In this document: positions 1 through 64,000 of the stretch, one piece after another
How positions within the stretch are numbered: position 1 is the stretch's first letter
Layout of the letters: every line of letters starts with the position of its first letter
NCBI GenBank assembly: GCA_031266555.1
Contig: JAISAU010000024.1
Location: 1 to 64,000, forward strand
Reading direction: 5' to 3'
Source: Campylobacteraceae bacterium
GTDB lineage: Bacteria > Campylobacterota > Campylobacteria > Campylobacterales > Campylobacteraceae
Length of the DNA stretch: 64,000 bases
Translations under genes and position numbers: made by a program
The notes under the pieces: generated by a model
The model's input: the letters and a program-made list of their open reading frames with translations, nothing else
What the model was told of the DNA's origin: nothing
Databases searched by the model: none

Positions 1-1
1 G

Positions 2-136
2 TTTGAATGTAGTGAAGGTTGTGAAGATTTTGAAGCAGAGTTAGAAAGTAAGTATAATGTTAAACGAGAGGATATTGATTTAAAAGAAAAATTGCTTAAT
101 TTGATGATTAAAATGCAAAGAAATGCAACAAAATAG
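2..136 (+). CDS. C-terminal end of an unidentified protein (partial)
   Basis: An open frame enters from the left edge and stops with TAG at 134-136, giving the last 44 residues of a protein whose start lies outside the window. The visible part is highly charged, with two cysteines near the edge (ECSEGC) and a Lys/Glu-rich, probably helical tail (DLKEKLLNLMIKMQ). I recognise no domain. It is followed on the same strand by several small membrane-protein genes, so it may be the first member of that cluster. Confidence 0.55.
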   Translation, partial: FECSEGCEDFEAELESKYNVKREDIDLKEKLLNLMIKMQRNATK

Positions 137-205
137 AAAAGGTGAAAATTGTGAAAAAACTTGTAGTCAATATGTTGTTCCTGGTTTAGAACCGTGGTTG
201 TGGAA

Positions 206-412
206 ATGAAAAAATATATTTTTATGTTTTTTAAAATATTTATAGCAATTTTAATTTTTTTTATCACATGTGTATTATTAATGGAAGTTAGGCTATATGT
301 TAGTTGTGGATTTAGTTCATTGTGTTTAAAAAAAGTAGACTGTATTGATGAAGGTGGGCGATGGAATAATGAAAGTAATTTGTGTGAGTATGACAAATCC
401 AGACACATATAG
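206..412 (+). CDS. Small single-pass membrane protein with C-terminal Cys motif
   Basis: A 68-residue product from ATG 206; a GTG at 194 would add four residues. One strongly hydrophobic segment covers about residues 3-27, followed by a short region with four cysteines and the motif CIDEGGRWNNESNLCEY. Motifs of the form C-x-(D/E)-x-GG-x-W-x(6-7)-C occur in small inner-membrane or periplasmic proteins of unknown function. The gene overlaps the next reading frame by about 20 bases, as expected for translational coupling. Function unknown; the clustered setting allows an immunity-protein role, but nothing shows it. Confidence 0.55.
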   Translation: MKKYIFMFFKIFIAILIFFITCVLLMEVRLYVSCGFSSLCLKKVDCIDEGGRWNNESNLCEYDKSRHI

Positions 413-584
413 TAATGATAAATACTTATCATGTAAGAAAATGTATAGCAATGATTGTATAGAGCGTATAATGAATTTTCAAAACAAAGAAGCTTCTTCT
501 TATAGTTTCTGGCTATATAATTATAGAGATGAAGCGAGTATGATGCATATAGAGTGCTCTACAAGATGTTATTTTTCAAACTAA
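390..584 (+). CDS. Small hypothetical protein, cysteine-containing
   Basis: A 64-residue frame from ATG 390, overlapping the end of the upstream gene (412) and running into the start of the downstream one (566). The product is polar and has four cysteines (LSCKKMYSNDC near the start, IECSTRC near the end) but no clear signal peptide or membrane segment. An in-frame start at 345 is possible but would lie deeper in the upstream gene. I do not recognise the family. Codon use is AT-rich like its neighbours. It could also be a decayed downstream part of the preceding gene. Confidence 0.4.
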   Translation: MTNPDTYSNDKYLSCKKMYSNDCIERIMNFQNKEASSYSFWLYNYRDEASMMHIECSTRCYFSN

Positions 585-922
585 AAACAATGATCAAGTT
601 TATTTGGCTTACATTTGCGATCGCCGTTTTTATACATTATGTATATTTGACTATTTTAGTTGAGTATTATGACTATGACTTCTATATGCTTATTGCAAGC
701 TTCATGCAAAATGCTATGGCTACAAATATATTGGCATTCCCAATGACAGCTATAGTGGGTTTCATAATAGCCATCACAACAGACATCATGACGGCCATCA
801 TGCCATCTTTATCACCTTTACCAGTTGGAGGAGTTATTTTTAAAGCAATTGCTTTAATATTGGGTTATATTCAATGGTTTATTATTGTTCCGTGGATATT
901 GAGAACACCAATAAAGAAATAA
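566..922 (+). CDS. Small multi-pass membrane protein
   Basis: A 118-residue product from ATG 566; ATG 590 is an alternative start. It is almost entirely hydrophobic, with three to four predicted membrane spans (about residues 10-30, 40-60, 62-85, 95-112) and a basic C-terminus (RTPIKK). Its first span (KFIWLTFAIAVFIHY) resembles the start of the truncated frame at 930-1022 (KIIWLIIAFSALVNH), so this gene and that remnant look like paralogues. Function unknown. Confidence 0.55.
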   Translation: MLFFKLKTMIKFIWLTFAIAVFIHYVYLTILVEYYDYDFYMLIASFMQNAMATNILAFPMTAIVGFIIAITTDIMTAIMPSLSPLPVGGVIFKAIALILGYIQWFIIVPWILRTPIKK

Positions 923-929
923 AAAATTG

Positions 930-1022
930 ATGCATAAAAACATTAAAATCATTTGGCTTATAATCGCTTTTAGTGCTTTAGTAAATCATTCTAATAATGC
1001 TGATTATAGCAAAATTAACTAG
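930..1022 (+). pseudogene. Truncated paralogue of the upstream membrane protein
   Basis: A 30-codon frame encoding one hydrophobic segment followed by NNADYSKIN and a stop. The beginning resembles the N-terminus of the gene at 566-922. The end (DYS plus a few residues) resembles the C-terminus of the gene at 1094-1516 (KNDYS). Read as the fused ends of a membrane-protein gene that lost its middle. Alternatively it could be a genuine small secreted peptide with a signal sequence, since the hydrophobic stretch would suit one. Confidence 0.4.
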
Positions 1023-1116
1023 TTCGTGGCCTAATTGGCCTATTAATCCTGGACCACAACCTGGCGAACCAGGATACAGTCCATTACCAATTTATGGACC
1101 AAGTTTGGGTAGATAA
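997..1116 (+). CDS. Short proline-rich peptide, copy 1
   Basis: A 39-codon frame starting inside the truncated frame 930-1022 and ending at TAA 1114-1116. Its C-terminal half carries the segment PQPGEPGYSPLPIYGPSLG. This segment is repeated nearly exactly, in both DNA and protein, at 1536-1598. The duplication continues upstream to the start codon region (ATG followed by codons for IIA). The downstream membrane-protein gene begins at or within this frame. No known family recognised; conservation at protein level between the copies argues that it was once coding. Confidence 0.45.
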   Translation: MLIIAKLTSSWPNWPINPGPQPGEPGYSPLPIYGPSLGR

Positions 1117-1516
1117 TTTGCGAAGTTTACTAAAAGCATGGTTATATGGTGTTGCTGCAACTATTATTACACACTGTATATGGCTTTTATCGCTCTTGAA
1201 TATTATTTGGGTAGAAAACTATATACTTTTACATATTTTAATGATAGTTATGTGGGGCGGAGCGGCAATAGGCGCATTTATAACGGCATATTTGGCATAT
1301 AAACACAAAATTATTTTAGGTACTTCAATAGCCGTTATATCTGCTATTTTAGCAGTTGTTGTAAATTTCTTATTCTATGAAATTACAGGTAAAACGGATT
1401 TTCCTGGTGTCAATGGCGCGAAAACTTTCTTTTTTATTATGCTTGTATTTTATAGTCCGCAAAGCTTATTTTTTTCTACCATAGCTTATTTAATAATAAA
1501 AAATGATTATAGCTGA
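1094..1516 (+). CDS. Four-span membrane protein, array member
   Basis: A 140-residue product from ATG 1094. A TTG at 1118, just after the stop of the preceding peptide, gives a start (LRSLLKAWLYG) that lines up with the paralogue at 1605 (MKPFKAWMIG) and may be the true one. Four hydrophobic spans are visible. The middle region (AFITAYLAYKHKIILGTSIAV) matches the paralogue's AFITACLASKYKITLGMSMAV, so the two genes are a tandem duplication. Function unknown. Confidence 0.6.
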   Translation: MDQVWVDNLRSLLKAWLYGVAATIITHCIWLLSLLNIIWVENYILLHILMIVMWGGAAIGAFITAYLAYKHKIILGTSIAVISAILAVVVNFLFYEITGKTDFPGVNGAKTFFFIMLVFYSPQSLFFSTIAYLIIKNDYS

Positions 1517-1604
1517 TTACATGTATAATGATCCTGAACCACAACCTGGCGAACCAGGATATAGCCCTACGCCAATTTATGGACCAGGTTTGGGTGATAA
1601 ATAA
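1503..1604 (+). CDS. Short proline-rich peptide, copy 2
   Basis: A 33-codon frame whose ATG lies within the last codons of the preceding gene and whose TAA (1602-1604) touches the ATG of the next gene at 1605. The body repeats copy 1 (PQPGEPGYSPTPIYGPGLG). Sequence identity with 997-1116 is clear at DNA level over about 60 bases. Perfect packing between stop and start codons supports real, coupled translation. Function unknown. Confidence 0.45.
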   Translation: MIIADYMYNDPEPQPGEPGYSPTPIYGPGLGDK

Positions 1605-1910
1605 ATGAAACCATTTAAAGCATGGATGATTGGAAGTGTGATAATTATCGTATCTTACATGTGTGATTTTTCTACATCATACATGTGGTTTGGAGTGCCT
1701 GCGATAGCGGCATTTATAACAGCGTGTTTAGCGTCTAAATACAAAATCACACTGGGAATGTCCATGGCTGTTGTGAAAGTTGTTCTCGTTATTGTTGTGG
1801 CTTTTTTTTGCATGATATTTGATATAGGCGATAACATAGGTGTTAGCGGGATATTAATACTCGCGACTATTGACTTTATAATAACTTTAATGGTATGTAT
1901 GATTGCTTAA
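1605..1910 (+). CDS. Three- to four-span membrane protein, array member
   Basis: A 101-residue hydrophobic protein starting immediately after the stop of the proline-rich peptide. It is a shorter paralogue of the gene at 1094-1516, sharing the (M)W-G-x-x-A-I-x-AFITA and K-x-K-I-x-LG-x-S-x-AV blocks. It lacks the last part of its sibling and no third copy of the proline-rich tail follows, so this looks like the distal, eroding end of the array. Function unknown. Confidence 0.5.
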   Translation: MKPFKAWMIGSVIIIVSYMCDFSTSYMWFGVPAIAAFITACLASKYKITLGMSMAVVKVVLVIVVAFFCMIFDIGDNIGVSGILILATIDFIITLMVCMIA

Positions 1911-2033
1911 GCTTTTGCTGATTTCATAACCAATATTCGCAATAAAAATTACAATGAATGATACTTTGCTTTTTCAAATAAAAACTTTTGAGGCGGGCAG
2001 ATCAATATACCTATATTGATTGTGGTTTATCAT

Positions 2034-2201
2034 ATGCATTTGCTTAAAATTAATGGATTTGGCGCTAGTCTCACTGTAAAAATATTAAATATATTATTTT
2101 ATTTAGTGAATTTTGTTATTGTTTATATTGTATGCTATATGTTGTTTTTATTAACACTTAACTGTGTATCATTGGCGGTTACTGAGAAACAATTACATTA
2201 A
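2034..2201 (+). CDS. Possible small membrane peptide
   Basis: A 55-codon frame from ATG 2034 (TTG 2016 also possible) with one long hydrophobic stretch in the middle and a short polar tail. No family is recognised and there is no convincing ribosome-binding site. A further start-less open frame at about 2183-2371 (ending in NEKDLKQLK) overlaps it out of frame, so 1911-2381 may be decayed coding DNA rather than an intact gene. Confidence 0.25.
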   Translation: MHLLKINGFGASLTVKILNILFYLVNFVIVYIVCYMLFLLTLNCVSLAVTEKQLH

Positions 2202-2381
2202 TATTATGCATTTATAGTGTAGCGGTTTTGGTAATTACATGTATAAACAATCTTAGCACTTGTATCTTTAATGTCAACCTCAAAACTTCTTACATGTATA
2301 TACGTCTTGATATCATAATTTATTCGATCAGCAAAGAAATTAACGAGAAAGATTTAAAGCAACTGAAGTAAAATGCAAGCG

Positions 2382-2876
2382 CTATATGAGCTTTTTTATC
2401 TCTTCTTCTAACTTATTTTGCGGAGTTAACCCTAAAAATTTACTTGACACCCTACCGTCTTTGTCATACATGTATATCACAGGAACACCGTAAACACCGC
2501 CAACAACGCGTGAGAGATATTCGACGGATTTGCTGTCGGAAACGACTTTAAAGATTATATTTTGCGCTCTCAAAAGTTCTATGTCCTTATCAAAACCCAT
2601 ACTTTGATTCATAACGCCTATGATATCAAATGAGTCTGAGTATTTTTGTGCGAAAAAATTTATAGACGGTACTGCCTCTTTGCACGCCCCGCAGTCGGTT
2701 GAAAAGAAAAAGAGCATAAAAGCTCTTTTGTTATTTATATTAAGCGTCTTGTTTGAGGGTGAAAATGTAGTCTTAAGTGGGTTCGTATCATTCAATACTA
2801 TATGATTCTTTTCGCCGATATTTGAACAAGAGCAGAACAAAAATGCCGACAATGCGAGAAACGCTATTTTACTCAT
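2382..2876 (-). CDS. Thioredoxin-like lipoprotein of the iron-uptake operon
   Basis: About 164 residues from ATG 2876, chosen because it overlaps the preceding stop as ATGA and gives a lipoprotein signal (MSKIAFLALSAFLFCSC) with lipid attachment at a cysteine near residue 16. The rest is a TlpA/ResA-like thioredoxin fold with active-site motif C-G-A-C (FFSTDCGACKEAVP) and a cis-proline loop (GVPVIYMYDKDG). Likely an outer- or inner-membrane-anchored periplasmic disulfide reductase. Last gene of the P19/FTR1 operon, matching the position of the second thioredoxin gene (Cj1665) in Campylobacter jejuni. Its substrate may be the partner thioredoxin or the CxxC-bearing DUF2318 protein. Confidence 0.85.
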   Translation of the reverse strand: MSKIAFLALSAFLFCSCSNIGEKNHIVLNDTNPLKTTFSPSNKTLNINNKRAFMLFFFSTDCGACKEAVPSINFFAQKYSDSFDIIGVMNQSMGFDKDIELLRAQNIIFKVVSDSKSVEYLSRVVGGVYGVPVIYMYDKDGRVSSKFLGLTPQNKLEEEIKKLI

Positions 2877-3349
2877 AAAACTTCCAGTATCTTTTCCAGA
2901 CTTTTTTCCCAAGATGACATACCAAATATCTTATCTTTTAATTTGCCGCTTTTATCTATGATAAACATTGTAGGAATAACGACAACGCCGTATTTTTTGC
3001 TACTTATATCAAGGTCGTCTTTAAGAAGCGTAAATGTGATATCGTACTCTTTTTGAAACGTTTTTATATCTTCTATAGAGTTGTAAGAGTTAATGCCAAT
3101 AACTGCCAAATCGTCTTTGTATTCCTTTTGAAGAGCCTCAAGTTTTGGCATCTCCATCATACAATGATGACACCCTTTCTCCCAAAATCTTATAACGATG
3201 GCTTTATCTTCAAATTGGCTAAGCTTTACAGAGTTTCCCTCCATATCTTTAGCAGATATCTCCGGGGCGTCTTCCCCTATTTTGACGCCTCCGCTTTGAG
3301 CAAATGCGAACATAGTCGCCGTTAACAATGCAAAAATTATCTTTTTCAT
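2873..3349 (-). CDS. Periplasmic thioredoxin-like protein of the iron-uptake operon
   Basis: 158 residues with a cleavable signal peptide (MKKIIFALLTATMFAFA) and a TlpA-like redoxin domain. The active-site motif is C-H-H-C within FWEKGCHHCMMEMP, and the cis-proline loop reads VIPTMFIIDKSG. The start overlaps the end of the ATPase gene by four bases and the stop overlaps the next gene, so it is tightly coupled in the operon. It corresponds in place and type to Cj1664. Probably handles periplasmic thiol chemistry needed for iron uptake; this role is inferred from context. Confidence 0.88.
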   Translation of the reverse strand: MKKIIFALLTATMFAFAQSGGVKIGEDAPEISAKDMEGNSVKLSQFEDKAIVIRFWEKGCHHCMMEMPKLEALQKEYKDDLAVIGINSYNSIEDIKTFQKEYDITFTLLKDDLDISSKKYGVVVIPTMFIIDKSGKLKDKIFGMSSWEKSLEKILEVL

Positions 3350-4002
3350 ATATGTTTTCCCAACTTTCCGTGATGTAGATAGATTATTCTGTCGCCAAGC
3401 TCGCCTAATTCGTTGTTGTGAGTGATGACGATGATAGTTTTACCCTCTTTTTTTAGTTTTTTAAAAAGCTCGTATATGCCTCTCTCGTTCTCTTCGTCAA
3501 GATTGCCCGTAGGTTCGTCCGCAAGTATGATATCCGGATCGTTTATCAAAGCTCTTGCTATGCAAAGTCTTTGCTGCTCGCCTCCGGAAAGCTCTGAAGG
3601 TCTATGTGTTAAGCGATGAGAAAGTCCTACCTTCTTTAACGCTTCTTTCGCGTCTTCTTCATCTACCGTGCTGTGATAGTATTGCGAAAGCATTACGTTT
3701 TCAAGCGCGTTTAGATAAGGTATAAGATGAAACTGTTGAAAAACGAGTCCTATTTTCTCACGACGAAAAATTAGCTGCTGTTTTTCATCAAGTTTACTCG
3801 CGTCAACGCCTTCCAAAAGATATTCGCCGCTTGTTGACGTATCCATTAAAGAGAGTATATTAAGCAACGTTGTTTTTCCAGAACCCGAAGGCCCCATTAT
3901 ACTCACCCATTCACCGCTATTTATCGTAATATTTATTCCGTCAAGCGCTGTTACGTCGCCAAAATGCTTTTCTATATCTTTTAACTCTACAATGATTGAC
4001 AT
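3346..4002 (-). CDS. ABC transporter ATP-binding protein (MacB/LolD type), iron locus
   Basis: 218 residues with all ABC ATPase motifs: Walker A GPSGSGKTT near residue 37, Q-loop QQFHLIPYLN, signature LSGGEQQR near 138, Walker B DPDIILADEPTGNLD, and H-loop THN. The type pairs with FtsX-like permeases. The two genes just upstream encode such permeases, separated by 0-1 bases. The set matches Cj1661-Cj1663 of Campylobacter. By analogy it energises a mechanotransmission-type complex rather than a classical importer; that reading is inferred. Confidence 0.93.
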   Translation of the reverse strand: MSIIVELKDIEKHFGDVTALDGINITINSGEWVSIMGPSGSGKTTLLNILSLMDTSTSGEYLLEGVDASKLDEKQQLIFRREKIGLVFQQFHLIPYLNALENVMLSQYYHSTVDEEDAKEALKKVGLSHRLTHRPSELSGGEQQRLCIARALINDPDIILADEPTGNLDEENERGIYELFKKLKKEGKTIIVITHNNELGELGDRIIYLHHGKLGKHI

Positions 4003-5148
4003 TTATTCTCCTCGCAATATATTAGCCACTTTTATATTAAGTGATTTTTTTATAGGATAGTAAGACGCGCATACGGCGGAAATTAGCGATACTAAAACAG
4101 CTATAGGAACAGATAAAAATCTAAAATCGATTCCTGAGCCAAATATCGCGACTCCAAGAGTTTGTGAGAGTAAAAAACCGCCAAACGCTCCTACCAATGA
4201 AGCCACAAAAGTTATAATAAAAGTTTCTGATCCAAAAAGCGTCGCTATACTGCTCTTTGACGCTCCTAACGCTCTTAAGAGAGCTATCTCTTTTACTCTT
4301 GAAAAGATAATGGAGCTAAGAGTAGTGTTTACGCACATTGATGTTATCACTAAGACCGTAAAAGCCACAAGCGCCATAAGTAGTTTTATCTTATCCAGTA
4401 TCAACCCATCTGAGCGTGAAATTCTAGCCAAAGGTCTCGCGTTTAATTTGCTATCGCTTATAGCTTCGCCAAGAGATGTTAATTCGCTAAAACTACCAAG
4501 AACAACAAGTTCGGCAAAATTTATATAATTCTCTTTTTTTAATATCTTTTGAGCAAGCGGTAAAGATATAAATAAAATATTATCTTCCGCCTCGCCCGTT
4601 GAAATTATGCCTTTTATTTTGACTTTCGCGCTGTTTTTGCTATCTTCACTATTTATGATATCAACGTCTGATCCTACTTTGAGTTCCATTTTTTTCGCCA
4701 AATCTATACCAATAAGAGCGTTTCTTTCATCAAAATCCACATTTATATAAGAACCGTCTCTTACTTCTAAAAACGGCTTTGTCTTTTTCATCTGCGCAAA
4801 ATCAATGCCTGCTATCACGCCGTTTCCAAGACTTAAGCGAGCTATCCCATAAAGATATGGCGAATTGCCTAAAAGTTGGTTTTTGTCTATTTTTGAAATA
4901 GCGTTTGAATAATCCTCATGTGAAATATAAGAGCTTTCTTTGTCGGTTATAATAAAATTCGCACCGTAAGCTTTCAGCTCTTTATTCATTTTAGACTCTA
5001 TATCAAGATAGATATTTGTAAACGCCGCGGTTATCGCCGAACCTAAAAGCACAGAGATAAATATGATAGATACTCTAACGGAACTAAAGGTCAAACTCTT
5101 AAATATTACCTTTAAAAAAAAACCGATATTTTTTCTATTTTCTCTCAT
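4003..5148 (-). CDS. FtsX-like ABC permease, iron locus
   Basis: 381 residues: an N-terminal membrane span (about 20-45), a MacB-type periplasmic domain (about 50-240), then three C-terminal spans forming the FtsX domain (conserved KEIALLRALGASKSSI before the second). It overlaps the preceding permease gene by 14 bases and abuts the ATPase gene. Together with its paralogue it would form the membrane part of a heterodimeric transporter. Corresponds to Cj1662. Confidence 0.9.
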   Translation of the reverse strand: MRENRKNIGFFLKVIFKSLTFSSVRVSIIFISVLLGSAITAAFTNIYLDIESKMNKELKAYGANFIITDKESSYISHEDYSNAISKIDKNQLLGNSPYLYGIARLSLGNGVIAGIDFAQMKKTKPFLEVRDGSYINVDFDERNALIGIDLAKKMELKVGSDVDIINSEDSKNSAKVKIKGIISTGEAEDNILFISLPLAQKILKKENYINFAELVVLGSFSELTSLGEAISDSKLNARPLARISRSDGLILDKIKLLMALVAFTVLVITSMCVNTTLSSIIFSRVKEIALLRALGASKSSIATLFGSETFIITFVASLVGAFGGFLLSQTLGVAIFGSGIDFRFLSVPIAVLVSLISAVCASYYPIKKSLNIKVANILRGE

Positions 5149-6403
5149 AAAGCACCTCTGCGGGCAATAAGTTTATCACATTTTTAATCGGCATTAACGA
5201 ACCTATCACAGCTATCAAAAGAGCGAAACTTATGGTAATAGGCATAATAATCCAGCTTATCGCCACGCTGTGAGAAAATATCAAAAATGCCATCAGCATA
5301 GACACAGCATATCCAAAAAGCGCTCCGGTTATTCCTGCAAAAAATGCCACTATGAGCGATTCAAATAAAAACAGCAGATAAATCGATAAATTATCCGCTC
5401 CAAGCGCTTTTAAAAGCCCTATCTCTTTTTTTCTTCTGTGAATCTCCGAAGCCATTAAAGACGATATGCCAATAGACGCGGCTATGAGAGCTAAAATGCT
5501 GACTATGCCCATTAACGACTGTATCTTTTTCACTATTTGACTCTCACCCTCGCTTGTTTTCATAAGAACTTTAGCGCTCGCGTCTTTATACTCCTCTTCT
5601 ATCTGATACGCTATAGAACCAACATATGCCGAACAATACCATTTGTCATGTTCAATGGCGTTTAGGGCGTCTACATTGCGTCTTGCTTTTACGGATAAGT
5701 CATCTTCTGGAATAGTAAGAGCGGAAACTTCTATCCATGATATCTTGCCGCTTTTATTTAAAAGCTCGTTCGCGAGTTTAAGCGACATAATAACTTTACG
5801 ATCCGCATTTTCACTCTCATACACAATACCGTTTATTTTGAGTATTTTTTCATTTATTGTTATAGTATCGTAAAGTTTTAACTCTCTCTCTTTCGCTAAA
5901 CCTTCGCCTATTAATACGCTATTTGTTGAGTCGTCTTCTATCCAATCTCCTTCAACTTTCCAAAAAGGATATAACGTTTTAACTCCTGTAAAAAAATCCT
6001 CGTCTTCAAGAGCTATTTTTTTGTCAAAATATGTTCCCATTATGTCAAATTCAACCCTATCTTTCGACATTGCTTTACCTTCCAAAAACGGAGCGAAAGA
6101 GACTATATTGTTTCGCCAAAATATATTTTTTATACTTGATATATACGCTTCGTCTAAATAAACCTCATTTCGCAAAGGTTTAAACTCGTCTGTGCCTATA
6201 TCAAAATTTAAGCTCTCTCCGCGCGGCAAAACTATGATATTTGAACCGTAATTTCTAAGTTCTTTTGCCAGTTTATCGCCTATTCCAAGCGTGATATTCA
6301 ACATAGACGATACCAGCATAGAAGCCAAAAAAATAGTAAAAAATGCCAATAATTTTTGAGTTTTATTGCCTAATATCGCGCTTTTGATTATTTTAAATTC
6401 CAT
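5135..6403 (-). CDS. FtsX-like ABC permease, iron locus
   Basis: About 422 residues from ATG 6403, preceded by an AGAGAGA ribosome site; a TTG at 6418 overlapping the upstream stop would add five residues. Architecture: N-terminal span, periplasmic MacB-like domain (about 45-290), three C-terminal spans with the EIHRRKKEIGLLKALGAD motif. Paralogue of the following gene. Corresponds to Cj1661 in the P19 gene cluster. Confidence 0.9.
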   Translation of the reverse strand: MEFKIIKSAILGNKTQKLLAFFTIFLASMLVSSMLNITLGIGDKLAKELRNYGSNIIVLPRGESLNFDIGTDEFKPLRNEVYLDEAYISSIKNIFWRNNIVSFAPFLEGKAMSKDRVEFDIMGTYFDKKIALEDEDFFTGVKTLYPFWKVEGDWIEDDSTNSVLIGEGLAKERELKLYDTITINEKILKINGIVYESENADRKVIMSLKLANELLNKSGKISWIEVSALTIPEDDLSVKARRNVDALNAIEHDKWYCSAYVGSIAYQIEEEYKDASAKVLMKTSEGESQIVKKIQSLMGIVSILALIAASIGISSLMASEIHRRKKEIGLLKALGADNLSIYLLFLFESLIVAFFAGITGALFGYAVSMLMAFLIFSHSVAISWIIMPITISFALLIAVIGSLMPIKNVINLLPAEVLYERK

Positions 6404-6414
6404 TATTCTCTCTT

Positions 6415-7839
6415 TCAATCATTGCAAATATTTTCACTCTCTTTCAATGCCACAAATCCTTGCGTTCTCCAGTAGGCTTGTTTGAAATCAGTGGCGTATT
6501 GCTTCGGATCTTTCATAAATTCCCTATAGTTTTCTTCCGTTTCAAAAAAGTATGTTTTTCCGCCGTACATGTAACTAAAAGGAGCTTTTAAATTAATAAT
6601 TTTTTTGCCGTTTATAGGATCTGTTACCTCTTTTTCTACTATCTCATTAAAATAATTGACGCCTTTTTCGATAGTCTCAAGTTTTATAGTTATATATTCG
6701 CCGTCAAATTCATAAGGAAAAGGTATCGGATTGCAACCGCCCTCTTTCCCAACGGAAGGTAAAAAAATCCTCACATTGCAAGATATGCATATAAGCTCGT
6801 CGCCATTTTTTATATATCCCATATCTCCGCAAATCATACAAGCGTCAAATACCGCGACAGGAGAGAGTTTATCGGGAAATCTGTTAAGAGCGAAAAATCT
6901 TATCTTGTTTCCAGCGTCAGTTATGTAGGCAAATCTATGCAGTTTATTATCTTCCAGCAGCTTAACTGGAATCTTAAATTCATTGTTTATTGGTTCTATA
7001 ATTTCAGCTTCTGAAAGTTTCGGCGGTTTTGAGGCGTAAAAATCATAATAGAGCGATATACCGTTTATTGCGATAAGTACGGCAAAAGTAAACTTTGATA
7101 CGCTAAAAGTGTTTTGCACAAGAGCTTTTATTTTTCTAAACGCTATGTTTCCAACGATACTTTTTTCTGGTAATTTCGGCAAAGCGCTTAAGTAAAATCC
7201 TACCAAGCAAAGAACAAAAAACGAATAGATATACGGTAAAAACGAACCGTAGTAAATAAGTTTTGCCACTATAGATAAAAATACCGCGTGCGTCTCTAAA
7301 ACGCCAAAGCGCATAAGTTCCAAAGCGCCGTCAGCAAGCAATCTTAAAACAAGCAAAACGGTCATTGCGATAATGAATGGAACAATAATTTTATTTGAAA
7401 TTTTTGAAGCCATATCTCTTAAAAGCAGATACAAAAACGCCATCAAGCCAAATCCTAAAATTACAAAACCAAAAGAGATGATAGAGAGCGTGTCTAAAAG
7501 TTCGCCGTTAAAGAGTTGAAAATCATACGAGATAACTCTATAATATATATTAAAGCAAAAAATAAGCGATGAAATAATTATTATCTTGAAAATCCTTACA
7601 TGTAAGGCAAATAAGAAAGCTAAAAATATCAGTAAAAAACTCGCGAAAAAATAACTCGTGACTTTAAGCTCGTTTATAACTAAAAAATCATTTGCCACTT
7701 TGAAAGACGCAAAAGCACAAATACCGCCTATAACAACGCCTATAAAAAAATCTTTTATAGGTATATGTTTGTTCCAAAGGGCAAAATAGACGATAATCCC
7801 AAAGTAAGCTTGAATAGTATGGAAAAAATAAATAGACAT
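6415..7839 (-). CDS. Polytopic membrane protein with DUF2318 and YHS-like domains
   Basis: 474 residues. The first 250 or so contain about seven to eight membrane spans. The C-terminal 170 residues form a DUF2318-type domain with the cysteine motif CMICGDMGY, a second pair at CISC, and a further cysteine in GGCNPIPFP. It ends with a YHS/TRASH-like segment (YMYGGKTYFFETEENYREFM). This is the counterpart of Cj1660, always found with FTR1/P19. The cysteines suggest metal or haem/cluster binding, possibly electron transfer to extracytoplasmic iron; the exact role is not established. Confidence 0.88.
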   Translation of the reverse strand: MSIYFFHTIQAYFGIIVYFALWNKHIPIKDFFIGVVIGGICAFASFKVANDFLVINELKVTSYFFASFLLIFLAFLFALHVRIFKIIIISSLIFCFNIYYRVISYDFQLFNGELLDTLSIISFGFVILGFGLMAFLYLLLRDMASKISNKIIVPFIIAMTVLLVLRLLADGALELMRFGVLETHAVFLSIVAKLIYYGSFLPYIYSFFVLCLVGFYLSALPKLPEKSIVGNIAFRKIKALVQNTFSVSKFTFAVLIAINGISLYYDFYASKPPKLSEAEIIEPINNEFKIPVKLLEDNKLHRFAYITDAGNKIRFFALNRFPDKLSPVAVFDACMICGDMGYIKNGDELICISCNVRIFLPSVGKEGGCNPIPFPYEFDGEYITIKLETIEKGVNYFNEIVEKEVTDPINGKKIINLKAPFSYMYGGKTYFFETEENYREFMKDPKQYATDFKQAYWRTQGFVALKESENICND

Positions 7840-7894
7840 AAAGGAACCTAAATTTTTTTTAAAAGTTTTTATTATACAGCTAAAAGAGTAAATA

Positions 7895-7927
7895 TATAAG
7901 TAAAGAGAAAAACTCCCTTCACTTATA
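7895..7927 (-). terminator. Intercistronic hairpin downstream of p19
   Basis: Between the P19 gene and the DUF2318 gene an inverted repeat (TATAAGT...ACTTATA with a purine-rich inner stem and a T-rich loop) can form a hairpin in the transcript, followed by a mixed A/T stretch. It probably acts as a partial terminator or stabiliser, so that ftr1-p19 mRNA exceeds that of the downstream genes. The effect is inferred. Confidence 0.45.
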
Positions 7928-7937
7928 TCTTGTAAAT

Positions 7938-8468
7938 TTATTTGATACCTGTATATTTGAAATCAAATTCAAGTGAAAAAGGCTCAAACCATTTGCCAAC
8001 TCCCGTAGCTTTATCAGAATGTCGTCCAAAACCTTGTTTTTGAGGATTTTCTATCGTATATTTCAGATGATAGTTACCCACTCCCAACATTTTGATATTA
8101 GCTCCGTAGTGCGGACCGTCGATAGCCACCATAGGCATAAATGTTCCGCTCTTTTTAGCGCCTGTATCTTTGTTAGTCAATTCATATGAAACGGCAAGAT
8201 ATGGTATCCACTCTCCGTCTCCAAAACCGTTTTGATTACCTTCTATGGCGTGAATATCGGCTTCCAAATGGATATCCGCTTGCGAAGGAGCCAAATCTAT
8301 GCCCTTTGGTTCCATATCTATAGGTGATAGATAAACTGCGGCAATGAGCATATTGTTTATCTCAACTTCCTCTCCGATAGGAAACTCTTTAAACTCATCG
8401 GCCGCAGCCGCGTTTAAAACAAAAACAGTAGCTATAGCTACAAATGACCTTGTCAATAACTTGACCAT
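7938..8468 (-). CDS. Periplasmic iron-binding protein P19
   Basis: 176 residues with a 23-residue signal peptide ending AAA. It belongs to the P19/Tpd/FetP family (Fe/Cu-binding, immunoglobulin-like fold). Family features visible: AVYLSPIDMEPKG, LEADIHA, and GPHYGANI. The family's metal site uses His and Met residues from such segments, and P19 of C. jejuni was shown to bind copper and iron and to be needed for growth in iron limitation. A good ribosome site (AGGAGAG) precedes ATG 8468. Lies directly downstream of the FTR1-type permease, its usual partner. Confidence 0.93.
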   Translation of the reverse strand: MVKLLTRSFVAIATVFVLNAAAADEFKEFPIGEEVEINNMLIAAVYLSPIDMEPKGIDLAPSQADIHLEADIHAIEGNQNGFGDGEWIPYLAVSYELTNKDTGAKKSGTFMPMVAIDGPHYGANIKMLGVGNYHLKYTIENPQKQGFGRHSDKATGVGKWFEPFSLEFDFKYTGIK

Positions 8469-8518
8469 GTTCTCTCCTTGTTAAAATATGTTTTTATCAA
8501 AAATCTAAAAACCAAAAC

Positions 8519-10486
8519 CTACTTAGCGCCGCTTTTCGCGCGAACTTTTTTACTCTCTGTTTTATCATAATTATCATCTTTTATTTTTTTAGCCCTACTT
8601 TTTATTAGTATCGTCCCTATGATAATTCCTAAAATCAACGCTATTTGAGGCAATAAGCTCTCCACATAAGGATATATTCCAAGCCAAGTAATGGTCGGAA
8701 ATCCTTCTATGATAATAGGTTCTATGATTTTGCCTTCGACCAATTCCATAATGCCTTTTCCGGTAAAAACCACCGACATGTAAAAGATAATCGCGCTTGT
8801 TATAACAAAAAACGGTCTTATAGGTATTTTAACCGCTCCCGCTTTGAGAAGAAAAAATAAAATCGTAAGAAGCACCAAACCTATGACAAGACCTATAGCC
8901 ACCGCGCTGTATCCAAGAGCGTTTTTAGCGTCAAAAAGTATCGCTTGATAAAATAAAACAGTCTCAGCGCCTTCTCTATAAACAGCTAAAAATACCGTGA
9001 ACCAAAGAGCTTTTGCAGAACCGCTGCTAAGAGAATCTCTTACTTTTCCCGATATATAGCGCGCCCATTTTTTCGCGTAAGCGTTTGACAAAAGCCAAAA
9101 TCCAACATAAAACAGTAAAAGTACGGCTACTAGCATAGTCACGCCTTCAAGCATTTCTCTTGACTCTCCTGAAGCGTTAAAAAGATAATTCATAACGAAA
9201 GCCGTTGCGAAACTAAGAACTATAGCCGTCCAAAGCGAACTGTAAACGATATTTAATTTACTGCTGTTGCCGCTTTTGATAAGATAAGCGATAACCGCCG
9301 CGACGACTATTAACGCTTCAACGCCTTCTCTTAATATAATGATCAAAGAGTAAATAAATAACGACCAAGGAGTTGCGGAAGCTGAAAGTTTTTGCGCTCC
9401 TTGCTCTACTTCGTCGTATAATTTTTGTAAAGCCGCTTCGACTCTATCTATACTTCCGCCGCCTTTCATGACGGCTACTATCTCGCTGAAAGTTCCTTCT
9501 ATTACCAATTTCAACGTACCGTCAATCGCTCCTACTTTAATTTCCATTCCGCTTGCTTCAAATATGTCAAAATAGGCGTTTTGAACGGTATCAGCGGCTT
9601 TTTTAATATCGCCGTTTTTATAAGCGTCCAGAGCTTTTTCTCCTTCGGCTTTGATACTCGCCAATACTTCAAAATAGTTTTGAGAAGGTATTTCGTCTTC
9701 TTCTATCTCCACATCAACCACAGCAAGTTCAGCGGCGCTGTTTGGAAGTTGATTTAACGCCAAATAGATATTATTTTTTAACTTCGAGATATCGTTTTGC
9801 AAAATTGAGACATCGTCCAAAGAGTCTATGCTGATGATTATTCGTCTCATCTCGTTTTGCATTTGTCCGTCTCTTGCTTGAGAGAGGTGTTTTCGTATGG
9901 CAACTTCCGCCATACCGTTTCTATAATCTTCAAATTGCGCTGTTCTTATAAGCTCTTTAGCTTTCATTTTATCTCCGCTTTTGAATGCTTCAATGCCTTT
10001 ATTGAATTTTTCATTCATATTGTCATATAAAGTTTGCCATCTTATATCCAAATTTTGCGAAGCTTGTTCGCTATTTGTATCCGCCGCGCCGCCGTTTTGC
10101 GAAACCGCGACAGTTATCACTACTCCGCTTTGGAGTTTTGGCAATACTTCGTCCATATCGGCATTTAAACTATCGATCATAGCTTGTACTTCAGAAATTG
10201 CCGTACCGTTTTTAATTAAATTTCTGATTTTTGTGAATTTTCGTTCCATATCCCAAGCTTTTTTGCTTGAAATATTTATTCTGATGGGACCTTCCAGATT
10301 TTCAAAAAGTTCAAAATAAGCGCTTTGAGCAACTTCTCTCGCCTCGTCTTGCTTGCCTTCTTCGTACAACTCTATGCTATTTGCGAACCTCTCTTTTACT
10401 CTATCCACCAAATCTTGATAATCATATTCTCTGGCAAATATAGGAATTAAAAGCGACGCGAAAAGAAGCCAAACTATTTTTTTCAT
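8519..10486 (-). CDS. FTR1-family iron permease with extracytoplasmic repeat domain
   Basis: About 655 residues from ATG 10486, chosen for its GGAG ribosome site and proper signal peptide (MKKIVWLLFASLLIPIFA); an ATG at 10510 would add eight residues. The N-terminal half is periplasmic and holds three copies of a helical repeat built around E-x-(A/G)-x(4-6)-G-x(2-3)-A-x(2-6)-(A/Q)-(A/T)-(Y/Q)-F. The C-terminal half has seven or so spans with two REGxE iron motifs (REGVE near residue 385, REGAE near 505), the FTR1 signature. Equivalent to Cj1658; first gene of the operon, behind Fur-box-like sites. Confidence 0.93.
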   Translation of the reverse strand: MKKIVWLLFASLLIPIFAREYDYQDLVDRVKERFANSIELYEEGKQDEAREVAQSAYFELFENLEGPIRINISSKKAWDMERKFTKIRNLIKNGTAISEVQAMIDSLNADMDEVLPKLQSGVVITVAVSQNGGAADTNSEQASQNLDIRWQTLYDNMNEKFNKGIEAFKSGDKMKAKELIRTAQFEDYRNGMAEVAIRKHLSQARDGQMQNEMRRIIISIDSLDDVSILQNDISKLKNNIYLALNQLPNSAAELAVVDVEIEEDEIPSQNYFEVLASIKAEGEKALDAYKNGDIKKAADTVQNAYFDIFEASGMEIKVGAIDGTLKLVIEGTFSEIVAVMKGGGSIDRVEAALQKLYDEVEQGAQKLSASATPWSLFIYSLIIILREGVEALIVVAAVIAYLIKSGNSSKLNIVYSSLWTAIVLSFATAFVMNYLFNASGESREMLEGVTMLVAVLLLFYVGFWLLSNAYAKKWARYISGKVRDSLSSGSAKALWFTVFLAVYREGAETVLFYQAILFDAKNALGYSAVAIGLVIGLVLLTILFFLLKAGAVKIPIRPFFVITSAIIFYMSVVFTGKGIMELVEGKIIEPIIIEGFPTITWLGIYPYVESLLPQIALILGIIIGTILIKSRAKKIKDDNYDKTESKKVRAKSGAK

Positions 10487-10510
10487 CAAAAATTCTCCAA
10501 TATAAAACAA

Positions 10511-10650
10511 TGATACTTATTATCAATAAAATAAAAAAGTAGTTTGAATTTTATACTCTATAAGCTTTATAAATAATAAAAAAATAATCATTATCATTTG
10601 ATAAACTTTTATGATAATCAATAAAACTGATAAATGATAATTTTATAAGT
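10511..10650 (-). promoter_or_regulatory. Fur-box-like palindromes in front of the iron operon
   Basis: Three stretches resemble the Fur consensus made of NAT(A/T)AT-type repeats: TGATACTTATTATCAATA at 10511-10528, ATAATCATTATCATTTGAT at 10584-10602, and TGATAATCAATAAAACTGAT with ATGATAAT at 10612-10640. They cover the short gap before an iron-uptake operon, exactly where Fur repression is expected. Sites are judged by eye. Confidence 0.65.
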
Positions 10651-10687
10651 TATGATTTTAGTCTCAAAAAGACGATTTTGCGCCGCT

Positions 10688-11497
10688 TTATTCTTTTTGC
10701 GTCTCTTTTTGATTTGTCAGAAATTGTAAATAATCGCTAATATTAATGAGTGAAAATGTAACCAAAAATATCATAAGACCGGGGAAAAAACTAACCCACC
10801 AAGCGACGTCTATAACTTCTTTGCCTTCCGATATGATACTTCCCCAACTTATATCAGGCGGCATAACGCCGATTCCCAAAAAACTAAGTCCGCTTTCGGC
10901 TAATATAGCTCCGCTAAGCGAAAATGTAAAACTTATAAAAAATATCGGAGCTAAAAGGGGAGCAAAGTATTTAAATATGATTTTTAGCTTCGACACGTGT
11001 GCTAGCCTCAACACTTTTATAAACGGTTGCGAATTTATAGCAAAACTCTCGCTTCTGATTAGCCTCGCCATACTCATCCAGCCGGTTACCGATATGACGA
11101 TAACAAGTGTTAAAGCCGAGGCGTTTATATAACTTATGAGTGCCAATAAAAGAAAAAACGTTGGAAAAGTGAGAAACAGATCTATTATTATCACGATAAT
11201 CTTATCTGTATTTTTCGCAAAAAATCCCGCGCTTATTCCTATAACAAGACCTGCAAAACTTGCTATCACAGCGCTGCAAAATCCTATAAAAAGCGACACT
11301 TTTCCGCCTTCAATTATACGAGCTAATATATCCCGCCCCAGTCTATCCGTACCCAAAATATGTGAAAAATTCGGCGCTTGCAAAAGTTCTTTAGAACTCA
11401 TATCGTAAGGCGATAGCGGATATATAAACCCTCCCAAAAACGACAATAAAATTATAAAAGCCAAAATTGTAAAACTGGCTATAGGCGCTTTTTTCAT
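10688..11497 (-). CDS. OppC/DppC-type ABC peptide/nickel permease
   Basis: 269 residues. N-terminal span, then the OppC N-terminal motif (SPYDMSS...HILGTDRLGRDILARII) and five further spans with a binding-protein-dependent transport signature (ESGLSFLGIG-x-x-P-x-x-SWG). It would be one half of the membrane channel of an oligopeptide, dipeptide or nickel importer. The other subunits (OppB-like permease, ATPases, binding protein) are not next to it: rsmD is upstream and the iron operon downstream. An orphan component; substrate not predictable. Confidence 0.87.
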   Translation of the reverse strand: MKKAPIASFTILAFIILLSFLGGFIYPLSPYDMSSKELLQAPNFSHILGTDRLGRDILARIIEGGKVSLFIGFCSAVIASFAGLVIGISAGFFAKNTDKIIVIIIDLFLTFPTFFLLLALISYINASALTLVIVISVTGWMSMARLIRSESFAINSQPFIKVLRLAHVSKLKIIFKYFAPLLAPIFFISFTFSLSGAILAESGLSFLGIGVMPPDISWGSIISEGKEVIDVAWWVSFFPGLMIFLVTFSLINISDYLQFLTNQKETQKE

Positions 11498-11547
11498 AAC
11501 TTCTTTCCCAAAATTTATAAAAATATCTTTATAACAATCAAAATTCT

Positions 11548-12186
11548 TTACATGTAAAAGCTTATTGAACTATTGCCAAAAGCTTTTGTCTTTAAAAGTT
11601 TAAAATCTTTTATAGAGCTTGGCATTTCAAAAGCGCTTACATGTTCAAACGCGGCAAGTTTTACTTTTGATTTTGGCAAAGAAGCGAATAGCTCTATAGT
11701 TTTTTTATAAATATCGCTCATTCCGTCCCGTATATCAAACGGCGGGTCAAAATAAAAAAACGCCGCCTCTTCCAAACTTTGCGCAATTTGAGGAAGTCTG
11801 ACAAATGTGTCGTCTAAAAAACAGATAGTTTTTAAAGCATCTACGCTCTCGCAATTTCTTTTTAAAACGCCAAACGCCGCTCTGTTTTTTTCTATAAAAT
11901 AAGCTTTTTTAGCCCCGCGACTTAACGCCTCAAGCCCCATACTTCCGCTTCCAGCAAACGCTTCTATAAAGCAAGCGTCTATGATGTCAAATTGAATAGT
12001 ATTAAAAAACGATGATTTCAGTATCGCTTTTGTGCTTCTTGTCGTATCTTTTGAGGGTAAAAGCAACTTTTTACCTTTAAATTTACCTCCCAAAATAGTT
12101 ACATGTAAGCTCTTTTGTGCCAATTTCAAATGTTTCCTTTTGAAAAATATCGGACAAAATTGTAACATACTTTCATAAAGCCGCAT
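11548..12186 (-). CDS. rsmD: 16S rRNA (guanine-966-N2)-methyltransferase RsmD
   Basis: Up to 212 residues. The RsmD fold starts at about residue 29 (VTILGGKFKGKKLLLP), so the true start may lie downstream of ATG 12186, for example at one of the TTG codons around residue 20. SAM-binding motif EAFAGSGSMGLEALSRGA, acidic residue in FIEKN, and catalytic motif FDPPF are all present. It methylates 16S rRNA in the 30S body. Ends with a typical short tail; no partner gene nearby. Confidence 0.88.
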   Translation of the reverse strand: MRLYESMLQFCPIFFKRKHLKLAQKSLHVTILGGKFKGKKLLLPSKDTTRSTKAILKSSFFNTIQFDIIDACFIEAFAGSGSMGLEALSRGAKKAYFIEKNRAAFGVLKRNCESVDALKTICFLDDTFVRLPQIAQSLEEAAFFYFDPPFDIRDGMSDIYKKTIELFASLPKSKVKLAAFEHVSAFEMPSSIKDFKLLKTKAFGNSSISFYM

Positions 12187-12279
12187 GTCAAACGTTTTAA
12201 AAAAGTAAAAATAAGGGGTTTATAATCGTTTTTTAAATATCCTATTGCTTTGCATAATTTAAATTGATTTGGAGTTTTT

Positions 12280-14082
12280 ATGAAGCAAATTTTAATGGGT
12301 AATGAAGCTATAGCGTTAGCGCTTATGCATTCAAATATTCAGATGATTTCCGGATATCCCGGAACTCCGTCCAGCGAAATTATTACTAATTATCAAAAAT
12401 TAATAAACAGATACAATATAAACGCTTACGCGCAATGGGCGACAAATGAAAAAGTAGGTTTTGAAGTAGCGTACGCCGGGGCAATATCCGGAAAAAGAGC
12501 GTGCGCGACTATGAAACAAGTAGGTCTTAACGTGGCAAGCGACGCGCTGATGAGCGCGGCTTATATCGGAAACACAGGAGCTATGCTCTTGATAAGCGCG
12601 GACGATCCTGGATTTTATTCGTCCCAAACCGAACAAGACAGCAGAAGTTTCGCTAAATTCGCAAAAATCCCCGTATTTGACCCCGCAACTCCGCAAGAAG
12701 CTTACGATATGACAAAAACGGCTATAGAACTTTCCGAAAAATTTCAAACCATCGTTATGCTTCGTCCTGTTATGAGAGTATGTCATGCGAGAGAAATTTG
12801 CGAAGTAGACGAAACGCATGAATTCGCCGCGCGCGAAGGAGATTTTAAAAGAGACGCTTCAAGATGGGCTGCCGTGCCAAGAGGCGGAAGATTCGCTCAA
12901 GGCATAGAGCAAATACAACGAATAGAAGAGTTAAAACGTTACAATTACCAAGTATTTATAGAACCGAAATTAAAAGATCTTAAAAACAGTAAAACGCTCT
13001 GTCTTACAAGCGGAACAGGCGACGGTTACGCTAAAGAGTGTTTGAGAGAAACCGATATCAGCACTGATATTTTAAAGATTGATATGCCTTATCCTTTGCC
13101 TAAAAACGAGCTTGAAAAGTTATTTGAAAAATACGAATCTGTAGTTATCTTTGAAGAGAGTTATCCTTGCATGGAAGAGCAACTCTCAAGCGAAAAAGTG
13201 CGCGGCAAAATGACAAAAGACGTACATGTGATAGACGAATTTACAAAAGAGAAAGTTTTGCAAACATTTATAAATATAGGACTTTGGAATAAAGAGAATA
13301 TTTATAAAAACGAACATTATGATAAAGAGTTGCCTTCTCGTCCTCCAAATTTATGCCCGGGCTGTCCACATAGAGATATATATTTTGCCATAAAAAAGAC
13401 GTTTCGCGAAAAAAGTTCCATATTCCCTTCAGATATAGGCTGTTATACTTTAGGACTTAATCAAAACGCCATCGATTTGGTTTTGTGTATGGGAGGAAGC
13501 ATTGGAGCCGCCAGCGGTTTTGGTATAGCCAATCCGCAAAAAACAGTGATAGCGACTATAGGCGACAGCACATTTTTACACGGCGGAATCCCAGCTCTAA
13601 TAAACGCAGTATACCAAAAGCATAAATTTATATTGGTTATTATGGACAACTCCACAACGGCGATGACAGGACGTCAAACAACGCCAGAGCGCGCAGCTCC
13701 TGAAAATATTGATATAAAACGTATAGTAGAGGGTTGCGGGGCTGTCTGTTTTGAGTATTCATATAAACCCGATATCAAAGAAATAATATCTTTCATGAAA
13801 GAATTGAAGAAAAAGCTTGAAAACGCGAATGGTCCTATTGTAGCGGTTATGAGAGAGTTTTGTATACTTGACAAAGAACGCTCATTTGAGTTTTTGCCAA
13901 ATACAAAGGCTAAAGTCAATCAAGATAAGTGTATTGCATGTAACGAATGTATAAGCAAGCACAACTGTCCCGCTTTCAGATATAATGAAAACGGCAAAGT
14001 CGAGATTGATTCGTTTTTATGCGTAGGATGCGCAGCATGTATAAACGGATTGTGTCCTACAAACGCGTTTGAATTGGCGTAA
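12280..14082 (+). CDS. iorA: Indolepyruvate:ferredoxin oxidoreductase, alpha subunit
   Basis: 600 residues. N-terminal pyruvate-ferredoxin-oxidoreductase domain I (GNEAIALALMHSNIQMISGYPGTPSSE), a transketolase-like middle, and a TPP-binding domain with CPGCPHR and GDSTFLHGGIPAL...MDNSTTAMTG. The C-terminus carries two 4Fe-4S motifs (CIACNECISKHNC and CVGCAACINGLC). Converts arylpyruvates to arylacetyl-CoA with ferredoxin reduction, or the reverse. ATG 12280 is preceded by GGAG. Followed after 9 bases by iorB, its obligate partner. Confidence 0.95.
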   Translation: MKQILMGNEAIALALMHSNIQMISGYPGTPSSEIITNYQKLINRYNINAYAQWATNEKVGFEVAYAGAISGKRACATMKQVGLNVASDALMSAAYIGNTGAMLLISADDPGFYSSQTEQDSRSFAKFAKIPVFDPATPQEAYDMTKTAIELSEKFQTIVMLRPVMRVCHAREICEVDETHEFAAREGDFKRDASRWAAVPRGGRFAQGIEQIQRIEELKRYNYQVFIEPKLKDLKNSKTLCLTSGTGDGYAKECLRETDISTDILKIDMPYPLPKNELEKLFEKYESVVIFEESYPCMEEQLSSEKVRGKMTKDVHVIDEFTKEKVLQTFINIGLWNKENIYKNEHYDKELPSRPPNLCPGCPHRDIYFAIKKTFREKSSIFPSDIGCYTLGLNQNAIDLVLCMGGSIGAASGFGIANPQKTVIATIGDSTFLHGGIPALINAVYQKHKFILVIMDNSTTAMTGRQTTPERAAPENIDIKRIVEGCGAVCFEYSYKPDIKEIISFMKELKKKLENANGPIVAVMREFCILDKERSFEFLPNTKAKVNQDKCIACNECISKHNCPAFRYNENGKVEIDSFLCVGCAACINGLCPTNAFELA

Positions 14083-14091
14083 GGAGAAAAA

Positions 14092-14631
14092 ATGAAATAT
14101 CAAGTGGTAATAGCCGGTTTTGGCGGTCAAGGCGTTGTATTTTTAGTAAAAGTTCTCTCTATCGCCTCAAGCCTTAAAAATGAAAAATGTTTGGGAACTG
14201 AAAATCACGGCATGAGTCAAAGAGGCGGTTCGGTGTCTTGTTATGTCAAAATAGGCGATTTTAGCTCTCCTGCTATAGACGAAGGGCAAGCCGACTTGCT
14301 TATAGCGTTGGAGGGCAACGAGGCTCTTAGAAATATTCAATTTTTACAAGCGCAAAATGGAATCATAGTAGTAAACGCCGATAAAAATTTTCCGCAATTA
14401 AATTATAAAACTATAAAAATAGACGCGTTTTCAAAAGCAAACCAAAATATCTTTAATATACAAGCGTTGAACGTTTATATGCTTGGCATTTGTCTTGCTC
14501 GCGCACAAAATTTCCCTTTTACGCAAGAAGATATAGAAAAAGCCATACATGTAATGAACGAAAAAGTTGCCGATAAAAATATCATAGTTTTGCGTCAAGC
14601 TATAAAAGACGCGCATGAGGAGGATGTATGA
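14092..14631 (+). CDS. iorB: Indolepyruvate:ferredoxin oxidoreductase, beta subunit
   Basis: 179 residues of the gamma-type 2-oxoacid oxidoreductase domain, opening with VVIAGFGGQGVVFLVKVL and carrying HGMSQRGGSVSCYVKIG, both family hallmarks. Forms the heterodimeric or heterotetrameric enzyme with IorA. AGGAG ribosome site at 14082-14086; the stop overlaps the start of the CoA-ligase gene by four bases. Confidence 0.94.
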   Translation: MKYQVVIAGFGGQGVVFLVKVLSIASSLKNEKCLGTENHGMSQRGGSVSCYVKIGDFSSPAIDEGQADLLIALEGNEALRNIQFLQAQNGIIVVNADKNFPQLNYKTIKIDAFSKANQNIFNIQALNVYMLGICLARAQNFPFTQEDIEKAIHVMNEKVADKNIIVLRQAIKDAHEEDV

Positions 14632-15923
14632 TTTGGTCAAAAGAGGAGTCTTTGTCGCGTGATGAAATGTCCGCGCTTCAAAGTAAAAGGCTGCAAGATA
14701 CCGTATCAAAAGTTTACGCAAAAGTGCCGTTTTACAAACGCAAATTTGACGAGCTTGGCATAAAAGCACAAGATATCAAAACCATAGCCGATATAGCGAA
14801 GTTGCCTTTTACAAAAAAGCAAGACTTGCGCGATAATTATCCGTTCGGACTTTTCGCCGTTGACAATTCCGAACTTATCAGGATACACAGTTCCAGCGGC
14901 ACAACGGGTAAACCTACTGTTGTGGGTTATACAAAGTCCGATATAGACGTTTGGGCTGAAGGCGTAGCAAGAGTGCTTACAATGGGCGGTATCACTAAAA
15001 ACGATATTGTACATGTAGCTTACGGATACGGATTATTTACGGGCGGTTTGGGTCTTCACGACGGAGCTACAAAAGTCGGCGCGACCGTTATACCAAGTTC
15101 AGGCGGATTTACTTCAAGACAAGCAATGCTTTTAAAAGATTTCGGCGCGACCGCGCTTGCTTGCACTCCAACGTTTGCTATGCACATTTTAGAGACCGCG
15201 TTGCGCGAAGGATATGAGCCAAAAAAAGCTTTTAAATTGAAAGCCGGATTTTTTGGCGCGGAGCCTACAAGCAGAGGATTGAAAGACGAATTAGCAAATG
15301 GTTTAAATATCAGCTATCACGATATTTACGGACTTTCAGAGATAATAGGACCGGGAGTTGCCGGCAATTGCAAATATAGCAAAGATTTACATATATTTGA
15401 AGACCACTTCTATCCTGAAATAATCGACCCGAATACTTTGGAAGTGCTGCCGTACGGAGAAAAAGGCGAACTTGTTATCACATCTTTGACAAAACAAGCT
15501 CTTCCGATTATCAGATACAGAACCGGCGATGTAACTATATTAAATGTCGAGGTTTGCAAATGCGGCAGAACGCAGGTGCGTATGAAAAACATTATGGGCA
15601 GAGTCGACGATATGTTGATTGTAAACGGCGTGAACGTATTTCCGTCTCAAGTTGAACATGTATTGTCAAATATCGATGAGATTACGCTTAATTACCAAAT
15701 CATCGTTGATAAAAAAGGCTATCTTGATAAGCTTGACGTTATGGTTGAAGTCACAGAAGATATGCCTATGGACAGCATAGGAGCTCTTGAAAGAGTGCAA
15801 AAAAAGATACAAAACGAGCTTTTGAGCAATCTTTATATTCACGCCAACGTCAAGTTGGTTGAACCAAGAACTATTGAACGCTCACAAGGAAAAGCCGTGC
15901 GCGTTGTTGATAAAAGGAGTTAA
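14628..15923 (+). CDS. paaK: Phenylacetate-CoA ligase-type enzyme
   Basis: 431 residues of the AMP-forming PaaK family. Adenylate motif SSSGTTGKPTVVGYT near residue 91, GLSEIIGPGVAGNC, the YRTGD motif, a CKCGRTQVRM segment typical of anaerobic PaaK, and IMGRVDDMLIVNGVNVFP before the C-terminal domain. Activates phenylacetate or related aryl acids to CoA thioesters. Coupled to iorB by a four-base overlap. In this arrangement (ior-paaK-ACT) the pair can interconvert aryl acids, arylacetyl-CoA and arylpyruvates. Confidence 0.93.
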   Translation: MIWSKEESLSRDEMSALQSKRLQDTVSKVYAKVPFYKRKFDELGIKAQDIKTIADIAKLPFTKKQDLRDNYPFGLFAVDNSELIRIHSSSGTTGKPTVVGYTKSDIDVWAEGVARVLTMGGITKNDIVHVAYGYGLFTGGLGLHDGATKVGATVIPSSGGFTSRQAMLLKDFGATALACTPTFAMHILETALREGYEPKKAFKLKAGFFGAEPTSRGLKDELANGLNISYHDIYGLSEIIGPGVAGNCKYSKDLHIFEDHFYPEIIDPNTLEVLPYGEKGELVITSLTKQALPIIRYRTGDVTILNVEVCKCGRTQVRMKNIMGRVDDMLIVNGVNVFPSQVEHVLSNIDEITLNYQIIVDKKGYLDKLDVMVEVTEDMPMDSIGALERVQKKIQNELLSNLYIHANVKLVEPRTIERSQGKAVRVVDKRS

Positions 15924-15925
15924 AA

Positions 15926-16354
15926 ATGAAATATTTTGTAAAACAACTTACTGTGTTTTTAGAAAATAAACCCGGAGAGCTTGCCTCTTTCACTCACATT
16001 TTAAGCGATAAAAACGTCAATATCAAATCTTTGATATTGGTGGAATCCACAGAATACGGACTTGTACGCGCCATAGTGGATAATCCGCAAAAAGCGAAAG
16101 CTGTGCTGGAAAGTGCTGGACTCAGCGTAAGATTTAGCGACGTTTTGGCTGTTAAAATAAAAGACGAGGTGGGAAGTTTTGACAGAATAGTAACGATTCT
16201 AAGTAGAAATAATATCAATATCTTATATACTTATAGTTTTTACTCTGCAAACAGCGGCATTTTTATCTTTAGCGTTGATAATTTGCAAAAAGGCGTTGAC
16301 GTACTTTTGGAGGCAAAAGAAAATGTTTTGGAAGCGGCGTATTTTTATGAGTGA
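15926..16354 (+). CDS. Tandem ACT-domain protein
   Basis: 142 residues comprising two ACT domains (about 1-70 and 71-142), beginning VKQLTVFLENKPGELASFTHILSDKNVNIKSL, the ligand-binding segment of amino-acid-sensing ACT domains. No catalytic domain. Such stand-alone proteins often follow paaK in ior operons and presumably sense an aromatic amino acid. Two bases after paaK with an AAAGGAG ribosome site. Confidence 0.88.
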   Translation: MKYFVKQLTVFLENKPGELASFTHILSDKNVNIKSLILVESTEYGLVRAIVDNPQKAKAVLESAGLSVRFSDVLAVKIKDEVGSFDRIVTILSRNNINILYTYSFYSANSGIFIFSVDNLQKGVDVLLEAKENVLEAAYFYE

Positions 16355-16548
16355 GTTGACAAAGTAAACTTTAGATATAATTGTTAGAATTTTAAAATTG
16401 ATATTAAGGAATATCACGAAGCCAATTTATTTCAATAATTATTTGCTGGCATATCTGCATTTTGAAAACAGAATTGGCAAAAATAAATAAGTATTTGAAA
16501 TTTAAATATAAATAGAAATTTTTAATGTTTTAACAAAAAGGAGAGAAT

Positions 16549-18462
16549 ATGAAACTAAAAGAAATAACAATCCACAAATACAAATCATTTGAATTCATTC
16601 AGAAGTTTGAATTGGAAGATGATATTACGATTCTTGTCGGAATGAACGAATCGGGTAAAACCTCTGCATTGGAAGCCATTGCAAAAACTCGTTATTTTCA
16701 AGATGACGAGAATTTTAAGTTTAATGCCACGCACGATTATCCGCGTAAAGAGAAAAAGCAAATGGAAAAAAGTGGCGAAAATCCACAAGCCATTACTTGT
16801 GTCTATGAAATAGATGATGAATTAAAGCAATCTATTGAGCAGGAAATGGGCAAAGAAGTTCTTAAATCCACAATTTTTTCCGTTACCACAAAATATGATG
16901 ACAGCAAAACAATAAGTATTTTTGTTGATGCTAAAAAGTTTATAGAACATAAGACAAAAGAACTTGGCATATCAAGTGAAACTTTGAATGATAAACTTCT
17001 GAAAGTAAAGAATAAAGCAGATTTAGAAAATGTACAAAAGGAATACACGGAAGAAAATAAAGTAGCAGGCATAAAATCATTTGTCAAGTATTTTGAAAAC
17101 ACAAAAGGATGGGAAAGCGACCCGATAGGCAAATATGTTTATCAAGTTTTATTAGAGCCAAAAATGCCAAAATTTTTGTATTACGATGAATATTATTCTT
17201 TACCTTCAAGAATAAGTTTTGAAAAATTAAAAGACAAAAATTTAGATGAAAGCAAATACAAAACGGCAAAGGCTCTTATTGAATTAGCCGATATAAATAT
17301 TGACGATATTGTTAAAGCAACGAGTTTTGAAGATTTTATTGCAGAATTAGAAGCGACAGAAGCAATTATCTCACAAGAACTTTTTAAATATTGGCAGACA
17401 AATAAGAATCTCAATATTACTTTTCAGATAGATAAAAAGGAACAAACAAATAATTATGATACGCATATAGTAGAACACATTTTAGATATTCGCGTAAAAA
17501 ACAAAGGAGTTTCATTGCCTTTGAAAAACCGAAGTAAAGGGTTTAATTGGTTTTTCTCATTCCTTGTTTGGTTTAAGAAAATTCAGGAAGACCAAAATTC
17601 CAACTACATTTTACTGCTTGACGAGCCGGGATTAAACTTACACGCCTCTGCACAAGCCGATTTACTGCGATTTTTGGAAGATTTATCACAAAACTACCAA
17701 ATAGTTTATACAACACATTCGCCATTTATGATTACTTCTGACAAATTACAGCGAGTTAGAACAATTTTAGAAACAGACAAAGGTTCTGTAATTTCCGACA
17801 GCATTCAAGAAAAAGACCCTAAAACCTTATTTCCCTTACAAGCAGCATTAGGATATGATATTGCACAAAATTTGTTTATATGTAAAAAAAATTTATTAGT
17901 AGAAGGCGTGGCCGATTTAATAATTTTAACTACACTATCTGGAATATTAGAATCTGAAGGCCGAGAAGGACTAAGAAATGATGTCACCATTGTTCCAACA
18001 GGCGGATTGGAAAAAGTTGCGACATTTATTTCTTTACTTCGTGGTTCACAATTAGAAATTGTTTGTTTGTTGGATTCTTATACTGACCCCTCTGGAAAAG
18101 CAAAAATGGATAATTTGATTGCTGGAAAAATTATTCAAAAAAATAAAATTCATTTTTTTAATGAATTTTTAGATTCACGTAATGAAGCTGACCTTGAAGA
18201 TTTGTTTGCAAAGCAAGACTATCTTAGACTATTCAATTCCGCTTTTGAAAATTATCCCGATATTGAAATTTCTGATTTGAATCCCGATATTAAACAAATT
18301 ATCATCCAAATCAATAAAAAATTAGGTATTGATAGATTTAACCATTATAGACCTGCTAATGAATTAGCAAAAAAAGGTTTAAAGAAAGAAGATTTATCTC
18401 TTGAAACATTAAATAATTTTGAAAAAATATTCAAAACAATCAATAAATTATTTGAAAATTAA
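16549..18462 (+). CDS. OLD-family ATPase/Toprim nuclease (putative phage defence)
   Basis: 637 residues. N-terminal SMC-like ATPase: Walker A GMNESGKTSALEA near residue 34; C-terminal half of the ATPase with YILLLDEPGLNLHASAQADLL (Walker B near 360) and the H-loop TTHSPFM. Then a Toprim domain begins at LLVEGVADLIILTTL (E-G-x-x-D, near 448) and includes the LLDSYTDPSGKAK segment. This is the OLD (overcoming lysogenization defect) architecture. No UvrD-type helicase (GajB) is adjacent, so class 1 OLD fits better than Gabija. GGAGAG ribosome site. The gene is richer in A/T than the operon upstream and is followed by a decayed stretch, both suggesting acquisition by transfer. Confidence 0.85.
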   Translation: MKLKEITIHKYKSFEFIQKFELEDDITILVGMNESGKTSALEAIAKTRYFQDDENFKFNATHDYPRKEKKQMEKSGENPQAITCVYEIDDELKQSIEQEMGKEVLKSTIFSVTTKYDDSKTISIFVDAKKFIEHKTKELGISSETLNDKLLKVKNKADLENVQKEYTEENKVAGIKSFVKYFENTKGWESDPIGKYVYQVLLEPKMPKFLYYDEYYSLPSRISFEKLKDKNLDESKYKTAKALIELADINIDDIVKATSFEDFIAELEATEAIISQELFKYWQTNKNLNITFQIDKKEQTNNYDTHIVEHILDIRVKNKGVSLPLKNRSKGFNWFFSFLVWFKKIQEDQNSNYILLLDEPGLNLHASAQADLLRFLEDLSQNYQIVYTTHSPFMITSDKLQRVRTILETDKGSVISDSIQEKDPKTLFPLQAALGYDIAQNLFICKKNLLVEGVADLIILTTLSGILESEGREGLRNDVTIVPTGGLEKVATFISLLRGSQLEIVCLLDSYTDPSGKAKMDNLIAGKIIQKNKIHFFNEFLDSRNEADLEDLFAKQDYLRLFNSAFENYPDIEISDLNPDIKQIIIQINKKLGIDRFNHYRPANELAKKGLKKEDLSLETLNNFEKIFKTINKLFEN

Positions 18463-19423
18463 AAGGATAATTATATCTACCAAATACATTAGCTTTCACG
18501 CCATGGTGTTAGCTATAAACTTTTGCAAGAATTAAGCGATCGGTTTTACGAAAAATCACGGATAGTTGCTAACTGTGTTAATTATATTTTCAATTTAACT
18601 ATAAAGCACACTTTTGGATTTTTTACGTAAAAAACCAGTCATATATGAAGTTTAGTAAAAATATTCCCAAAAGTTACACTTAAAGAACTTGACTATACAG
18701 ACAACGCTGATTATATTAACGAACCCAACAACAAAGCCTCTGAAATTCAAATAAACCCATCGCAACAAAAGCCAATTTCAGCAACTATTCCATTATTAAA
18801 CAAATAAAAGTAAATTTTGCTGATTTTGAGGAAAAATTCTGTAAAAAAGTTTTTATAATCTTTAATCTTAATAGAGAAATTGTAAATAAAGAAAATATAA
18901 ATGATATTAAAATAAAATTAGATAGATTAAGATAAAAATTAAAGTAGCTTGTAAATAAAATTTTGTCTAAAGCGATTTTATATAGAAATATTTCATAACA
19001 CTATTAAATCAGAAAAAGAGATAAGACTGAACTATTTTTTAATTATAGTTGATTTGCGGTTAAATTATGAAAATATTTCTCGCGCTATACAGCTTTTTCA
19101 ACTTACAGTCGAATTGTCAAAAAGTATTTTTTTCTATTTTGTTATTTTGGCTTTTACGCTTGCTTTAAAGTTGATTTCGAGCTTATTCTATATGTATAAT
19201 TACAATTAAACCAACATTATTTATTCATCAAAAGTATCTGTTCTATATATATGGCGTAATAAGTCCAGGAAAAATAGCAATACCGCTATATCGTGATAGT
19301 CTAACGCAAATATGTATTAAAACTCCTATGCTTTAAAAGATCCTTTAGAAACAAATAGGTTATGAACATCTTTACAAATAAAAATATCTATTTTTTATAT
19401 TTATACTTACTCTACATATATCA
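18463..19423. other. Gene-free, decayed AT-rich region after the OLD gene
   Basis: About 960 bases without an intact gene. Two plus-strand start-less frames look like broken coding sequence (listed separately at 18649-18935). The remainder (18936-19423) is AT-rich and shows only short frames. I see no repeat or RNA that I can name. Probably the remains of a transferred segment. Confidence 0.5.
18649..18935 (+). pseudogene. Remnant of unidentified gene(s), frameshifted
   Basis: From 18649 a start-less frame runs to TAA 18806-18808 with protein-like composition (KELDYTDNADYINEPNNKAS). A second, overlapping frame from about 18746 runs to TAA near 18935 (NFADFEEKFCKKVFIIFNLN followed by a Lys/Ile-rich tail). 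The two frames differ by one base, so a single gene with a frameshift is plausible. Family not recognised. Its position after the OLD gene suggests the tail of a partner gene. Confidence 0.35.
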
Positions 19424-19460
19424 AAATCAGAGCAATGAACTATTCCACTGCTCCGATTTT
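19424..19460 (-). terminator. Terminator of the amine oxidase operon
   Basis: Just after the stop of the RidA-like gene (19465) the minus strand can form a hairpin AAATCGGAGCA...TGCTCTGATTT (one mismatch) followed by a T-containing tail. Position and form fit a rho-independent terminator for the three-gene operon. Confidence 0.6.
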
Positions 19461-19464
19461 TACG

Positions 19465-19980
19465 CTATTTTTTCACTTTTCGAACTGCAGTTACTTCTAT
19501 CTCCACAAACCATGCCGGATTTGCGAGAGCGGCGACTTGAACAACAGATCTTGTCGGTAGATTGGGCTGTTCTTTTGTGCCAAAAAATTTACGATACCCT
19601 TTCATAAAACCGTCAAAATCCATCTTTCCCGAAAGCTTTGGATCGCCCACTAAAAAGACTTGCATCTTAATAACATCACCCATTTCCAAACCAAGACTTT
19701 TTAAGGTTTTGTCAATGCTCGCAAGCGAACTGATAGTTTGCTCCTCTGTGTTGCCATACGCTTCAACAGATTCTTTTGTAGCATTTATAATTGTCGGCAC
19801 AACGCCGCTTAGATTAACCACAGTCGCGTCGGATGGAATCTCCACTGCCATAGCGATTGGAAAATCCGAACCCGGCGTCTTATATCTAATCACATCCGCA
19901 GCATTAGAGGCGGTCAATAAAACTACCAAACAGACAAGAGCCCTAAAAATTGATCCGAATATATTTTTATTATAAAACAT
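19465..19980 (-). CDS. Exported RidA (YjgF/YER057c/UK114)-family protein
   Basis: 171 residues: a signal peptide (hydrophobic stretch ending TASNA) followed by a RidA domain from about residue 28. The conserved arginine that binds the substrate carboxylate in RidA is present in PTRSVVQVAAL, followed by VEIEVTAV. RidA proteins hydrolyse reactive imine/enamine intermediates. Most are cytosolic; an exported one beside an exported amine oxidase is meaningful. AAGGAG ribosome site, ATG 19980; 21 bases downstream of the cytochrome gene. Last gene of the operon. Confidence 0.88.
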   Translation of the reverse strand: MFYNKNIFGSIFRALVCLVVLLTASNAADVIRYKTPGSDFPIAMAVEIPSDATVVNLSGVVPTIINATKESVEAYGNTEEQTISSLASIDKTLKSLGLEMGDVIKMQVFLVGDPKLSGKMDFDGFMKGYRKFFGTKEQPNLPTRSVVQVAALANPAWFVEIEVTAVRKVKK

Positions 19981-20001
19981 ATTCTAACTCCTTATTGTAA
20001 A

Positions 20002-20406
20002 TTATTTAGGTACATCCGCCGCTGTGACAGTGCCCTTGAAATGATTGCCAAAGTTTGTGCGAACATAATTAACAACTTCCGCAATCTGCTCGTTTGTCAA
20101 ATATTCTCTAAAACTTGGCATACCTCTTAGTCCGTGTGTAACCACATCAAGCGTAGCTTGAGCAGACATCAATCTAACATTGCCAGCCAATGACGGATAA
20201 AAACCAGCGCCATTCGCGCCCTTACCATCAGCCATATGGCAACCTTGGCAACTTGACGAGTATATCTCCTTGCCTTTTTGCGCGTCAAACAGTTGCGTTC
20301 CGCCGGTAATAGATAGCTGCGGATCGCCGTCCGCAAAAAGCGCCGTTACGAATAAACCTCCGCACAAAAATAACTTCATAGGTTTAAAATAATCTTTTCT
20401 TTTCAT
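20002..20406 (-). CDS. Exported mono-haem cytochrome c
   Basis: About 134 residues from ATG 20406, chosen for its AAGGAG site; an ATG at 20421 would lie before that site. Signal peptide ending ALFA, then a class I cytochrome c domain with haem-binding CQGCH (SSCQGCHMADGKGANGAGFYPSLAGN), a distal Met in RGMPSF, and the C-terminal helix EQIAEVVNYVRTNFGNHF. Expected to be periplasmic and to accept electrons from the amine oxidase encoded just upstream, as in cytochrome-linked nicotine and amine dehydrogenases. Confidence 0.9.
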   Translation of the reverse strand: MKRKDYFKPMKLFLCGGLFVTALFADGDPQLSITGGTQLFDAQKGKEIYSSSCQGCHMADGKGANGAGFYPSLAGNVRLMSAQATLDVVTHGLRGMPSFREYLTNEQIAEVVNYVRTNFGNHFKGTVTAADVPK

Positions 20407-20424
20407 ACTAACTCCTTTCATAAT

Positions 20425-22041
20425 TTAGGTTTTTTTAGCGACAATCGTTTCATGTAAACGTTTAATCGCATCTTGTGCGGATAACACCGCGCCCTCCAAC
20501 CAAGCCGGAATATACGAGGCGTGTTCTCCTGCTAATACAATACGACCGTCAACCTGACAAAGATTTTTATAATGTTTTTCTCTTGTATCGTCTGTCCATA
20601 TGCCATGACAACCGTTTATCCACGGAACACGATGCCAGCCTACCGCGATTCCATTTTCAAACTCCTCGCGATATTGCGGATGTATCATAGAACCGTATTT
20701 TAGTGCCGCCTCAACGCGATCTTTCGGATCCATAGAAGTAAACTCGTATGAATTTCTTCCCCAAATATACCCGCCAAGCAAAACGCCTTTTCCTTTTTTA
20801 CCGTAATCGGTATTCGGATATCCGATCAACTCAATCGGCGTATTTGTGTAAGTAATGCCGCCGTAAATACTATCGTCTTCCCAAAATCTCCGCTTAAACT
20901 GCAATCCCACTTTTGTGGCAGTTTCATACGGCACGGCGTCAATAGCCTGTTTCATTTGCGTTCCCACATTGATCGGCATTTGGCTAAGAATTGAAAGAGG
21001 AATAGTACACACGCAATAATCCGCTCGCTCCGTTAGCACAGACGTCGGTTTATTGCTATCCTTATAACTTACTGTAACGCCTTTATCGTCTTGTTTGATA
21101 GAAGTAACATGCGCGTTGTATTTTATAAGATTGCCGACTTGTTTCTCAAAAGCTTGGGCGACTTTATCCATTCCGCCTACCGGTTGAAATATAGCGCTTT
21201 GAAACTCGTGAAATTGACCGCTTATGATTCTGCTCCAAAATCCGGACTTAATCAACTCTTTGCCTTCCAATATATCTTCCGAAGCCGTAGCCAAAGGCAT
21301 CAAACCGCCGCCGGGCCATATAGCAAAACCGCGTCTTTCACTGCTTTCAATTGATTTACCGTATTTGCCATCGTGATCTAACGCGCCCCAATTGCTAAGC
21401 GCGTTAAGTAGCGCTTCTTTATCGTCCTTGCTAAGCGTTTTATCTAACGCGCCTTGATTTACCGTTTTACTCAATAACTCGGCGATGTGTCCTTGAAAAT
21501 CGGCTTGTACTTTACGGTATCGCTGCGGTTTACCGCCGTACGCGTTAGTAGAATGAACGAAAGCGTTGTAATTAACTTGTACAAACGGCTCTAATTCAAC
21601 GCCAAAAAGCTTACAATAACTCAATATCGCGAAGTGATTATATGGAATACGCCACGGACCGGGATTTATATATAAACCCTTGTCAAATTCACACTTTTGA
21701 GTAGCGCCGCCAAGCTCCGTATATGTATCGCCGCCGCGCAATGTCCAGCAACGTCCTCCAGCTTTTGAGCGATATTCAAGAATTTTCACCGAATATCCCG
21801 CCTTGCGCAATTCGTAAGCGGCTGTCATGCCGGCTATTCCAGCGCCTAAAATCAATATGCTGGCACCTTTTGGCGCGTTTTTTAGTTGTCCAAACTCTTC
21901 ACCCTCTTTAAACGGTGACTCTGCGGCAATACCAAATGAAGCCATAGCTTGATACATAGCGGCGACTCCCGCCGTTTTACCAATCATAGCCAACAATTGT
22001 CGTCTCGTTATTTCAGAACCATTATACATCTGCTCCTCCAT
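20425..22041 (-). CDS. Tat-exported flavin amine oxidase/dehydrogenase
   Basis: 538 residues of the monoamine oxidase/L-amino-acid oxidase family. N-terminal twin-arginine signal (TRRQLLAMIGKTAG, Arg13-Arg14). FAD-binding ILILGAGIAGMTAAYELRKAG at about 62-82 with the following EYRSKAGGR, a substrate domain, and a C-terminal FAD motif GEHASYIPAWLEGAVLSAQDA. It lacks the flavin-linking Cys motif of mammalian MAO as far as I can see. The substrate is unknown (amine, amino acid or nicotine-like). Co-transcribed with a cytochrome c and an exported RidA, pointing to dehydrogenase rather than O2-dependent oxidase activity. Confidence 0.9.
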   Translation of the reverse strand: MEEQMYNGSEITRRQLLAMIGKTAGVAAMYQAMASFGIAAESPFKEGEEFGQLKNAPKGASILILGAGIAGMTAAYELRKAGYSVKILEYRSKAGGRCWTLRGGDTYTELGGATQKCEFDKGLYINPGPWRIPYNHFAILSYCKLFGVELEPFVQVNYNAFVHSTNAYGGKPQRYRKVQADFQGHIAELLSKTVNQGALDKTLSKDDKEALLNALSNWGALDHDGKYGKSIESSERRGFAIWPGGGLMPLATASEDILEGKELIKSGFWSRIISGQFHEFQSAIFQPVGGMDKVAQAFEKQVGNLIKYNAHVTSIKQDDKGVTVSYKDSNKPTSVLTERADYCVCTIPLSILSQMPINVGTQMKQAIDAVPYETATKVGLQFKRRFWEDDSIYGGITYTNTPIELIGYPNTDYGKKGKGVLLGGYIWGRNSYEFTSMDPKDRVEAALKYGSMIHPQYREEFENGIAVGWHRVPWINGCHGIWTDDTREKHYKNLCQVDGRIVLAGEHASYIPAWLEGAVLSAQDAIKRLHETIVAKKT

Positions 22042-22165
22042 TTAATGAATTTGAATAAAATGCAATCTATCATAGGTAGAATTAGCCTCCTTTGAATAAA
22101 TTTACCTAAAAAACCACCTACAGATTGTCTTTAATCTGCCTGAAGTTTTGCTATGGAGGAAATTA
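22042..22165 (-). promoter_or_regulatory. Leader of the amine oxidase operon with two hairpins
   Basis: The minus-strand region before the start at 22041 contains an inverted repeat CAGATT-AAAGAC-AATCTG (about 22119-22136) and a second, AGGTA-AATT...AATT-C-TACCT (about 22075-22108), whose loop holds an AAAGGAGG sequence. The GGAGG in the loop and the real ribosome site near the start codon make translational control possible. I could not match it to a known riboswitch class. The rest of 22166-22529 is AT-rich and shows no gene. Confidence 0.35.
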
Positions 22166-22529
22166 TAATACGAAAATAGTGAAAGTATTGATTAAATTTT
22201 AATCAGTTTTATGATTTTTTTAGAAACATATATATGGATATAAAATGAATAATATATTGGTATTATTTTGTGCAAAAAATCTATTAAAACCTGTCGCTAT
22301 TGTTAATTAAGCGCGAAAATAGCCGACACGCAGCAATAAAAAAAGATTTTTTAATAAGAAATTTCTCTATCGCATTTGGACTAGTTTGTATGAAAATAAT
22401 TTTAATAAACTTAAATTTTTATACAATTACTTTTCTAAAATATAATACATGTAGTATAAAAATTCTCTTTTTACTAAAGCGTTATATTGTCAAATGTGTC
22501 TAAAGTTATACATGTAGAGTAAAATGAAA

Positions 22530-22850
22530 CAAGGCACGCCGTAAGCCGGGTTCTGTCGTGGGCGACTATTTATCTGGCCAACGCTTCACAGCGCCGCTCA
22601 AGCGAAGAGTAAAAATATGAGACTAAACCATCTCTTCTTGCTGCAAGTTGGGTTTACAAAGCCGTCTTTATTGCTAAAAACGCTGGTGGGCTCTTACCCC
22701 GCCGTTTCACCTTTTCCACTTTCGCGGTAGTTTTATTTCTGTTGCACTTTCCCTTGGGTTACCCCAGCCATCTGTTAGATGGAACTATGTCTCATCGCAG
22801 CCCGGACTTTCCTCTAAAGCTAGACTTTAGCAGCCGCCTGCCGTACCTTG
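22530..22850 (-). ncRNA. rnpB: RNase P RNA (bacterial class A)
   Basis: Read on the minus strand, the 5' end CAAGGUACG pairs perfectly over nine bases with the 3' end CGUGCCUUG (helix P1). Conserved elements follow: GAGGAAAGUCCGGGCU (P4 5' half region), GGGUAACCC-like and AAGUGCAACAGAAA, GGUAAGAGCCCACC, and near the 3' end CAGAACCCGGCUUACGGCGUG. About 321 nt. It processes tRNA 5' ends together with RnpA. Confidence 0.95.
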
Positions 22851-23254
22851 TGCGCGAATTATATATGAAATCGGCTTAAAAAATTTAGACAGCGATTGCA
22901 ACTTTTTGTAAAAAATCGTCATCTTCACGGGCTTCAAAAAAATGCGATAAGAGAATTTATCTAAATGTTGTTCAAATACCGAATTTTGCTTTTTTTGTAT
23001 AAAACAGGCGATAAAACAATATTTTTAGAAAAGCTTTACGAAGTGTAAAATCGAAACAAAATAAAATAAAATTGGTGTAAAAGTAAATTTTGACTTATGC
23101 TACTTCTTAAATATTACAGATACAGCCGCTATTTCACTATAATAATTCGTCTATTTTTTTTAAGCCAATTTATAATTTTCGTTTTGCGAATTTTTCTATT
23201 ATCTACATGTATTATATGTGTCAACACACTTTTATATGTACATGTAAAATATAT
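22851..23254. other. Intergenic region without a recognisable gene
   Basis: About 400 bases upstream of rnpB (its promoter must lie just right of 22850) and downstream of the TPR gene. AT-rich; contains two TACATGTA palindromes (about 23202 and 23238). Open frames here are short and lack family character. Confidence 0.5.
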
Positions 23255-24343
23255 TTATTCTGCAAACTTTTTTAAAGCGTCAAGGCACTCTTTTACCCAA
23301 TCCTTTTTAGGGCTTTCGAGTCTTTCTACTAATCTATTTAAATGGGAAAAATCAAAATCTATATTAGGATCTTTAAGATTAAAATACGAATATTTATTTC
23401 GCCACAAATCCAATCTCTCCGCTTGCTGCTCTTTAGTCGCCGCATATAGAATTTGTAAAAACTCGTACATAAAAATAGAATATTCGCTTTTATCGGCTAA
23501 TTCCTCATTCTCATCGCTAAAAGAAGGTTTGATATCGTTACAAATCTCAAATTCTATTTTATTTGTTACCGCTGCTCCGACTGTTTCAACTACATAGGGA
23601 TTTGTGGAGTTTTTAAATCGCTCTATAATTTCTTTATATAACGATAATCCCTCTTTCGGATTGCCTAAATCTATATAGTTTACGCCAAGATTCAAAAAAC
23701 TTCCGACAACTAAGTTTTGCACATATTCATCTTGAGAATTTTCAAACTTACGTATTAAGTCATTATAAATATCTATGGCTCTGTCTTTATCGTTTGTTGC
23801 GCTGTATATATGTCCTAAAATCGCCATAGCGCTTGCTTTAAGCGTAATAATGTTTTCATTGTTCGTATTTTTAAATTCATCAAGAAATTTTTGATAAATT
23901 TCTATTTCGCCTTTTGTATCGTTCATGTCATAAGCGATAGCTCCTTGATTAAAAAGAGAATTCGCCGTTATAAACTCTATATCTTTATCGCTAGAATCCA
24001 CAAAATTTAAAATTATCTGTTCGTACAATTTTTTTTCAGCTTTTATATCGTTTTTTTTCTTATAACCTAAGGCTAAATTGAACATAGATTGCGCTATCAT
24101 AACCTTGATTTCTTCATTTGTAGAATTTCCAAATTCGCTTATTAATCTCTTGTATTCTCTTATCATTTCGTCCGTTTTATTAGCGTAATATAAATCCAGA
24201 GCCGTTCCAAACATATCTTGAGCGTTTTGTAGCGCTACTTTATCCATAAATATACTTAACTCTTTTGTAGTATTCGGCGCGCTTGACATAAGAGTTGACG
24301 CGGTTAAAAGCAAACTAAGAATCAATATAAAAAATATTCTCAT
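23255..24343 (-). CDS. Exported TPR-repeat protein
   Basis: 362 residues with a signal peptide (MRIFFILILSLLLTASTLMSS) and about five tetratricopeptide-like units of 44-46 residues from about 45 to 265. Each unit has an A-x-x-x-x-x-G-x-x-Y core followed by a (E/D)-(F/I)-x-x-S/T-x-(N/D) linker (SEFGNSTNEEI, LNFVDSSDKDI, DEFKNTNNENI, RKFENSQDEYV, ERFKNSTNPYV). The C-terminal 90 residues are a separate helical region. Likely a periplasmic scaffold; partner unknown. Monocistronic. Confidence 0.75.
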   Translation of the reverse strand: MRIFFILILSLLLTASTLMSSAPNTTKELSIFMDKVALQNAQDMFGTALDLYYANKTDEMIREYKRLISEFGNSTNEEIKVMIAQSMFNLALGYKKKNDIKAEKKLYEQIILNFVDSSDKDIEFITANSLFNQGAIAYDMNDTKGEIEIYQKFLDEFKNTNNENIITLKASAMAILGHIYSATNDKDRAIDIYNDLIRKFENSQDEYVQNLVVGSFLNLGVNYIDLGNPKEGLSLYKEIIERFKNSTNPYVVETVGAAVTNKIEFEICNDIKPSFSDENEELADKSEYSIFMYEFLQILYAATKEQQAERLDLWRNKYSYFNLKDPNIDFDFSHLNRLVERLESPKKDWVKECLDALKKFAE

Positions 24344-24419
24344 TGTTAACCTTCTTTAATTATTTTTGAAAAATTATATCTATAGTTGGCTTAATTGATA
24401 AAATTCAAAGCAAAATTAA

Positions 24420-24926
24420 TTATTTTGGTATTTTTTGTAGAATAAAATGCTGCCAAGCTGGAATTATATCGGCGTTTTTCCCTATACTTTTTTCGTATTT
24501 TTTTTCATTTATCAATTGCCAGTTTCTAAAATTTATCGGAGGGAAAAAAGTGTCTGCTTTTCCGTTATAATCAACCGTAGTAAGATACAATCTATCGGCG
24601 TATGGAAGCGCTTCTTTGTAAATCTCGCCTCCTCCTATCACAAAACTCTCCTCTTCGCCTCTGCTCTCGCAAAATTCAATCGCCTTTTGCAAACTCTCAC
24701 ATGTAAAGACATTAGACGTATTAAAACCGCTTTTTGACAAAACTACAGAGGTTCGATTTGGCAACGGTTTTCCTATGGATTGATAAGTTTTTCTGCCCAT
24801 TATCAAATGATGACCAACGGTAAGTTCTTTGAAAAGTTTCAAATCCTCTGGAATATGCCACAAAAGTCTGTTGTTAAGTCCTATCTGCCAAGCCTTTCCT
24901 ACAGCCACGATGATAGATAGTCTCAC
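24420..24926 (-). CDS. folA: Dihydrofolate reductase
   Basis: 168 residues. Opens [34 protein letters not shown], the Met20-loop and catalytic region (Asp27 position taken by E in HIPEDL), then [11 protein letters not shown] for NADPH binding, [17 protein letters not shown], and a C-terminal strand. Reduces dihydrofolate to tetrahydrofolate. Overlaps the thyA stop by four bases, so the enzyme that regenerates the cofactor used by thymidylate synthase is coupled to it. Confidence 0.95.
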
Positions 24927-25714
24927 ACGGCAACCTTAGCTTTTATATGCGGATGCGCCTCATAATTTAAAAGCTCAAAATCCTCAAATTTAAAGTCAAA
25001 TATATTTTTCACATTCGGATTTATTTTCATTTTGGGCAGCGCAAAAGGTTCGCGTCCAAGCTGCAAATCAGCCTGCTCCAAGTGGTTGCTGTAAAGATGC
25101 GCATCGCCGAAAGTATGGATAAATTCGCCAAGTTTAAGTTCGCAAACTTGCGCTACCATCATCGTCAAAAGCGCGTATGAAGCGATATTGAAAGGGACTC
25201 CCAAAAATATATCGGCGCTTCTTTGGTATAGTTGACATGAGAGTTTATTATCCGCCACATAAAATTGAAAAAACGCGTGACATGGAGCAAGCGCCATATT
25301 GTCAAGCTCAGCGACATTCCAAGCGCTCACAATAAGACGGCGGCTTGTGGGATTTGATTTTAGTTGTTTTATCATGTCGCTTATCTGATCAACTGTTTTT
25401 TCAGAACCTCTCCAGCTTCTCCATTGCGCTCCGTAAATAGACCCCAAATTACCGTCTTTATCAGCCCACTCATCCCAAATTTTCACACCGTTATCATTCA
25501 AATATTTTACATTCGTATCGCCTTTCAAAAACCACAAAAGTTCATGTACGATGGATTTTAAATGGCATTTTTTGGTAGTAACCAAAGGAAACCCGTCATT
25601 CAAATCAAATCTCATTTGATAACCAAAAACCGAATAAGTTCCAGTACCTGTTCTGTCCTCTTTAAAAGTCCCGTTTTGCCTTACATGTCGCATTAAATCA
25701 AGATATTGTTTCAA
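24923..25714 (-). CDS. thyA: Thymidylate synthase (ThyA type)
   Basis: 263 residues, the length of E. coli ThyA. Family motifs: [30 protein letters not shown], the active-site Cys in [13 protein letters not shown], the dUMP-binding [22 protein letters not shown], and the C-terminal [11 protein letters not shown]. Makes dTMP from dUMP with methylene-tetrahydrofolate. Notable because many Campylobacterota use the flavin-dependent ThyX instead. Forms an operon with folA. Confidence 0.96.
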
Positions 25715-25869
25715 GTTCTTCCCCTAATCAAAAACTTGTTATTTTAACCATAAAAAACTTAAAATTTATCCTAAGTCAAATTTTAAAATTTAAAATATTA
25801 CTGTAATTTTGTATTTAAATAATTTAAGATTAACTATAGTACAATTCGCAATCTTTCAAAGGAGATAAT

Positions 25870-26577
25870 ATGCAAAAAAATGTTGCAATAAGCGTTGCGG
25901 TAATTATAGGCGTGTTTTTTGTGGTTGGGCTTTCCATTCTTGGTCTTTCTCTTAAAAACTCTTATAAATATGATAATTATATAAGAGTCACCGGTTCGGC
26001 AAGTAAAATAATTGAGCCAAGCGGTCTATTTTGGTCTTTTGAATTTGTCAATTCGGGCTATGATCTAAACGAGGTTTTAGAGCAAAACGAAGAAGATAAA
26101 GAGGTGCTTAAAGAGTTTTTTATAAGTGCCGGAATCAATGAAAACGATATTAGTTTTGAAGAATTGCGAATAGAAGCAAGTAACGAATACTACGATGATT
26201 ACGATGATTCGGTTTCAGGCGGCGACTTCTCGTCTATACAAAGCGTATTTATACAAACTTCAAATATAAAAGCTATCAAAGCCGCCAGAAATAAAATGTC
26301 TGAACTATTTAAAGAAGGCTTTACATTAAAATACGATTACGGAGACGTATCATATTTTAGATATATTTACGACACTTCTTATCAACAAGATTTGATAGAC
26401 GAAGCTTTAGTTAACGCCAAAGCTGCCGCGCAAAAAGTCGCCGAACGTTCAAACAGCGCTTTAGGCGATATATACAGTATTTCGGTAAACGACGTTTACG
26501 ATACGCAATATGCCGATGCTTACATACCGAACAAACAGATATCTATAATGGTAGATGTTTCGTACTATATAAAATAA
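25870..26577 (+). CDS. SIMPL-domain (YggE/DUF541) protein, membrane-anchored
   Basis: 235 residues: an N-terminal membrane anchor (about 5-30), then a SIMPL domain recognisable from YIRVTGSASKIIEPSGLFWSF, the ISFEELRI region, and ALVNAKAAAQKVAERSNSALGDIYSI. Function of the family is poorly defined (cell-envelope stress). AAAGGAGA ribosome site before ATG 25870 and a probable -10 (TACAAT) about 30 bases upstream. Monocistronic, convergent with the next gene. Confidence 0.82.
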   Translation: MQKNVAISVAVIIGVFFVVGLSILGLSLKNSYKYDNYIRVTGSASKIIEPSGLFWSFEFVNSGYDLNEVLEQNEEDKEVLKEFFISAGINENDISFEELRIEASNEYYDDYDDSVSGGDFSSIQSVFIQTSNIKAIKAARNKMSELFKEGFTLKYDYGDVSYFRYIYDTSYQQDLIDEALVNAKAAAQKVAERSNSALGDIYSISVNDVYDTQYADAYIPNKQISIMVDVSYYIK

Positions 26578-26580
26578 AAG

Positions 26581-26614
26581 ATTAAACAAAGGGCGCTAAG
26601 CTCTTTAGTTTAAT
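26581..26614. terminator. Hairpin between convergent genes
   Basis: ATTAAAC at 26581-26587 pairs with GTTTAAT at 26608-26614, and AAAGGGC with GCTCTTT inside (one G-U pair, one bulged base), making a stem of about 14 pairs. On the minus strand it is followed by CTTTTATTTTA. It lies between the convergent SIMPL and endonuclease/phosphatase genes and can serve both. Confidence 0.6.
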
Positions 26615-27460
26615 TACCAAAACAAGCTTTCAAAGGCAAATGGTCTGAAAAGCCTCTAAAATTGCCTTTGGGTTCGTTTTTGGAATTAAGCAAATACTTC
26701 TCTTTAAACACTAAAAAACTCTTTTTTACAACTTCAATCCCGTATCTCCCAAAAGCGGCTTTGAGAGCAAAATCCTATCAAGCGCGTTGCGTTCTTTTTT
26801 GTATACATAGTTCCATCTGCTTTTTTTAGGCAGTTCATTCCATAAGTCGTAAACCTCTTCGCCTAAAGCTTCTTGAAGAAGCTCATAATCTACCATATTA
26901 AAATCGCCAAGTAACACGCTTTTATTTTCGCCGCCGTTTAACATGTAGTAATTTAACGCGTTTGAATATGCCGCCCTCGCGGAATCCGGATTATTAAGAG
27001 ATGGAAAGTGATTTACGAAAACACTAAAAGTTTCGTCGTCTATTTTTATCTTTACATGTAAGATAGGTCTAAATCTATCATAACCTTTGAGCGAAAAACT
27101 TTGCGTTTTTATTATCTCATATTTTGAGATAATCCCAAGTCCAACGGCGGCGTTTTCATTTTTTCCAAAAGCGTGATAGGTAAATCCGAGCTCATTTTTC
27201 AACCTCTCCATCAAAGCTTCGTTCTCAACTTCTTGCAAAGCTATAATGTCACTTTCTAAATCTTTTAAAACCATAAGAGTGTTTTTCAGTTTATTTTCCG
27301 CTTCCTCTTCGCTCCAACCGTATTTTGAAGGAATGAACTCTTTATATTCCGTGCCGTCTTTTTTTGCGTCAAACAAGTTCTCAACATTATAAGTCGCTAT
27401 ACAAAACTCTTTTGTGTATAACGATAACGCGAATAAAAAAATCAAAAAAAACGGTCTCAA
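26610..27460 (-). pseudogene. Endonuclease/exonuclease/phosphatase-family protein, frameshifted near the 3' end
   Basis: TTG 27460 (overlapping the carbonic anhydrase stop) opens a frame with a signal peptide and the EEP fold: TYNVENLF, DIIALQEVEN (catalytic Glu), VNHFPS, and GDFN (catalytic Asp/Asn). This frame stops at 26726 after LLGDTGLKL. The sequence then continues without a stop in the -1 frame as GIEVVKKSFLVFKEKYLL and onwards to GFSDHLPL, the missing catalytic SDH motif, ending at 26610. Restoring one G in the GGG run near 26744 joins the two. Either a recent pseudogene, a slippage-controlled gene, or a read error in a homopolymer. Confidence 0.8.
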
Positions 27461-28098
27461 CCTTTTATCCCCATAGATAAAAATTGCTTCTTTTCATCAT
27501 CATAATATTCAAGTTCGCACGTTTGTATCTTATAGTACCAGCCTCTTAGCGAAAGTTCGCCCTCTTCTACTTTTCGTTTTACTTCAGGATAACTCAAAAG
27601 ATGATTTAATTGAAATAAAACGGACACTTTTTCGGTAAGCTCGAGTCTTCTGCTTAGATCCAAATCAGCAGGCGAATTTTCATTTACATACTTTTTAGCT
27701 TCATTCGCAAGTTCCAGCCATTTTTTTACATGTATGAGATTTTTATCCGTCGGTACGTCATAAACTCCATCTATCGCACCGCAATGCGAATGTCCGCAAA
27801 CAATAATTTCGCTCACATGTAAAATAGAAACGGCGTATTCTATACCTGCCGCCGTAGCGTGATAGTCGTTATCGGGCGCGAAAGGAGCTACCATATTTCC
27901 TATATTTCTAATGACAAAAAGCTCTCCCGGTTTTGAGTCGGTAATTAAAGACGGATCTACTCTTGAATCGCTGCAAGCTATAAAAAGTACTCTTGGGTGT
28001 TGTCCGTTATCTACTAAATCTAAAAATTTATTTGGATTTTTTTTGAATTTCGCTTCACGAAAGCGTTCAAAGCCGCTTATGAGAACATTTATATCCAT
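27457..28098 (-). CDS. Beta-class carbonic anhydrase
   Basis: 213 residues from ATG 28098; an ATG at 28146 would add 16 unconserved residues and overlap the upstream gene. Zinc ligands visible: Cys and Asp/Arg dyad in ACSDSRVDP, His and Cys in CGHSHCGAIDG. Interconverts CO2 and bicarbonate; important for capnophilic Campylobacterota. The stop overlaps the TTG start of the downstream EEP gene. Confidence 0.94.
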   Translation of the reverse strand: MDINVLISGFERFREAKFKKNPNKFLDLVDNGQHPRVLFIACSDSRVDPSLITDSKPGELFVIRNIGNMVAPFAPDNDYHATAAGIEYAVSILHVSEIIVCGHSHCGAIDGVYDVPTDKNLIHVKKWLELANEAKKYVNENSPADLDLSRRLELTEKVSVLFQLNHLLSYPEVKRKVEEGELSLRGWYYKIQTCELEYYDDEKKQFLSMGIKG

Positions 28099-28130
28099 TT
28101 TTCCGCCTTCTTTAATATTATAAAAAATTA

Positions 28131-28778
28131 TCAATCGACATGGCAACTATCCGCGTAAAGCTTCACATCGTAGGATATCATCGAGATAGCGCCGCCCGAC
28201 ATATCTTGTTCCAAAGATTTGTCATTTCTAACGTTATCTACTACCCTATACACTTCGCACCAATCGCCCTTCAACTCTTTTTGAGCTTTAATGAGAGCGT
28301 ATATGATATTTGCCGTATAGCTTTTCGGAAGTTTCTTTTTTCCTTTTTTGGCTATATTTAGGGCTTTAATCAAAATTTTATCGTTTGAATAGTTTTCTAA
28401 AGCTATCAAATATGCCGCAATTATAAGCATTTGTCCGTCTGCATTATCTAAAAAATCATTAAAACTCTTATATCCCTCCTTTTTTAGCAAATATGTGAAA
28501 AACTCTTTTGAATTTATATTTTCATATCCTATCGCGTTTATAACAGCGATTTTAATACCAAAGTAGTTTTCTGAAGATATGAGATAATCTTTCCATTCGT
28601 CTGTAAGATTGCCCTCTTTTAACGCTTTTTTTATATCATTATCATATTCATAACCCAAATGAATATCGGTGGAAGTTAAAGGAGAGTCCGCTAAAATCCA
28701 ACCGTTAAAAACCAGCATACATATAAAAAAGATTTTTTTTATTTTAAGTCCTTTTGTGAAAATTTTATATTCTAACAT
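28131..28778 (-). CDS. Exported hypothetical protein
   Basis: 215 residues from ATG 28778, with an N-terminal basic/hydrophobic segment ending in NGWILA that looks like a signal peptide after a longer than usual N-region (the real start may be internal). The mature part is helical and lysine-rich, with YENINSKEFFTYLLKKEGYKS and two late cysteines (WCEVYRV, YADSCHVD). Family not recognised. It overlaps the region upstream of the carbonic anhydrase gene and may be its operon partner. Confidence 0.55.
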   Translation of the reverse strand: MLEYKIFTKGLKIKKIFFICMLVFNGWILADSPLTSTDIHLGYEYDNDIKKALKEGNLTDEWKDYLISSENYFGIKIAVINAIGYENINSKEFFTYLLKKEGYKSFNDFLDNADGQMLIIAAYLIALENYSNDKILIKALNIAKKGKKKLPKSYTANIIYALIKAQKELKGDWCEVYRVVDNVRNDKSLEQDMSGGAISMISYDVKLYADSCHVD

Positions 28779-28786
28779 ACAAAAAT

Positions 28787-29911
28787 TTAAAAGCTAAAGT
28801 TTTTCGCCGCGTTAGCGCCGCAACTAAACGCCCATTGCAGATTGTATCCGCCAAGTTCTCCGCTTACATCCAAAACTTCGCCGATAAAATAGAGTCCGTT
28901 TTGTATTTTGCTTTCAAAAGTTTTTGGATTTATCTCCTCCGTCTCAACTCCGCCTTTCGTAATTTCAGCTCTATTTAATCCAAATGTGCCGGCTATGGGC
29001 ATTGCATATTTTTTCAATAAAATTATTTTTTCTCTTTCGTAATTCGAGTAAGATTTCATAGGTTTGTCGGCGATTTTGAAAGAATTTAAAAAAGCCTTTA
29101 CAAATCTTTTCGGCGCGTCAATGACAGAAGTTAACTGTCTCTTTTCATTCCATATAAAACTGCTCATGGTAAAATCTAAAAAAGGTAAAAAGTCTATCTC
29201 TATTTTACCTTTTTCCCATCTCAAAGAGGCATTTAAAATAACAGGACCGCTAATGCCAAAATGCGAAAAAAGCATATCTCCTTCATAAGCAAAATCTTCA
29301 TATTTTACCCTTACATGTAGAGATATTCCGCTAAGTTCTCTCATCCAAAATTGCTCTTTTTGCAAAGTAAGCCCAACAAGAGCGGGCTTTGGCGTTTTGA
29401 TTTTATGGGAGAATTTTTTGGCTATTTTATAGCCGATATCGCTTGCGTTTAGCTTTGGATAACTAATTCCGCCGCTCGCTACTACAAGTTTTTTCGATAT
29501 TATACTTTCATTCTCAAAGTAAGTGACAAAACCCTCTTTAGCAAATTCCACATCGTAAACTCTGCTTCCAAGTAAAAACTTATGAGAGCAATTCGCTTTG
29601 GAAAATGCCGATAAAACCTCTTTTGAGCTATTGCAAAAATATTGTCCATTATCTTTTTGCGTTGGAAAAACACCGTACTTCGCAAAAAAACCGAGCGTAT
29701 CGTCGGAATTAAAACTATCTATATTTTTTTTTATAAACGCCTCGTTTCCAAGATAATTTCGAGCGTTTACATATTTATTTGTGAGATTGCATTTTTTGCC
29801 GCCGGAAATCTTAACTTTAGCGCCTATATCTAAATTCGCGTCAGCGAACAAAAGCCGCTCTTTACTATACGCTCCGAACATTAGCGCGCTTGCCCCGGCT
29901 CCAATAACCAA
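28787..29911 (-). CDS. YhiN/HI0933-family flavoprotein
   Basis: 374 residues. N-terminal FAD motif VIGAGASALMFGA, then the family hallmark GAKVKISGGKKCNLTN, a VVASGGISYPKLNASDIGYKIAKKFSH block, TKGGVETEEINPKTFESK, and GLYFIGEVLDVSGELGGYNLQWAFSCGANAA. A TTG at 29911 is the only usable start near the motif and follows the SDR stop by a few bases, implying coupling. NAD(P)/FAD-dependent oxidoreductase of unknown substrate. Confidence 0.9.
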   Translation of the reverse strand: MVIGAGASALMFGAYSKERLLFADANLDIGAKVKISGGKKCNLTNKYVNARNYLGNEAFIKKNIDSFNSDDTLGFFAKYGVFPTQKDNGQYFCNSSKEVLSAFSKANCSHKFLLGSRVYDVEFAKEGFVTYFENESIISKKLVVASGGISYPKLNASDIGYKIAKKFSHKIKTPKPALVGLTLQKEQFWMRELSGISLHVRVKYEDFAYEGDMLFSHFGISGPVILNASLRWEKGKIEIDFLPFLDFTMSSFIWNEKRQLTSVIDAPKRFVKAFLNSFKIADKPMKSYSNYEREKIILLKKYAMPIAGTFGLNRAEITKGGVETEEINPKTFESKIQNGLYFIGEVLDVSGELGGYNLQWAFSCGANAAKNFSF

Positions 29912-29915
29912 AATG

Positions 29916-30698
29916 TCAGTTTTTATGACTTTTCTCTTTAAAAATATATACGTTTCTCTGCGCTTTTGGCATAATACGAAGATATGGTATGTTTACATGT
30001 GAGGGCGTATTTAATATATATAAAATAACGTCGGCCACATCTTTTGCCTCAAGCGTTTTATATTTTGAATAGACTGTATCCGCTTTGTCTTTATCACCCT
30101 CAAAACGAACAAGTGAAAAGTCTGTTTCGCAATTTCCGGGAGCTACGCAAGAGACTTTTATATCTGTGTCCACAAGATCCAAACTCATAGCGTCGCTTAA
30201 CGCTCTAACGCCAAATTTTGTCGCGTTATAAACATTTCCTCCGGGATACGTCTGCCAACCGGCGGTTGAGCCTATATTTATTATATGTCCCTCGCCTTTT
30301 TTTATCATCAGCGGTAAAAACGCTCTTGTGACGTACAAAAGTCCTTTTAGATTGGTATCTATCATGGCGTCCCATTTGTAAATAAAACCTTCTTGCACGC
30401 CCTCAAGCCCCAAAGCAAGACCTGCGTTATTTATCAAAAAATCAGGTACGGTTTTCGCCGCTTTTATATTTTCAAGCAACTGTTCAACGCTTTCATTTAT
30501 ACGCACGTCTAAAGGATAAATATCCACTTTGACGTTATATTTTTCTCTAAGTTTTCGCGCTAAAATTTCGAGCTTTTCTTCGCGTCTTGCCGTTAAAATC
30601 AAATCGCATCCATTTGAAGCCAAAACTTTCGCGCTCGCTTCGCCTATACCGGCACTAGCACCCGTTATAAGAGCGCGTTTCCCTTTAATATTGTTCAT
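29916..30698 (-). CDS. Short-chain dehydrogenase/reductase
   Basis: 260 residues. Rossmann motif ITGASAGIGEASAKVLA, NNAGLAL, catalytic Ser in INIGSTAGWQTYPGG, and Tyr-x-x-x-Lys as YNATKFG. Resembles the YdfG/serine 3-dehydrogenase group (NADP-dependent 3-hydroxy acid dehydrogenases), but the substrate cannot be fixed. One base separates it from trmL upstream. Confidence 0.92.
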   Translation of the reverse strand: MNNIKGKRALITGASAGIGEASAKVLASNGCDLILTARREEKLEILARKLREKYNVKVDIYPLDVRINESVEQLLENIKAAKTVPDFLINNAGLALGLEGVQEGFIYKWDAMIDTNLKGLLYVTRAFLPLMIKKGEGHIINIGSTAGWQTYPGGNVYNATKFGVRALSDAMSLDLVDTDIKVSCVAPGNCETDFSLVRFEGDKDKADTVYSKYKTLEAKDVADVILYILNTPSHVNIPYLRIMPKAQRNVYIFKEKSHKN

Positions 30699-31163
30699 TT
30701 AAAACTCCTTAAAATTTTGTCTGATAGCGTCGTACAAAATGATACCGACAGCCATCGCTTGATTTAAACTTCTTCCGTTTTTACCCATTGGAATAGTTAC
30801 GGCGTTATCCCAATTTTTTTTCATAAATTCCATCGGAAGTCCCGTTGATTCTCCTCCAAAAAACAGAAAATCCCCTTTTTCATAGCGCGCTTCAAAATAT
30901 GGTTTTTCACTTTTTGTAGTCGCGAAGAAAAAACGCTCCGAATCTTTTGAATGTATAGATAAAAATTCGTCTAAATTTTCCCAAACTTTTAAATCCAAAA
31001 TTTTCCAATAATCAAGTCCCGCTCTTTTAACCATTTTGTCGCTAATCTCAAAACAAGCAGGCTTTATTATATGCAATTTACAATTAGTGTTTACACAAAG
31101 CCTGCCGATACTGCCAGTATTTTGCGGAATTTGCGGACACAATAAAACTACGTTGAACATCAA
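30699..31163 (-). CDS. trmL: tRNA (cytidine/uridine-34-2'-O)-methyltransferase
   Basis: 154 residues, a minimal SPOUT methyltransferase: VVLLCPQIPQNTGSIGRLCVNT, the FGGESTGLP knot motif, and IPMGKNGRSLNQAMAVGIILYDAIRQ. Modifies the wobble base of leucine tRNAs. Overlaps purU by four bases. Confidence 0.95.
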   Translation of the reverse strand: MMFNVVLLCPQIPQNTGSIGRLCVNTNCKLHIIKPACFEISDKMVKRAGLDYWKILDLKVWENLDEFLSIHSKDSERFFFATTKSEKPYFEARYEKGDFLFFGGESTGLPMEFMKKNWDNAVTIPMGKNGRSLNQAMAVGIILYDAIRQNFKEF

Positions 31164-31993
31164 AAAATCACAGTTTTATTTTTATGCACAAAAATTCTAT
31201 CTTCAAGAGCCAAATCAAGCGCGGTAGATAAAACTACTTTTTCCACATTTCGTCCCGCGCGCTGCATATCTTTCCAATCAAACTCGTGATTTACCGTAAT
31301 GACGTCTTGAGCAATAATGGGTCCCTCATCCAAATTATTATTCACAAAATGAGCCGTCGCGCCGATGATTTTGACTCCTCTTTCATAAGCTTGCTTATAA
31401 GGGTTAGCGCCAATGAACGCAGGTAAAAACGAATGATGAATATTGATGATTTTCTCTTTATAACGCTCTACAAAATTGCTTGAAAGTATTCTCATATATT
31501 TTGCCAAAACAATAAAATCAGGTTTCAACTCTTGAAGTTTTGACAGTATTCTTTTCTCGTGTTCCTCGCGCGAAACAGCTTCGTGCGCGATACAAAAAAA
31601 CGGTATCTCAAATTTCTCGGAGAGCTGTTTTAAATCGTCATAGTTACTAATAACGGCAAGAATGTTGGCGTTTAACTCGTTTCCATAATGTTTTAAAAGT
31701 ATATCGCCTAATACATGTGACTCTTTTGTAGCCATTAAAACGATATTTTTTTTATCTTTCAAACCTACGTAAATATTCGCTTTATTTGGCAACATAGCCT
31801 CAAGCGTTCCTGAAAACTCATCTTTATTTATCTTGCCGCTAAGCTCCGCTCTCATAAAAAATTTGCCATACTCTTTATCCACAAACTCATCATTTTTTAC
31901 AATATTGAGTCTGTGTTTAAACACAGCGTCCGAAATCCTATATATCAATCCCTTTTCATCTTGGCAGTCAATTTTCAAAATATATTGGTTCAT
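31160..31993 (-). CDS. purU: Formyltetrahydrofolate deformylase
   Basis: 277 residues: N-terminal ACT domain (ILKIDCQDEKGLIYRISDAVFKHRLNI), then a formyltransferase-like domain with VLAKYMRILS, the catalytic HHSFLPAFIGANPY, and GATAHFVNNNLDEGPIIAQDV (catalytic Asp). Releases formate from 10-formyl-THF, balancing the folate pool. ATG 31993; divergent from the peroxidase gene. Confidence 0.95.
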   Translation of the reverse strand: MNQYILKIDCQDEKGLIYRISDAVFKHRLNIVKNDEFVDKEYGKFFMRAELSGKINKDEFSGTLEAMLPNKANIYVGLKDKKNIVLMATKESHVLGDILLKHYGNELNANILAVISNYDDLKQLSEKFEIPFFCIAHEAVSREEHEKRILSKLQELKPDFIVLAKYMRILSSNFVERYKEKIINIHHSFLPAFIGANPYKQAYERGVKIIGATAHFVNNNLDEGPIIAQDVITVNHEFDWKDMQRAGRNVEKVVLSTALDLALEDRIFVHKNKTVIF

Positions 31994-32120
31994 AAATACT
32001 CCAAAAAAATAAAGTTCTATTTTATCAAAACGGGGCTTAATTACTTTAAGGCATAGAAACTTTATGGCATAGAGATATTTTTCTTTTAAGTCAAATTAAT
32101 TATTTTTAAGTATTTATAAG

Positions 32121-32140
32121 CAAATAATAATTATTATTTA
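32121..32140 (+). promoter_or_regulatory. PerR/Fur-type operator before cytochrome c peroxidase
   Basis: AAATAATAATTATTATTT is a perfect 18-base palindrome about 28 bases before the start codon of the peroxidase gene. It matches the form of PerR or Fur boxes (A/T-rich dyads with an ATAATNATTAT core), and peroxide defence genes of Campylobacter are PerR/Fur controlled. Binding not demonstrated. Confidence 0.5.
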
Positions 32141-32167
32141 GTATTTTATTTTTTTAAGGAGTAAAAA

Positions 32168-33193
32168 ATGCGTTTTATTCAAAATGCTTTACTGATTGGC
32201 GCTCTTGGCGCCACATTTGCTTGCGCGGATTCTTTGCTTGAAAAAGCGAAAAGTTACGCTTTAGAGCCAATTCCAGAAGATATCGACGAGTTGTTGTCTT
32301 ATGTTAACGACAAAAACGACCCTATCAACTATCAAAAAATTGAGCTTGGCAAAAAACTGTATTTTGACCCAAGACTTTCCAAAAGCGGAATCATCAGCTG
32401 TAACACCTGTCACAATTTGGCTTTAGGCGGAGCGGATGGAGTTGACGCGGCGATAGGTCATAAATGGACGAAAAATCCGAGTCATTTAAACTCTCCTACC
32501 GTTTATAACTCTGTATTTAATCAAATACAGTTTTGGGACGGCAGAAGTCCGCATTTAGCGGATCAAGCGCAAGGTCCTATTCAAGCCGACGCCGAAATGG
32601 CGGCGCCTAAAGAGCTAGTAGTAGAACGCGTAACATCAATTCCTCAATATGTGGAAGAATTTAAAAAAGCTTACGGCAAAAATGTAAAAATTAATTTTGA
32701 GACAATTGCTAGCGTTATCGGCGTATTTGAAAGAACATTGGTTACTCCTTCGCCGTATGACGACTTTTTGAACGGAAAGTTAAACGCTCTTAGCGAAAAG
32801 GAACAAGCAGGACTTGATCTTTTCATGGAAAAGGGCTGTACGGCCTGTCATAACGGTATAGCTTTAGGCGGAACCATGCAACCGTTTCAAGTTGCTGAAA
32901 AATACAAATTTATATCTTTAGGTAACTTTGTAGGCGACAAAGACGGTATGGTTAAAACCCCGACTTTAAGAAATATAGCTGAAACAGCTCCGTATTTCCA
33001 CAATGGCGGTATTTGGAATTTAAAAGACGCTGTAAAAGAGATGGGAAGCGTACAGCTTGGAATCGATATCTCAGATGAAGAAGCCGATAGTATTGTTGAT
33101 TTTCTAAATAGTTTAACAGGTAAAAAACCCGTTATAACATATCCGATATTGCCGGCAAGTACGGATAAAACTCCAAAACCAAGCGCGGATTAG
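32168..33193 (+). CDS. Di-haem cytochrome c peroxidase
   Basis: 341 residues with a signal peptide (cleavage near CADS). Two haem c motifs: CNTCH (ISCNTCHNLALGGADG, near residue 78) and CTACH (KGCTACHNGIALGG, near 223). The peroxidatic region FFDPRLSKSG (here YFDPRLSKSG) and TPTLRNIAETAPYFHNGG are family hallmarks. Reduces H2O2 in the periplasm with electrons from cytochrome c. AAGGAG ribosome site; palindromic operator upstream; palindromic terminator downstream. Confidence 0.95.
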   Translation: MRFIQNALLIGALGATFACADSLLEKAKSYALEPIPEDIDELLSYVNDKNDPINYQKIELGKKLYFDPRLSKSGIISCNTCHNLALGGADGVDAAIGHKWTKNPSHLNSPTVYNSVFNQIQFWDGRSPHLADQAQGPIQADAEMAAPKELVVERVTSIPQYVEEFKKAYGKNVKINFETIASVIGVFERTLVTPSPYDDFLNGKLNALSEKEQAGLDLFMEKGCTACHNGIALGGTMQPFQVAEKYKFISLGNFVGDKDGMVKTPTLRNIAETAPYFHNGGIWNLKDAVKEMGSVQLGIDISDEEADSIVDFLNSLTGKKPVITYPILPASTDKTPKPSAD

Positions 33194-33201
33194 TCAAAAA
33201 A

Positions 33202-33235
33202 CTTTACATGTAAGCTTTTTATCTTACATGTAAAG
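33202..33235 (+). terminator. Hairpin made of two facing ACATGTA palindromes
   Basis: CTTTACATGTAAG at 33202-33214 and its exact inverse CTTACATGTAAAG at 33223-33235, with an eight-base loop, 8 bases after the peroxidase stop codon. Thirteen perfect pairs. No strong U-run follows, so terminator function is inferred from position. Confidence 0.5.
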
Positions 33236-33309
33236 GTCTTAATCTATTATTCAAATTACTATTTTACGTTCATATTGTCAGACAAATAAAACGTCTTTTC
33301 TCTGCTTTA

Positions 33310-33560
33310 ATTTTGCCGCTCAAGCTACAATACTTCCGCTAGAGTAGGAGTTGGTTTATTGGTCTGCCTCAACACTTCCTGCTATACCGCCAACATTCTC
33401 ATTGCTCATGACGTCACTGTTTGGCAAGCATAGACTATGTAGTATTCCAAGCAGCCCCGATATTATAGCCCCTATTGCATTTCCTACCGAGTAAACATGA
33501 TTGTATTGCTACTGTCAGCTACTCCTACGATATCACCAACTTCATAGTAGTCTTTACAAT
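33310..33560 (-). pseudogene. Decayed GLUG-motif surface protein (adhesin fragment)
   Basis: On the minus strand, three pieces in shifted frames read like GLUG-type adhesin repeats: VGDIVGVADSSNTI, then YSVGNAIGAI leading to SDVMSNENVGGIAGSVEAD, then TNSYSSGSIVA. Each is interrupted by stops or frameshifts. The GG(I/L)(A/V)G and NSYSSGS elements are characteristic of GLUG repeats in large secreted adhesins. No start, signal or translocator domain remains. Sits between two convergent intact genes. Confidence 0.5.
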
Positions 33561-33564
33561 AACC

Positions 33565-33604
33565 AAAAAACTATCAAAGACGCTTTTAAAAATATCTTTG
33601 ATAG
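33565..33604 (-). terminator. Rho-independent terminator of nadV
   Basis: On the minus strand CTATCAAAGA (33604-33595) pairs perfectly with TCTTTGATAG (33580-33571) and is followed by TTTTTT (33570-33565), about 50 bases after the nadV stop. Confidence 0.8.
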
Positions 33605-33656
33605 TTATGCATTTAAATTTTCTTATCGCAAAAGAAGCTGGAAATCAAGCGTTTTA

Positions 33657-34961
33657 TTAATCCGCCAAATCCTCAAATTTATACTCTTTAATCAAATCTC
33701 CGTTCAGATAAACGGTCTCAAGTGCGTTTATAAAAGTATCTTTATCAAGATCTCGCACTATGTATTTCCCATCTGCAAATTCCGCTCCGATTCTACCGCT
33801 TTTACTCTTTTTGGAAGGGTCGGTGACAGGACTTTTACAAATTCCGCGCCACTCTCCGTCAATCTTTATAGCGCTCGCTTTATACGCGAAACTATACATG
33901 TCTCTATTGACTTTTTGAAGCAACGCTGCTCCCATGCCAAAATTTACATTGTCCGCGCTCCAACCGCTTTTTGTTATAAGAGACAATATCTTATCTATCA
34001 TATCTATATTTATACCGTCCCCCCAAATAATTCTTACATTATTTAAAAGTTTTCCGTCCTCGGCGTTTGTAAAGCCAAAATTATCCGCTAAACTATTTAA
34101 AGTGTATGGAATAAGCTCTAGCGGATTTCCGCTATCCGGTCTTATAACTATAGTCGCTTCGCTTTTTTTTACCTGCTCTTTAAGTTCTTTACCCCAAATC
34201 TCATCCACAGCTTTTTTATAGTTGTAGCTATCGCTTACGCACGCTAAAAGAGCTCCGTTTTTCGCGTAAATATTTAACGTATTGGAGTACGCGTCTTTTT
34301 CGTTTTTCCAAGATGTAACCGTGCTGTGCTCCATAGCGGGAATTGAAAAACCGGCGATATTGGCGTTATAATATTTTCTAGCGCCTAAAAGCGATATAGC
34401 GGTATCGGTGCCTCTGAAATTCAAAAGATGAGCCATTCCGCCGATTAACGCGTTTTCTTGACATGAAACGCCGCGCGAACCAAAATCATGAACTTTAAAA
34501 TCGGCATTTTGCGTATATTTTCGCACAACTTTTTTAATATTATAAGAGTTTGTAGCAACCGTCGTAGGATACCACAAACGCAACAAAAACGTCTCTATAA
34601 AACTTACAAGCCAGCCAAATCTATCGTCTGTGCTTTGAATGCTTACAAGAGGAATTTGCGTGGGATAAACTCCACCCTCTTTTAACGCTTTGATTTTCAA
34701 GGGAAAATATCCAAGCTCCAGCAACTCTTCAAATCCTTTTTCATTGAATGGAAGTCCGTGCGAAGTTATAATCTCTTTCGCCTCTTTTATATCATCTCGT
34801 GCGTACATTTTCATAAGCATCTTTTTGATGATATATTGCAATCCGAAAAACTTCACCTCATCTCCGTACCTTGCCTCAATATAAGAAAAAAGCCCCTCGT
34901 TTTTGGGGTATTGGGCAAAATGGCTGTATTTATAGCTATCGCTATCAAGTAGAAAATTCAT
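33657..34961 (-). CDS. nadV: Nicotinamide phosphoribosyltransferase
   Basis: About 434 residues from ATG 34961, which has an AGAGG ribosome site; an in-frame TTG at 34994 is less likely. Family features: LLDSDSYKYSHFAQYP at the N-terminus, FHDFGSRG-type motif as VHDFGSRGVS, FSIPAMEHSTVTSW, VIRPDSGNP, and the GDGIN and NFGMGAALLQKVNRD loops. This is the NAMPT/NadV type rather than nicotinate PRTase. Makes NMN from nicotinamide and PRPP. The NMN adenylyltransferase is the next gene upstream. Confidence 0.93.
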   Translation of the reverse strand: MNFLLDSDSYKYSHFAQYPKNEGLFSYIEARYGDEVKFFGLQYIIKKMLMKMYARDDIKEAKEIITSHGLPFNEKGFEELLELGYFPLKIKALKEGGVYPTQIPLVSIQSTDDRFGWLVSFIETFLLRLWYPTTVATNSYNIKKVVRKYTQNADFKVHDFGSRGVSCQENALIGGMAHLLNFRGTDTAISLLGARKYYNANIAGFSIPAMEHSTVTSWKNEKDAYSNTLNIYAKNGALLACVSDSYNYKKAVDEIWGKELKEQVKKSEATIVIRPDSGNPLELIPYTLNSLADNFGFTNAEDGKLLNNVRIIWGDGINIDMIDKILSLITKSGWSADNVNFGMGAALLQKVNRDMYSFAYKASAIKIDGEWRGICKSPVTDPSKKSKSGRIGAEFADGKYIVRDLDKDTFINALETVYLNGDLIKEYKFEDLAD

Positions 34962-35056
34962 TTTAAACCTCTTTGGTTTATAGTCAAAACTCAAGCTCTC
35001 CGCTTTGAGCGCCGATTTTTACTCTAAAAGCGCTACCCTTTAAAAACCACAAAAGC

Positions 35057-36037
35057 TCAAATATTCGTAAGCTTTCTTATTATGTGGAAATGGTCTTCAA
35101 ACATCATAGAGCGATTCTCTTTCACTTTTGAAAGAGGTATCCAAAAAGCTTTTTTAGCGTCGTCTCCGCCCTTTACCGCTGGCAATTCCGCTCCTCCAAG
35201 CTGCAATAAAAACGCGTGCGTTATCGTGCGTCCTCTCGTGCTTCTGTCTGGTTTATCAAATACTTCTGACTTTTTTATGCTGCCTATAAGCGCAGCTTTT
35301 GAAAGTTTAATACGCGTCTCCTCTCTAAGCTCTTTTATCGCGCTCTCTTGAATAGTGAGTTTACTCTCTAAAAACCCTCCGGGAAGCGCGTATAGCCCTT
35401 TACCCGGATTGCCGCCTCGCACTACAAGCAATACATGTCCATTACAAATCGTAACGCAATCTGTTGTGACAAATATCGGTTCATACGGCGCTTTGCTCCA
35501 CGCCTCTTTCATTTTTAGATGATTTTGATACTCTTCTATCCTATTTTGCCACTCTTCTGTTCGCATAAAATCTTTTACGATTTTCTCTACATGTAAAGGC
35601 AGCGTATTTTTTGGAATATTGCCTTTGTAAAGCTCTTCTCTAATAGTAGTGGCGTTTATTTTTTTGTAATTATCTATATTTTTTAACGTCCATTGCGGAA
35701 AACTTTTAAGATAGTAACTGCTTTCGTCTTTATCGTGTCCTATAATATAAACTTTATCGTATTTATAATCATATCTTGAGACTTTTTCTTGTATCTCCGC
35801 AAGCCACGGCGAATCGTCAAACGGATAGTCGGATATCTCTTCTATAAAAGTAGCGTACGGTTTTAACATTTCGCGCACAAGGGTCGTAGGAAAAGGATTT
35901 TTGATGTTTCTAGCTTCCGTAGCCGAGCCTATAAGCGTCAGCACATCGCCAATCTTTCGAGCATATTCCAAAACATACAGATGTCCGTTATGCAGAGGTT
36001 GGAAACGTCCGATGTAGATGGAAAGAGTAGCGTTCAT
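35057..36037 (-). CDS. nadM: Bifunctional NMN adenylyltransferase/Nudix hydrolase
   Basis: 326 residues with two domains. Residues 1-170: NadM-type nucleotidyltransferase (YIGRFQPLHNGHLYVLEYARK, with GRFxPxHxGH; later NATTIRE in place of ISxTxxR). Residues 190-326: Nudix domain with box GGFLESKLTIQESAIKELREETRI (G-x5-E-x7-REUxEExG). NadM-Nudix fusions turn NMN into NAD and hydrolyse ADP-ribose. Lies directly upstream of nadV in the same direction, giving a two-step nicotinamide salvage route. Confidence 0.94.
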   Translation of the reverse strand: MNATLSIYIGRFQPLHNGHLYVLEYARKIGDVLTLIGSATEARNIKNPFPTTLVREMLKPYATFIEEISDYPFDDSPWLAEIQEKVSRYDYKYDKVYIIGHDKDESSYYLKSFPQWTLKNIDNYKKINATTIREELYKGNIPKNTLPLHVEKIVKDFMRTEEWQNRIEEYQNHLKMKEAWSKAPYEPIFVTTDCVTICNGHVLLVVRGGNPGKGLYALPGGFLESKLTIQESAIKELREETRIKLSKAALIGSIKKSEVFDKPDRSTRGRTITHAFLLQLGGAELPAVKGGDDAKKAFWIPLSKVKENRSMMFEDHFHIIRKLTNI

Positions 36038-36197
36038 ATATCGCCTTGTCAGTATTTTTAGTATTTAAAATCACGAATTATATCATAACTCGCAATTTTA
36101 AATATTTTTAGTTATCAAATGAAATGAGGTTTTATAAAATCTTGCTTTAAATAAAAAATCGCTTTTAAATTGAAAAATCCATATTTTTTATAAGACT

Positions 36198-36686
36198 CTA
36201 TTTTAAAAGTCCATCTAAAACATACTGTTCCCAATCTTTTCTCGGAAGCTCTTTTTTTCTGATTTCGTGATACAGCTCTTCTATTTTTTTATTGTATTTG
36301 TCATATGGGAAATATGGAAAGTGGACAAGCCAAGCCTCTTTTATAAGTCTTAGAGTTATTTTGTCCCTAAGCCATGCCGTAAAATAGTTAAAGCTGATAA
36401 AAACGCATGATGTGGCGAATATAACTCCTAAAATCGGAATATGATTATTAATGCTCGGCATAAGATGAATAAGCGCGATAAACGGCAGCAATATACAAAC
36501 GCATATCACAGCATACGCGAAATACGCTTTTGTTATATTCATTCTAAAATTAAGCTTTGCGGGGTCAACATACATTCCCTCGTTATAAAACGCGTTAGCG
36601 GCAAGCAAATCTTTATAACGCACAGGTTGCTTTGAAACGGTAAAAATATAATCGATCATTCTGTCTTTTAAAGATTTTTTGCTCAT
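36198..36686 (-). CDS. Two-span inner-membrane protein
   Basis: About 162 residues from ATG 36686, preceded by AAAGGAG; ATG 36710 would lie before that site. A cytosolic N-terminus (about 1-50, with VRYKDLLAANAFYNEG), two membrane spans (about 55-78 and 86-106) and a charged C-terminal helix (KIEELYHEIRKKELPRKDWEQYV). Family not recognised. No partner is evident. Confidence 0.65.
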   Translation of the reverse strand: MSKKSLKDRMIDYIFTVSKQPVRYKDLLAANAFYNEGMYVDPAKLNFRMNITKAYFAYAVICVCILLPFIALIHLMPSINNHIPILGVIFATSCVFISFNYFTAWLRDKITLRLIKEAWLVHFPYFPYDKYNKKIEELYHEIRKKELPRKDWEQYVLDGLLK

Positions 36687-36731
36687 TGAAAACTCCTTTT
36701 TTAAACGCATTGCAAAGCCTACATGTAGGCT

Positions 36732-37193
36732 TTATTTTAAATCATATACAAATACTTTGATTCCGACATTTAAAAGAGTTTGCTTGATAACAAACTCTAC
36801 CTTTTCCCACTTTCCTCCCGCGAGCCCGCAGCCAATTCGAGGCATATGCACGCTGGAACTATTTTGAAGCGCGAAATCAGCTACTTTTTCAAGACATTTT
36901 TCCAAAGCGTCGTATCGTATGGGAGGCACGCCGTTTAAATGTTTGACATCTTTTTGAGCTATCATATTCGCGACCGTTATCTCTTTTTCTACATGCACAA
37001 ATTGAACTTCGCCTAAAATAAAATTCTCTTTTAAGTTAAACCACTCAAGATAGGCTTCTTGCGGTTTTATCCATCTTTTAGATATTGACAATACAAACCC
37101 TTCGCCCCATCCGCCTATATCGTTGCAAATGTGAGCTATTATTTTATTTCCATCTCCTATCGGATTTGTAGCGTCTCCTATGATTATCCTCAT
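36732..37193 (-). CDS. Macro-domain (ADP-ribose-binding) protein
   Basis: 153 residues, a single macro domain close to the yeast Poa1p/TARG-like subgroup: IIIGDATNP (replaces GDI), IIAHICNDIGGWGEGF, MIAQKDV, and MPRIGCGLAGGKW. Probably binds or hydrolyses ADP-ribose-1''-phosphate or ADP-ribosyl esters. Two bases downstream of leuB, and close to the NAD salvage genes with an ADP-ribose-cleaving Nudix domain. Confidence 0.88.
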   Translation of the reverse strand: MRIIIGDATNPIGDGNKIIAHICNDIGGWGEGFVLSISKRWIKPQEAYLEWFNLKENFILGEVQFVHVEKEITVANMIAQKDVKHLNGVPPIRYDALEKCLEKVADFALQNSSSVHMPRIGCGLAGGKWEKVEFVIKQTLLNVGIKVFVYDLK

Positions 37194-37195
37194 AT

Positions 37196-38266
37196 CTAAA
37201 GTTTGGAAACCCTATCGGCGATGATAGAACCTATCTCGTTTGTAGTACAAATCTCTTTCGCGTCAAACTGCGAAATATCTTTTGTCCTATAACCCTCTTT
37301 CAACACCTCTTTTACAGCCGCTTCTATTCTATCAGCGGCGCTCATTTCGTCTAAAGAAAATCTAAGCATCATAGCCGCGCTTAAAATTGTAGCTATCGGA
37401 TTTGCTATGCCTTGCTTCGCGATATCCGGAGCCGAACCGTGAATAGGCTCAAAAAGTCCTACTTTACCGCCTATGGAAGCGGAAGGCAAAAGTCCAATAG
37501 AGCCGCTTATCATACTCGCTTCATCGCTCAATATATCGCCGAAAAGATTACTTGTTAATATAACGTCAAATTGTCTTGGATTTCTTATAAGCTGCATAGC
37601 GGCATTGTCTATATACATGTGAGATAAGGAAACGTCTTTATACTCTTTTGCGACCTCTTCTACGGTATCGCGCCAAAGCTGACTTACTTCCAAAACGTTT
37701 GACTTGTCCACAGAGCAGACTTTTTTGTCTCTTTTTTGCGCCGCTTGAAACGCTACGTGAGCTATCCTTACTATCTCCTCTTTTTCATAAACCATAGTAT
37801 TGTACGCTCTATTTCCGTCATTCGCTCTTGGCTGTCCAAAATATATGCCGCCGATAAGCTCTCTTACGACAAGCAAATTCACACCTTTCACAACTTCGTG
37901 TTTTAAAGTGCTCGCGTTAATAAGTTCGTCAAACACAGCGGTAGGACGAAGATTCGCGAATACTCCGAGGCTTTTACGAAGTTTTAAAAGACCGCTTTCA
38001 GGTCTTTTTTCCCGCGGCAATTTATCCCATTTCTCGCCGCCTATAGCTCCGAAAAGTACGGCGTCCGAAGCTAAACATCCATCAATCGTTTGTTGAGGAA
38101 GCGGTTCGCCTTTCAAATCTATAGCTACGCCGCCCATCAAAAAATCGTTATAAGTCATAGTAAAATTCTCTTTTGAGCTTGCCGCGTCCAACACTTTAAC
38201 CGCTTCGTCAATGATTTCAGGACCGATACCGTCGCCTCTTATTAAAGCTATTTTATAATGTTTCAT
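37196..38266 (-). CDS. leuB: 3-isopropylmalate dehydrogenase
   Basis: 356 residues. [22 protein letters not shown], the substrate-binding arginines in [31 protein letters not shown] (Tyr), and the signature [25 protein letters not shown], followed by [18 protein letters not shown]. Third enzyme of leucine synthesis; oxidatively decarboxylates 3-isopropylmalate. Downstream of leuD with a short gap. Confidence 0.97.
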
Positions 38267-38339
38267 ATTTTTCCTTTTGTTTTTATCCGCTATCGCGACA
38301 AAACGTCTCTAATTCCAAATCTGTCAAAATTATCGCTTT

Positions 38340-38834
38340 TTACGCTTTCATCTTTTTTTGCGCGTATTTGATAAGTCCGCCCGCGTTTATAAGTTCTTGC
38401 ATAAAAGGAGGAATGGCGGTAAATTTATAAACTTTATCAACGGTTATATTTTTGATAGTTCCCTCTTCCAAATCAATTTCAATTTGTTCGCCCTCTTTTA
38501 TCTCGTCAGTGTCGGAAAGTTCAAATATCGGAAGTCCCATATTAAAAGAGTTTCTATAAAATATTCTGGCAAAACTTTTAGCCACGACAGCGCTTACTCC
38601 TGCGGCTTTAAGAGCTATAGGAGCGTGTTCGCGGCTACTGCCGCAACCAAAATTTTCCCCCGCCACTATCACATCGCCTTTATTTAACTTTTTGACAAAA
38701 TCAGGATCGGCGTCTTCCATAACGTGCTTTGCTAACTCGCTTGGCTCCGATGTATTCAGATAACGCGCCGCGATAATAAGGTCTGTGTCCACATTGTCGC
38801 CAAAACGCCATACATGTGCTTTTATCTTACTCAT
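38340..38834 (-). CDS. leuD: 3-isopropylmalate dehydratase, small subunit
   Basis: 164 residues of the archaeal/epsilon-type LeuD: HVWRFGDNVDTDLIIAARYLNT, GENFGCGSSREHAPIALKAAGVSAVVAKSFARIFYRN. Needs the large subunit LeuC, which is not next to it. Acts with LeuB in leucine biosynthesis. Confidence 0.95.
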   Translation of the reverse strand: MSKIKAHVWRFGDNVDTDLIIAARYLNTSEPSELAKHVMEDADPDFVKKLNKGDVIVAGENFGCGSSREHAPIALKAAGVSAVVAKSFARIFYRNSFNMGLPIFELSDTDEIKEGEQIEIDLEEGTIKNITVDKVYKFTAIPPFMQELINAGGLIKYAQKKMKA

Positions 38835-38920
38835 AAATATCCTTGAAAAAGATACAAATTAAAACTATTATTTTAGCGAAATCTATTTATGAAAGAGATT
38901 AAAATACTTCTATATTTCTA

Positions 38921-38999
38921 TGGATTGCTTCGTCGCTTATGCTCCTCGCAATGACACAATGGGTTGTTACGTCATTGCGAGCGAAGCGCGGCAATCCAT
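38921..38999. repeat. Two facing copies of a dispersed palindromic repeat
   Basis: TGGATTGCTTCGTCGC...CCTCGCAATGAC at 38921-38955 faces GTCATTGCGAGCGAAGCGCG...GCAATCCA at 38971-38998. Each is the same element in opposite orientation, with ends GTCATTGCGAG and GCAATCCA. A further degenerate piece (GCGAAGCAATCCA) lies near 39088. Elements of this type are common non-coding repeats in several bacterial groups. Confidence 0.8.
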
Positions 39000-39134
39000 C
39001 TTTTTTCGTTATTTCCACGACCGAACAACAAACTTCCAAAGGAAACACTTATATGAAGTCTCCATCATCGCGAGCTGGGGCAGTCAGCGAAGCAATCCAC
39101 TCTCTTCTACGTATGATAACATTAAAAATGAAAT

Positions 39135-39902
39135 TTACGAAAAAACCTTCCATGTTAAAAAGACAAATAGCAGACTGAGCGAAAACAACAATATTTTTTT
39201 GACAAAATTTGAACCTATTTTTATAGCTAAAGAGCTTCCTGCTATATTGCCCGCGATACTAAAAAAGATAAGTAAAATACCGATAACAAAAAAGATTTTA
39301 CCTTCCATAGCAAAAACCGCGAAACTGCCAAAAGCAGTTGCTAAATTAAATACTTTTGTCATAGCAGCGGCTTGCACGAGCGACAGCCCGATAAAAAAAT
39401 TTAAAGCTATGATGAAAAAACTTCCAACACCGGGACCAAAAAATCCATCGTAAAATCCTAAAAGCAGACAAATTATCGGCGTAATCAGATAAAATTTTAC
39501 TTTTGTAATTTTTTTTGCAGTATCAAAACTTTTTCTTGGCAAAAGTACAGCTATAATGCCCACAGGAAGTAAAAAAAGTATTATTTTGCCGATATTTGCG
39601 CTATCAAAATAGAGTATCGCTTTTGTTCCCAAAATTCCGCCGATTATCGCTGTAGGCAGTCCAATTAAAGCCAAACGCCAGTTTACAAGAGCGTTTTTCG
39701 CGTAATTTACAAGAGCGGCAAATTTGCCTATGGTCGCCGACATTTTAGTAGTGCCAAGAGCAAATTCAGGCGGCGCGCCGACAAGTAAAAATATCGGAAT
39801 ATTTATAAGCCCGCCGCCTCCTGCTATACTATCCACAAATCCAGACACAAAAAAGGTAAAACATAAAATAATCGCAATCCAAAATCCAAACTCTAATTCC
39901 AT
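39135..39902 (-). CDS. TauE/SafE-family membrane transporter
   Basis: 255 residues with about seven to eight spans, two repeats of the TauE/SafE domain: FFVSGFVDSIAGGGGLINIPIFLLVGAPPEFALGTTKMSA in the first and GFYDGFFGPGVGSFFIIALNFFIG in the second. The family exports or imports sulfonates, sulfite or sulfoacetate-type anions. Substrate not predictable. Flanked on both sides by the dispersed palindromic repeat. Confidence 0.9.
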   Translation of the reverse strand: MELEFGFWIAIILCFTFFVSGFVDSIAGGGGLINIPIFLLVGAPPEFALGTTKMSATIGKFAALVNYAKNALVNWRLALIGLPTAIIGGILGTKAILYFDSANIGKIILFLLPVGIIAVLLPRKSFDTAKKITKVKFYLITPIICLLLGFYDGFFGPGVGSFFIIALNFFIGLSLVQAAAMTKVFNLATAFGSFAVFAMEGKIFFVIGILLIFFSIAGNIAGSSLAIKIGSNFVKKILLFSLSLLFVFLTWKVFS

Positions 39903-40031
39903 TTGCTCTCTTCATTTTGCAAAAATCCATTCTTTATCTACATTTTGCACTCCTCATGTGCAGGCGTATTGTATCCAAATTGTACTTTGCCTTCTGTCGA
40001 AGCAAAACGATGAGACAATTCCACCTTTTCC

Positions 40032-40233
40032 GTCATTGCGAGGAGGGAAAAGCACGACAAGGCAATCCATCTTCTTCTGTCATTGCGAGACACGAAGTGT
40101 CGTGGCAATCCAAAGGAATTGCAAAAATAGTTAGTTATTTTACTTTTTAAAATAAAAACTCGCGATTTTGAATTTTAAATATTAAACACTTCGTGTTTCT
40201 GGATTGCTTCGTCATTTCATTCCTCGCAATGAC
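40032..40233. repeat. Three further copies of the dispersed palindromic repeat
   Basis: Copies at 40032-40069 and 40079-40112 (both GTCATTGCGAG...GGCAATCCA, direct) and 40200-40233 (inverse, TGGATTGCTTCG...CTCGCAATGAC). The second has its own internal dyad (CACGAAGTGTCGTG). A degenerate piece follows at about 40241-40273. No gene is present between 39903 and 40306. Confidence 0.8.
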
Positions 40234-40306
40234 GGATAGAGTGGATTACTTCATCGCTGACACCCTTCACAATGCGATATTTTATCGCCGCATTTACTAT
40301 AATATT

Positions 40307-40741
40307 TTATTTTATCTTCATATGCAAAATCGGAAACTCTCTTCCTTGCGCGTCTTTGCTTGAATGAGATACAACTTTAAATCCTTTGTGTTCGTAAAAT
40401 TCTCTTGCTTTATCGTTTTGCTCATTAACATCAACTTCGCTTACACCCATATTATTTATAGCAAAATCCGTTAAAGCGCTGCCTACGCCTTTTCCAATGT
40501 ACTTAGGAGAGACGAACAACATCTCTATTTTATTTTCAAAAATGCCGACAAATCCAAATATTTCGCCTTTCTCATTTTTATACGCATAAATATTTAAATT
40601 TGGCAAATATCCGACCACGCACGGCCTAATCTCGGCGATATCGTTATCGGTTAAAAAATGGTGAGTCGCTTTTACAGATTTTTCCCAAATTAAGACTATC
40701 TTCTCATATTCTCTTTTGTCTATCAGCGCTATATTTTTCAT
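40307..40741 (-). CDS. GNAT-family N-acetyltransferase
   Basis: 144 residues from ATG 40741, overlapping the azlD stop (TAAGATG arrangement). Acetyl-CoA-binding segment SPKYIGKGVGSALTDFAINN (R/Q-x-x-G-x-G/A form) and NEQNDKAREFYEHKGFKVV typical of small GNAT enzymes such as YjaB-like proteins. Substrate unknown. Confidence 0.88.
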   Translation of the reverse strand: MKNIALIDKREYEKIVLIWEKSVKATHHFLTDNDIAEIRPCVVGYLPNLNIYAYKNEKGEIFGFVGIFENKIEMLFVSPKYIGKGVGSALTDFAINNMGVSEVDVNEQNDKAREFYEHKGFKVVSHSSKDAQGREFPILHMKIK

Positions 40742-40742
40742 C

Positions 40743-41069
40743 TTAAAAAACAACTCGTATTAGTAACATGTAAAAAAAAGTAGCGCCTATAATACTCAAA
40801 AGCGCGTTTTTAAACTTCACATGTAGTAAAAGCGCGGTCAAAATACCAATAATTTCACTCATTCCGTAAGGATATTCATTAAAATTTGTATTTCTAATCG
40901 CATAGAAAACCAAAACGACCATTATCATTAAAGGCATATTTTTCTCAAAAAGTCTCAAAAGTTTACTCGGCTTTTGTTCTTTATCAAAAAGCAAAAACGG
41001 TAAAACTCTGGTCATAAAAGTAGCGCAAGTCGCCGTTAAAATCGCCAATAATAGATAACCTGACTGCAT
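40743..41069 (-). CDS. azlD: Branched-chain amino acid exporter subunit AzlD
   Basis: 108 residues with four spans and the family motif ATFMTRVLPFLLF near the N-terminus. Works with AzlC, whose gene abuts it. The pair exports branched-chain amino acids (or azaleucine). Confidence 0.9.
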   Translation of the reverse strand: MQSGYLLLAILTATCATFMTRVLPFLLFDKEQKPSKLLRLFEKNMPLMIMVVLVFYAIRNTNFNEYPYGMSEIIGILTALLLHVKFKNALLSIIGATFFYMLLIRVVF

Positions 41070-41735
41070 TTACATACGTCCTTTTAAAGTTATTAGGCAA
41101 AAAGAGCATAGCAATAAAGATAAGATTAACATATCTGAAGGCGGAAAACACAACATTCCCAAAAGTCCGATTATTAAAGATAAAAACAGCGTTTTTTTAG
41201 CTCTGCTTTTTTGATAAATCTCTACGCTTAACACTACAAAAAGAGCAGTTAATGCAAACTCTATGCCTTTAAAATCAAAAGAGGATAAACGTCCGCCAAG
41301 AGAACCTATAAGAGTTCCAACTACCCAATACGTTTGATTTAAAAGCGTTATGGTTACGACCGTTTTTTCTTTATCATCTTTAGATAGTTCAAAAGTTCTT
41401 AAAAGCGCGAAAGTCTCGTCGGTAAGTCCGAAAATAGCGTATTTTTTCGCAAATCCCTTTAACGCTTTAAATTCGCTTATCATAGAAAGTCCATAAAAAA
41501 AGTGGCGAAGATTTAGTAAAAATATAGCTATAAATATCTCAGCCAAAGAGGCTATTTCGCTAAAAAGTAAAACGCATAAAAATTGCGCCGAACCGGCATA
41601 GACAAAAATGCTCATTAAAAAAGCGTAATACCAAGCAATTCCTGATTTAACGGCTAAAAGCCCAAAAGCTATGCCTAAAGGAATATAACCCATAAATACC
41701 GGAATACTCAAGCGAAAAATTTTAAAAAAGCTCAA
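41070..41735 (-). CDS. azlC: Branched-chain amino acid exporter subunit AzlC
   Basis: 221 residues, about six spans. Motifs PVFMGYIPLGIAFGLLAVKSG, FVYAGSAQFLCVLL, LNLRHFFYGLS and FGLTDETFALL are those of AzlC/YgaZ. TTG 41735 appears to be the start. One base before azlD; the larger subunit of the exporter. Confidence 0.92.
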   Translation of the reverse strand: MSFFKIFRLSIPVFMGYIPLGIAFGLLAVKSGIAWYYAFLMSIFVYAGSAQFLCVLLFSEIASLAEIFIAIFLLNLRHFFYGLSMISEFKALKGFAKKYAIFGLTDETFALLRTFELSKDDKEKTVVTITLLNQTYWVVGTLIGSLGGRLSSFDFKGIEFALTALFVVLSVEIYQKSRAKKTLFLSLIIGLLGMLCFPPSDMLILSLLLCSFCLITLKGRM

Positions 41736-41979
41736 AAGCGACGCCTTAGCAATTGAATATTAAAAATCAATAATCATATCAATAAAATTGTAAATTATCT
41801 CTTATCTCCTTTTTTTATCGCGGCAACAGTTGATTTTACCTTTACATGTAGTGAGAATTTTAAATTTAACGTTCGACTTTTATCGTAACTACTATTGATT
41901 TTACTTTTCCTTACATGTGAGAGCAAACCCAAAACAGACTTGTTTTAGTCTGCTTTGGGCGATTGAAAGTTTAAAAAGA
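41736..41979. terminator. Gap with the autotransporter terminator
   Basis: CCCAAA-AC-AGACT at 41928-41940 pairs with AGTCT-GC-TTTGGG at 41947-41959 in front of the autotransporter stop codon side, forming the likely terminator for that minus-strand gene. Two ACATGT palindromes (about 41844 and 41912) lie in the same gap. No gene. Confidence 0.6.
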
Positions 41980-44900
41980 TTAAAAACTGTATTTGTATCC
42001 GAGATTTGCTTTTTTGTTATTAAAACTATCTCCGATTTGATAAGTTCCTTCAAAATATATATGATGGTCGTCGCCTATAGTTGACGTGATACCTACCGCG
42101 TTATCAAACACATCTCCGTCTAACTTGTAAGTTTGCTTATCGCCGCTACTATTAAAACTATACGATATATCGCCGTCAAACTCTTTTATATATCCTATCT
42201 TATAATATACGTTTGTTTTATCTTTGAGGCTGTAACCAATAATAGTTCCCGCTCTTCCCAAGATTGAGTTATAGCTGTCAAACTTTGTCTTTAAACCAGA
42301 CGACGCGACGCTTGTTCCTGACGATTGTTTGCTAAAGGTAAATTCGGCTTGAGGCTCTATATAAAAACCGCTGCCGACATTAAATCTTTTTCCGCTCTCA
42401 ATAGATAAAGAGTACGAGTTAGCGTTCGCGTCTCCTTTTATATACGCTCCGTTTGAGGTTGTCATGTCAAACTCATTGTCATTTTTCGTATATTTTAAAA
42501 GAGTGTCGACATAAAATTTATTCTCATTTTTATATGAGGCGTATAAACCAAAATCATAAGAACTGACCTCTCCGTTTCCTTGCTTATAATTAATATCCGT
42601 TTTTGAGACGCCAAACGTAAGACCTATAAAACCTTTAGCGTTTCCAATATTATATATCCTGTCAAATCCCGCTTGTAACCCGTAGTAGGAAGTATCTTGT
42701 ATATTAAATTTTTTATCAAACGAATCCAGCTCTCCCGCATATGTTCTAACCCAAATATCATCAAGCGTATCTCTGTCGGTGTCAAGCTCTCCCATTCTTT
42801 GAAGCAGCGTTTGAGTATTGGCGTAGTTGGAGATATAGTTTATATTGGAAAAACTTATTGACGAGGAAGCTATAGGGTTTATAGTGGGACCGCCGGACGA
42901 ACCGCCGCCGGAATTATTGGAAATTCCTGTGGTTAAATATTGGGTATTGTTTATATCGTTTATGCGATAAGTATACGCTCCTATATAAACCTCGCCTGTA
43001 AATACGGCGTTATATGTTCCGCTTTGATTTTGCTCCACAACCAAAAATGTTTCGCTTCCATCAACTGTGTAACCTCCTAAAGCGCTATCGTCAAATATCA
43101 ATTTGTGATTTCCCGAAGAGCTGTCGTTTATCGTTATCAAATCCCCAGTTTCGCTTAAATTTATTCTTTGATAAAAAACTCCGTTGCCTGAAAGATTGTC
43201 AATAATCAGATTCGCGTAAGATGGGCTTTTGGTTAAATCAACTTTAGCTTCGTTTGTTAAGGAAAGATTTGTCAAAGAGGAGTTACCTTTTAATCTCCAT
43301 AACGAGTTACTTCCATCAAGCGCTAAATCTATGCGTCCGCTGTTCAGTATCGTGTTTCCTATAAAAGTGGAACCCTCTTTCAAATCCAAATCAACAATAC
43401 CGTTATTTACAGCCGTTATATCTCCCAAGATATTCAATTTTGACGAACCGCTTGTTTGGATTATGCCGTTTGAGGCGGAATACAAAGCATAAGAATTATC
43501 GCCAAGAACCGATATATTTGTATTGGTATTTAAAACAATCCCTACAACCGAATCATTATTGCTTCTGCCTTCAACAAACAAAGCGTGAGAACCGTCTCCC
43601 TCTGTAGAGATATAAGAGTTTTTACCAATGACAGTAGTCGCATTGCCAGCATATGAGGGAGTCGTCCCAGCGTACGCTAAAGTATGAACGGCGTGAGAAG
43701 CGTTTCCTATGGTAGCTATAAAAGCGTTATCGCCGACTGTAACATTGCTTCTATCATAAGTCTCAAGAGCGGTGGCAGTATTTCCATGCGTTAAAATGGT
43801 CAAATTGTCGCCGAATGTTCCCACACTTCTTTCCCTGATTTGAACGCCTACGGCTTGGTTTCCATATGTGGTTATTAGGGCGTTATTACCTAAAAGCAAA
43901 TTACCGTAACTGCCTCTGATTTTTATGCCAAAACCTCCTTCGTTACTGCTGCTCTGACCCGTATATCTTCCCTCTCCGTATGTAGTTATTCGCGCGTTAT
44001 CGCCTATTATGACATTCGCGTAACTGCTGGCGCTTATCGCGCTGGCGTCATATCCATATGTAGTTATAATAGCGTTATCGCCTGTAACAAAAAAAGAACT
44101 TACCGAACTATCTCCTGTAAACTGTACAGCATGCGGATTATTTGTCCCTGTGGGAGTCGCGTTGCCATATGTCGTTATGACGGCATTGTCTCCCAAAAAA
44201 ACTCCTTTTGAGGCGCTATCAATCATTATTGCTTTGGAACCGTTGTTTCCGTATGTAATAATGGTCGCATTATCGCCCATATAAACGGCTGCATTTGTAT
44301 TTCTGGCGGCAACAGCAAAAGCGTTCGCTCCTTGCGTGCTTACCAACGCGTTATCACCTATGGTGATATCAGAATTTTTAACGCCCATATAAATTCCATA
44401 AGACCACCACCCTGTAGTTGGCGATAGTCCGCATTGTCCGCAATTTGGGTCTCCTCCTATCGTAACTATAGATGCGTTATCGCCTATAGTTATATGAACA
44501 TTATCATTACCGGTAGAGCCAATACCGCCTACACCGTAACTTCCAACTCCCGTTGTCAAAATATTCGCGTTATCGCCGATAGTGATGCTTGAGTTAAAGC
44601 CGGCGTATACTCCGTGACTTCTGCTTTGGGATGGAAAATCCGAACCGTACGTAATTATGTTGGCGTTATCTCCTATGTTGATATTGGAATTAGACGTTGC
44701 GTAAACGGCGTGAGAATCGGTACCGTTTGTAACTATATAAGCACTATTACCTATACTGATATTTGAACCGCTCTGTGCATTAAGAGCATATGAACCAACG
44801 CCGTTTGTGCTTACAAAAGCGCTGTCTCCTACGTCTATATTCGCACCGTTTTGAGCATTAATTGCATGCGAATTTGCGCCTGTTGTACTAATGTTAGAAC

Positions 44901-46713
44901 CATCCGCTATGGTTATATCTGCGGCTGATGAAAGCAAAGCATAAGCCCCGTTGCCTTTTGTCAAAATATAAGAGTTATCGCCTATATTTATATGTGAACC
45001 GCTTTGCGAATAAACAGCTGACGAACCGTCGCCTTCTGTAGTTATGCTTGAGTTACCGCTTACATTTATATCAGAATATACTTGTGCCGCAAGCGCGTAA
45101 GAGTTTATACCCGCCGTACCGACAGAAGCGTTATCCGCTATATTTATGCTTGAACCAGCGTCAATACTTCTACCCTCGGAAGTAACGGCATAAGAACCGT
45201 CTCCTTGTGTAGTTATAAACGCATTTTTTCCTATAATGGTAGTCGCATTGGCATTGCTTGTTGAAGTGCCTACTAAAGTGCGAACCGCATGAGAGACATC
45301 TCCTTGCGTAATTATAAAAGCGTTATCGCCAACTGTAACGTTACTCCTATCAAATGTCTCAAGAGCGGTGGCAGTATTTCCATATGTTAGGATAGTTAAA
45401 TTATCGCCGAAAATTCCTACGCTTTTCTCTCTGATTTGCACTCCCAGCGATTGATTTCCGTATGTAGTTATGATGGCGTTATTGCCTACCGTAATCTTAT
45501 CGTCTCCAACGCCATCATAACCATTTCTGATTTTTATACCAAAACCGCCTTCATTATTGCTACTCTGACCCGTATATCTTCCTTCTCCATATGTAGTGAT
45601 ACGCGCATTATCGCCTATTGATATACTTGAATCGGTAAATTGAACCGCGCTGGCAAGATACCCATAAGTAGCTATATTGGCGTTATCGCCGATAATTAAA
45701 TTCGCTCCCCCTCCTCCATATACCGCATGAGGCTGACCGTTGTATCTGCTGTCGTCATAATAAATCGTCGTACCTGTGGAAGTTATAACAGCATTGTCGC
45801 CTATCGTGGCATTTCCTCCGCTTAACATACTTACCGCATGTGAATTACGATTTCCATTTGCGGTAATAATCGTATTATCGCCAATATACGCGACACTGCT
45901 GGCTCTGCCAAGATTTAGCGCACTTCCCCATCCTTGAATGCTTATGTTTGCGTCATTGCCTATTATTACTGTAGAACCGACAGCCGTAGTGCCTAAGACA
46001 TAAACCGCGGTAGACGCCCACCCTTCGCCTATCAACCCGCACATTCCGCAATATTGGTTACCTCCTATGGTAGCTATAGTCGCATTATTACCGATAAGTA
46101 AAATAGAATCCTCATAAGTAGCGACGCCGTAACTGCCAACTCCAGTTGTCAAAATATTCGCGTTATCGCCGACAGTAACGTTTGAATATTGCGCTCTAAT
46201 CCCATAACTCGTACTGACAGGCACTGCAACGCCGTGAGTTGTCGGAGGTATGTCGGGACCATAAGTGCTTATTTTGGCATTATCCCCTATATTTATATTT
46301 GAATAACTTTCCGCGTTTACAGCATGCGAATTAGTGCTATTTGTAATCAAATTCACATTATTGCCTACACTGATATTAGCGCCGTTTTGTGCGTAAACGG
46401 CATAAGCGTTTGCGCCTTTGGTATCAACGTTTAATCCGTTAAAACTCCAAGTTCCGTTATTGTTGTTATGCACGCCGTGCATACCGCCGCTTGTTACGCC
46501 TACCTCCAACAATGACGAACTTGAAACTCCGCTTGAAGCGTTCGCGTAAATATCCGAATTTACCGTTTCATCGCAAACTACATGTCCTCCTCCCAAATCA
46601 ACGCAATCAGCGTTAAGATTTGAAACCAAAAACAAACCGACAAAAATAAAAATATAAGAAAAACTTCTCACACTTTTCTTGTTGTCGCAACTATTTGAGT
46701 ATATTTTATACAT
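41980..46713 (-). CDS. Large autotransporter with beta-helical repeat passenger
   Basis: 1577 residues. Signal peptide to about residue 36 (ending LNADC). Passenger of about 1200 residues consists of some 45 repeats of 20-25 residues built on (I/V)GDNA-x-I-x-T-x-G-x3-(Y/H)-A-(V/L), a beta-helix. A Ser/Gly linker (GGGSSGGP near 1280) precedes the 290-residue outer-membrane beta-barrel (WVRTYAGELDSFDKKFN onward), ending LGYKYSF with the terminal Phe recognised by BAM. A block of about 400 residues in the passenger is present twice, and each copy contains a CGxCG motif. Likely a surface adhesin or biofilm factor. Confidence 0.92.
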   Translation of the reverse strand: MYKIYSNSCDNKKSVRSFSYIFIFVGLFLVSNLNADCVDLGGGHVVCDETVNSDIYANASSGVSSSSLLEVGVTSGGMHGVHNNNNGTWSFNGLNVDTKGANAYAVYAQNGANISVGNNVNLITNSTNSHAVNAESYSNINIGDNAKISTYGPDIPPTTHGVAVPVSTSYGIRAQYSNVTVGDNANILTTGVGSYGVATYEDSILLIGNNATIATIGGNQYCGMCGLIGEGWASTAVYVLGTTAVGSTVIIGNDANISIQGWGSALNLGRASSVAYIGDNTIITANGNRNSHAVSMLSGGNATIGDNAVITSTGTTIYYDDSRYNGQPHAVYGGGGANLIIGDNANIATYGYLASAVQFTDSSISIGDNARITTYGEGRYTGQSSNNEGGFGIKIRNGYDGVGDDKITVGNNAIITTYGNQSLGVQIREKSVGIFGDNLTILTYGNTATALETFDRSNVTVGDNAFIITQGDVSHAVRTLVGTSTSNANATTIIGKNAFITTQGDGSYAVTSEGRSIDAGSSINIADNASVGTAGINSYALAAQVYSDINVSGNSSITTEGDGSSAVYSQSGSHINIGDNSYILTKGNGAYALLSSAADITIADGSNISTTGANSHAINAQNGANIDVGDSAFVSTNGVGSYALNAQSGSNISIGNSAYIVTNGTDSHAVYATSNSNINIGDNANIITYGSDFPSQSRSHGVYAGFNSSITIGDNANILTTGVGSYGVGGIGSTGNDNVHITIGDNASIVTIGGDPNCGQCGLSPTTGWWSYGIYMGVKNSDITIGDNALVSTQGANAFAVAARNTNAAVYMGDNATIITYGNNGSKAIMIDSASKGVFLGDNAVITTYGNATPTGTNNPHAVQFTGDSSVSSFFVTGDNAIITTYGYDASAISASSYANVIIGDNARITTYGEGRYTGQSSSNEGGFGIKIRGSYGNLLLGNNALITTYGNQAVGVQIRERSVGTFGDNLTILTHGNTATALETYDRSNVTVGDNAFIATIGNASHAVHTLAYAGTTPSYAGNATTVIGKNSYISTEGDGSHALFVEGRSNNDSVVGIVLNTNTNISVLGDNSYALYSASNGIIQTSGSSKLNILGDITAVNNGIVDLDLKEGSTFIGNTILNSGRIDLALDGSNSLWRLKGNSSLTNLSLTNEAKVDLTKSPSYANLIIDNLSGNGVFYQRINLSETGDLITINDSSSGNHKLIFDDSALGGYTVDGSETFLVVEQNQSGTYNAVFTGEVYIGAYTYRINDINNTQYLTTGISNNSGGGSSGGPTINPIASSSISFSNINYISNYANTQTLLQRMGELDTDRDTLDDIWVRTYAGELDSFDKKFNIQDTSYYGLQAGFDRIYNIGNAKGFIGLTFGVSKTDINYKQGNGEVSSYDFGLYASYKNENKFYVDTLLKYTKNDNEFDMTTSNGAYIKGDANANSYSLSIESGKRFNVGSGFYIEPQAEFTFSKQSSGTSVASSGLKTKFDSYNSILGRAGTIIGYSLKDKTNVYYKIGYIKEFDGDISYSFNSSGDKQTYKLDGDVFDNAVGITSTIGDDHHIYFEGTYQIGDSFNNKKANLGYKYSF

Positions 46714-46950
46714 ATTAGCCCCTCTCCATTAATAGATTGCGAATTATATATCTTGAAATATTAAAATGATATTAATAACGATATGTATTATCAATATAAA
46801 TTTCACGATTGTCAATAATTTTTGAGCCGTTTTGTTGGTTGAAGCATATAAATGCGCCTTAATATGCGAGAAACTTATCGTTTCATTTAAATATAATTTC
46901 TTACATGTAACTATAAATCCTACGAAGACTTAAAGCTCTTAGAGCAAAAT

Positions 46951-47305
46951 TTAGTTGAACTGGAATAAAGATTATATTGAAATAAATTGCTGTCTTGATA
47001 ATAATGAAAGCAATTTAATTAAGTTGAACCAAAACAAGTATTGTGTTGAAATAAGAAGGTTACGATGCACCGTTCTGTATCGCTGTTGCGTTGAACAAAA
47101 ACAAAGGTTGTATTGAAATCAAAAATATGACGCTTGGGATATAGGAATATACACTAAGTTGAACTGAGACAAGTGTTGTCTTAAAATCGGCAAAGCGTTA
47201 GAAACTGTTTTAGACGCTTTAAGTTGAGCTGAAAGTGTTGTATCAAAATCTTTTGCGGCGAATTTTGTAAAAAGTAAAAGAACTTTGTAAGGTTGTATTG
47301 GAATA
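46951..47305 (+). CRISPR. Degenerate CRISPR-like array
   Basis: Five diverged copies of a roughly 35-base repeat with core GTTGAAC near its start and GTTGTATTGAAAT near its end: 46951-46984, 47019-47053, 47086-47120, 47154-47188 and 47219-47250, plus a sixth partial copy ending at 47305 (GGTTGTATTGGAATA). The GTTGAAC (or GTTGAGC) cores start at 46954, 47023, 47090, 47158 and 47223, spacing 65-69 bases. The intervening 30-34-base segments are all different. The middle of the repeat can form a short hairpin (ACAA-GTG-TTGT). No cas gene is in the window. Copies differ at several positions, so it is a relic. Confidence 0.65.
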
Positions 47306-47338
47306 TGGACGTTTTCGGCGCATTAATATGTAACTTCT

Positions 47339-47640
47339 TACATGTAAGCACATGTAGAGCAAATATATATGTTAATCAACAAAATAATTTCATACATGTA
47401 ACGCTTTTAACTGCTTTTATACAAAATTTTATTTCAAAAATAATCTATACATGTAACCGCATGTGAAGTAAAATAATAATTTAATACAGGCGTATTTGGT
47501 TAACTACCAAACATAATTTCATACATGTAGTGTTTTTAACTGCTTTTAACAAAGTTTCCATCTCAAAAAATAATCTCTACATGTAGAGCAAAATATATGT
47601 TAATCAATAAAATCATTTCATACATGTAGCGTTTTTTGAC
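47339..47640. repeat. Tandem repeat of a 110-120-base unit containing ACATGT palindromes
   Basis: The unit begins (A/G)CATGT(A/G)-(G)AG(C/T)-AAA, includes ATGTTAATCAA(C/T)AAAAT(A/C)ATTTCATACATGTA, then GTTTTTAACTGCTTTTA and ends AAAATAATCT(A/C)TAC. Starts are near 47349, 47459 and 47579, giving nearly three copies. Each holds an ACATGT near the beginning and another in the middle. Seven ACATGT copies occur in 300 bases. No coding frame. Confidence 0.75.
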
Positions 47641-47718
47641 TGTTTTTTTAGTTCTGATATGACGCATTAACAAAAAAGGCAAAATGAAATTTGCTATGAG
47701 TTAAATAATCTCAGATAT

Positions 47719-48363
47719 TTAATTTAGCGCGTAACCTATCTCTTTAACTATTTTTATGGCGTTTTCGGGAAGTTTTTTACGTAACCTCTTGATAAGCGCT
47801 CTTATGTTTAATATGGAAGTATCCTCGCCCTCCCATATATACTCTTCCATTTCGTTAAACGTGACGATACGCTGACGATTTTTTACAAAAAGCTCAAAAA
47901 ATAGTATCTCTTTTTTCGCGAGCGGTATCTCTTTGCCTTTGTCGTCATATAGTCTGCTATTTTCATAATTAAACGTATATCCGCCCGTTAGGTTTATAAC
48001 AGAAATTGTTGAAGACCTGCAAAACTTTTTAATTTTTTGCAAAAGCTCGTAATTAAAAAACGGCTTTTTCAAATAATCGTCAGCCCCTATTTCATAAGCT
48101 TTTTGAATATTGTCCAATTCGTGATTTGAACTAATGATAATAACCGGCACATTTTTGTGATACATTCTTATAGTGTCAAGTATGCTTATGCCGTCAACGG
48201 ATGGCACATTTATATCTAAAACATAGCAGTGATAACCGTTATTTATCGCGTTTAACGCCTCTTCTCCATCATAAAAAACATCCGCTTTAAAGTCTTCTTG
48301 TTCTAAAGTGACTTTTATCAAATTCGCCAATCTCTCATTGTCTTCCAAGACTAAGATTTTCAT
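47719..48363 (-). CDS. OmpR-type response regulator
   Basis: 214 residues. Receiver domain 1-115 with acidic pocket E7/D8, phosphoacceptor Asp50 (YVLDINVPSVDG), and Lys near 99 (DDYLKKPF). C-terminal winged helix (about 125-214; KKEILFFELFVKNRQRIVTFNEMEEYIW...RALIKRLRKKLP). Start overlaps the kinase stop by four bases. Controls unknown genes; the autotransporter and the asparaginase-dcuA-aspA group are neighbours. Confidence 0.92.
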   Translation of the reverse strand: MKILVLEDNERLANLIKVTLEQEDFKADVFYDGEEALNAINNGYHCYVLDINVPSVDGISILDTIRMYHKNVPVIIISSNHELDNIQKAYEIGADDYLKKPFFNYELLQKIKKFCRSSTISVINLTGGYTFNYENSRLYDDKGKEIPLAKKEILFFELFVKNRQRIVTFNEMEEYIWEGEDTSILNIRALIKRLRKKLPENAIKIVKEIGYALN

Positions 48364-50192
48364 TTTACAGCCTCCAGAGATATTTTAAAACAAGCTCCGT
48401 CTTTTTTATTGAAAGCCTCTATTTTTCCGCCCATCTTATTTTCAATTATAAGTTTTGACATGTAAAGTCCTATGCCATGTCCGTTTTTCTTAGTCGTATA
48501 ATAAGCGTCAAATATATGCAAAAACATATCGTCTCCTATGCCGCCCGCGTTATCGCTTATCTCTATAACGACAAGCTCTTTTTTGTTGTATATGAAAAAC
48601 TCTACTTGTCCTCTTTTTATCGCTCTTTTGCTTCTAAGTTCCGTTATCTGATCTTTGGCGTTATTTACGATATTTAAAAGTATTTGCATAAACTCGTTTT
48701 TATAGCCGTAAACGGTTAGCCGTTCTGCCTTATTTTTATTTATAATGATGTCTATATAGTTGTATTTTATCGTATGGTTTATAATCTTCATCATAGATTT
48801 TATAGCCTCTTCCACATTGAAAGTGACTTTAACGGCAGAAGGCGATATAAATTTTTGGAAATCGCTTATGGTGTCGGTCATATAGCGTATTTGAACCATA
48901 ATATCTTTTACAAACTGACTGTTTTTGTCGCGCTCTTTAAAAGCGTGTTCTTGAGCTATGGTCGCTATCTCTACCAAAGGATTTTTCCACTGATGCGCGA
49001 TGGAAGAAAATACTTCGCCAATTTCAGCCAATTTTGACTGTTGAATGACAAACTGTCTGTGTTTGTTTTTTTCAAGTTCAGCAAGGCGTAATTTTTTCTC
49101 ATTTCTAACTCTCATGTAGATATTATGCAAAAGTCCTAAAATCAAAAAAACCAAAAGCGGCGAGATAATAAAAACGAAATTTATAAACTCTCTGTATTTG
49201 TCAAAAAACGTCTGCGGCATATTTATAATCGTATAATCTTTGACTGCGAGACTTGGCTGTAGATTGAACTCTTTCATCTTATTTAAATCAAATTGAAAAG
49301 AGTATTTGTCAAGCGTTGTAGTAAAAAGCGGCTTTAATTTGCCCTCTAAAATATCAATCGCGACCCTTCCCGTCTCTTGTCCGAGTTCGTCAATAAGCAC
49401 AAGTTTACCGCCAAGCGCTCCTTTGCCCATAAAAAGAGTGTCAGTGACAAAAACAGGTAATTTAAGTTTTTCAATAGTTGTGGCTATTTGATTATTTCTA
49501 TAAAAATTACCGTATTTATCGTTATAAAATCTTACATAAAAAATCGCTTCGTCATTTTTATATGAGGAAAATCTCTCTTCAATTTCGTCTAAAGTAGACG
49601 CTCTTATATACTCTATATCGATATTTTTCTCATTCTTTTTCATCGCTTCAAGTATAAAAGGATTTGTATCGTCGCCATTTTCGCTTTTGTCGTTAATAAT
49701 ATAAAGTTTTTTCAAATTTGGAATCATTTTTGAAATCATAGCGATAATTTCGCCGATAGCTCTTCTTTCGTATACGCCAAAGATTTTATCTTCAAGCTTG
49801 CTCTCCTTTATCTCTTCAAGAGAGTTTCTCTCTATCCCTGAAAAAAGAATGGGTTCGCCGGTAAAAAGTTCATGATAGTATTGAAGTATAAAATCGTAAG
49901 CGAACTTGTCAATTACGATAATCAAGTCATATTTGCGATTTTGTAATTGAAGTTTATAAAGTTCTAATAACTTTTTGTAGTATTCTCGCGAATTGATTCT
50001 TTTTGAGTCCATATATAAAACGTTGACGGTTATATCTATGTGTGAGTTAAGGACGCTCTCCAAGCCTTTTATCACATCGTCGCTCCATTGAAAGCCGCGA
50101 TGATACGAGTTAATGACAAGCACTTGTTTATCTTCGGCAAAAACGCAATTTGTCATCAATAATAAAATAAAAATTTTTATGCAAAATCTCAT
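48360..50192 (-). CDS. Sensor histidine kinase with periplasmic ABC-substrate-binding-like domain
   Basis: 610 residues. Signal/N-terminus to about 19, then a periplasmic ABC-type substrate-binding-like domain (about 22-320; VLVINSYHRGFQWSDDVIKGL) of the kind found in many Campylobacterota sensors, a membrane span at about 340-362, and a coiled segment. The H-box is AHQWKNPLVEI (His near 400). ATPase motifs: N box NIVNNAKDQI, G1 ISDNAGGIGDD, G2 GHGIGLYMSKLII. The phosphate partner is the overlapping response regulator. The ligand is probably a small solute or anion. Confidence 0.92.
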   Translation of the reverse strand: MRFCIKIFILLLMTNCVFAEDKQVLVINSYHRGFQWSDDVIKGLESVLNSHIDITVNVLYMDSKRINSREYYKKLLELYKLQLQNRKYDLIIVIDKFAYDFILQYYHELFTGEPILFSGIERNSLEEIKESKLEDKIFGVYERRAIGEIIAMISKMIPNLKKLYIINDKSENGDDTNPFILEAMKKNEKNIDIEYIRASTLDEIEERFSSYKNDEAIFYVRFYNDKYGNFYRNNQIATTIEKLKLPVFVTDTLFMGKGALGGKLVLIDELGQETGRVAIDILEGKLKPLFTTTLDKYSFQFDLNKMKEFNLQPSLAVKDYTIINMPQTFFDKYREFINFVFIISPLLVFLILGLLHNIYMRVRNEKKLRLAELEKNKHRQFVIQQSKLAEIGEVFSSIAHQWKNPLVEIATIAQEHAFKERDKNSQFVKDIMVQIRYMTDTISDFQKFISPSAVKVTFNVEEAIKSMMKIINHTIKYNYIDIIINKNKAERLTVYGYKNEFMQILLNIVNNAKDQITELRSKRAIKRGQVEFFIYNKKELVVIEISDNAGGIGDDMFLHIFDAYYTTKKNGHGIGLYMSKLIIENKMGGKIEAFNKKDGACFKISLEAVK

Positions 50193-50292
50193 TAATTCAC
50201 AACACCAAAAAAAATATAAGGTATTTTAGCGAAAAAAAGTATCTTTCCTTGTTACCTTTTTCAAATAACAAGGAAAAGTTAAAATGGGTTAT

Positions 50293-51366
<1,074 letters not shown>

Positions 51367-51460
51367 TCAAATCACAAATCTACCCTAAGTAAAAGATAGA
51401 ACGCTTATACATGTACGCATAAACGCTCTATCAATCTCCTTTAGAAAACTTTGAAAGTTT

Positions 51461-52813
51461 TTAAATTAGTATCGGAGCTATTACAAATCCTAACGTTACC
51501 GCTATTCCTATAGCTAATACTCCCGGGAATAAAAACGGATGGTTAAAGACATATTTTCCTATTCTCGTACTTCCGGTATCGTCCATTTGAACGGCAGCTA
51601 AAAGAGTAGGATACGTAGGCAACACAAACAGCGCGCTTACAGCCGCGAAAGACGCTACCATTGCCGTTGGTTCAACGCCTAATAAAATAGCCGTAGGTAT
51701 AAGCGCCCTTGCGGTCGCCGCTTGAGAATATAAAAGCGTGCTCGCAAAAAATAGCGTTATCGCCAATGTCCATGGATATTTTTGCAACAAATCGCCGGCA
51801 ACACTTTTAATACCGTCAATATTGCCGCTTACAAAAGTAGAACCAAGCCACGCCACGCCAAGAACGCAAATACAAGCTGTCATACCTGATTTAAATGTCG
51901 AAGCGTTTAGAACTTGATCGGTATCTATCTTGCAAAAAAGCGCGATAAGAGTCGCTATTGTGAGCATGAACATTATGATAGCGGCATCTCGTCCTACAAT
52001 TGGATTTTCTATCCAAGCGATATTTTTACTAATAGCGCTGGCGTAAAAAACGATTGCTAAAATACCGACTAGAAATAGTATGACCGATAATTTAGCTCCT
52101 TTTTTAGCGACAAACTCTCTTTGACCTCTTATCTTAACCAAGCCCTCTTTCAATCTCTCTTGATATACGGCGTCTTTGCTAAGATCGGTATCAAAAAGAT
52201 TGCAGATAAAAGCGGTTATCATGCATGCTATAAATGTCGTTGGAATACAAATAAATAAAATCGTAAGATATCCGACTCCAAGAGGCTCTAATACGCCGCT
52301 CATAAAAATAACGGCAGCCGAAACAGGCGAAGCCGTAATAGCTATTTGCGACGATACGACCGATACACTTAAAGGAACGGAGGGTTTAATGCCTTGTTCT
52401 TTCGCGACTTCCGCTATAACGGGAAGCGCTGAAAACGCCGTATGTCCGGTACCTGCGAATATAGTCAAAAAGTATGTTACGGTAGGTCCCAAAAATGTTA
52501 TATATTTTGGATTTTTCCTCAAAAGTTTCTCCGCCAAATGCACCAAATAATCAAGTCCTCCGGCAACTTGCATAGCCGCGATAGCCGAAATAACAGACAT
52601 AATTATCAAAATAACATCTATGGGAATAAAAACCTTATCTCCCGTAATGCCGCCCGGATTTAATCCGAGAAATAAACATAGGATTACCAAGCCTATGCCT
52701 CCGGCATAACCTATCGCTATGCCACCTAAACGAACGCCTATAAAAATAGCTCCCAATACTACAAATACTTGTAGTATTAAAAGCACCTCAGGACTGAAAA
52801 AAGCACTTAACAT
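51461..52813 (-). CDS. dcuA: Anaerobic C4-dicarboxylate/aspartate transporter DcuA
   Basis: 450 residues, 10-12 spans. Conserved segments AMQVAGGLDYLVHLAEKLLRKNPKYITFLGP, LTIFAGTGHTAFSALPVIAEVAKEQGIKPS, AITASPVSAAVIFMSG and KSGMTACICVLGVAWLG are closer to DcuA than DcuB. Exchanges aspartate, fumarate or succinate during fumarate respiration. Thirteen bases downstream of aspA. Confidence 0.93.
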   Translation of the reverse strand: MLSAFFSPEVLLILQVFVVLGAIFIGVRLGGIAIGYAGGIGLVILCLFLGLNPGGITGDKVFIPIDVILIIMSVISAIAAMQVAGGLDYLVHLAEKLLRKNPKYITFLGPTVTYFLTIFAGTGHTAFSALPVIAEVAKEQGIKPSVPLSVSVVSSQIAITASPVSAAVIFMSGVLEPLGVGYLTILFICIPTTFIACMITAFICNLFDTDLSKDAVYQERLKEGLVKIRGQREFVAKKGAKLSVILFLVGILAIVFYASAISKNIAWIENPIVGRDAAIIMFMLTIATLIALFCKIDTDQVLNASTFKSGMTACICVLGVAWLGSTFVSGNIDGIKSVAGDLLQKYPWTLAITLFFASTLLYSQAATARALIPTAILLGVEPTAMVASFAAVSALFVLPTYPTLLAAVQMDDTGSTRIGKYVFNHPFLFPGVLAIGIAVTLGFVIAPILI

Positions 52814-52825
52814 TGCTTTACTCCT

Positions 52826-54271
52826 TTATTTTTTAATGGTTTGCTTGCCATCTATTTTATGTTTTTCGGATAATCCGAAATTGTGAGGTTTAATCATATT
52901 TTCAGGTCTTATAATATCGTCAAGTTCTTCTTTTGCTAAAAAACCTCTCTCAAGTACTATATTGTATACCGAACCTCCGGTCTCCAAAGCCTCTTTCGCT
53001 ACAGAAGTTGAGTTTTCATATCCTATAAAAGGGTTCAAAGCCGTTACTAAGCCTATGCTGTTTAATACTAAATCTTTACATCTTTGTTTATTCGCCGTAA
53101 TACCGTCCACGCAAGCGTAGGCTAGCGTTTTAAACGCATTGCTCATCATATTTGTCGAATTAAAAAGATTATAAGCGATAACCGGCTCAAAAACGTTAAG
53201 CTGCAATTGACCGCCTTCGCTTGCTAAAGTAACGGTGATATCAGAACCTATCACTTGAAAACAAACTTGATTTACTACTTCGGGGATTACAGGATTTACT
53301 TTGCCGGGCATTATTGAACTTCCAGGTTGCATGGCAGGAAGATTTATCTCGTTAAATCCGGTTCTTGGGCCTGAGCTTAAAAGTCTCAAATCATTACAAA
53401 TTTTTGACATTTTAGCAGCGACTCTTTTCAAAACGCCGGATATTTGCACGTAAGCGCCCGTATCTTGAGTAGCCTCGACCAAATCTTTAGCCGTTATAAA
53501 CGGGCGACCGGTTACTTCTTGAAGTTTGTTCTCCACTAATTTCGGATAGTCAGGATGCGAGTTAATGCCGGTTCCTATAGCAGTCGCTCCAAGATTCATC
53601 TCTCTTACTAATTGTCTTGCCTCGTCCACTCTTTGAATATCTTCACCAATCATAATAGAGTAAGTCCTAAACTCTTGCTCCAAAGTCATCGGAACAGCGT
53701 CTTGAAGTTGCGTTCTTCCCATCTTTATCACATCTTTAAACTCTGAGGCTTTTTTAGCGAACGAGTCTTTTATGATATTCATAGACTCTATTAAACCTCC
53801 CAATCTCTCATAAATAGCTATGCGCAAAGCTGTAGGATACGCGTCGTTTGTAGATTGAGACAAATTTACGTCATTATTTGGATGAAGGTATTTATACTCG
53901 CCTTTTTTATGTCCCATAAGCTCAAGTCCAATATTGGCTATAACTTCATTCGCATTCATATTTGTTGAAGTTCCCGCTCCGCCTTGAATCATATCCACCA
54001 CAAATTGGTCGTGATATTTTCCGTTTATTATCTCATCGCAAGCTTCGCAAATAGCGTTTTTCTTAGCTTCTGTGAGCAATTTCAATTCATAGTTCGCCAA
54101 AGCGGCGGCTTTTTTTACTAAAGCTAATGATTTTATGAAAACCGGAAAACTTGAAAGCTTTACGCCTGTTATATGAAAGTTCTCTTGCGCCCGCGCCGTT
54201 TGCACGCCGTAATAACAATCGTTAGAGATTTCTTTATCGCCGATTAAGTCGTGTTCTATACGAAAAGACAT
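52826..54271 (-). CDS. aspA: Aspartate ammonia-lyase
   Basis: 481 residues of the fumarase/aspartase class II family: QGGAGTSTNMNANEVIAN, HPNNDVNLSQSTNDAYPTALRIA, GRTQLQDAVPMTLEQEF, and the signature GSSIMPGKVNPV (catalytic Ser). The subgroup fits AspA rather than FumC. Converts aspartate to fumarate and ammonia. First gene of the aspA-dcuA-asparaginase unit, transcribed away from rpoD. Confidence 0.95.
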   Translation of the reverse strand: MSFRIEHDLIGDKEISNDCYYGVQTARAQENFHITGVKLSSFPVFIKSLALVKKAAALANYELKLLTEAKKNAICEACDEIINGKYHDQFVVDMIQGGAGTSTNMNANEVIANIGLELMGHKKGEYKYLHPNNDVNLSQSTNDAYPTALRIAIYERLGGLIESMNIIKDSFAKKASEFKDVIKMGRTQLQDAVPMTLEQEFRTYSIMIGEDIQRVDEARQLVREMNLGATAIGTGINSHPDYPKLVENKLQEVTGRPFITAKDLVEATQDTGAYVQISGVLKRVAAKMSKICNDLRLLSSGPRTGFNEINLPAMQPGSSIMPGKVNPVIPEVVNQVCFQVIGSDITVTLASEGGQLQLNVFEPVIAYNLFNSTNMMSNAFKTLAYACVDGITANKQRCKDLVLNSIGLVTALNPFIGYENSTSVAKEALETGGSVYNIVLERGFLAKEELDDIIRPENMIKPHNFGLSEKHKIDGKQTIKK

Positions 54272-54387
54272 TGTTGCCTCCTTAAAAAATTTATGTAATT
54301 GTAGGTATACAAAAAGATTTCAAAATGACTTTTTATAATTTGGCAAACAAGATCAAAGATTGCCAAAAATGCAACTCAATAATTTTT

Positions 54388-54410
54388 AAAAAATTTTGGG
54401 TATAATACTT
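54388..54410 (+). promoter_or_regulatory. Sigma-70 promoter of rpoD
   Basis: TTTTGGGTATAAT at 54394-54406 has a perfect -10 box (TATAAT at 54401-54406) preceded by the extended TTTTGGG element frequent in Campylobacterota, and no clear -35. It lies about 54 bases upstream of ATG 54460. Confidence 0.8.
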
Positions 54411-54459
54411 CCCTTTCTAATTTTAAATCTAAATAATGAAACCATAAAGGAGCAAAGCT

Positions 54460-56322
54460 ATGTCCGCACAAAAAAAAGACGTATTTACAGCTTTGGAAGA
54501 GCTCTTAAAAAAGAATGAAAAAAGTTATGTTACATATGACGAATTAATAGAATTTTTTCCAAAACAACCTACTTCGGCGATAGTTAAAAAAATTGACACG
54601 CTTTTAAAAAATCACAACGTCTCTTTAGCGACGTCGGCTGAAATAGCGAAAATGCGCAATTTAGAAGAGGCTAAAAAGAGAGAGCAAGAAAAGCAAAAAC
54701 TTCAAGATAAAGCATTGGAAGAAGAGTTTGATTTGGCTAACGAGAAAGAGCTTTTGGAGTGGTCGAGAAGCGACAGTCCGGTTCGTATGTATTTGCGTGA
54801 AATGGGACAAATATCTCTTCTAACGAAAGACGAAGAGGTTTTTATCAGCAAACAGATAGAGATTGGCGAAGATATTATTATAGACGCTTTTTGTTCCGTA
54901 CCGTACCTAATTGATTTTATTTTAGAGTATAAAGAGGCGCTTGTAAACAGAGAACGAAGAGTAAAAGAGTTATTTAAAAGCTTTGATGATGGCGAAGAAG
55001 AAGACGCGGATGATTCTAACGACGAATTTGAAAACGAAGACGCGGATGAGAACGAAAGCAAGCGGACAATGACTCAAAAAGAGATAAAACGTTCCGAAAA
55101 CGTTATAGAGAGTTTTAAAGCTTTGGAGAAAGCAAAAAAAGAGTGGATGAAATTTACCGCTAAAATGCCAAAAGATTTAAATGACGAAGAGTCTTTAGAA
55201 CACAATCTAGCAATCGCTTACAAGAAAAAAGTTTTAAAAGAAAAACTTATGGATTTGGGACCTACGAGTAAACTTATAAACGAACTTGTGCGCGCTATCG
55301 AAGGAGCGTTAAAGGGCGATTCCGAATTTGAGAAAGAATTAAAAAGACTTGAGTACAAACTCTCTTTGTTTAACGACACTCTAAGAAATAACCATAAAAA
55401 AATACTCTCCAAGATAACCGATATGAACAAAGAAGATATAACTCTTGTAGTGCCGGAAGCCACTATGGTATCCACATATATGGAGATAAAAAAACTATTT
55501 CAAACAAAAGAGGCTTCAAAAAAAAGTTTCAGTCTTGAACCTGAAGTTTTAAAAGAGATTTTAGAACAAATTAAACGCGGCAAAAAAATAACGGACAAAG
55601 CAAAAGAACGTATGGCAAAATCAAACCTCCGCCTTGTTGTTTCTATCGCGAAAAGATACACCAACAGAGGATTGCCGTTTTTAGACCTCATTCAAGAAGG
55701 CAACATAGGTCTTATGAAAGCCGTTGATAAGTTTGAATATGAAAAAGGATTTAAATTTTCAACGTACGCTACATGGTGGATAAGACAAGCGATAAGCCGC
55801 GCGATAGCAGACCAAGCCAGAACTATAAGAATACCTATACATATGATAGAAACTATAAACAGAATAAACAAAGTCATGAGAAAACATTTGCAAGAACACG
55901 GCAAAGAACCTGATGTAGATATCATATCAAAAGAGGTGGGACTGAGCCCCGATAAAGTACGAAACGTCATCAAGATCACAAAAGAACCTATCTCTTTGGA
56001 AGCTCCTATCGGTAATGAAGACGATGGAAAATTCGGCGATTTTGTAGAAGACAGGAATACGCTCTCTCCGATAGATCATATACTTAAAAATGACTTAAAA
56101 GAACAAATAAATGAGGTTTTAGAACAGCTCAACGAGCGTGAAAAAGCCGTTATCAGAATGCGTTTTGGGCTTTTAGAGGATGAGAGCGACAGAACTCTTG
56201 AAGAGATAGGCAAAGAGCTTAATGTCACAAGAGAACGTGTAAGACAGATAGAAAGTTCGGCTATCAAAAAATTAAAACATCCAAAAGTCGGCAGAAAGTT
56301 GAAAGGCTATATTGAAAGTTGA
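54460..56322 (+). CDS. rpoD: Primary sigma factor RpoD (sigma 70)
   Basis: 620 residues. Region 1.1 at the N-terminus, an acidic non-conserved insert ([20 protein letters not shown] near 185-205), then region 2 ([61 protein letters not shown]), region 3, and region 4 ([16 protein letters not shown]...[20 protein letters not shown]). Directs RNA polymerase to housekeeping promoters. AAAGGAG ribosome site; the following gene overlaps its end. Confidence 0.97.
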
Positions 56323-56330
56323 ATTTTTCC

Positions 56331-57017
56331 ATGCAATTTTACGAACAGTGGCTTGAAAATGACTATAACCCGTTTGCGTTATTTGACGCGAACGGTAAAA
56401 TAGTCACGGCAAATCATGAGGCGCAATTTTTACTCTCGTACGTAACCGCGAAAGAAATCTTTGATATGGCAAATATCTACGCGAACGTGACTTTCGGATT
56501 TAAAACGACTCTATTTGATTTTAGAATAGGAGAAAGTCAGTTTTATGGGGTGACCGTCGGCTATTTAGACGATGACAATATCGGTATAAAGTTATATAAA
56601 ACTCCCGTTAAAAGATTTACCTCTCTTAATGAAAACGGCGAATTTGTCAATATCTATTCGCTTTTGGATCTGTGCATAAGCGCTGCTTCCGTAAGCCGAA
56701 AAATAGCTTTTAAAAAAGAGTTTGACCCGACTTTCCCGGATCTTAAGCTACAAGTAGAAAAATTCACACAGCTTGTCGGCAAAATATACGAAAGTCATCA
56801 AAACGCTAACGAAATCACTACAAAACTTGCCGTAAAAATAGGCGAATATGTAAAATTTAACGATAAAAAATATCCTATCTTCATATTAACTATAGAAGGC
56901 GGCGACAGAGACATTAAAAAAGAACAAGGCATTGAATATTTAGCGCAAAATATCAATTGCTCCATCTACTTTAAACCTAATGAGACTATTTTATCGTCAG
57001 CGATGATTTGCGCGTAA
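56331..57017 (+). CDS. PAS-like hypothetical protein downstream of rpoD
   Basis: 228 residues from ATG 56331; a TTG at 56319 overlapping the rpoD stop is also possible. The N-terminal 80 residues resemble a PAS fold (YNPFALFDANGKIVTANHEAQFLLSYV). The rest (VYSLLDLCISAASVSRKIAFKKEFDPTFPDLKLQ) has the look of a nucleotide- or histidine-kinase-like dimerisation segment, but no H-box or ATPase motif is visible. Proteins of this type follow rpoD in related genomes; function not known. Confidence 0.7.
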   Translation: MQFYEQWLENDYNPFALFDANGKIVTANHEAQFLLSYVTAKEIFDMANIYANVTFGFKTTLFDFRIGESQFYGVTVGYLDDDNIGIKLYKTPVKRFTSLNENGEFVNIYSLLDLCISAASVSRKIAFKKEFDPTFPDLKLQVEKFTQLVGKIYESHQNANEITTKLAVKIGEYVKFNDKKYPIFILTIEGGDRDIKKEQGIEYLAQNINCSIYFKPNETILSSAMICA

Positions 57018-57478
57018 AAATATCTGCTCTTTTTTTTAAAAACTGACAAAAACTTCCATACATGTAAAACCCTAAAAGCTTTGTCCACCGATTAGACGTT
57101 CGCTTTTAAACGCTTTTTACTTTGTACATGTAGTAATTAAAATGAATTTGATTTTAATTACTACATGTATGATATTTTATTTGTGAATTTACATGTAATT
57201 TACTTACATGTACGCTTACATGTAGCAATTCCAAACAACTAAAATAAATTTGCCTATTAAAGACTTGAAATCATTTCAATGCTTGTATATAAATTACGAA
57301 ATTATTTGAGATGCAGCGCTGATTATTTTCGTATTTATTCATCATACACTATAGCATTCAATTTATATAATATTCTAAACTCTAATTTATTATTAATAGA
57401 ATGCTTCTTTTATATTATTTTTTTGATATAATATATGCATAAATTTTCACAAATAAATTTCAAATCACAGGAGTAACA
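57018..57478. other. Intergenic region rich in ACATGT palindromes
   Basis: No gene. Six ACATGT copies lie between 57060 and 57223, two of them ending a perfect 19-pair hairpin (57125-57169, listed separately). A TATAAT-type -10 (about 57427-57432) sits about 50 bases before the lipoprotein gene. Confidence 0.7.
57125..57169. repeat. Perfect 19-bp inverted repeat bounded by TACATGTA
   Basis: TACATGTAGTAATTAAAAT (57125-57143), loop GAATTTG, then the exact inverse (57151-57169). Could be a strong terminator, a recombination or binding site. Located after the rpoD transcription unit. Confidence 0.9.
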
Positions 57479-58780
57479 ATGTTGTCTTCAATGACTAATC
57501 TTAAGGCTTTATGTTTATTTAGATTTAAAGCGTTCTCTCTTTTAGTAGCTTTATTCCTTAGCTTTTCATTAATCGGCTGCGGAGGCGGCGGGGATAGTGG
57601 AGGAAGTAGCAGCGATGTATCTATAGCTGCGACATATTCTAAGTTTCCATCTTTTGACGAAAGCAGTTTAACGATTGTTGCAAAAGAAGCGCTTAAAGTC
57701 TACAATTCTTTATCGAATACGCAGATTTCCTCGTTTCTTAATTCGCTTGTATCAAATAAAGGCTTTGCTCTCGGTACTATCCAGTACTGCACAAATGCCT
57801 ATTATAAAACTGATGCCATAGATTCTATGAATGCGTGCGCATATTCTGTAGACGACGAATTAATAACTTTCATAGATGGAGACAGCAATTCACGAATGCC
57901 CAACGATGCCGACTTTAATGATGTATTTGGTTCTGTACCGGGAACTCTTTTTGTTGTTCAACGTGCAATCAGAGTAATCAATAACCAAGCCGCTCAAAAT
58001 AAGATAAGCTCATATATAGCAACTATTCAAAATAATGGGTTTAATTTTGATGAGAATAATAGATATTATAAAAAAATCGGAACCCTAAACTATTATATTT
58101 ATATATGGAACGACCAAAACTATATAACTGCAACATGGACTATTACAAAGAGTAGCGACGGTAACGGTAACAACAACGACAATGAAGACGGAGGCAGCAG
58201 CGGATTGTGCGGCGATATTAGTTACGAAGGCGTGAAAAAGACAACAAATTTCCCGCTTTATGATTTATCTACAAATACTTTTCCACGAGAACAGGTGTTT
58301 AACTATCATCCTATTCCCAATATTAGCACATATGATACTCTTCTTAAAGGTAATGGGTTTACTTCATACCAATCAAATGCTTATGTTCATTATTCAGGCG
58401 ACCTTATAGATATAGGCGTTGTGATGATTAAGAATAGCGACGACGGTTCTTTTACAGCAGCTATAAATTACAGGTCAAACCTAAGTTTATTAAGTGCTAT
58501 TACGCCTGCCGAGGTACCGCTTAAGCAATATCAGCTTTTAGAACATTATACAGGCGAGAGAGCATTTGTCATTAATCATATCGCTCAATATAAAAACAGT
58601 CTCAAGGGATTGGGTTTTAAGGAGATTAGCGGAGACAATTACGGACTGATGGAAAAAGAGGTTGGCAATTGCGTATATCGTTGGTTTTATCAGCATGTTG
58701 ATCATTATCTTAATGCCGCTAATGGGTATATAAACTATAACTGGGTAATTGTAGATAAAACTTTTGATAATTTGGAGTAG
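57479..58780 (+). CDS. Lipoprotein of two similar-sized domains joined by a low-complexity linker
   Basis: 433 residues with a lipobox LIGC (Cys near 33) followed by a GGGG/SGGSSS stretch. Domain 1 (about 50-220) and domain 2 (about 240-430) are linked by an Asn/Gly/Asp-rich run (GNGNNNDNEDGGSSG). Both domains have a (Y/F)-x(4)-L-x-x-x-GF pattern (ISSYIATIQNNGF, ISTYDTLLKGNGF, YKNSLKGLGF) suggesting related folds. No family recognised. GGAG ribosome site; TATAAT upstream. Probably outer-membrane anchored. Confidence 0.75.
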   Translation: MLSSMTNLKALCLFRFKAFSLLVALFLSFSLIGCGGGGDSGGSSSDVSIAATYSKFPSFDESSLTIVAKEALKVYNSLSNTQISSFLNSLVSNKGFALGTIQYCTNAYYKTDAIDSMNACAYSVDDELITFIDGDSNSRMPNDADFNDVFGSVPGTLFVVQRAIRVINNQAAQNKISSYIATIQNNGFNFDENNRYYKKIGTLNYYIYIWNDQNYITATWTITKSSDGNGNNNDNEDGGSSGLCGDISYEGVKKTTNFPLYDLSTNTFPREQVFNYHPIPNISTYDTLLKGNGFTSYQSNAYVHYSGDLIDIGVVMIKNSDDGSFTAAINYRSNLSLLSAITPAEVPLKQYQLLEHYTGERAFVINHIAQYKNSLKGLGFKEISGDNYGLMEKEVGNCVYRWFYQHVDHYLNAANGYINYNWVIVDKTFDNLE

Positions 58781-59228
58781 CAAAAAGAATAGTTTGGCAG
58801 ATTTTTGCCAAACCTCGTATCTATAATTATCTTTTATTTAACTAAAGGTGATTATAGCTTACAGCGATTATTTCCACTCATTTTTATCGTTGTAAGGAGT
58901 GTTAATGAAACTGCTCGTATTCTATCATTGCAAAAGTGTCACGTTAATCTAAAAACACGTAAATGCAAATCGTATGTTGTATCGCCGATTTTATCGATTT
59001 GTAATGATAGAATAATCTCTCTATTTTTTTGCAATACTGAAATGAATAGAATAAATTTTGTAATTATGAAAAATAAGATTAATATCTCACTCACATTTTT
59101 GGTAATAGAACCGGTTATAAAGATGACAAAGCAATGTATTTTCTATTGTATTTTCAGATAAAAAAATAGGATATTTTGTCAAAATTTGATAAAATTAGGT
59201 CTTATCTATTTTTTCCAAAGGAAAAATT
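58781..59228. other. Intergenic region with hairpins, no gene
   Basis: GTTTGGCA-GATTTT-TGCCAAAC at 58792-58813 is a probable terminator of the lipoprotein gene. A 17-base inverted repeat with one mismatch (TATTCTATCATTGCAAA at 58918-58934 and its inverse at 58998-59014) encloses 63 bases. The argB promoter lies near 59180. Open frames here look non-coding. Confidence 0.6.
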
Positions 59229-60080
59229 TTGCAAGCAAAAATCCAAAAAGCGCAAATCCTTCTTGACGCGCTTCCTTATATTAAAAAATTCAGAAATAAA
59301 ACCATAGTTATAAAATATGGCGGCGCGGCGCAAATAAACGCGGATTTGAAAGAAAAATTCGCGCAAGATATCGTGCTTTTGTATCTTGTTGGTATTCGCG
59401 TTATTATAGTTCACGGCGGCGGAAAAAGCATAAATTCCATTTTGGACAGATTAAATATAAAAAGCGATTTCGTAGACGGTCTTCGCATAACTGATGAAAA
59501 AGTGATGGAAGTAGTTGAGATGGTTTTAAGCGGAAATGTCAATAAAGAGATTACGACTCTTTTAAATCACAATGGCGCGAAAGCCATCGGTATCACGGGA
59601 AAAGACGCCAATTTTATGCACGCAAAACCAATAGACGATGGAAAATACGGACTTGTCGGACAAATCACGCAGATAAATGAGAGCGTTTTAAATGATTTGA
59701 TAGACGAGAAATTTATACCGGTTATCGCTCCTATCGCCTCAGGCGACGACTCATCACATCCCGGTTACAATATAAACGCGGATTTGGCGGCAAGCAAAAT
59801 AGCCGTTAGCGTACAAGCAAAAAAAGTGATATTTTTGACCGATACTTTAGGAGTTTTGGATAAAAACAAAAAACTTTTATCAAAACTTTCCCAAAATGAC
59901 GTTGAAAAACTAAAAGAAGACGGCGTTATAAGCGGCGGAATGATACCAAAAGTCGACGCTTGTTTAGAAGCGATAAGCGGCGGCGTAGAAAACGCTCACA
60001 TCATTGACGGACGCATAGAACACTCAATACTTTTGGAACTTTTCACAAATGAAGGCATAGGAACGATAATAAAACAATGA
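59229..60080 (+). CDS. argB: Acetylglutamate kinase
   Basis: 283 residues from TTG 59229 with an AAAGGAAAA ribosome site. VIKYGGAAQINADLKEKFAQDIVLLYLVGIRVIIVHGGGKSIN, VVEMVLSGNVNKEI, GLVGQITQIN, IAPIASG and SKLSQNDVEKLKEDGVISGGMIPKV are family hallmarks; the N-terminal helix present suggests arginine-sensitive NAGK. Phosphorylates N-acetylglutamate in arginine synthesis. The stop overlaps cutA. Confidence 0.95.
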   Translation: MQAKIQKAQILLDALPYIKKFRNKTIVIKYGGAAQINADLKEKFAQDIVLLYLVGIRVIIVHGGGKSINSILDRLNIKSDFVDGLRITDEKVMEVVEMVLSGNVNKEITTLLNHNGAKAIGITGKDANFMHAKPIDDGKYGLVGQITQINESVLNDLIDEKFIPVIAPIASGDDSSHPGYNINADLAASKIAVSVQAKKVIFLTDTLGVLDKNKKLLSKLSQNDVEKLKEDGVISGGMIPKVDACLEAISGGVENAHIIDGRIEHSILLELFTNEGIGTIIKQ

Positions 60081-60391
60081 GCTATATCATAGTTTTTACA
60101 ACGACCGCAAATGAAGAATCCGCACAAAGAATAGCAGATAAATTATTGGAGAAAAATTTAGCCGCGTGCGTTAGTTTTACGCCTATATTTTCAAGTTATA
60201 AATGGCAAGGGCATATTCAAAAAGAGAGCGAAATAGAACTTCAGATAAAAACCAGAGCGGAACTTTATCAAAAGGTTGAGGAGACTATCAAATCTCTTCA
60301 CATGTACGAAACGCCGCAAATCATAGCAGTCCCGATAAAACAAGGCTGCGACAACTATCTTGAGTGGATAGACAATTCATTAAAAGGCTAA
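60077..60391 (+). CDS. cutA: CutA1-family divalent cation tolerance protein
   Basis: 104 residues, the typical length. Motifs ARIADKLLEKNLAACV (here QRIADKLLEKNLAACVSF), YKWQGHIQKESEIELQIKT and YETPQIIAVPI mark the CutA1 family, trimeric proteins linked to copper tolerance and signalling. Four-base overlap with argB. Confidence 0.95.
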   Translation: MSYIIVFTTTANEESAQRIADKLLEKNLAACVSFTPIFSSYKWQGHIQKESEIELQIKTRAELYQKVEETIKSLHMYETPQIIAVPIKQGCDNYLEWIDNSLKG

Positions 60392-60396
60392 TTGTA

Positions 60397-61872
60397 ATGT
60401 TTACAGAAACAAGAGGAAATGACGGAAAAAATCCTAAAAAGGTTCAATTTTCATATGCGATATTAAATCCAAGCGCAAGTTTCGGCGGACTTTATGCGCC
60501 TCGTGATTTGCCGAAAATTGATGAAAATTTCATCATAAAGATAGCAAAAAAAAGTTATAAAGAGTTAACATTAGAGATTTTAAAGCTTTTCGATATAGAT
60601 ATAGACGAAGATATTTTAAAAGAAGCTTTGAATTTGTACGATGGGTTTGACGACAAAAACAACCCTGTCCCGCTTGTAAAAGTCAAATCAGACCTTTTTG
60701 TCAACGAACTTTACCACGGACCTACGCGCGCTTTTAAAGATATGGCTTTACAACCTTTTGGGTATATACTTTCGCATTTGGCGAAAAAACGAAATGAAAA
60801 ATACCTCATCTTAGCGGCTACCAGCGGCGATACGGGACCGGCTACGCTTAATGCTTTTGAAAATAAAGAGAATATAAAAGTGGTGTGTCTGTATCCGGAC
60901 GGCGGAACAAGCGATGTACAGCGGCTTCAAATGGTAACAAGCGAAGGGGAAAATTTAAAAGTCGTAGGAATACGCGGCAATTTTGACGACGCGCAAAACG
61001 CGTTAAAATCGTTGCTTGCTTCAAACTCTTTCAAAGAGAGTCTAAAAAAACAAAACATTAATTTAAGCGCGGCAAATTCAGTAAACTTCGGACGTATTAT
61101 ATTTCAAATCGTATATCACATATCAAGCTATATTGAGTTGATTAGGCAAAATGAGTTAAAAATCGGCGAAAAATTTTACATAACTATCCCCAGTGGAAAT
61201 TTTGGCAACGCTCTTGGAGCATATTATGCTAAAAAGATGGGTCTACCGATTGAAAAAATTTTAATAGCCTCAAATATCAATAACATACTAACAGACCTTT
61301 TAACGACGGGCGTTTACGATATAAGTAAAAGAGAGCTTTTGCAAAGCACCTCTCCCGCGATGGATATTCTGATATCGTCAAATGTGGAGAGAGTTTTATT
61401 TGATAAATTTGGAAGTACGAGATGCAAAGAGTTAATGAACGACCTATTGGATAAAAAGTTTTATAAACTAAATAAAAATGAGTTGGACACTTTAAGAGAG
61501 AATTTTGACGCTGTATATTCAGACGATGAATTTGCCTTAGAAACGATAGCCAAATTCGCAAAAGACGGCTATGTGTTAGACCCGCATACGGCTACATGTA
61601 TAAAAGCGTACGAGACTATAAAACAAAAAAATATTCCATGCGTTATATGCTCGACTGCCGAATGGACAAAATTTGCTCCTACGATGTGGAACGCTTTGCA
61701 GAATGACAAAAAGAAATATAGCGATAAAGAAGCTCTTGAAAAATTTAGCGAAAGCTTGCATGTAAAAATTCCAAACTCTATAAACTCTTTATTCGAGAAA
61801 AAGATACTTCATCATGATGTTGTGGAAAAATCTCAAATTGAAAAAACTATAGCTGATTTTTTAAAAGGTTAA
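60397..61872 (+). CDS. thrC: Threonine synthase
   Basis: 491 residues from ATG 60397 (just after the cutA stop). N-terminal segment SFGGLYAPRDLP, PLP-lysine motif ELYHGPTRAFKDMALQPF, ATSGDTGPATLNAF and IPSGNFGNALGAYYAKKMGLP. Converts phosphohomoserine to threonine. Part of the argB-cutA-thrC-kdsB run. Confidence 0.96.
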   Translation: MFTETRGNDGKNPKKVQFSYAILNPSASFGGLYAPRDLPKIDENFIIKIAKKSYKELTLEILKLFDIDIDEDILKEALNLYDGFDDKNNPVPLVKVKSDLFVNELYHGPTRAFKDMALQPFGYILSHLAKKRNEKYLILAATSGDTGPATLNAFENKENIKVVCLYPDGGTSDVQRLQMVTSEGENLKVVGIRGNFDDAQNALKSLLASNSFKESLKKQNINLSAANSVNFGRIIFQIVYHISSYIELIRQNELKIGEKFYITIPSGNFGNALGAYYAKKMGLPIEKILIASNINNILTDLLTTGVYDISKRELLQSTSPAMDILISSNVERVLFDKFGSTRCKELMNDLLDKKFYKLNKNELDTLRENFDAVYSDDEFALETIAKFAKDGYVLDPHTATCIKAYETIKQKNIPCVICSTAEWTKFAPTMWNALQNDKKKYSDKEALEKFSESLHVKIPNSINSLFEKKILHHDVVEKSQIEKTIADFLKG

Positions 61873-61875
61873 ATT

Positions 61876-62592
61876 ATGATAATTATCCCTGCCCGCCTCG
61901 CGTCGACAAGATTCCCAAATAAAATACTAACCGATATATTCGGACTTCCGATGGTCATAAGAACGGCTAAAGCGGTTGAAGAGATAGACGATATCGCTAT
62001 AGCGACAGATAGCAAAGAAGTGATGGAAGTCGCTGAAAAATACAACATAAAAGCGATTTTGACAAGCATAAATCACCAAAGCGGGACAGACAGAATAAAC
62101 GAAGCGGCGCAAAAACTATTCTTAAAAGAAAACGAGGTGGTGATAAATGTGCAAGCGGATGAACCTTTTATAGAAAAAGATGTGGTTTTGACATTAAAAA
62201 ACAAGGTTGAGAGTTTAAGAGAAAAAAATAAATGGGTTATGGCGAGTTGTTATAAAAAAATAACCAAAGACGAAGCGCTTGATCCAAATCTCGTTAAAGT
62301 AGTAACAGATAAAGATCAAAACGCGCTCTACTTTTCAAGGTCACGCATTCCACACGATAGAGAAAATATAGGCGCGCAATATTTAGGACATTTAGGGCTT
62401 TACGGCTTTACATTTTGCTCTTTACGCTCTTTTTGCGCATTTGCGCCCTCCTTGCTTGAACAGATAGAAAAATTGGAACAATTAAGAGCTTTGCATTACG
62501 GCAAAACGATAAATATGATAGAAGTAGAAAGCCAAAGTTTTGGCATAGATACAAAAGAGGATTTGGAAAAAGCGCTGAAGATATTTGCGTAG
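61876..62592 (+). CDS. kdsB: CMP-KDO synthetase
   Basis: 238 residues. Opens IIPARLASTRFPNKILTDI, nucleotide-binding pattern IATDSKEVMEVAEKY, VINVQADEPFIEKDVV and YFSRSRIPHDR. Activates KDO with CTP for lipopolysaccharide inner core synthesis. Three bases after thrC. Confidence 0.96.
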   Translation: MIIIPARLASTRFPNKILTDIFGLPMVIRTAKAVEEIDDIAIATDSKEVMEVAEKYNIKAILTSINHQSGTDRINEAAQKLFLKENEVVINVQADEPFIEKDVVLTLKNKVESLREKNKWVMASCYKKITKDEALDPNLVKVVTDKDQNALYFSRSRIPHDRENIGAQYLGHLGLYGFTFCSLRSFCAFAPSLLEQIEKLEQLRALHYGKTINMIEVESQSFGIDTKEDLEKALKIFA

Positions 62593-63148
62593 TGTTTCGC
62601 GACTCTAAAGTGGACGCGCACATGTGTTGTTTGAAAAGTAGCTACTGCTAAATATCCAAAGACAAAAAGGCGCGAAAAACATAATTTCCACTATGCCGCC
62701 ATAAGAAACTTTTATCTATGCGCTCATTTGCGGCTCTTTTATTGTTGCGGGCGAAGCAATCTGGCAAAAACACAATTTGTAAAAATTTGAAACACAAAAA
62801 ACAACCTTTTTTACATGTCACTCACACAACCAAACAATGAGTTAAATCCGCGCAAACGAAATATTATATTGCTCTCATCACTCCTGCAAATGACTGGCTT
62901 CTGGTCTATACATACTTTCAATAAGCCATTTTATAATTTATTTTTTTGGATTTCCATAGAGGGGATAATCAATCATCAATTTTACCAACTCCCAAATCTT
63001 ATAATGTTTGTGATGACGGAGGTGCGGCGCAAAATGTTTTACATGTAAGAGTAGAATTTAAATAGCTAAACAAATAAAAGTTTATTTTGTTTTTACAGTG
63101 AAACCTGCATGTAGGATTTAAAGCCGCTATATCATTGCATTCTACCTC

Positions 63149-63342
63149 TCTTGTGTTATTCTCGCACAAATGGGAATCCGTAAGTATGAAATATTTTACA
63201 TGTAAATACTTCGTTTTTCATTATAAGTAAAAAACAATCAAAGATAATTTTATATTTTACCGTCTTTTTATTTCTTTTGGATTCTGGCATTCCCTCAGGA
63301 AAGTTGGAATGGATTCCCGCCTTTGCAAGAGTAACACAAGAA
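63149..63342. repeat. Imperfect inverted repeat with GGATTCCC/GGGAATCC ends
   Basis: Left arm TCTTGTGTTATTCTCGCA...GGGAATCC (63149-63180) is matched by right arm GGATTCCCGCC...TGCAAGAGTAACACAAGA (63312-63342) in reverse orientation. The interior is AT-rich with one TACATGTA and a GCATTCCC...GGAAT half. It resembles small non-autonomous repeat elements found in many genomes. Confidence 0.55.
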
Positions 63343-63445
63343 AATGAAGCAAAAACGCAAAGATGATAAAATTTTATAATAATGACAATATTTAATCGTC
63401 AAAAGTTTTTACATGTAGAGAAGAATTTATCGGTTTGTGAAAATA

Positions 63446-63474
63446 GATTGCCGCGCCCATCAACTCGCAATGAC
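63446..63474. repeat. Dispersed palindromic repeat, single degenerate copy
   Basis: GATTGCCGCGCCCATCAACT followed by CGCAATGAC: the same ends (GATTGC...CGCAATGAC) as the copies at 38921-38999 and 40032-40233. Confidence 0.6.
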
Positions 63475-63503
63475 AAAAAATAACATAACTTACCACATGA
63501 ACA

Positions 63504-64000
63504 TCAAGAATTTTTGGGCAACTCTTCTCCGCTGGCGATTAACTTATCTCTTAATCTATTTAAAAATTCTTGCTTAGTTTCGCCCTCTTTTAATTTCACC
63601 GCGCTTCCAGCGACTAAAGTGCAAAGAAGAGGGAGCGGGATAAAATGACCTTTTGGCATTACTCTTTTAAAATTATCAAGCCATATGGGAACTATCTCAA
63701 TCTCAGGATTTTCTTTTGCCAACAGGTAAATCCCGCTTTTAAAAGGCAACAGTACATCCTCTTTATTTCTCGTGCCTTCGGGAAATATAATGATAGAGTA
63801 GCCATCTCTTAAAGCCTCTAATATAGGCTTTAAAGGATTTAGCGTTTTAGCGCTCCTATCAACCAGTACGGCATTGAACATTTTGTGTATCATAAACTTA
63901 CGGATAGCCGTTTTTGACCAGTAATCGGCGGCGGCAATCGCTCTTGTGTTTTCTCGTATGTGTTTTGGCAAAGCCGACCAAATAAGTACAAAATCAGCAT
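63504..64000 (-). CDS. 1-acyl-glycerol-3-phosphate acyltransferase-like protein (partial)
   Basis: The C-terminal 165 or so residues of a PlsC-type acyltransferase; the frame stays open to the right edge (ADFVLIWSALPKHIRENTR...), so the start and the catalytic HX4D motif lie outside. Visible: RAIAAADYWSKT, SIIIFPEGTRNKEDVLLPFKSGIYLLA (motif III E-G-T-R) and VPIWLDN (motif IV). Probably acylates lysophosphatidate or another lysolipid at the inner membrane. Confidence 0.9.
   Translation of the reverse strand, partial: ADFVLIWSALPKHIRENTRAIAAADYWSKTAIRKFMIHKMFNAVLVDRSAKTLNPLKPILEALRDGYSIIIFPEGTRNKEDVLLPFKSGIYLLAKENPEIEIVPIWLDNFKRVMPKGHFIPLPLLCTLVAGSAVKLKEGETKQEFLNRLRDKLIASGEELPKNS

Follow-up and report, generated by a model that had tools for sequence, protein, structure and literature searches.

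A leaderless, decayed orphan array of type I-B CRISPR repeats, very probably a relic, in a Campylobacteraceae genome

Isolated or orphan CRISPR arrays have been read as remnants in Listeria monocytogenes, Enterococcus faecalis and Streptococcus pyogenes (PMC5294841), and genomes carrying multiple arrays at distant sites are known (PMC12814883). Degenerate ectopic repeats can also have a function, as in CreTA / CreA (PMC9458426). The array described here, found in a window of 64,000 nucleotides (the whole stretch of DNA analyzed, on contig C12 of its assembly), is very probably an orphan, leaderless and decayed type I-B CRISPR array, a relic. The host genome was assembled from a metagenome, belongs to the Campylobacteraceae, and is 74.6% complete in 25 contigs totaling 1.52 Mb; its closest named relatives are likewise Campylobacteraceae metagenome-assembled genomes. 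To judge by the sample codes and by surveys of this kind, host and relatives are probably from termite guts.

Four copies of a 30-nt repeat lie on the plus strand, starting at 46954, 47023, 47090 and 47158, and agree with the consensus GTTGAACTGAAACAAGTGTTGTATTGAAAT, which was derived from another contig, at 24, 26, 26 and 27 of 30 positions. Dinucleotide shuffling of the window, repeated 100 times, never produced a site with as many as 23 of 30 matches, and across the whole genome the true repeat pattern gave 9 forward and 79 reverse matches, against none for a control pattern with its letters reversed. Two damaged copies follow on the 3' side of R4, ending at 47249 and 47304 and roughly in register; a repeat search ties them to the array by shorter segments in common, R5 scoring a weak 7.7 bits in the repeat profile model and R6 going unscored by it. 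Repeats and spacers, all on the plus strand, are as follows.

46954..46983, plus strand: repeat R1, a degenerate type I-B repeat, GTTGAACTGGAATAAAGATTATATTGAAAT; 24/30 to the intact-array consensus, E=1e-5
46984..47022, plus strand: spacer S1, 39 nt, with an 8-bp hairpin; unrelated to the other spacers, folding z about -2.8
47023..47052, plus strand: repeat R2, degenerate; 26/30, E=8e-8
47053..47089, plus strand: spacer S2, 37 nt, unique; 20-nt core without an exact viral-contig match
47090..47119, plus strand: repeat R3, degenerate, AAAGG variant; 26/30, E=2e-8
47120..47157, plus strand: spacer S3, 38 nt, unique; 20-nt core without an exact viral-contig match
47158..47187, plus strand: repeat R4, degenerate; 27/30, E=2e-7
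47188..47222, plus strand: spacer S4, 35 nt, with a hairpin
47223..47249, plus strand: repeat R5, damaged by a 3-nt deletion; shared segments, 7.7 bits
47250..47279 (3' boundary uncertain), plus strand: spacer S5, about 30-33 nt, between R5 and R6
about 47280..47304, plus strand: repeat R6, damaged, its 5' part lost; shared segments, no model score

A sequence-only reading of this DNA had described diverged repeats with unique segments between them, and both the description and its coordinates proved correct (24-27 of 30 positions matched, intervening segments unrelated), with several dimensions in need of revision. The repeat is 30 nt long, not about 35 bases; the segments between repeats measure 33-39 nt (about 30-33 for S5) rather than 30-34; and the proposed 65-69-base interval describes the first three distances between successive repeat ends (69, 67 and 68) and fails for the last two (~62 and ~55). 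CRISPR arrays are recognized by direct repeats of 24-40 nt, regular spacing and unrelated spacers of similar length, and this array shows 30-nt repeats at a 67-69-bp period from R1 to R4. Its five intervening segments are mutually unrelated, scoring pairwise like shuffled sequence (p = 0.54), which rules out an ordinary tandem repeat, an outcome in favor of the earlier reading. The repeats are not near-identical: they depart from the nearest active repeat at 3-6 positions (just 3-4 in R2-R4), two copies carry deletions, and no two copies in the window are the same. It is on this divergence and these deletions that we call the array a relic and not an active array. Other orphan copies share the AAAGG variant of R3, and so does the final repeat, the oldest, of the intact array described below. 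As had been foreseen for automated finders, Tandem Repeats Finder missed the array.

The array region has no match to phages or plasmids at a meaningful E-value, and a phage or plasmid origin of the region is accordingly rejected; the 20-nt cores of S2 and S3, the two spacers scanned, have no exact match among viral contigs. Rfam places no family in the array region. For two of the five spacers, S1 and S4, the predicted hairpins are better than those of most shuffled versions, a weak effect, and orphan spacers as a group fold little more strongly than those of intact arrays (mean folding z -0.53 vs -0.30), so that a structured-RNA reading is rejected as well. Within the surrounding 1.5 kb, 12-nt seed matches of the spacers do not exceed those of shuffled spacers, and no CreA-like target was found.

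One of the checks proposed earlier, looking elsewhere in the genome for an intact array of this repeat, succeeded. About 77 copies of the window repeat occur at C21:187339-192407 on the minus strand, at 64-69-bp intervals, mostly identical to one another. At its leader-distal end this array has an older variant of the repeat, its last repeat is degenerate, and it extends to a contig end. In a congener, G006, the same repeat family adjoins genes for products matching Cas1b, Cas4b, Cas3b, Cas5b, Cas7b and Cas8b, and because that copy adjoins a type I-B cas operon, we assign the repeat family to type I-B. No cas gene lies near the window array, as the sequence-only reading had said of the 64 kb. 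The wider search for cas genes that it called for turned up a type V-A locus elsewhere (cas12a, a short cas4, cas1 and cas2 at G000:C20:1-5910, G000 being the host genome), whose type V-A Cas1 is the only Cas1 found in the host; type I-B Cas3 and Cas7 queries from G006 were unmatched in the 74.6% complete assembly, as was Cas10. With an assembly this incomplete, and an intact array that stops only where its contig does, the sequence still missing may include a type I-B cas operon. The window repeat is not a type V-A repeat: the host's own V-A repeat ends in AATTTCTACTATTGTAGAT, and the V-A stem pattern is unmatched in the window. V-A arrays are present on other host contigs (C8:4695-5037 and C22:104-701), and a solitary V-A repeat just upstream of cas12a (C20:5872-5889) is possibly a control element of CRISPR origin.

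Seven array starts in five genomes have a leader in common, including ...TTATCATTGTTAATATTGATTGGAAAAAGTTCAAA..., with pairwise alignment scores of 80-252. Nothing at the window array resembles this leader above shuffles. The leader is also missing from nearly all other degenerate arrays, the exception named being a four-repeat array of G003. Pattern and profile searches revealed six or seven further degenerate mini-arrays in the host genome.

C11:16878, C13:233783-234071, C17:24452, C21:84327-84540, C23:18378 and C24:136800: sister degenerate arrays of the host genome
C13:247326: a weak sister degenerate array of the host genome

The relic at C21:84327 has two spacers, along with repeats, in common with a relic in G005 (G005:C28), at 84% identity over 147 bp. 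By hand count on that alignment, repeats differ at 15/109 positions and spacers at 10/69 (about 14% each), and such equal divergence is what loss of function and neutral decay predict, the comparison of rates having been made on this relic, a different one from the window array. The window array itself has no recognizable ortholog in 13 congeners. At the tsaD site, an array is large in G010, has more than 20 repeats in G005, and has only four diverged repeats plus leader in G003, a series that suggests arrays shrink in place at fixed sites. Within R1-R4, 13 of 17 changes are transitions. Changes fall preferentially on positions that vary between active arrays, both in the orphan repeats (52/84, with 30% expected) and in the window repeats (11/17, p = 0.006), and therefore some of the divergence was inherited from older versions of the repeat or is constrained, rather than being pure decay.

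The array sits in a 1005-bp intergenic region between an autotransporter gene and a response regulator gene, and is not part of a gene.

41980..46713, minus strand: autotransporter gene, 1577 aa, with Pfam Autotransporter and Pertactin domains
46714..46822, minus strand: conserved promoter block of the autotransporter gene, outside the array, 87% identical in G005
47719..48363, minus strand: OmpR-type response regulator gene, with Pfam Response_reg and Trans_reg_C domains

The promoter block (109 bp) can also be aligned in G006, G009 and G010, and a promoter scan places a promoter-like site, TTGACA-17-GATAAT, within it at 46815-46787; the array begins 130 bp upstream of the block. G006 keeps the gene order asparaginase, kinase, regulator, autotransporter, and its syntenic intergenic region between regulator and autotransporter contains no array, the remainder beyond the promoter block being unalignable. 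At the response-regulator loci of the other relatives, no repeat scored comparably. In most of these a different gene comes after the regulator, and for this reason the junction of regulator and autotransporter probably arose by rearrangement. The flanks of two other orphans, G000:C13:233783-234071 and G000:C17:24452, lie at separate places in G005 or G006. Orphan arrays may thus sit at rearrangement breakpoints, in a genus whose gene order is generally shuffled.

Other repeats occur in the same neighborhood. A 60-nt direct repeat on the regulator side of the relic array, still upstream of the response regulator's coding region as read along the plus strand (window positions 47381-47440 and 47510-47569, 80% identical, 129 bp apart), looks like a local tandem duplication. 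The palindrome TACATGTA has 40 sites in the window (e.g. 46902, 47339, 47393, 47448, 47522, 47578 and 47621), where about 1 is expected; 27 of the 40 are intergenic. Genome counts of TTACATGTAA are 287 in the host, 138 in G006, 78 in G005 and 1-32 in other relatives, against 0-3 for a backwards control; on these counts TACATGTA/TTACATGTAA is a short palindromic site that has expanded in a lineage-specific way. A type V-A repeat of G001 (G001:C76, L100:1013-1824; G001:C117, L101:976-1273) mostly has TTACATGTAA, though some copies have TTATGCATAA instead, an alternation by which the palindrome is kept as its letters change. Because that repeat contains TTACATGTAA, the TACATGTA copies of the window were considered as a second relic array and rejected: they lack the V-A stem, their spacing is irregular, and the host's own V-A repeat lacks the motif. 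In G003, a further short repeat, GTTTTATTGTTACATGTAAACTGTTTCTAT, recurs regularly every 66 bp close to a fabG-like gene (G003:C47:326-541, L102) and may represent a third type of CRISPR repeat in the genus.

The sequence-only reading had left two fates for the repeats, an ancient and inactive array or one that was co-opted. The unrelated spacers and the intact array with the same repeat bear out the CRISPR reading itself, and the array is most likely functionally inert today. Co-option would make it a regulatory mini-array: its crRNA-like RNAs, directing a type I-B Cascade or working by themselves, would control the neighboring autotransporter or some other gene in the manner of CreA or scaRNA. 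Where ectopic repeats have a proven role, they are typically degenerate (CreTA, PMC9458426), this array lies upstream of a surface-protein gene, and its repeat changes cluster where active repeats tolerate them. We nevertheless regard co-option as very unlikely, in that the array has no leader, no seed match above chance and no counterpart at the syntenic locus of G006, which leaves the proposal unsupported; it also stands outside the conserved promoter block, has six repeats against the one or two typical of CreTA, and belongs to an incomplete genome with type I-B Cas3 and Cas7 unmatched. The same missing matches weigh against an array remote from its cas genes but still in use, as old memory, with a type I-B effector from outside the assembled sequence processing its crRNAs. 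The intact array with nearly the same repeat implies that such an effector is probably present, or recently was, arrays far from a cas locus are common (PMC12814883), and R2-R4 are only 3-4 positions away from the nearest active repeat; but the missing leader, the deletions in R5 and R6, and the failure to find a meaningful phage or plasmid match for the array, or a viral-contig match for two spacer cores, make continued use highly improbable.

That the feature is no CRISPR array at all, only a chance resemblance or an ordinary intergenic repeat family, has the lack of identical copies in its favor and is almost certainly wrong, being refuted by the intact array with the same repeat, the CRISPR-like spacing, the unrelated spacers and the empty controls. 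For the genus as a whole, there is an outside chance that the dispersed leaderless type I-B mini-arrays are not dead, and that Cas6-processed crRNAs from them provide a second, frozen memory or regulate surface-protein genes in the vicinity; processing by Cas6 is conceivable because most of the variation in the repeats is at positions where active repeats tolerate it too. Very probably, rather, the window array is a decayed relic, and its history may be reconstructed as follows. The six repeats and five spacers would once have belonged to an active or longer array, either as a piece that rearrangement detached from an older array or as the remnant of an old array site after leader loss. With the leader and any link to cas genes lost, spacer uptake would have ended, and point mutations and small deletions would have accumulated in intergenic space, disturbing nothing.

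Taken alone, the window array is an ordinary fossil, and the picture across the genus is more useful. Intact arrays, site-matched arrays of differing size and diverged relics with shared spacers form a series from which the death of arrays could be dated and the speed of their decay judged, and the relics could serve as a control set for claims of function in degenerate ectopic repeats. With the type I-B CRISPR-Cas system of G006 the window array shares its repeat family, a repeat length of 30 and a spacer length of about 36, and it differs in having no leader, no nearby cas genes and diverged repeats. CreTA / CreA resembles it in having degenerate repeats outside the main array and in being type I-B; the window array, however, has six repeats instead of one or two, does not adjoin cas genes, and has spacers without a seed match to a neighboring promoter. 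Like the isolated arrays of PMC5294841, it has no nearby cas genes and is read as the remnant of an older system, but its repeats are individually diverged and truncated, and several fragments of this kind occur in its genome alongside an intact array from that family. Leaderless, decayed orphan arrays are a known kind, and all that is unusual here is how many fossils a genome of this genus carries.
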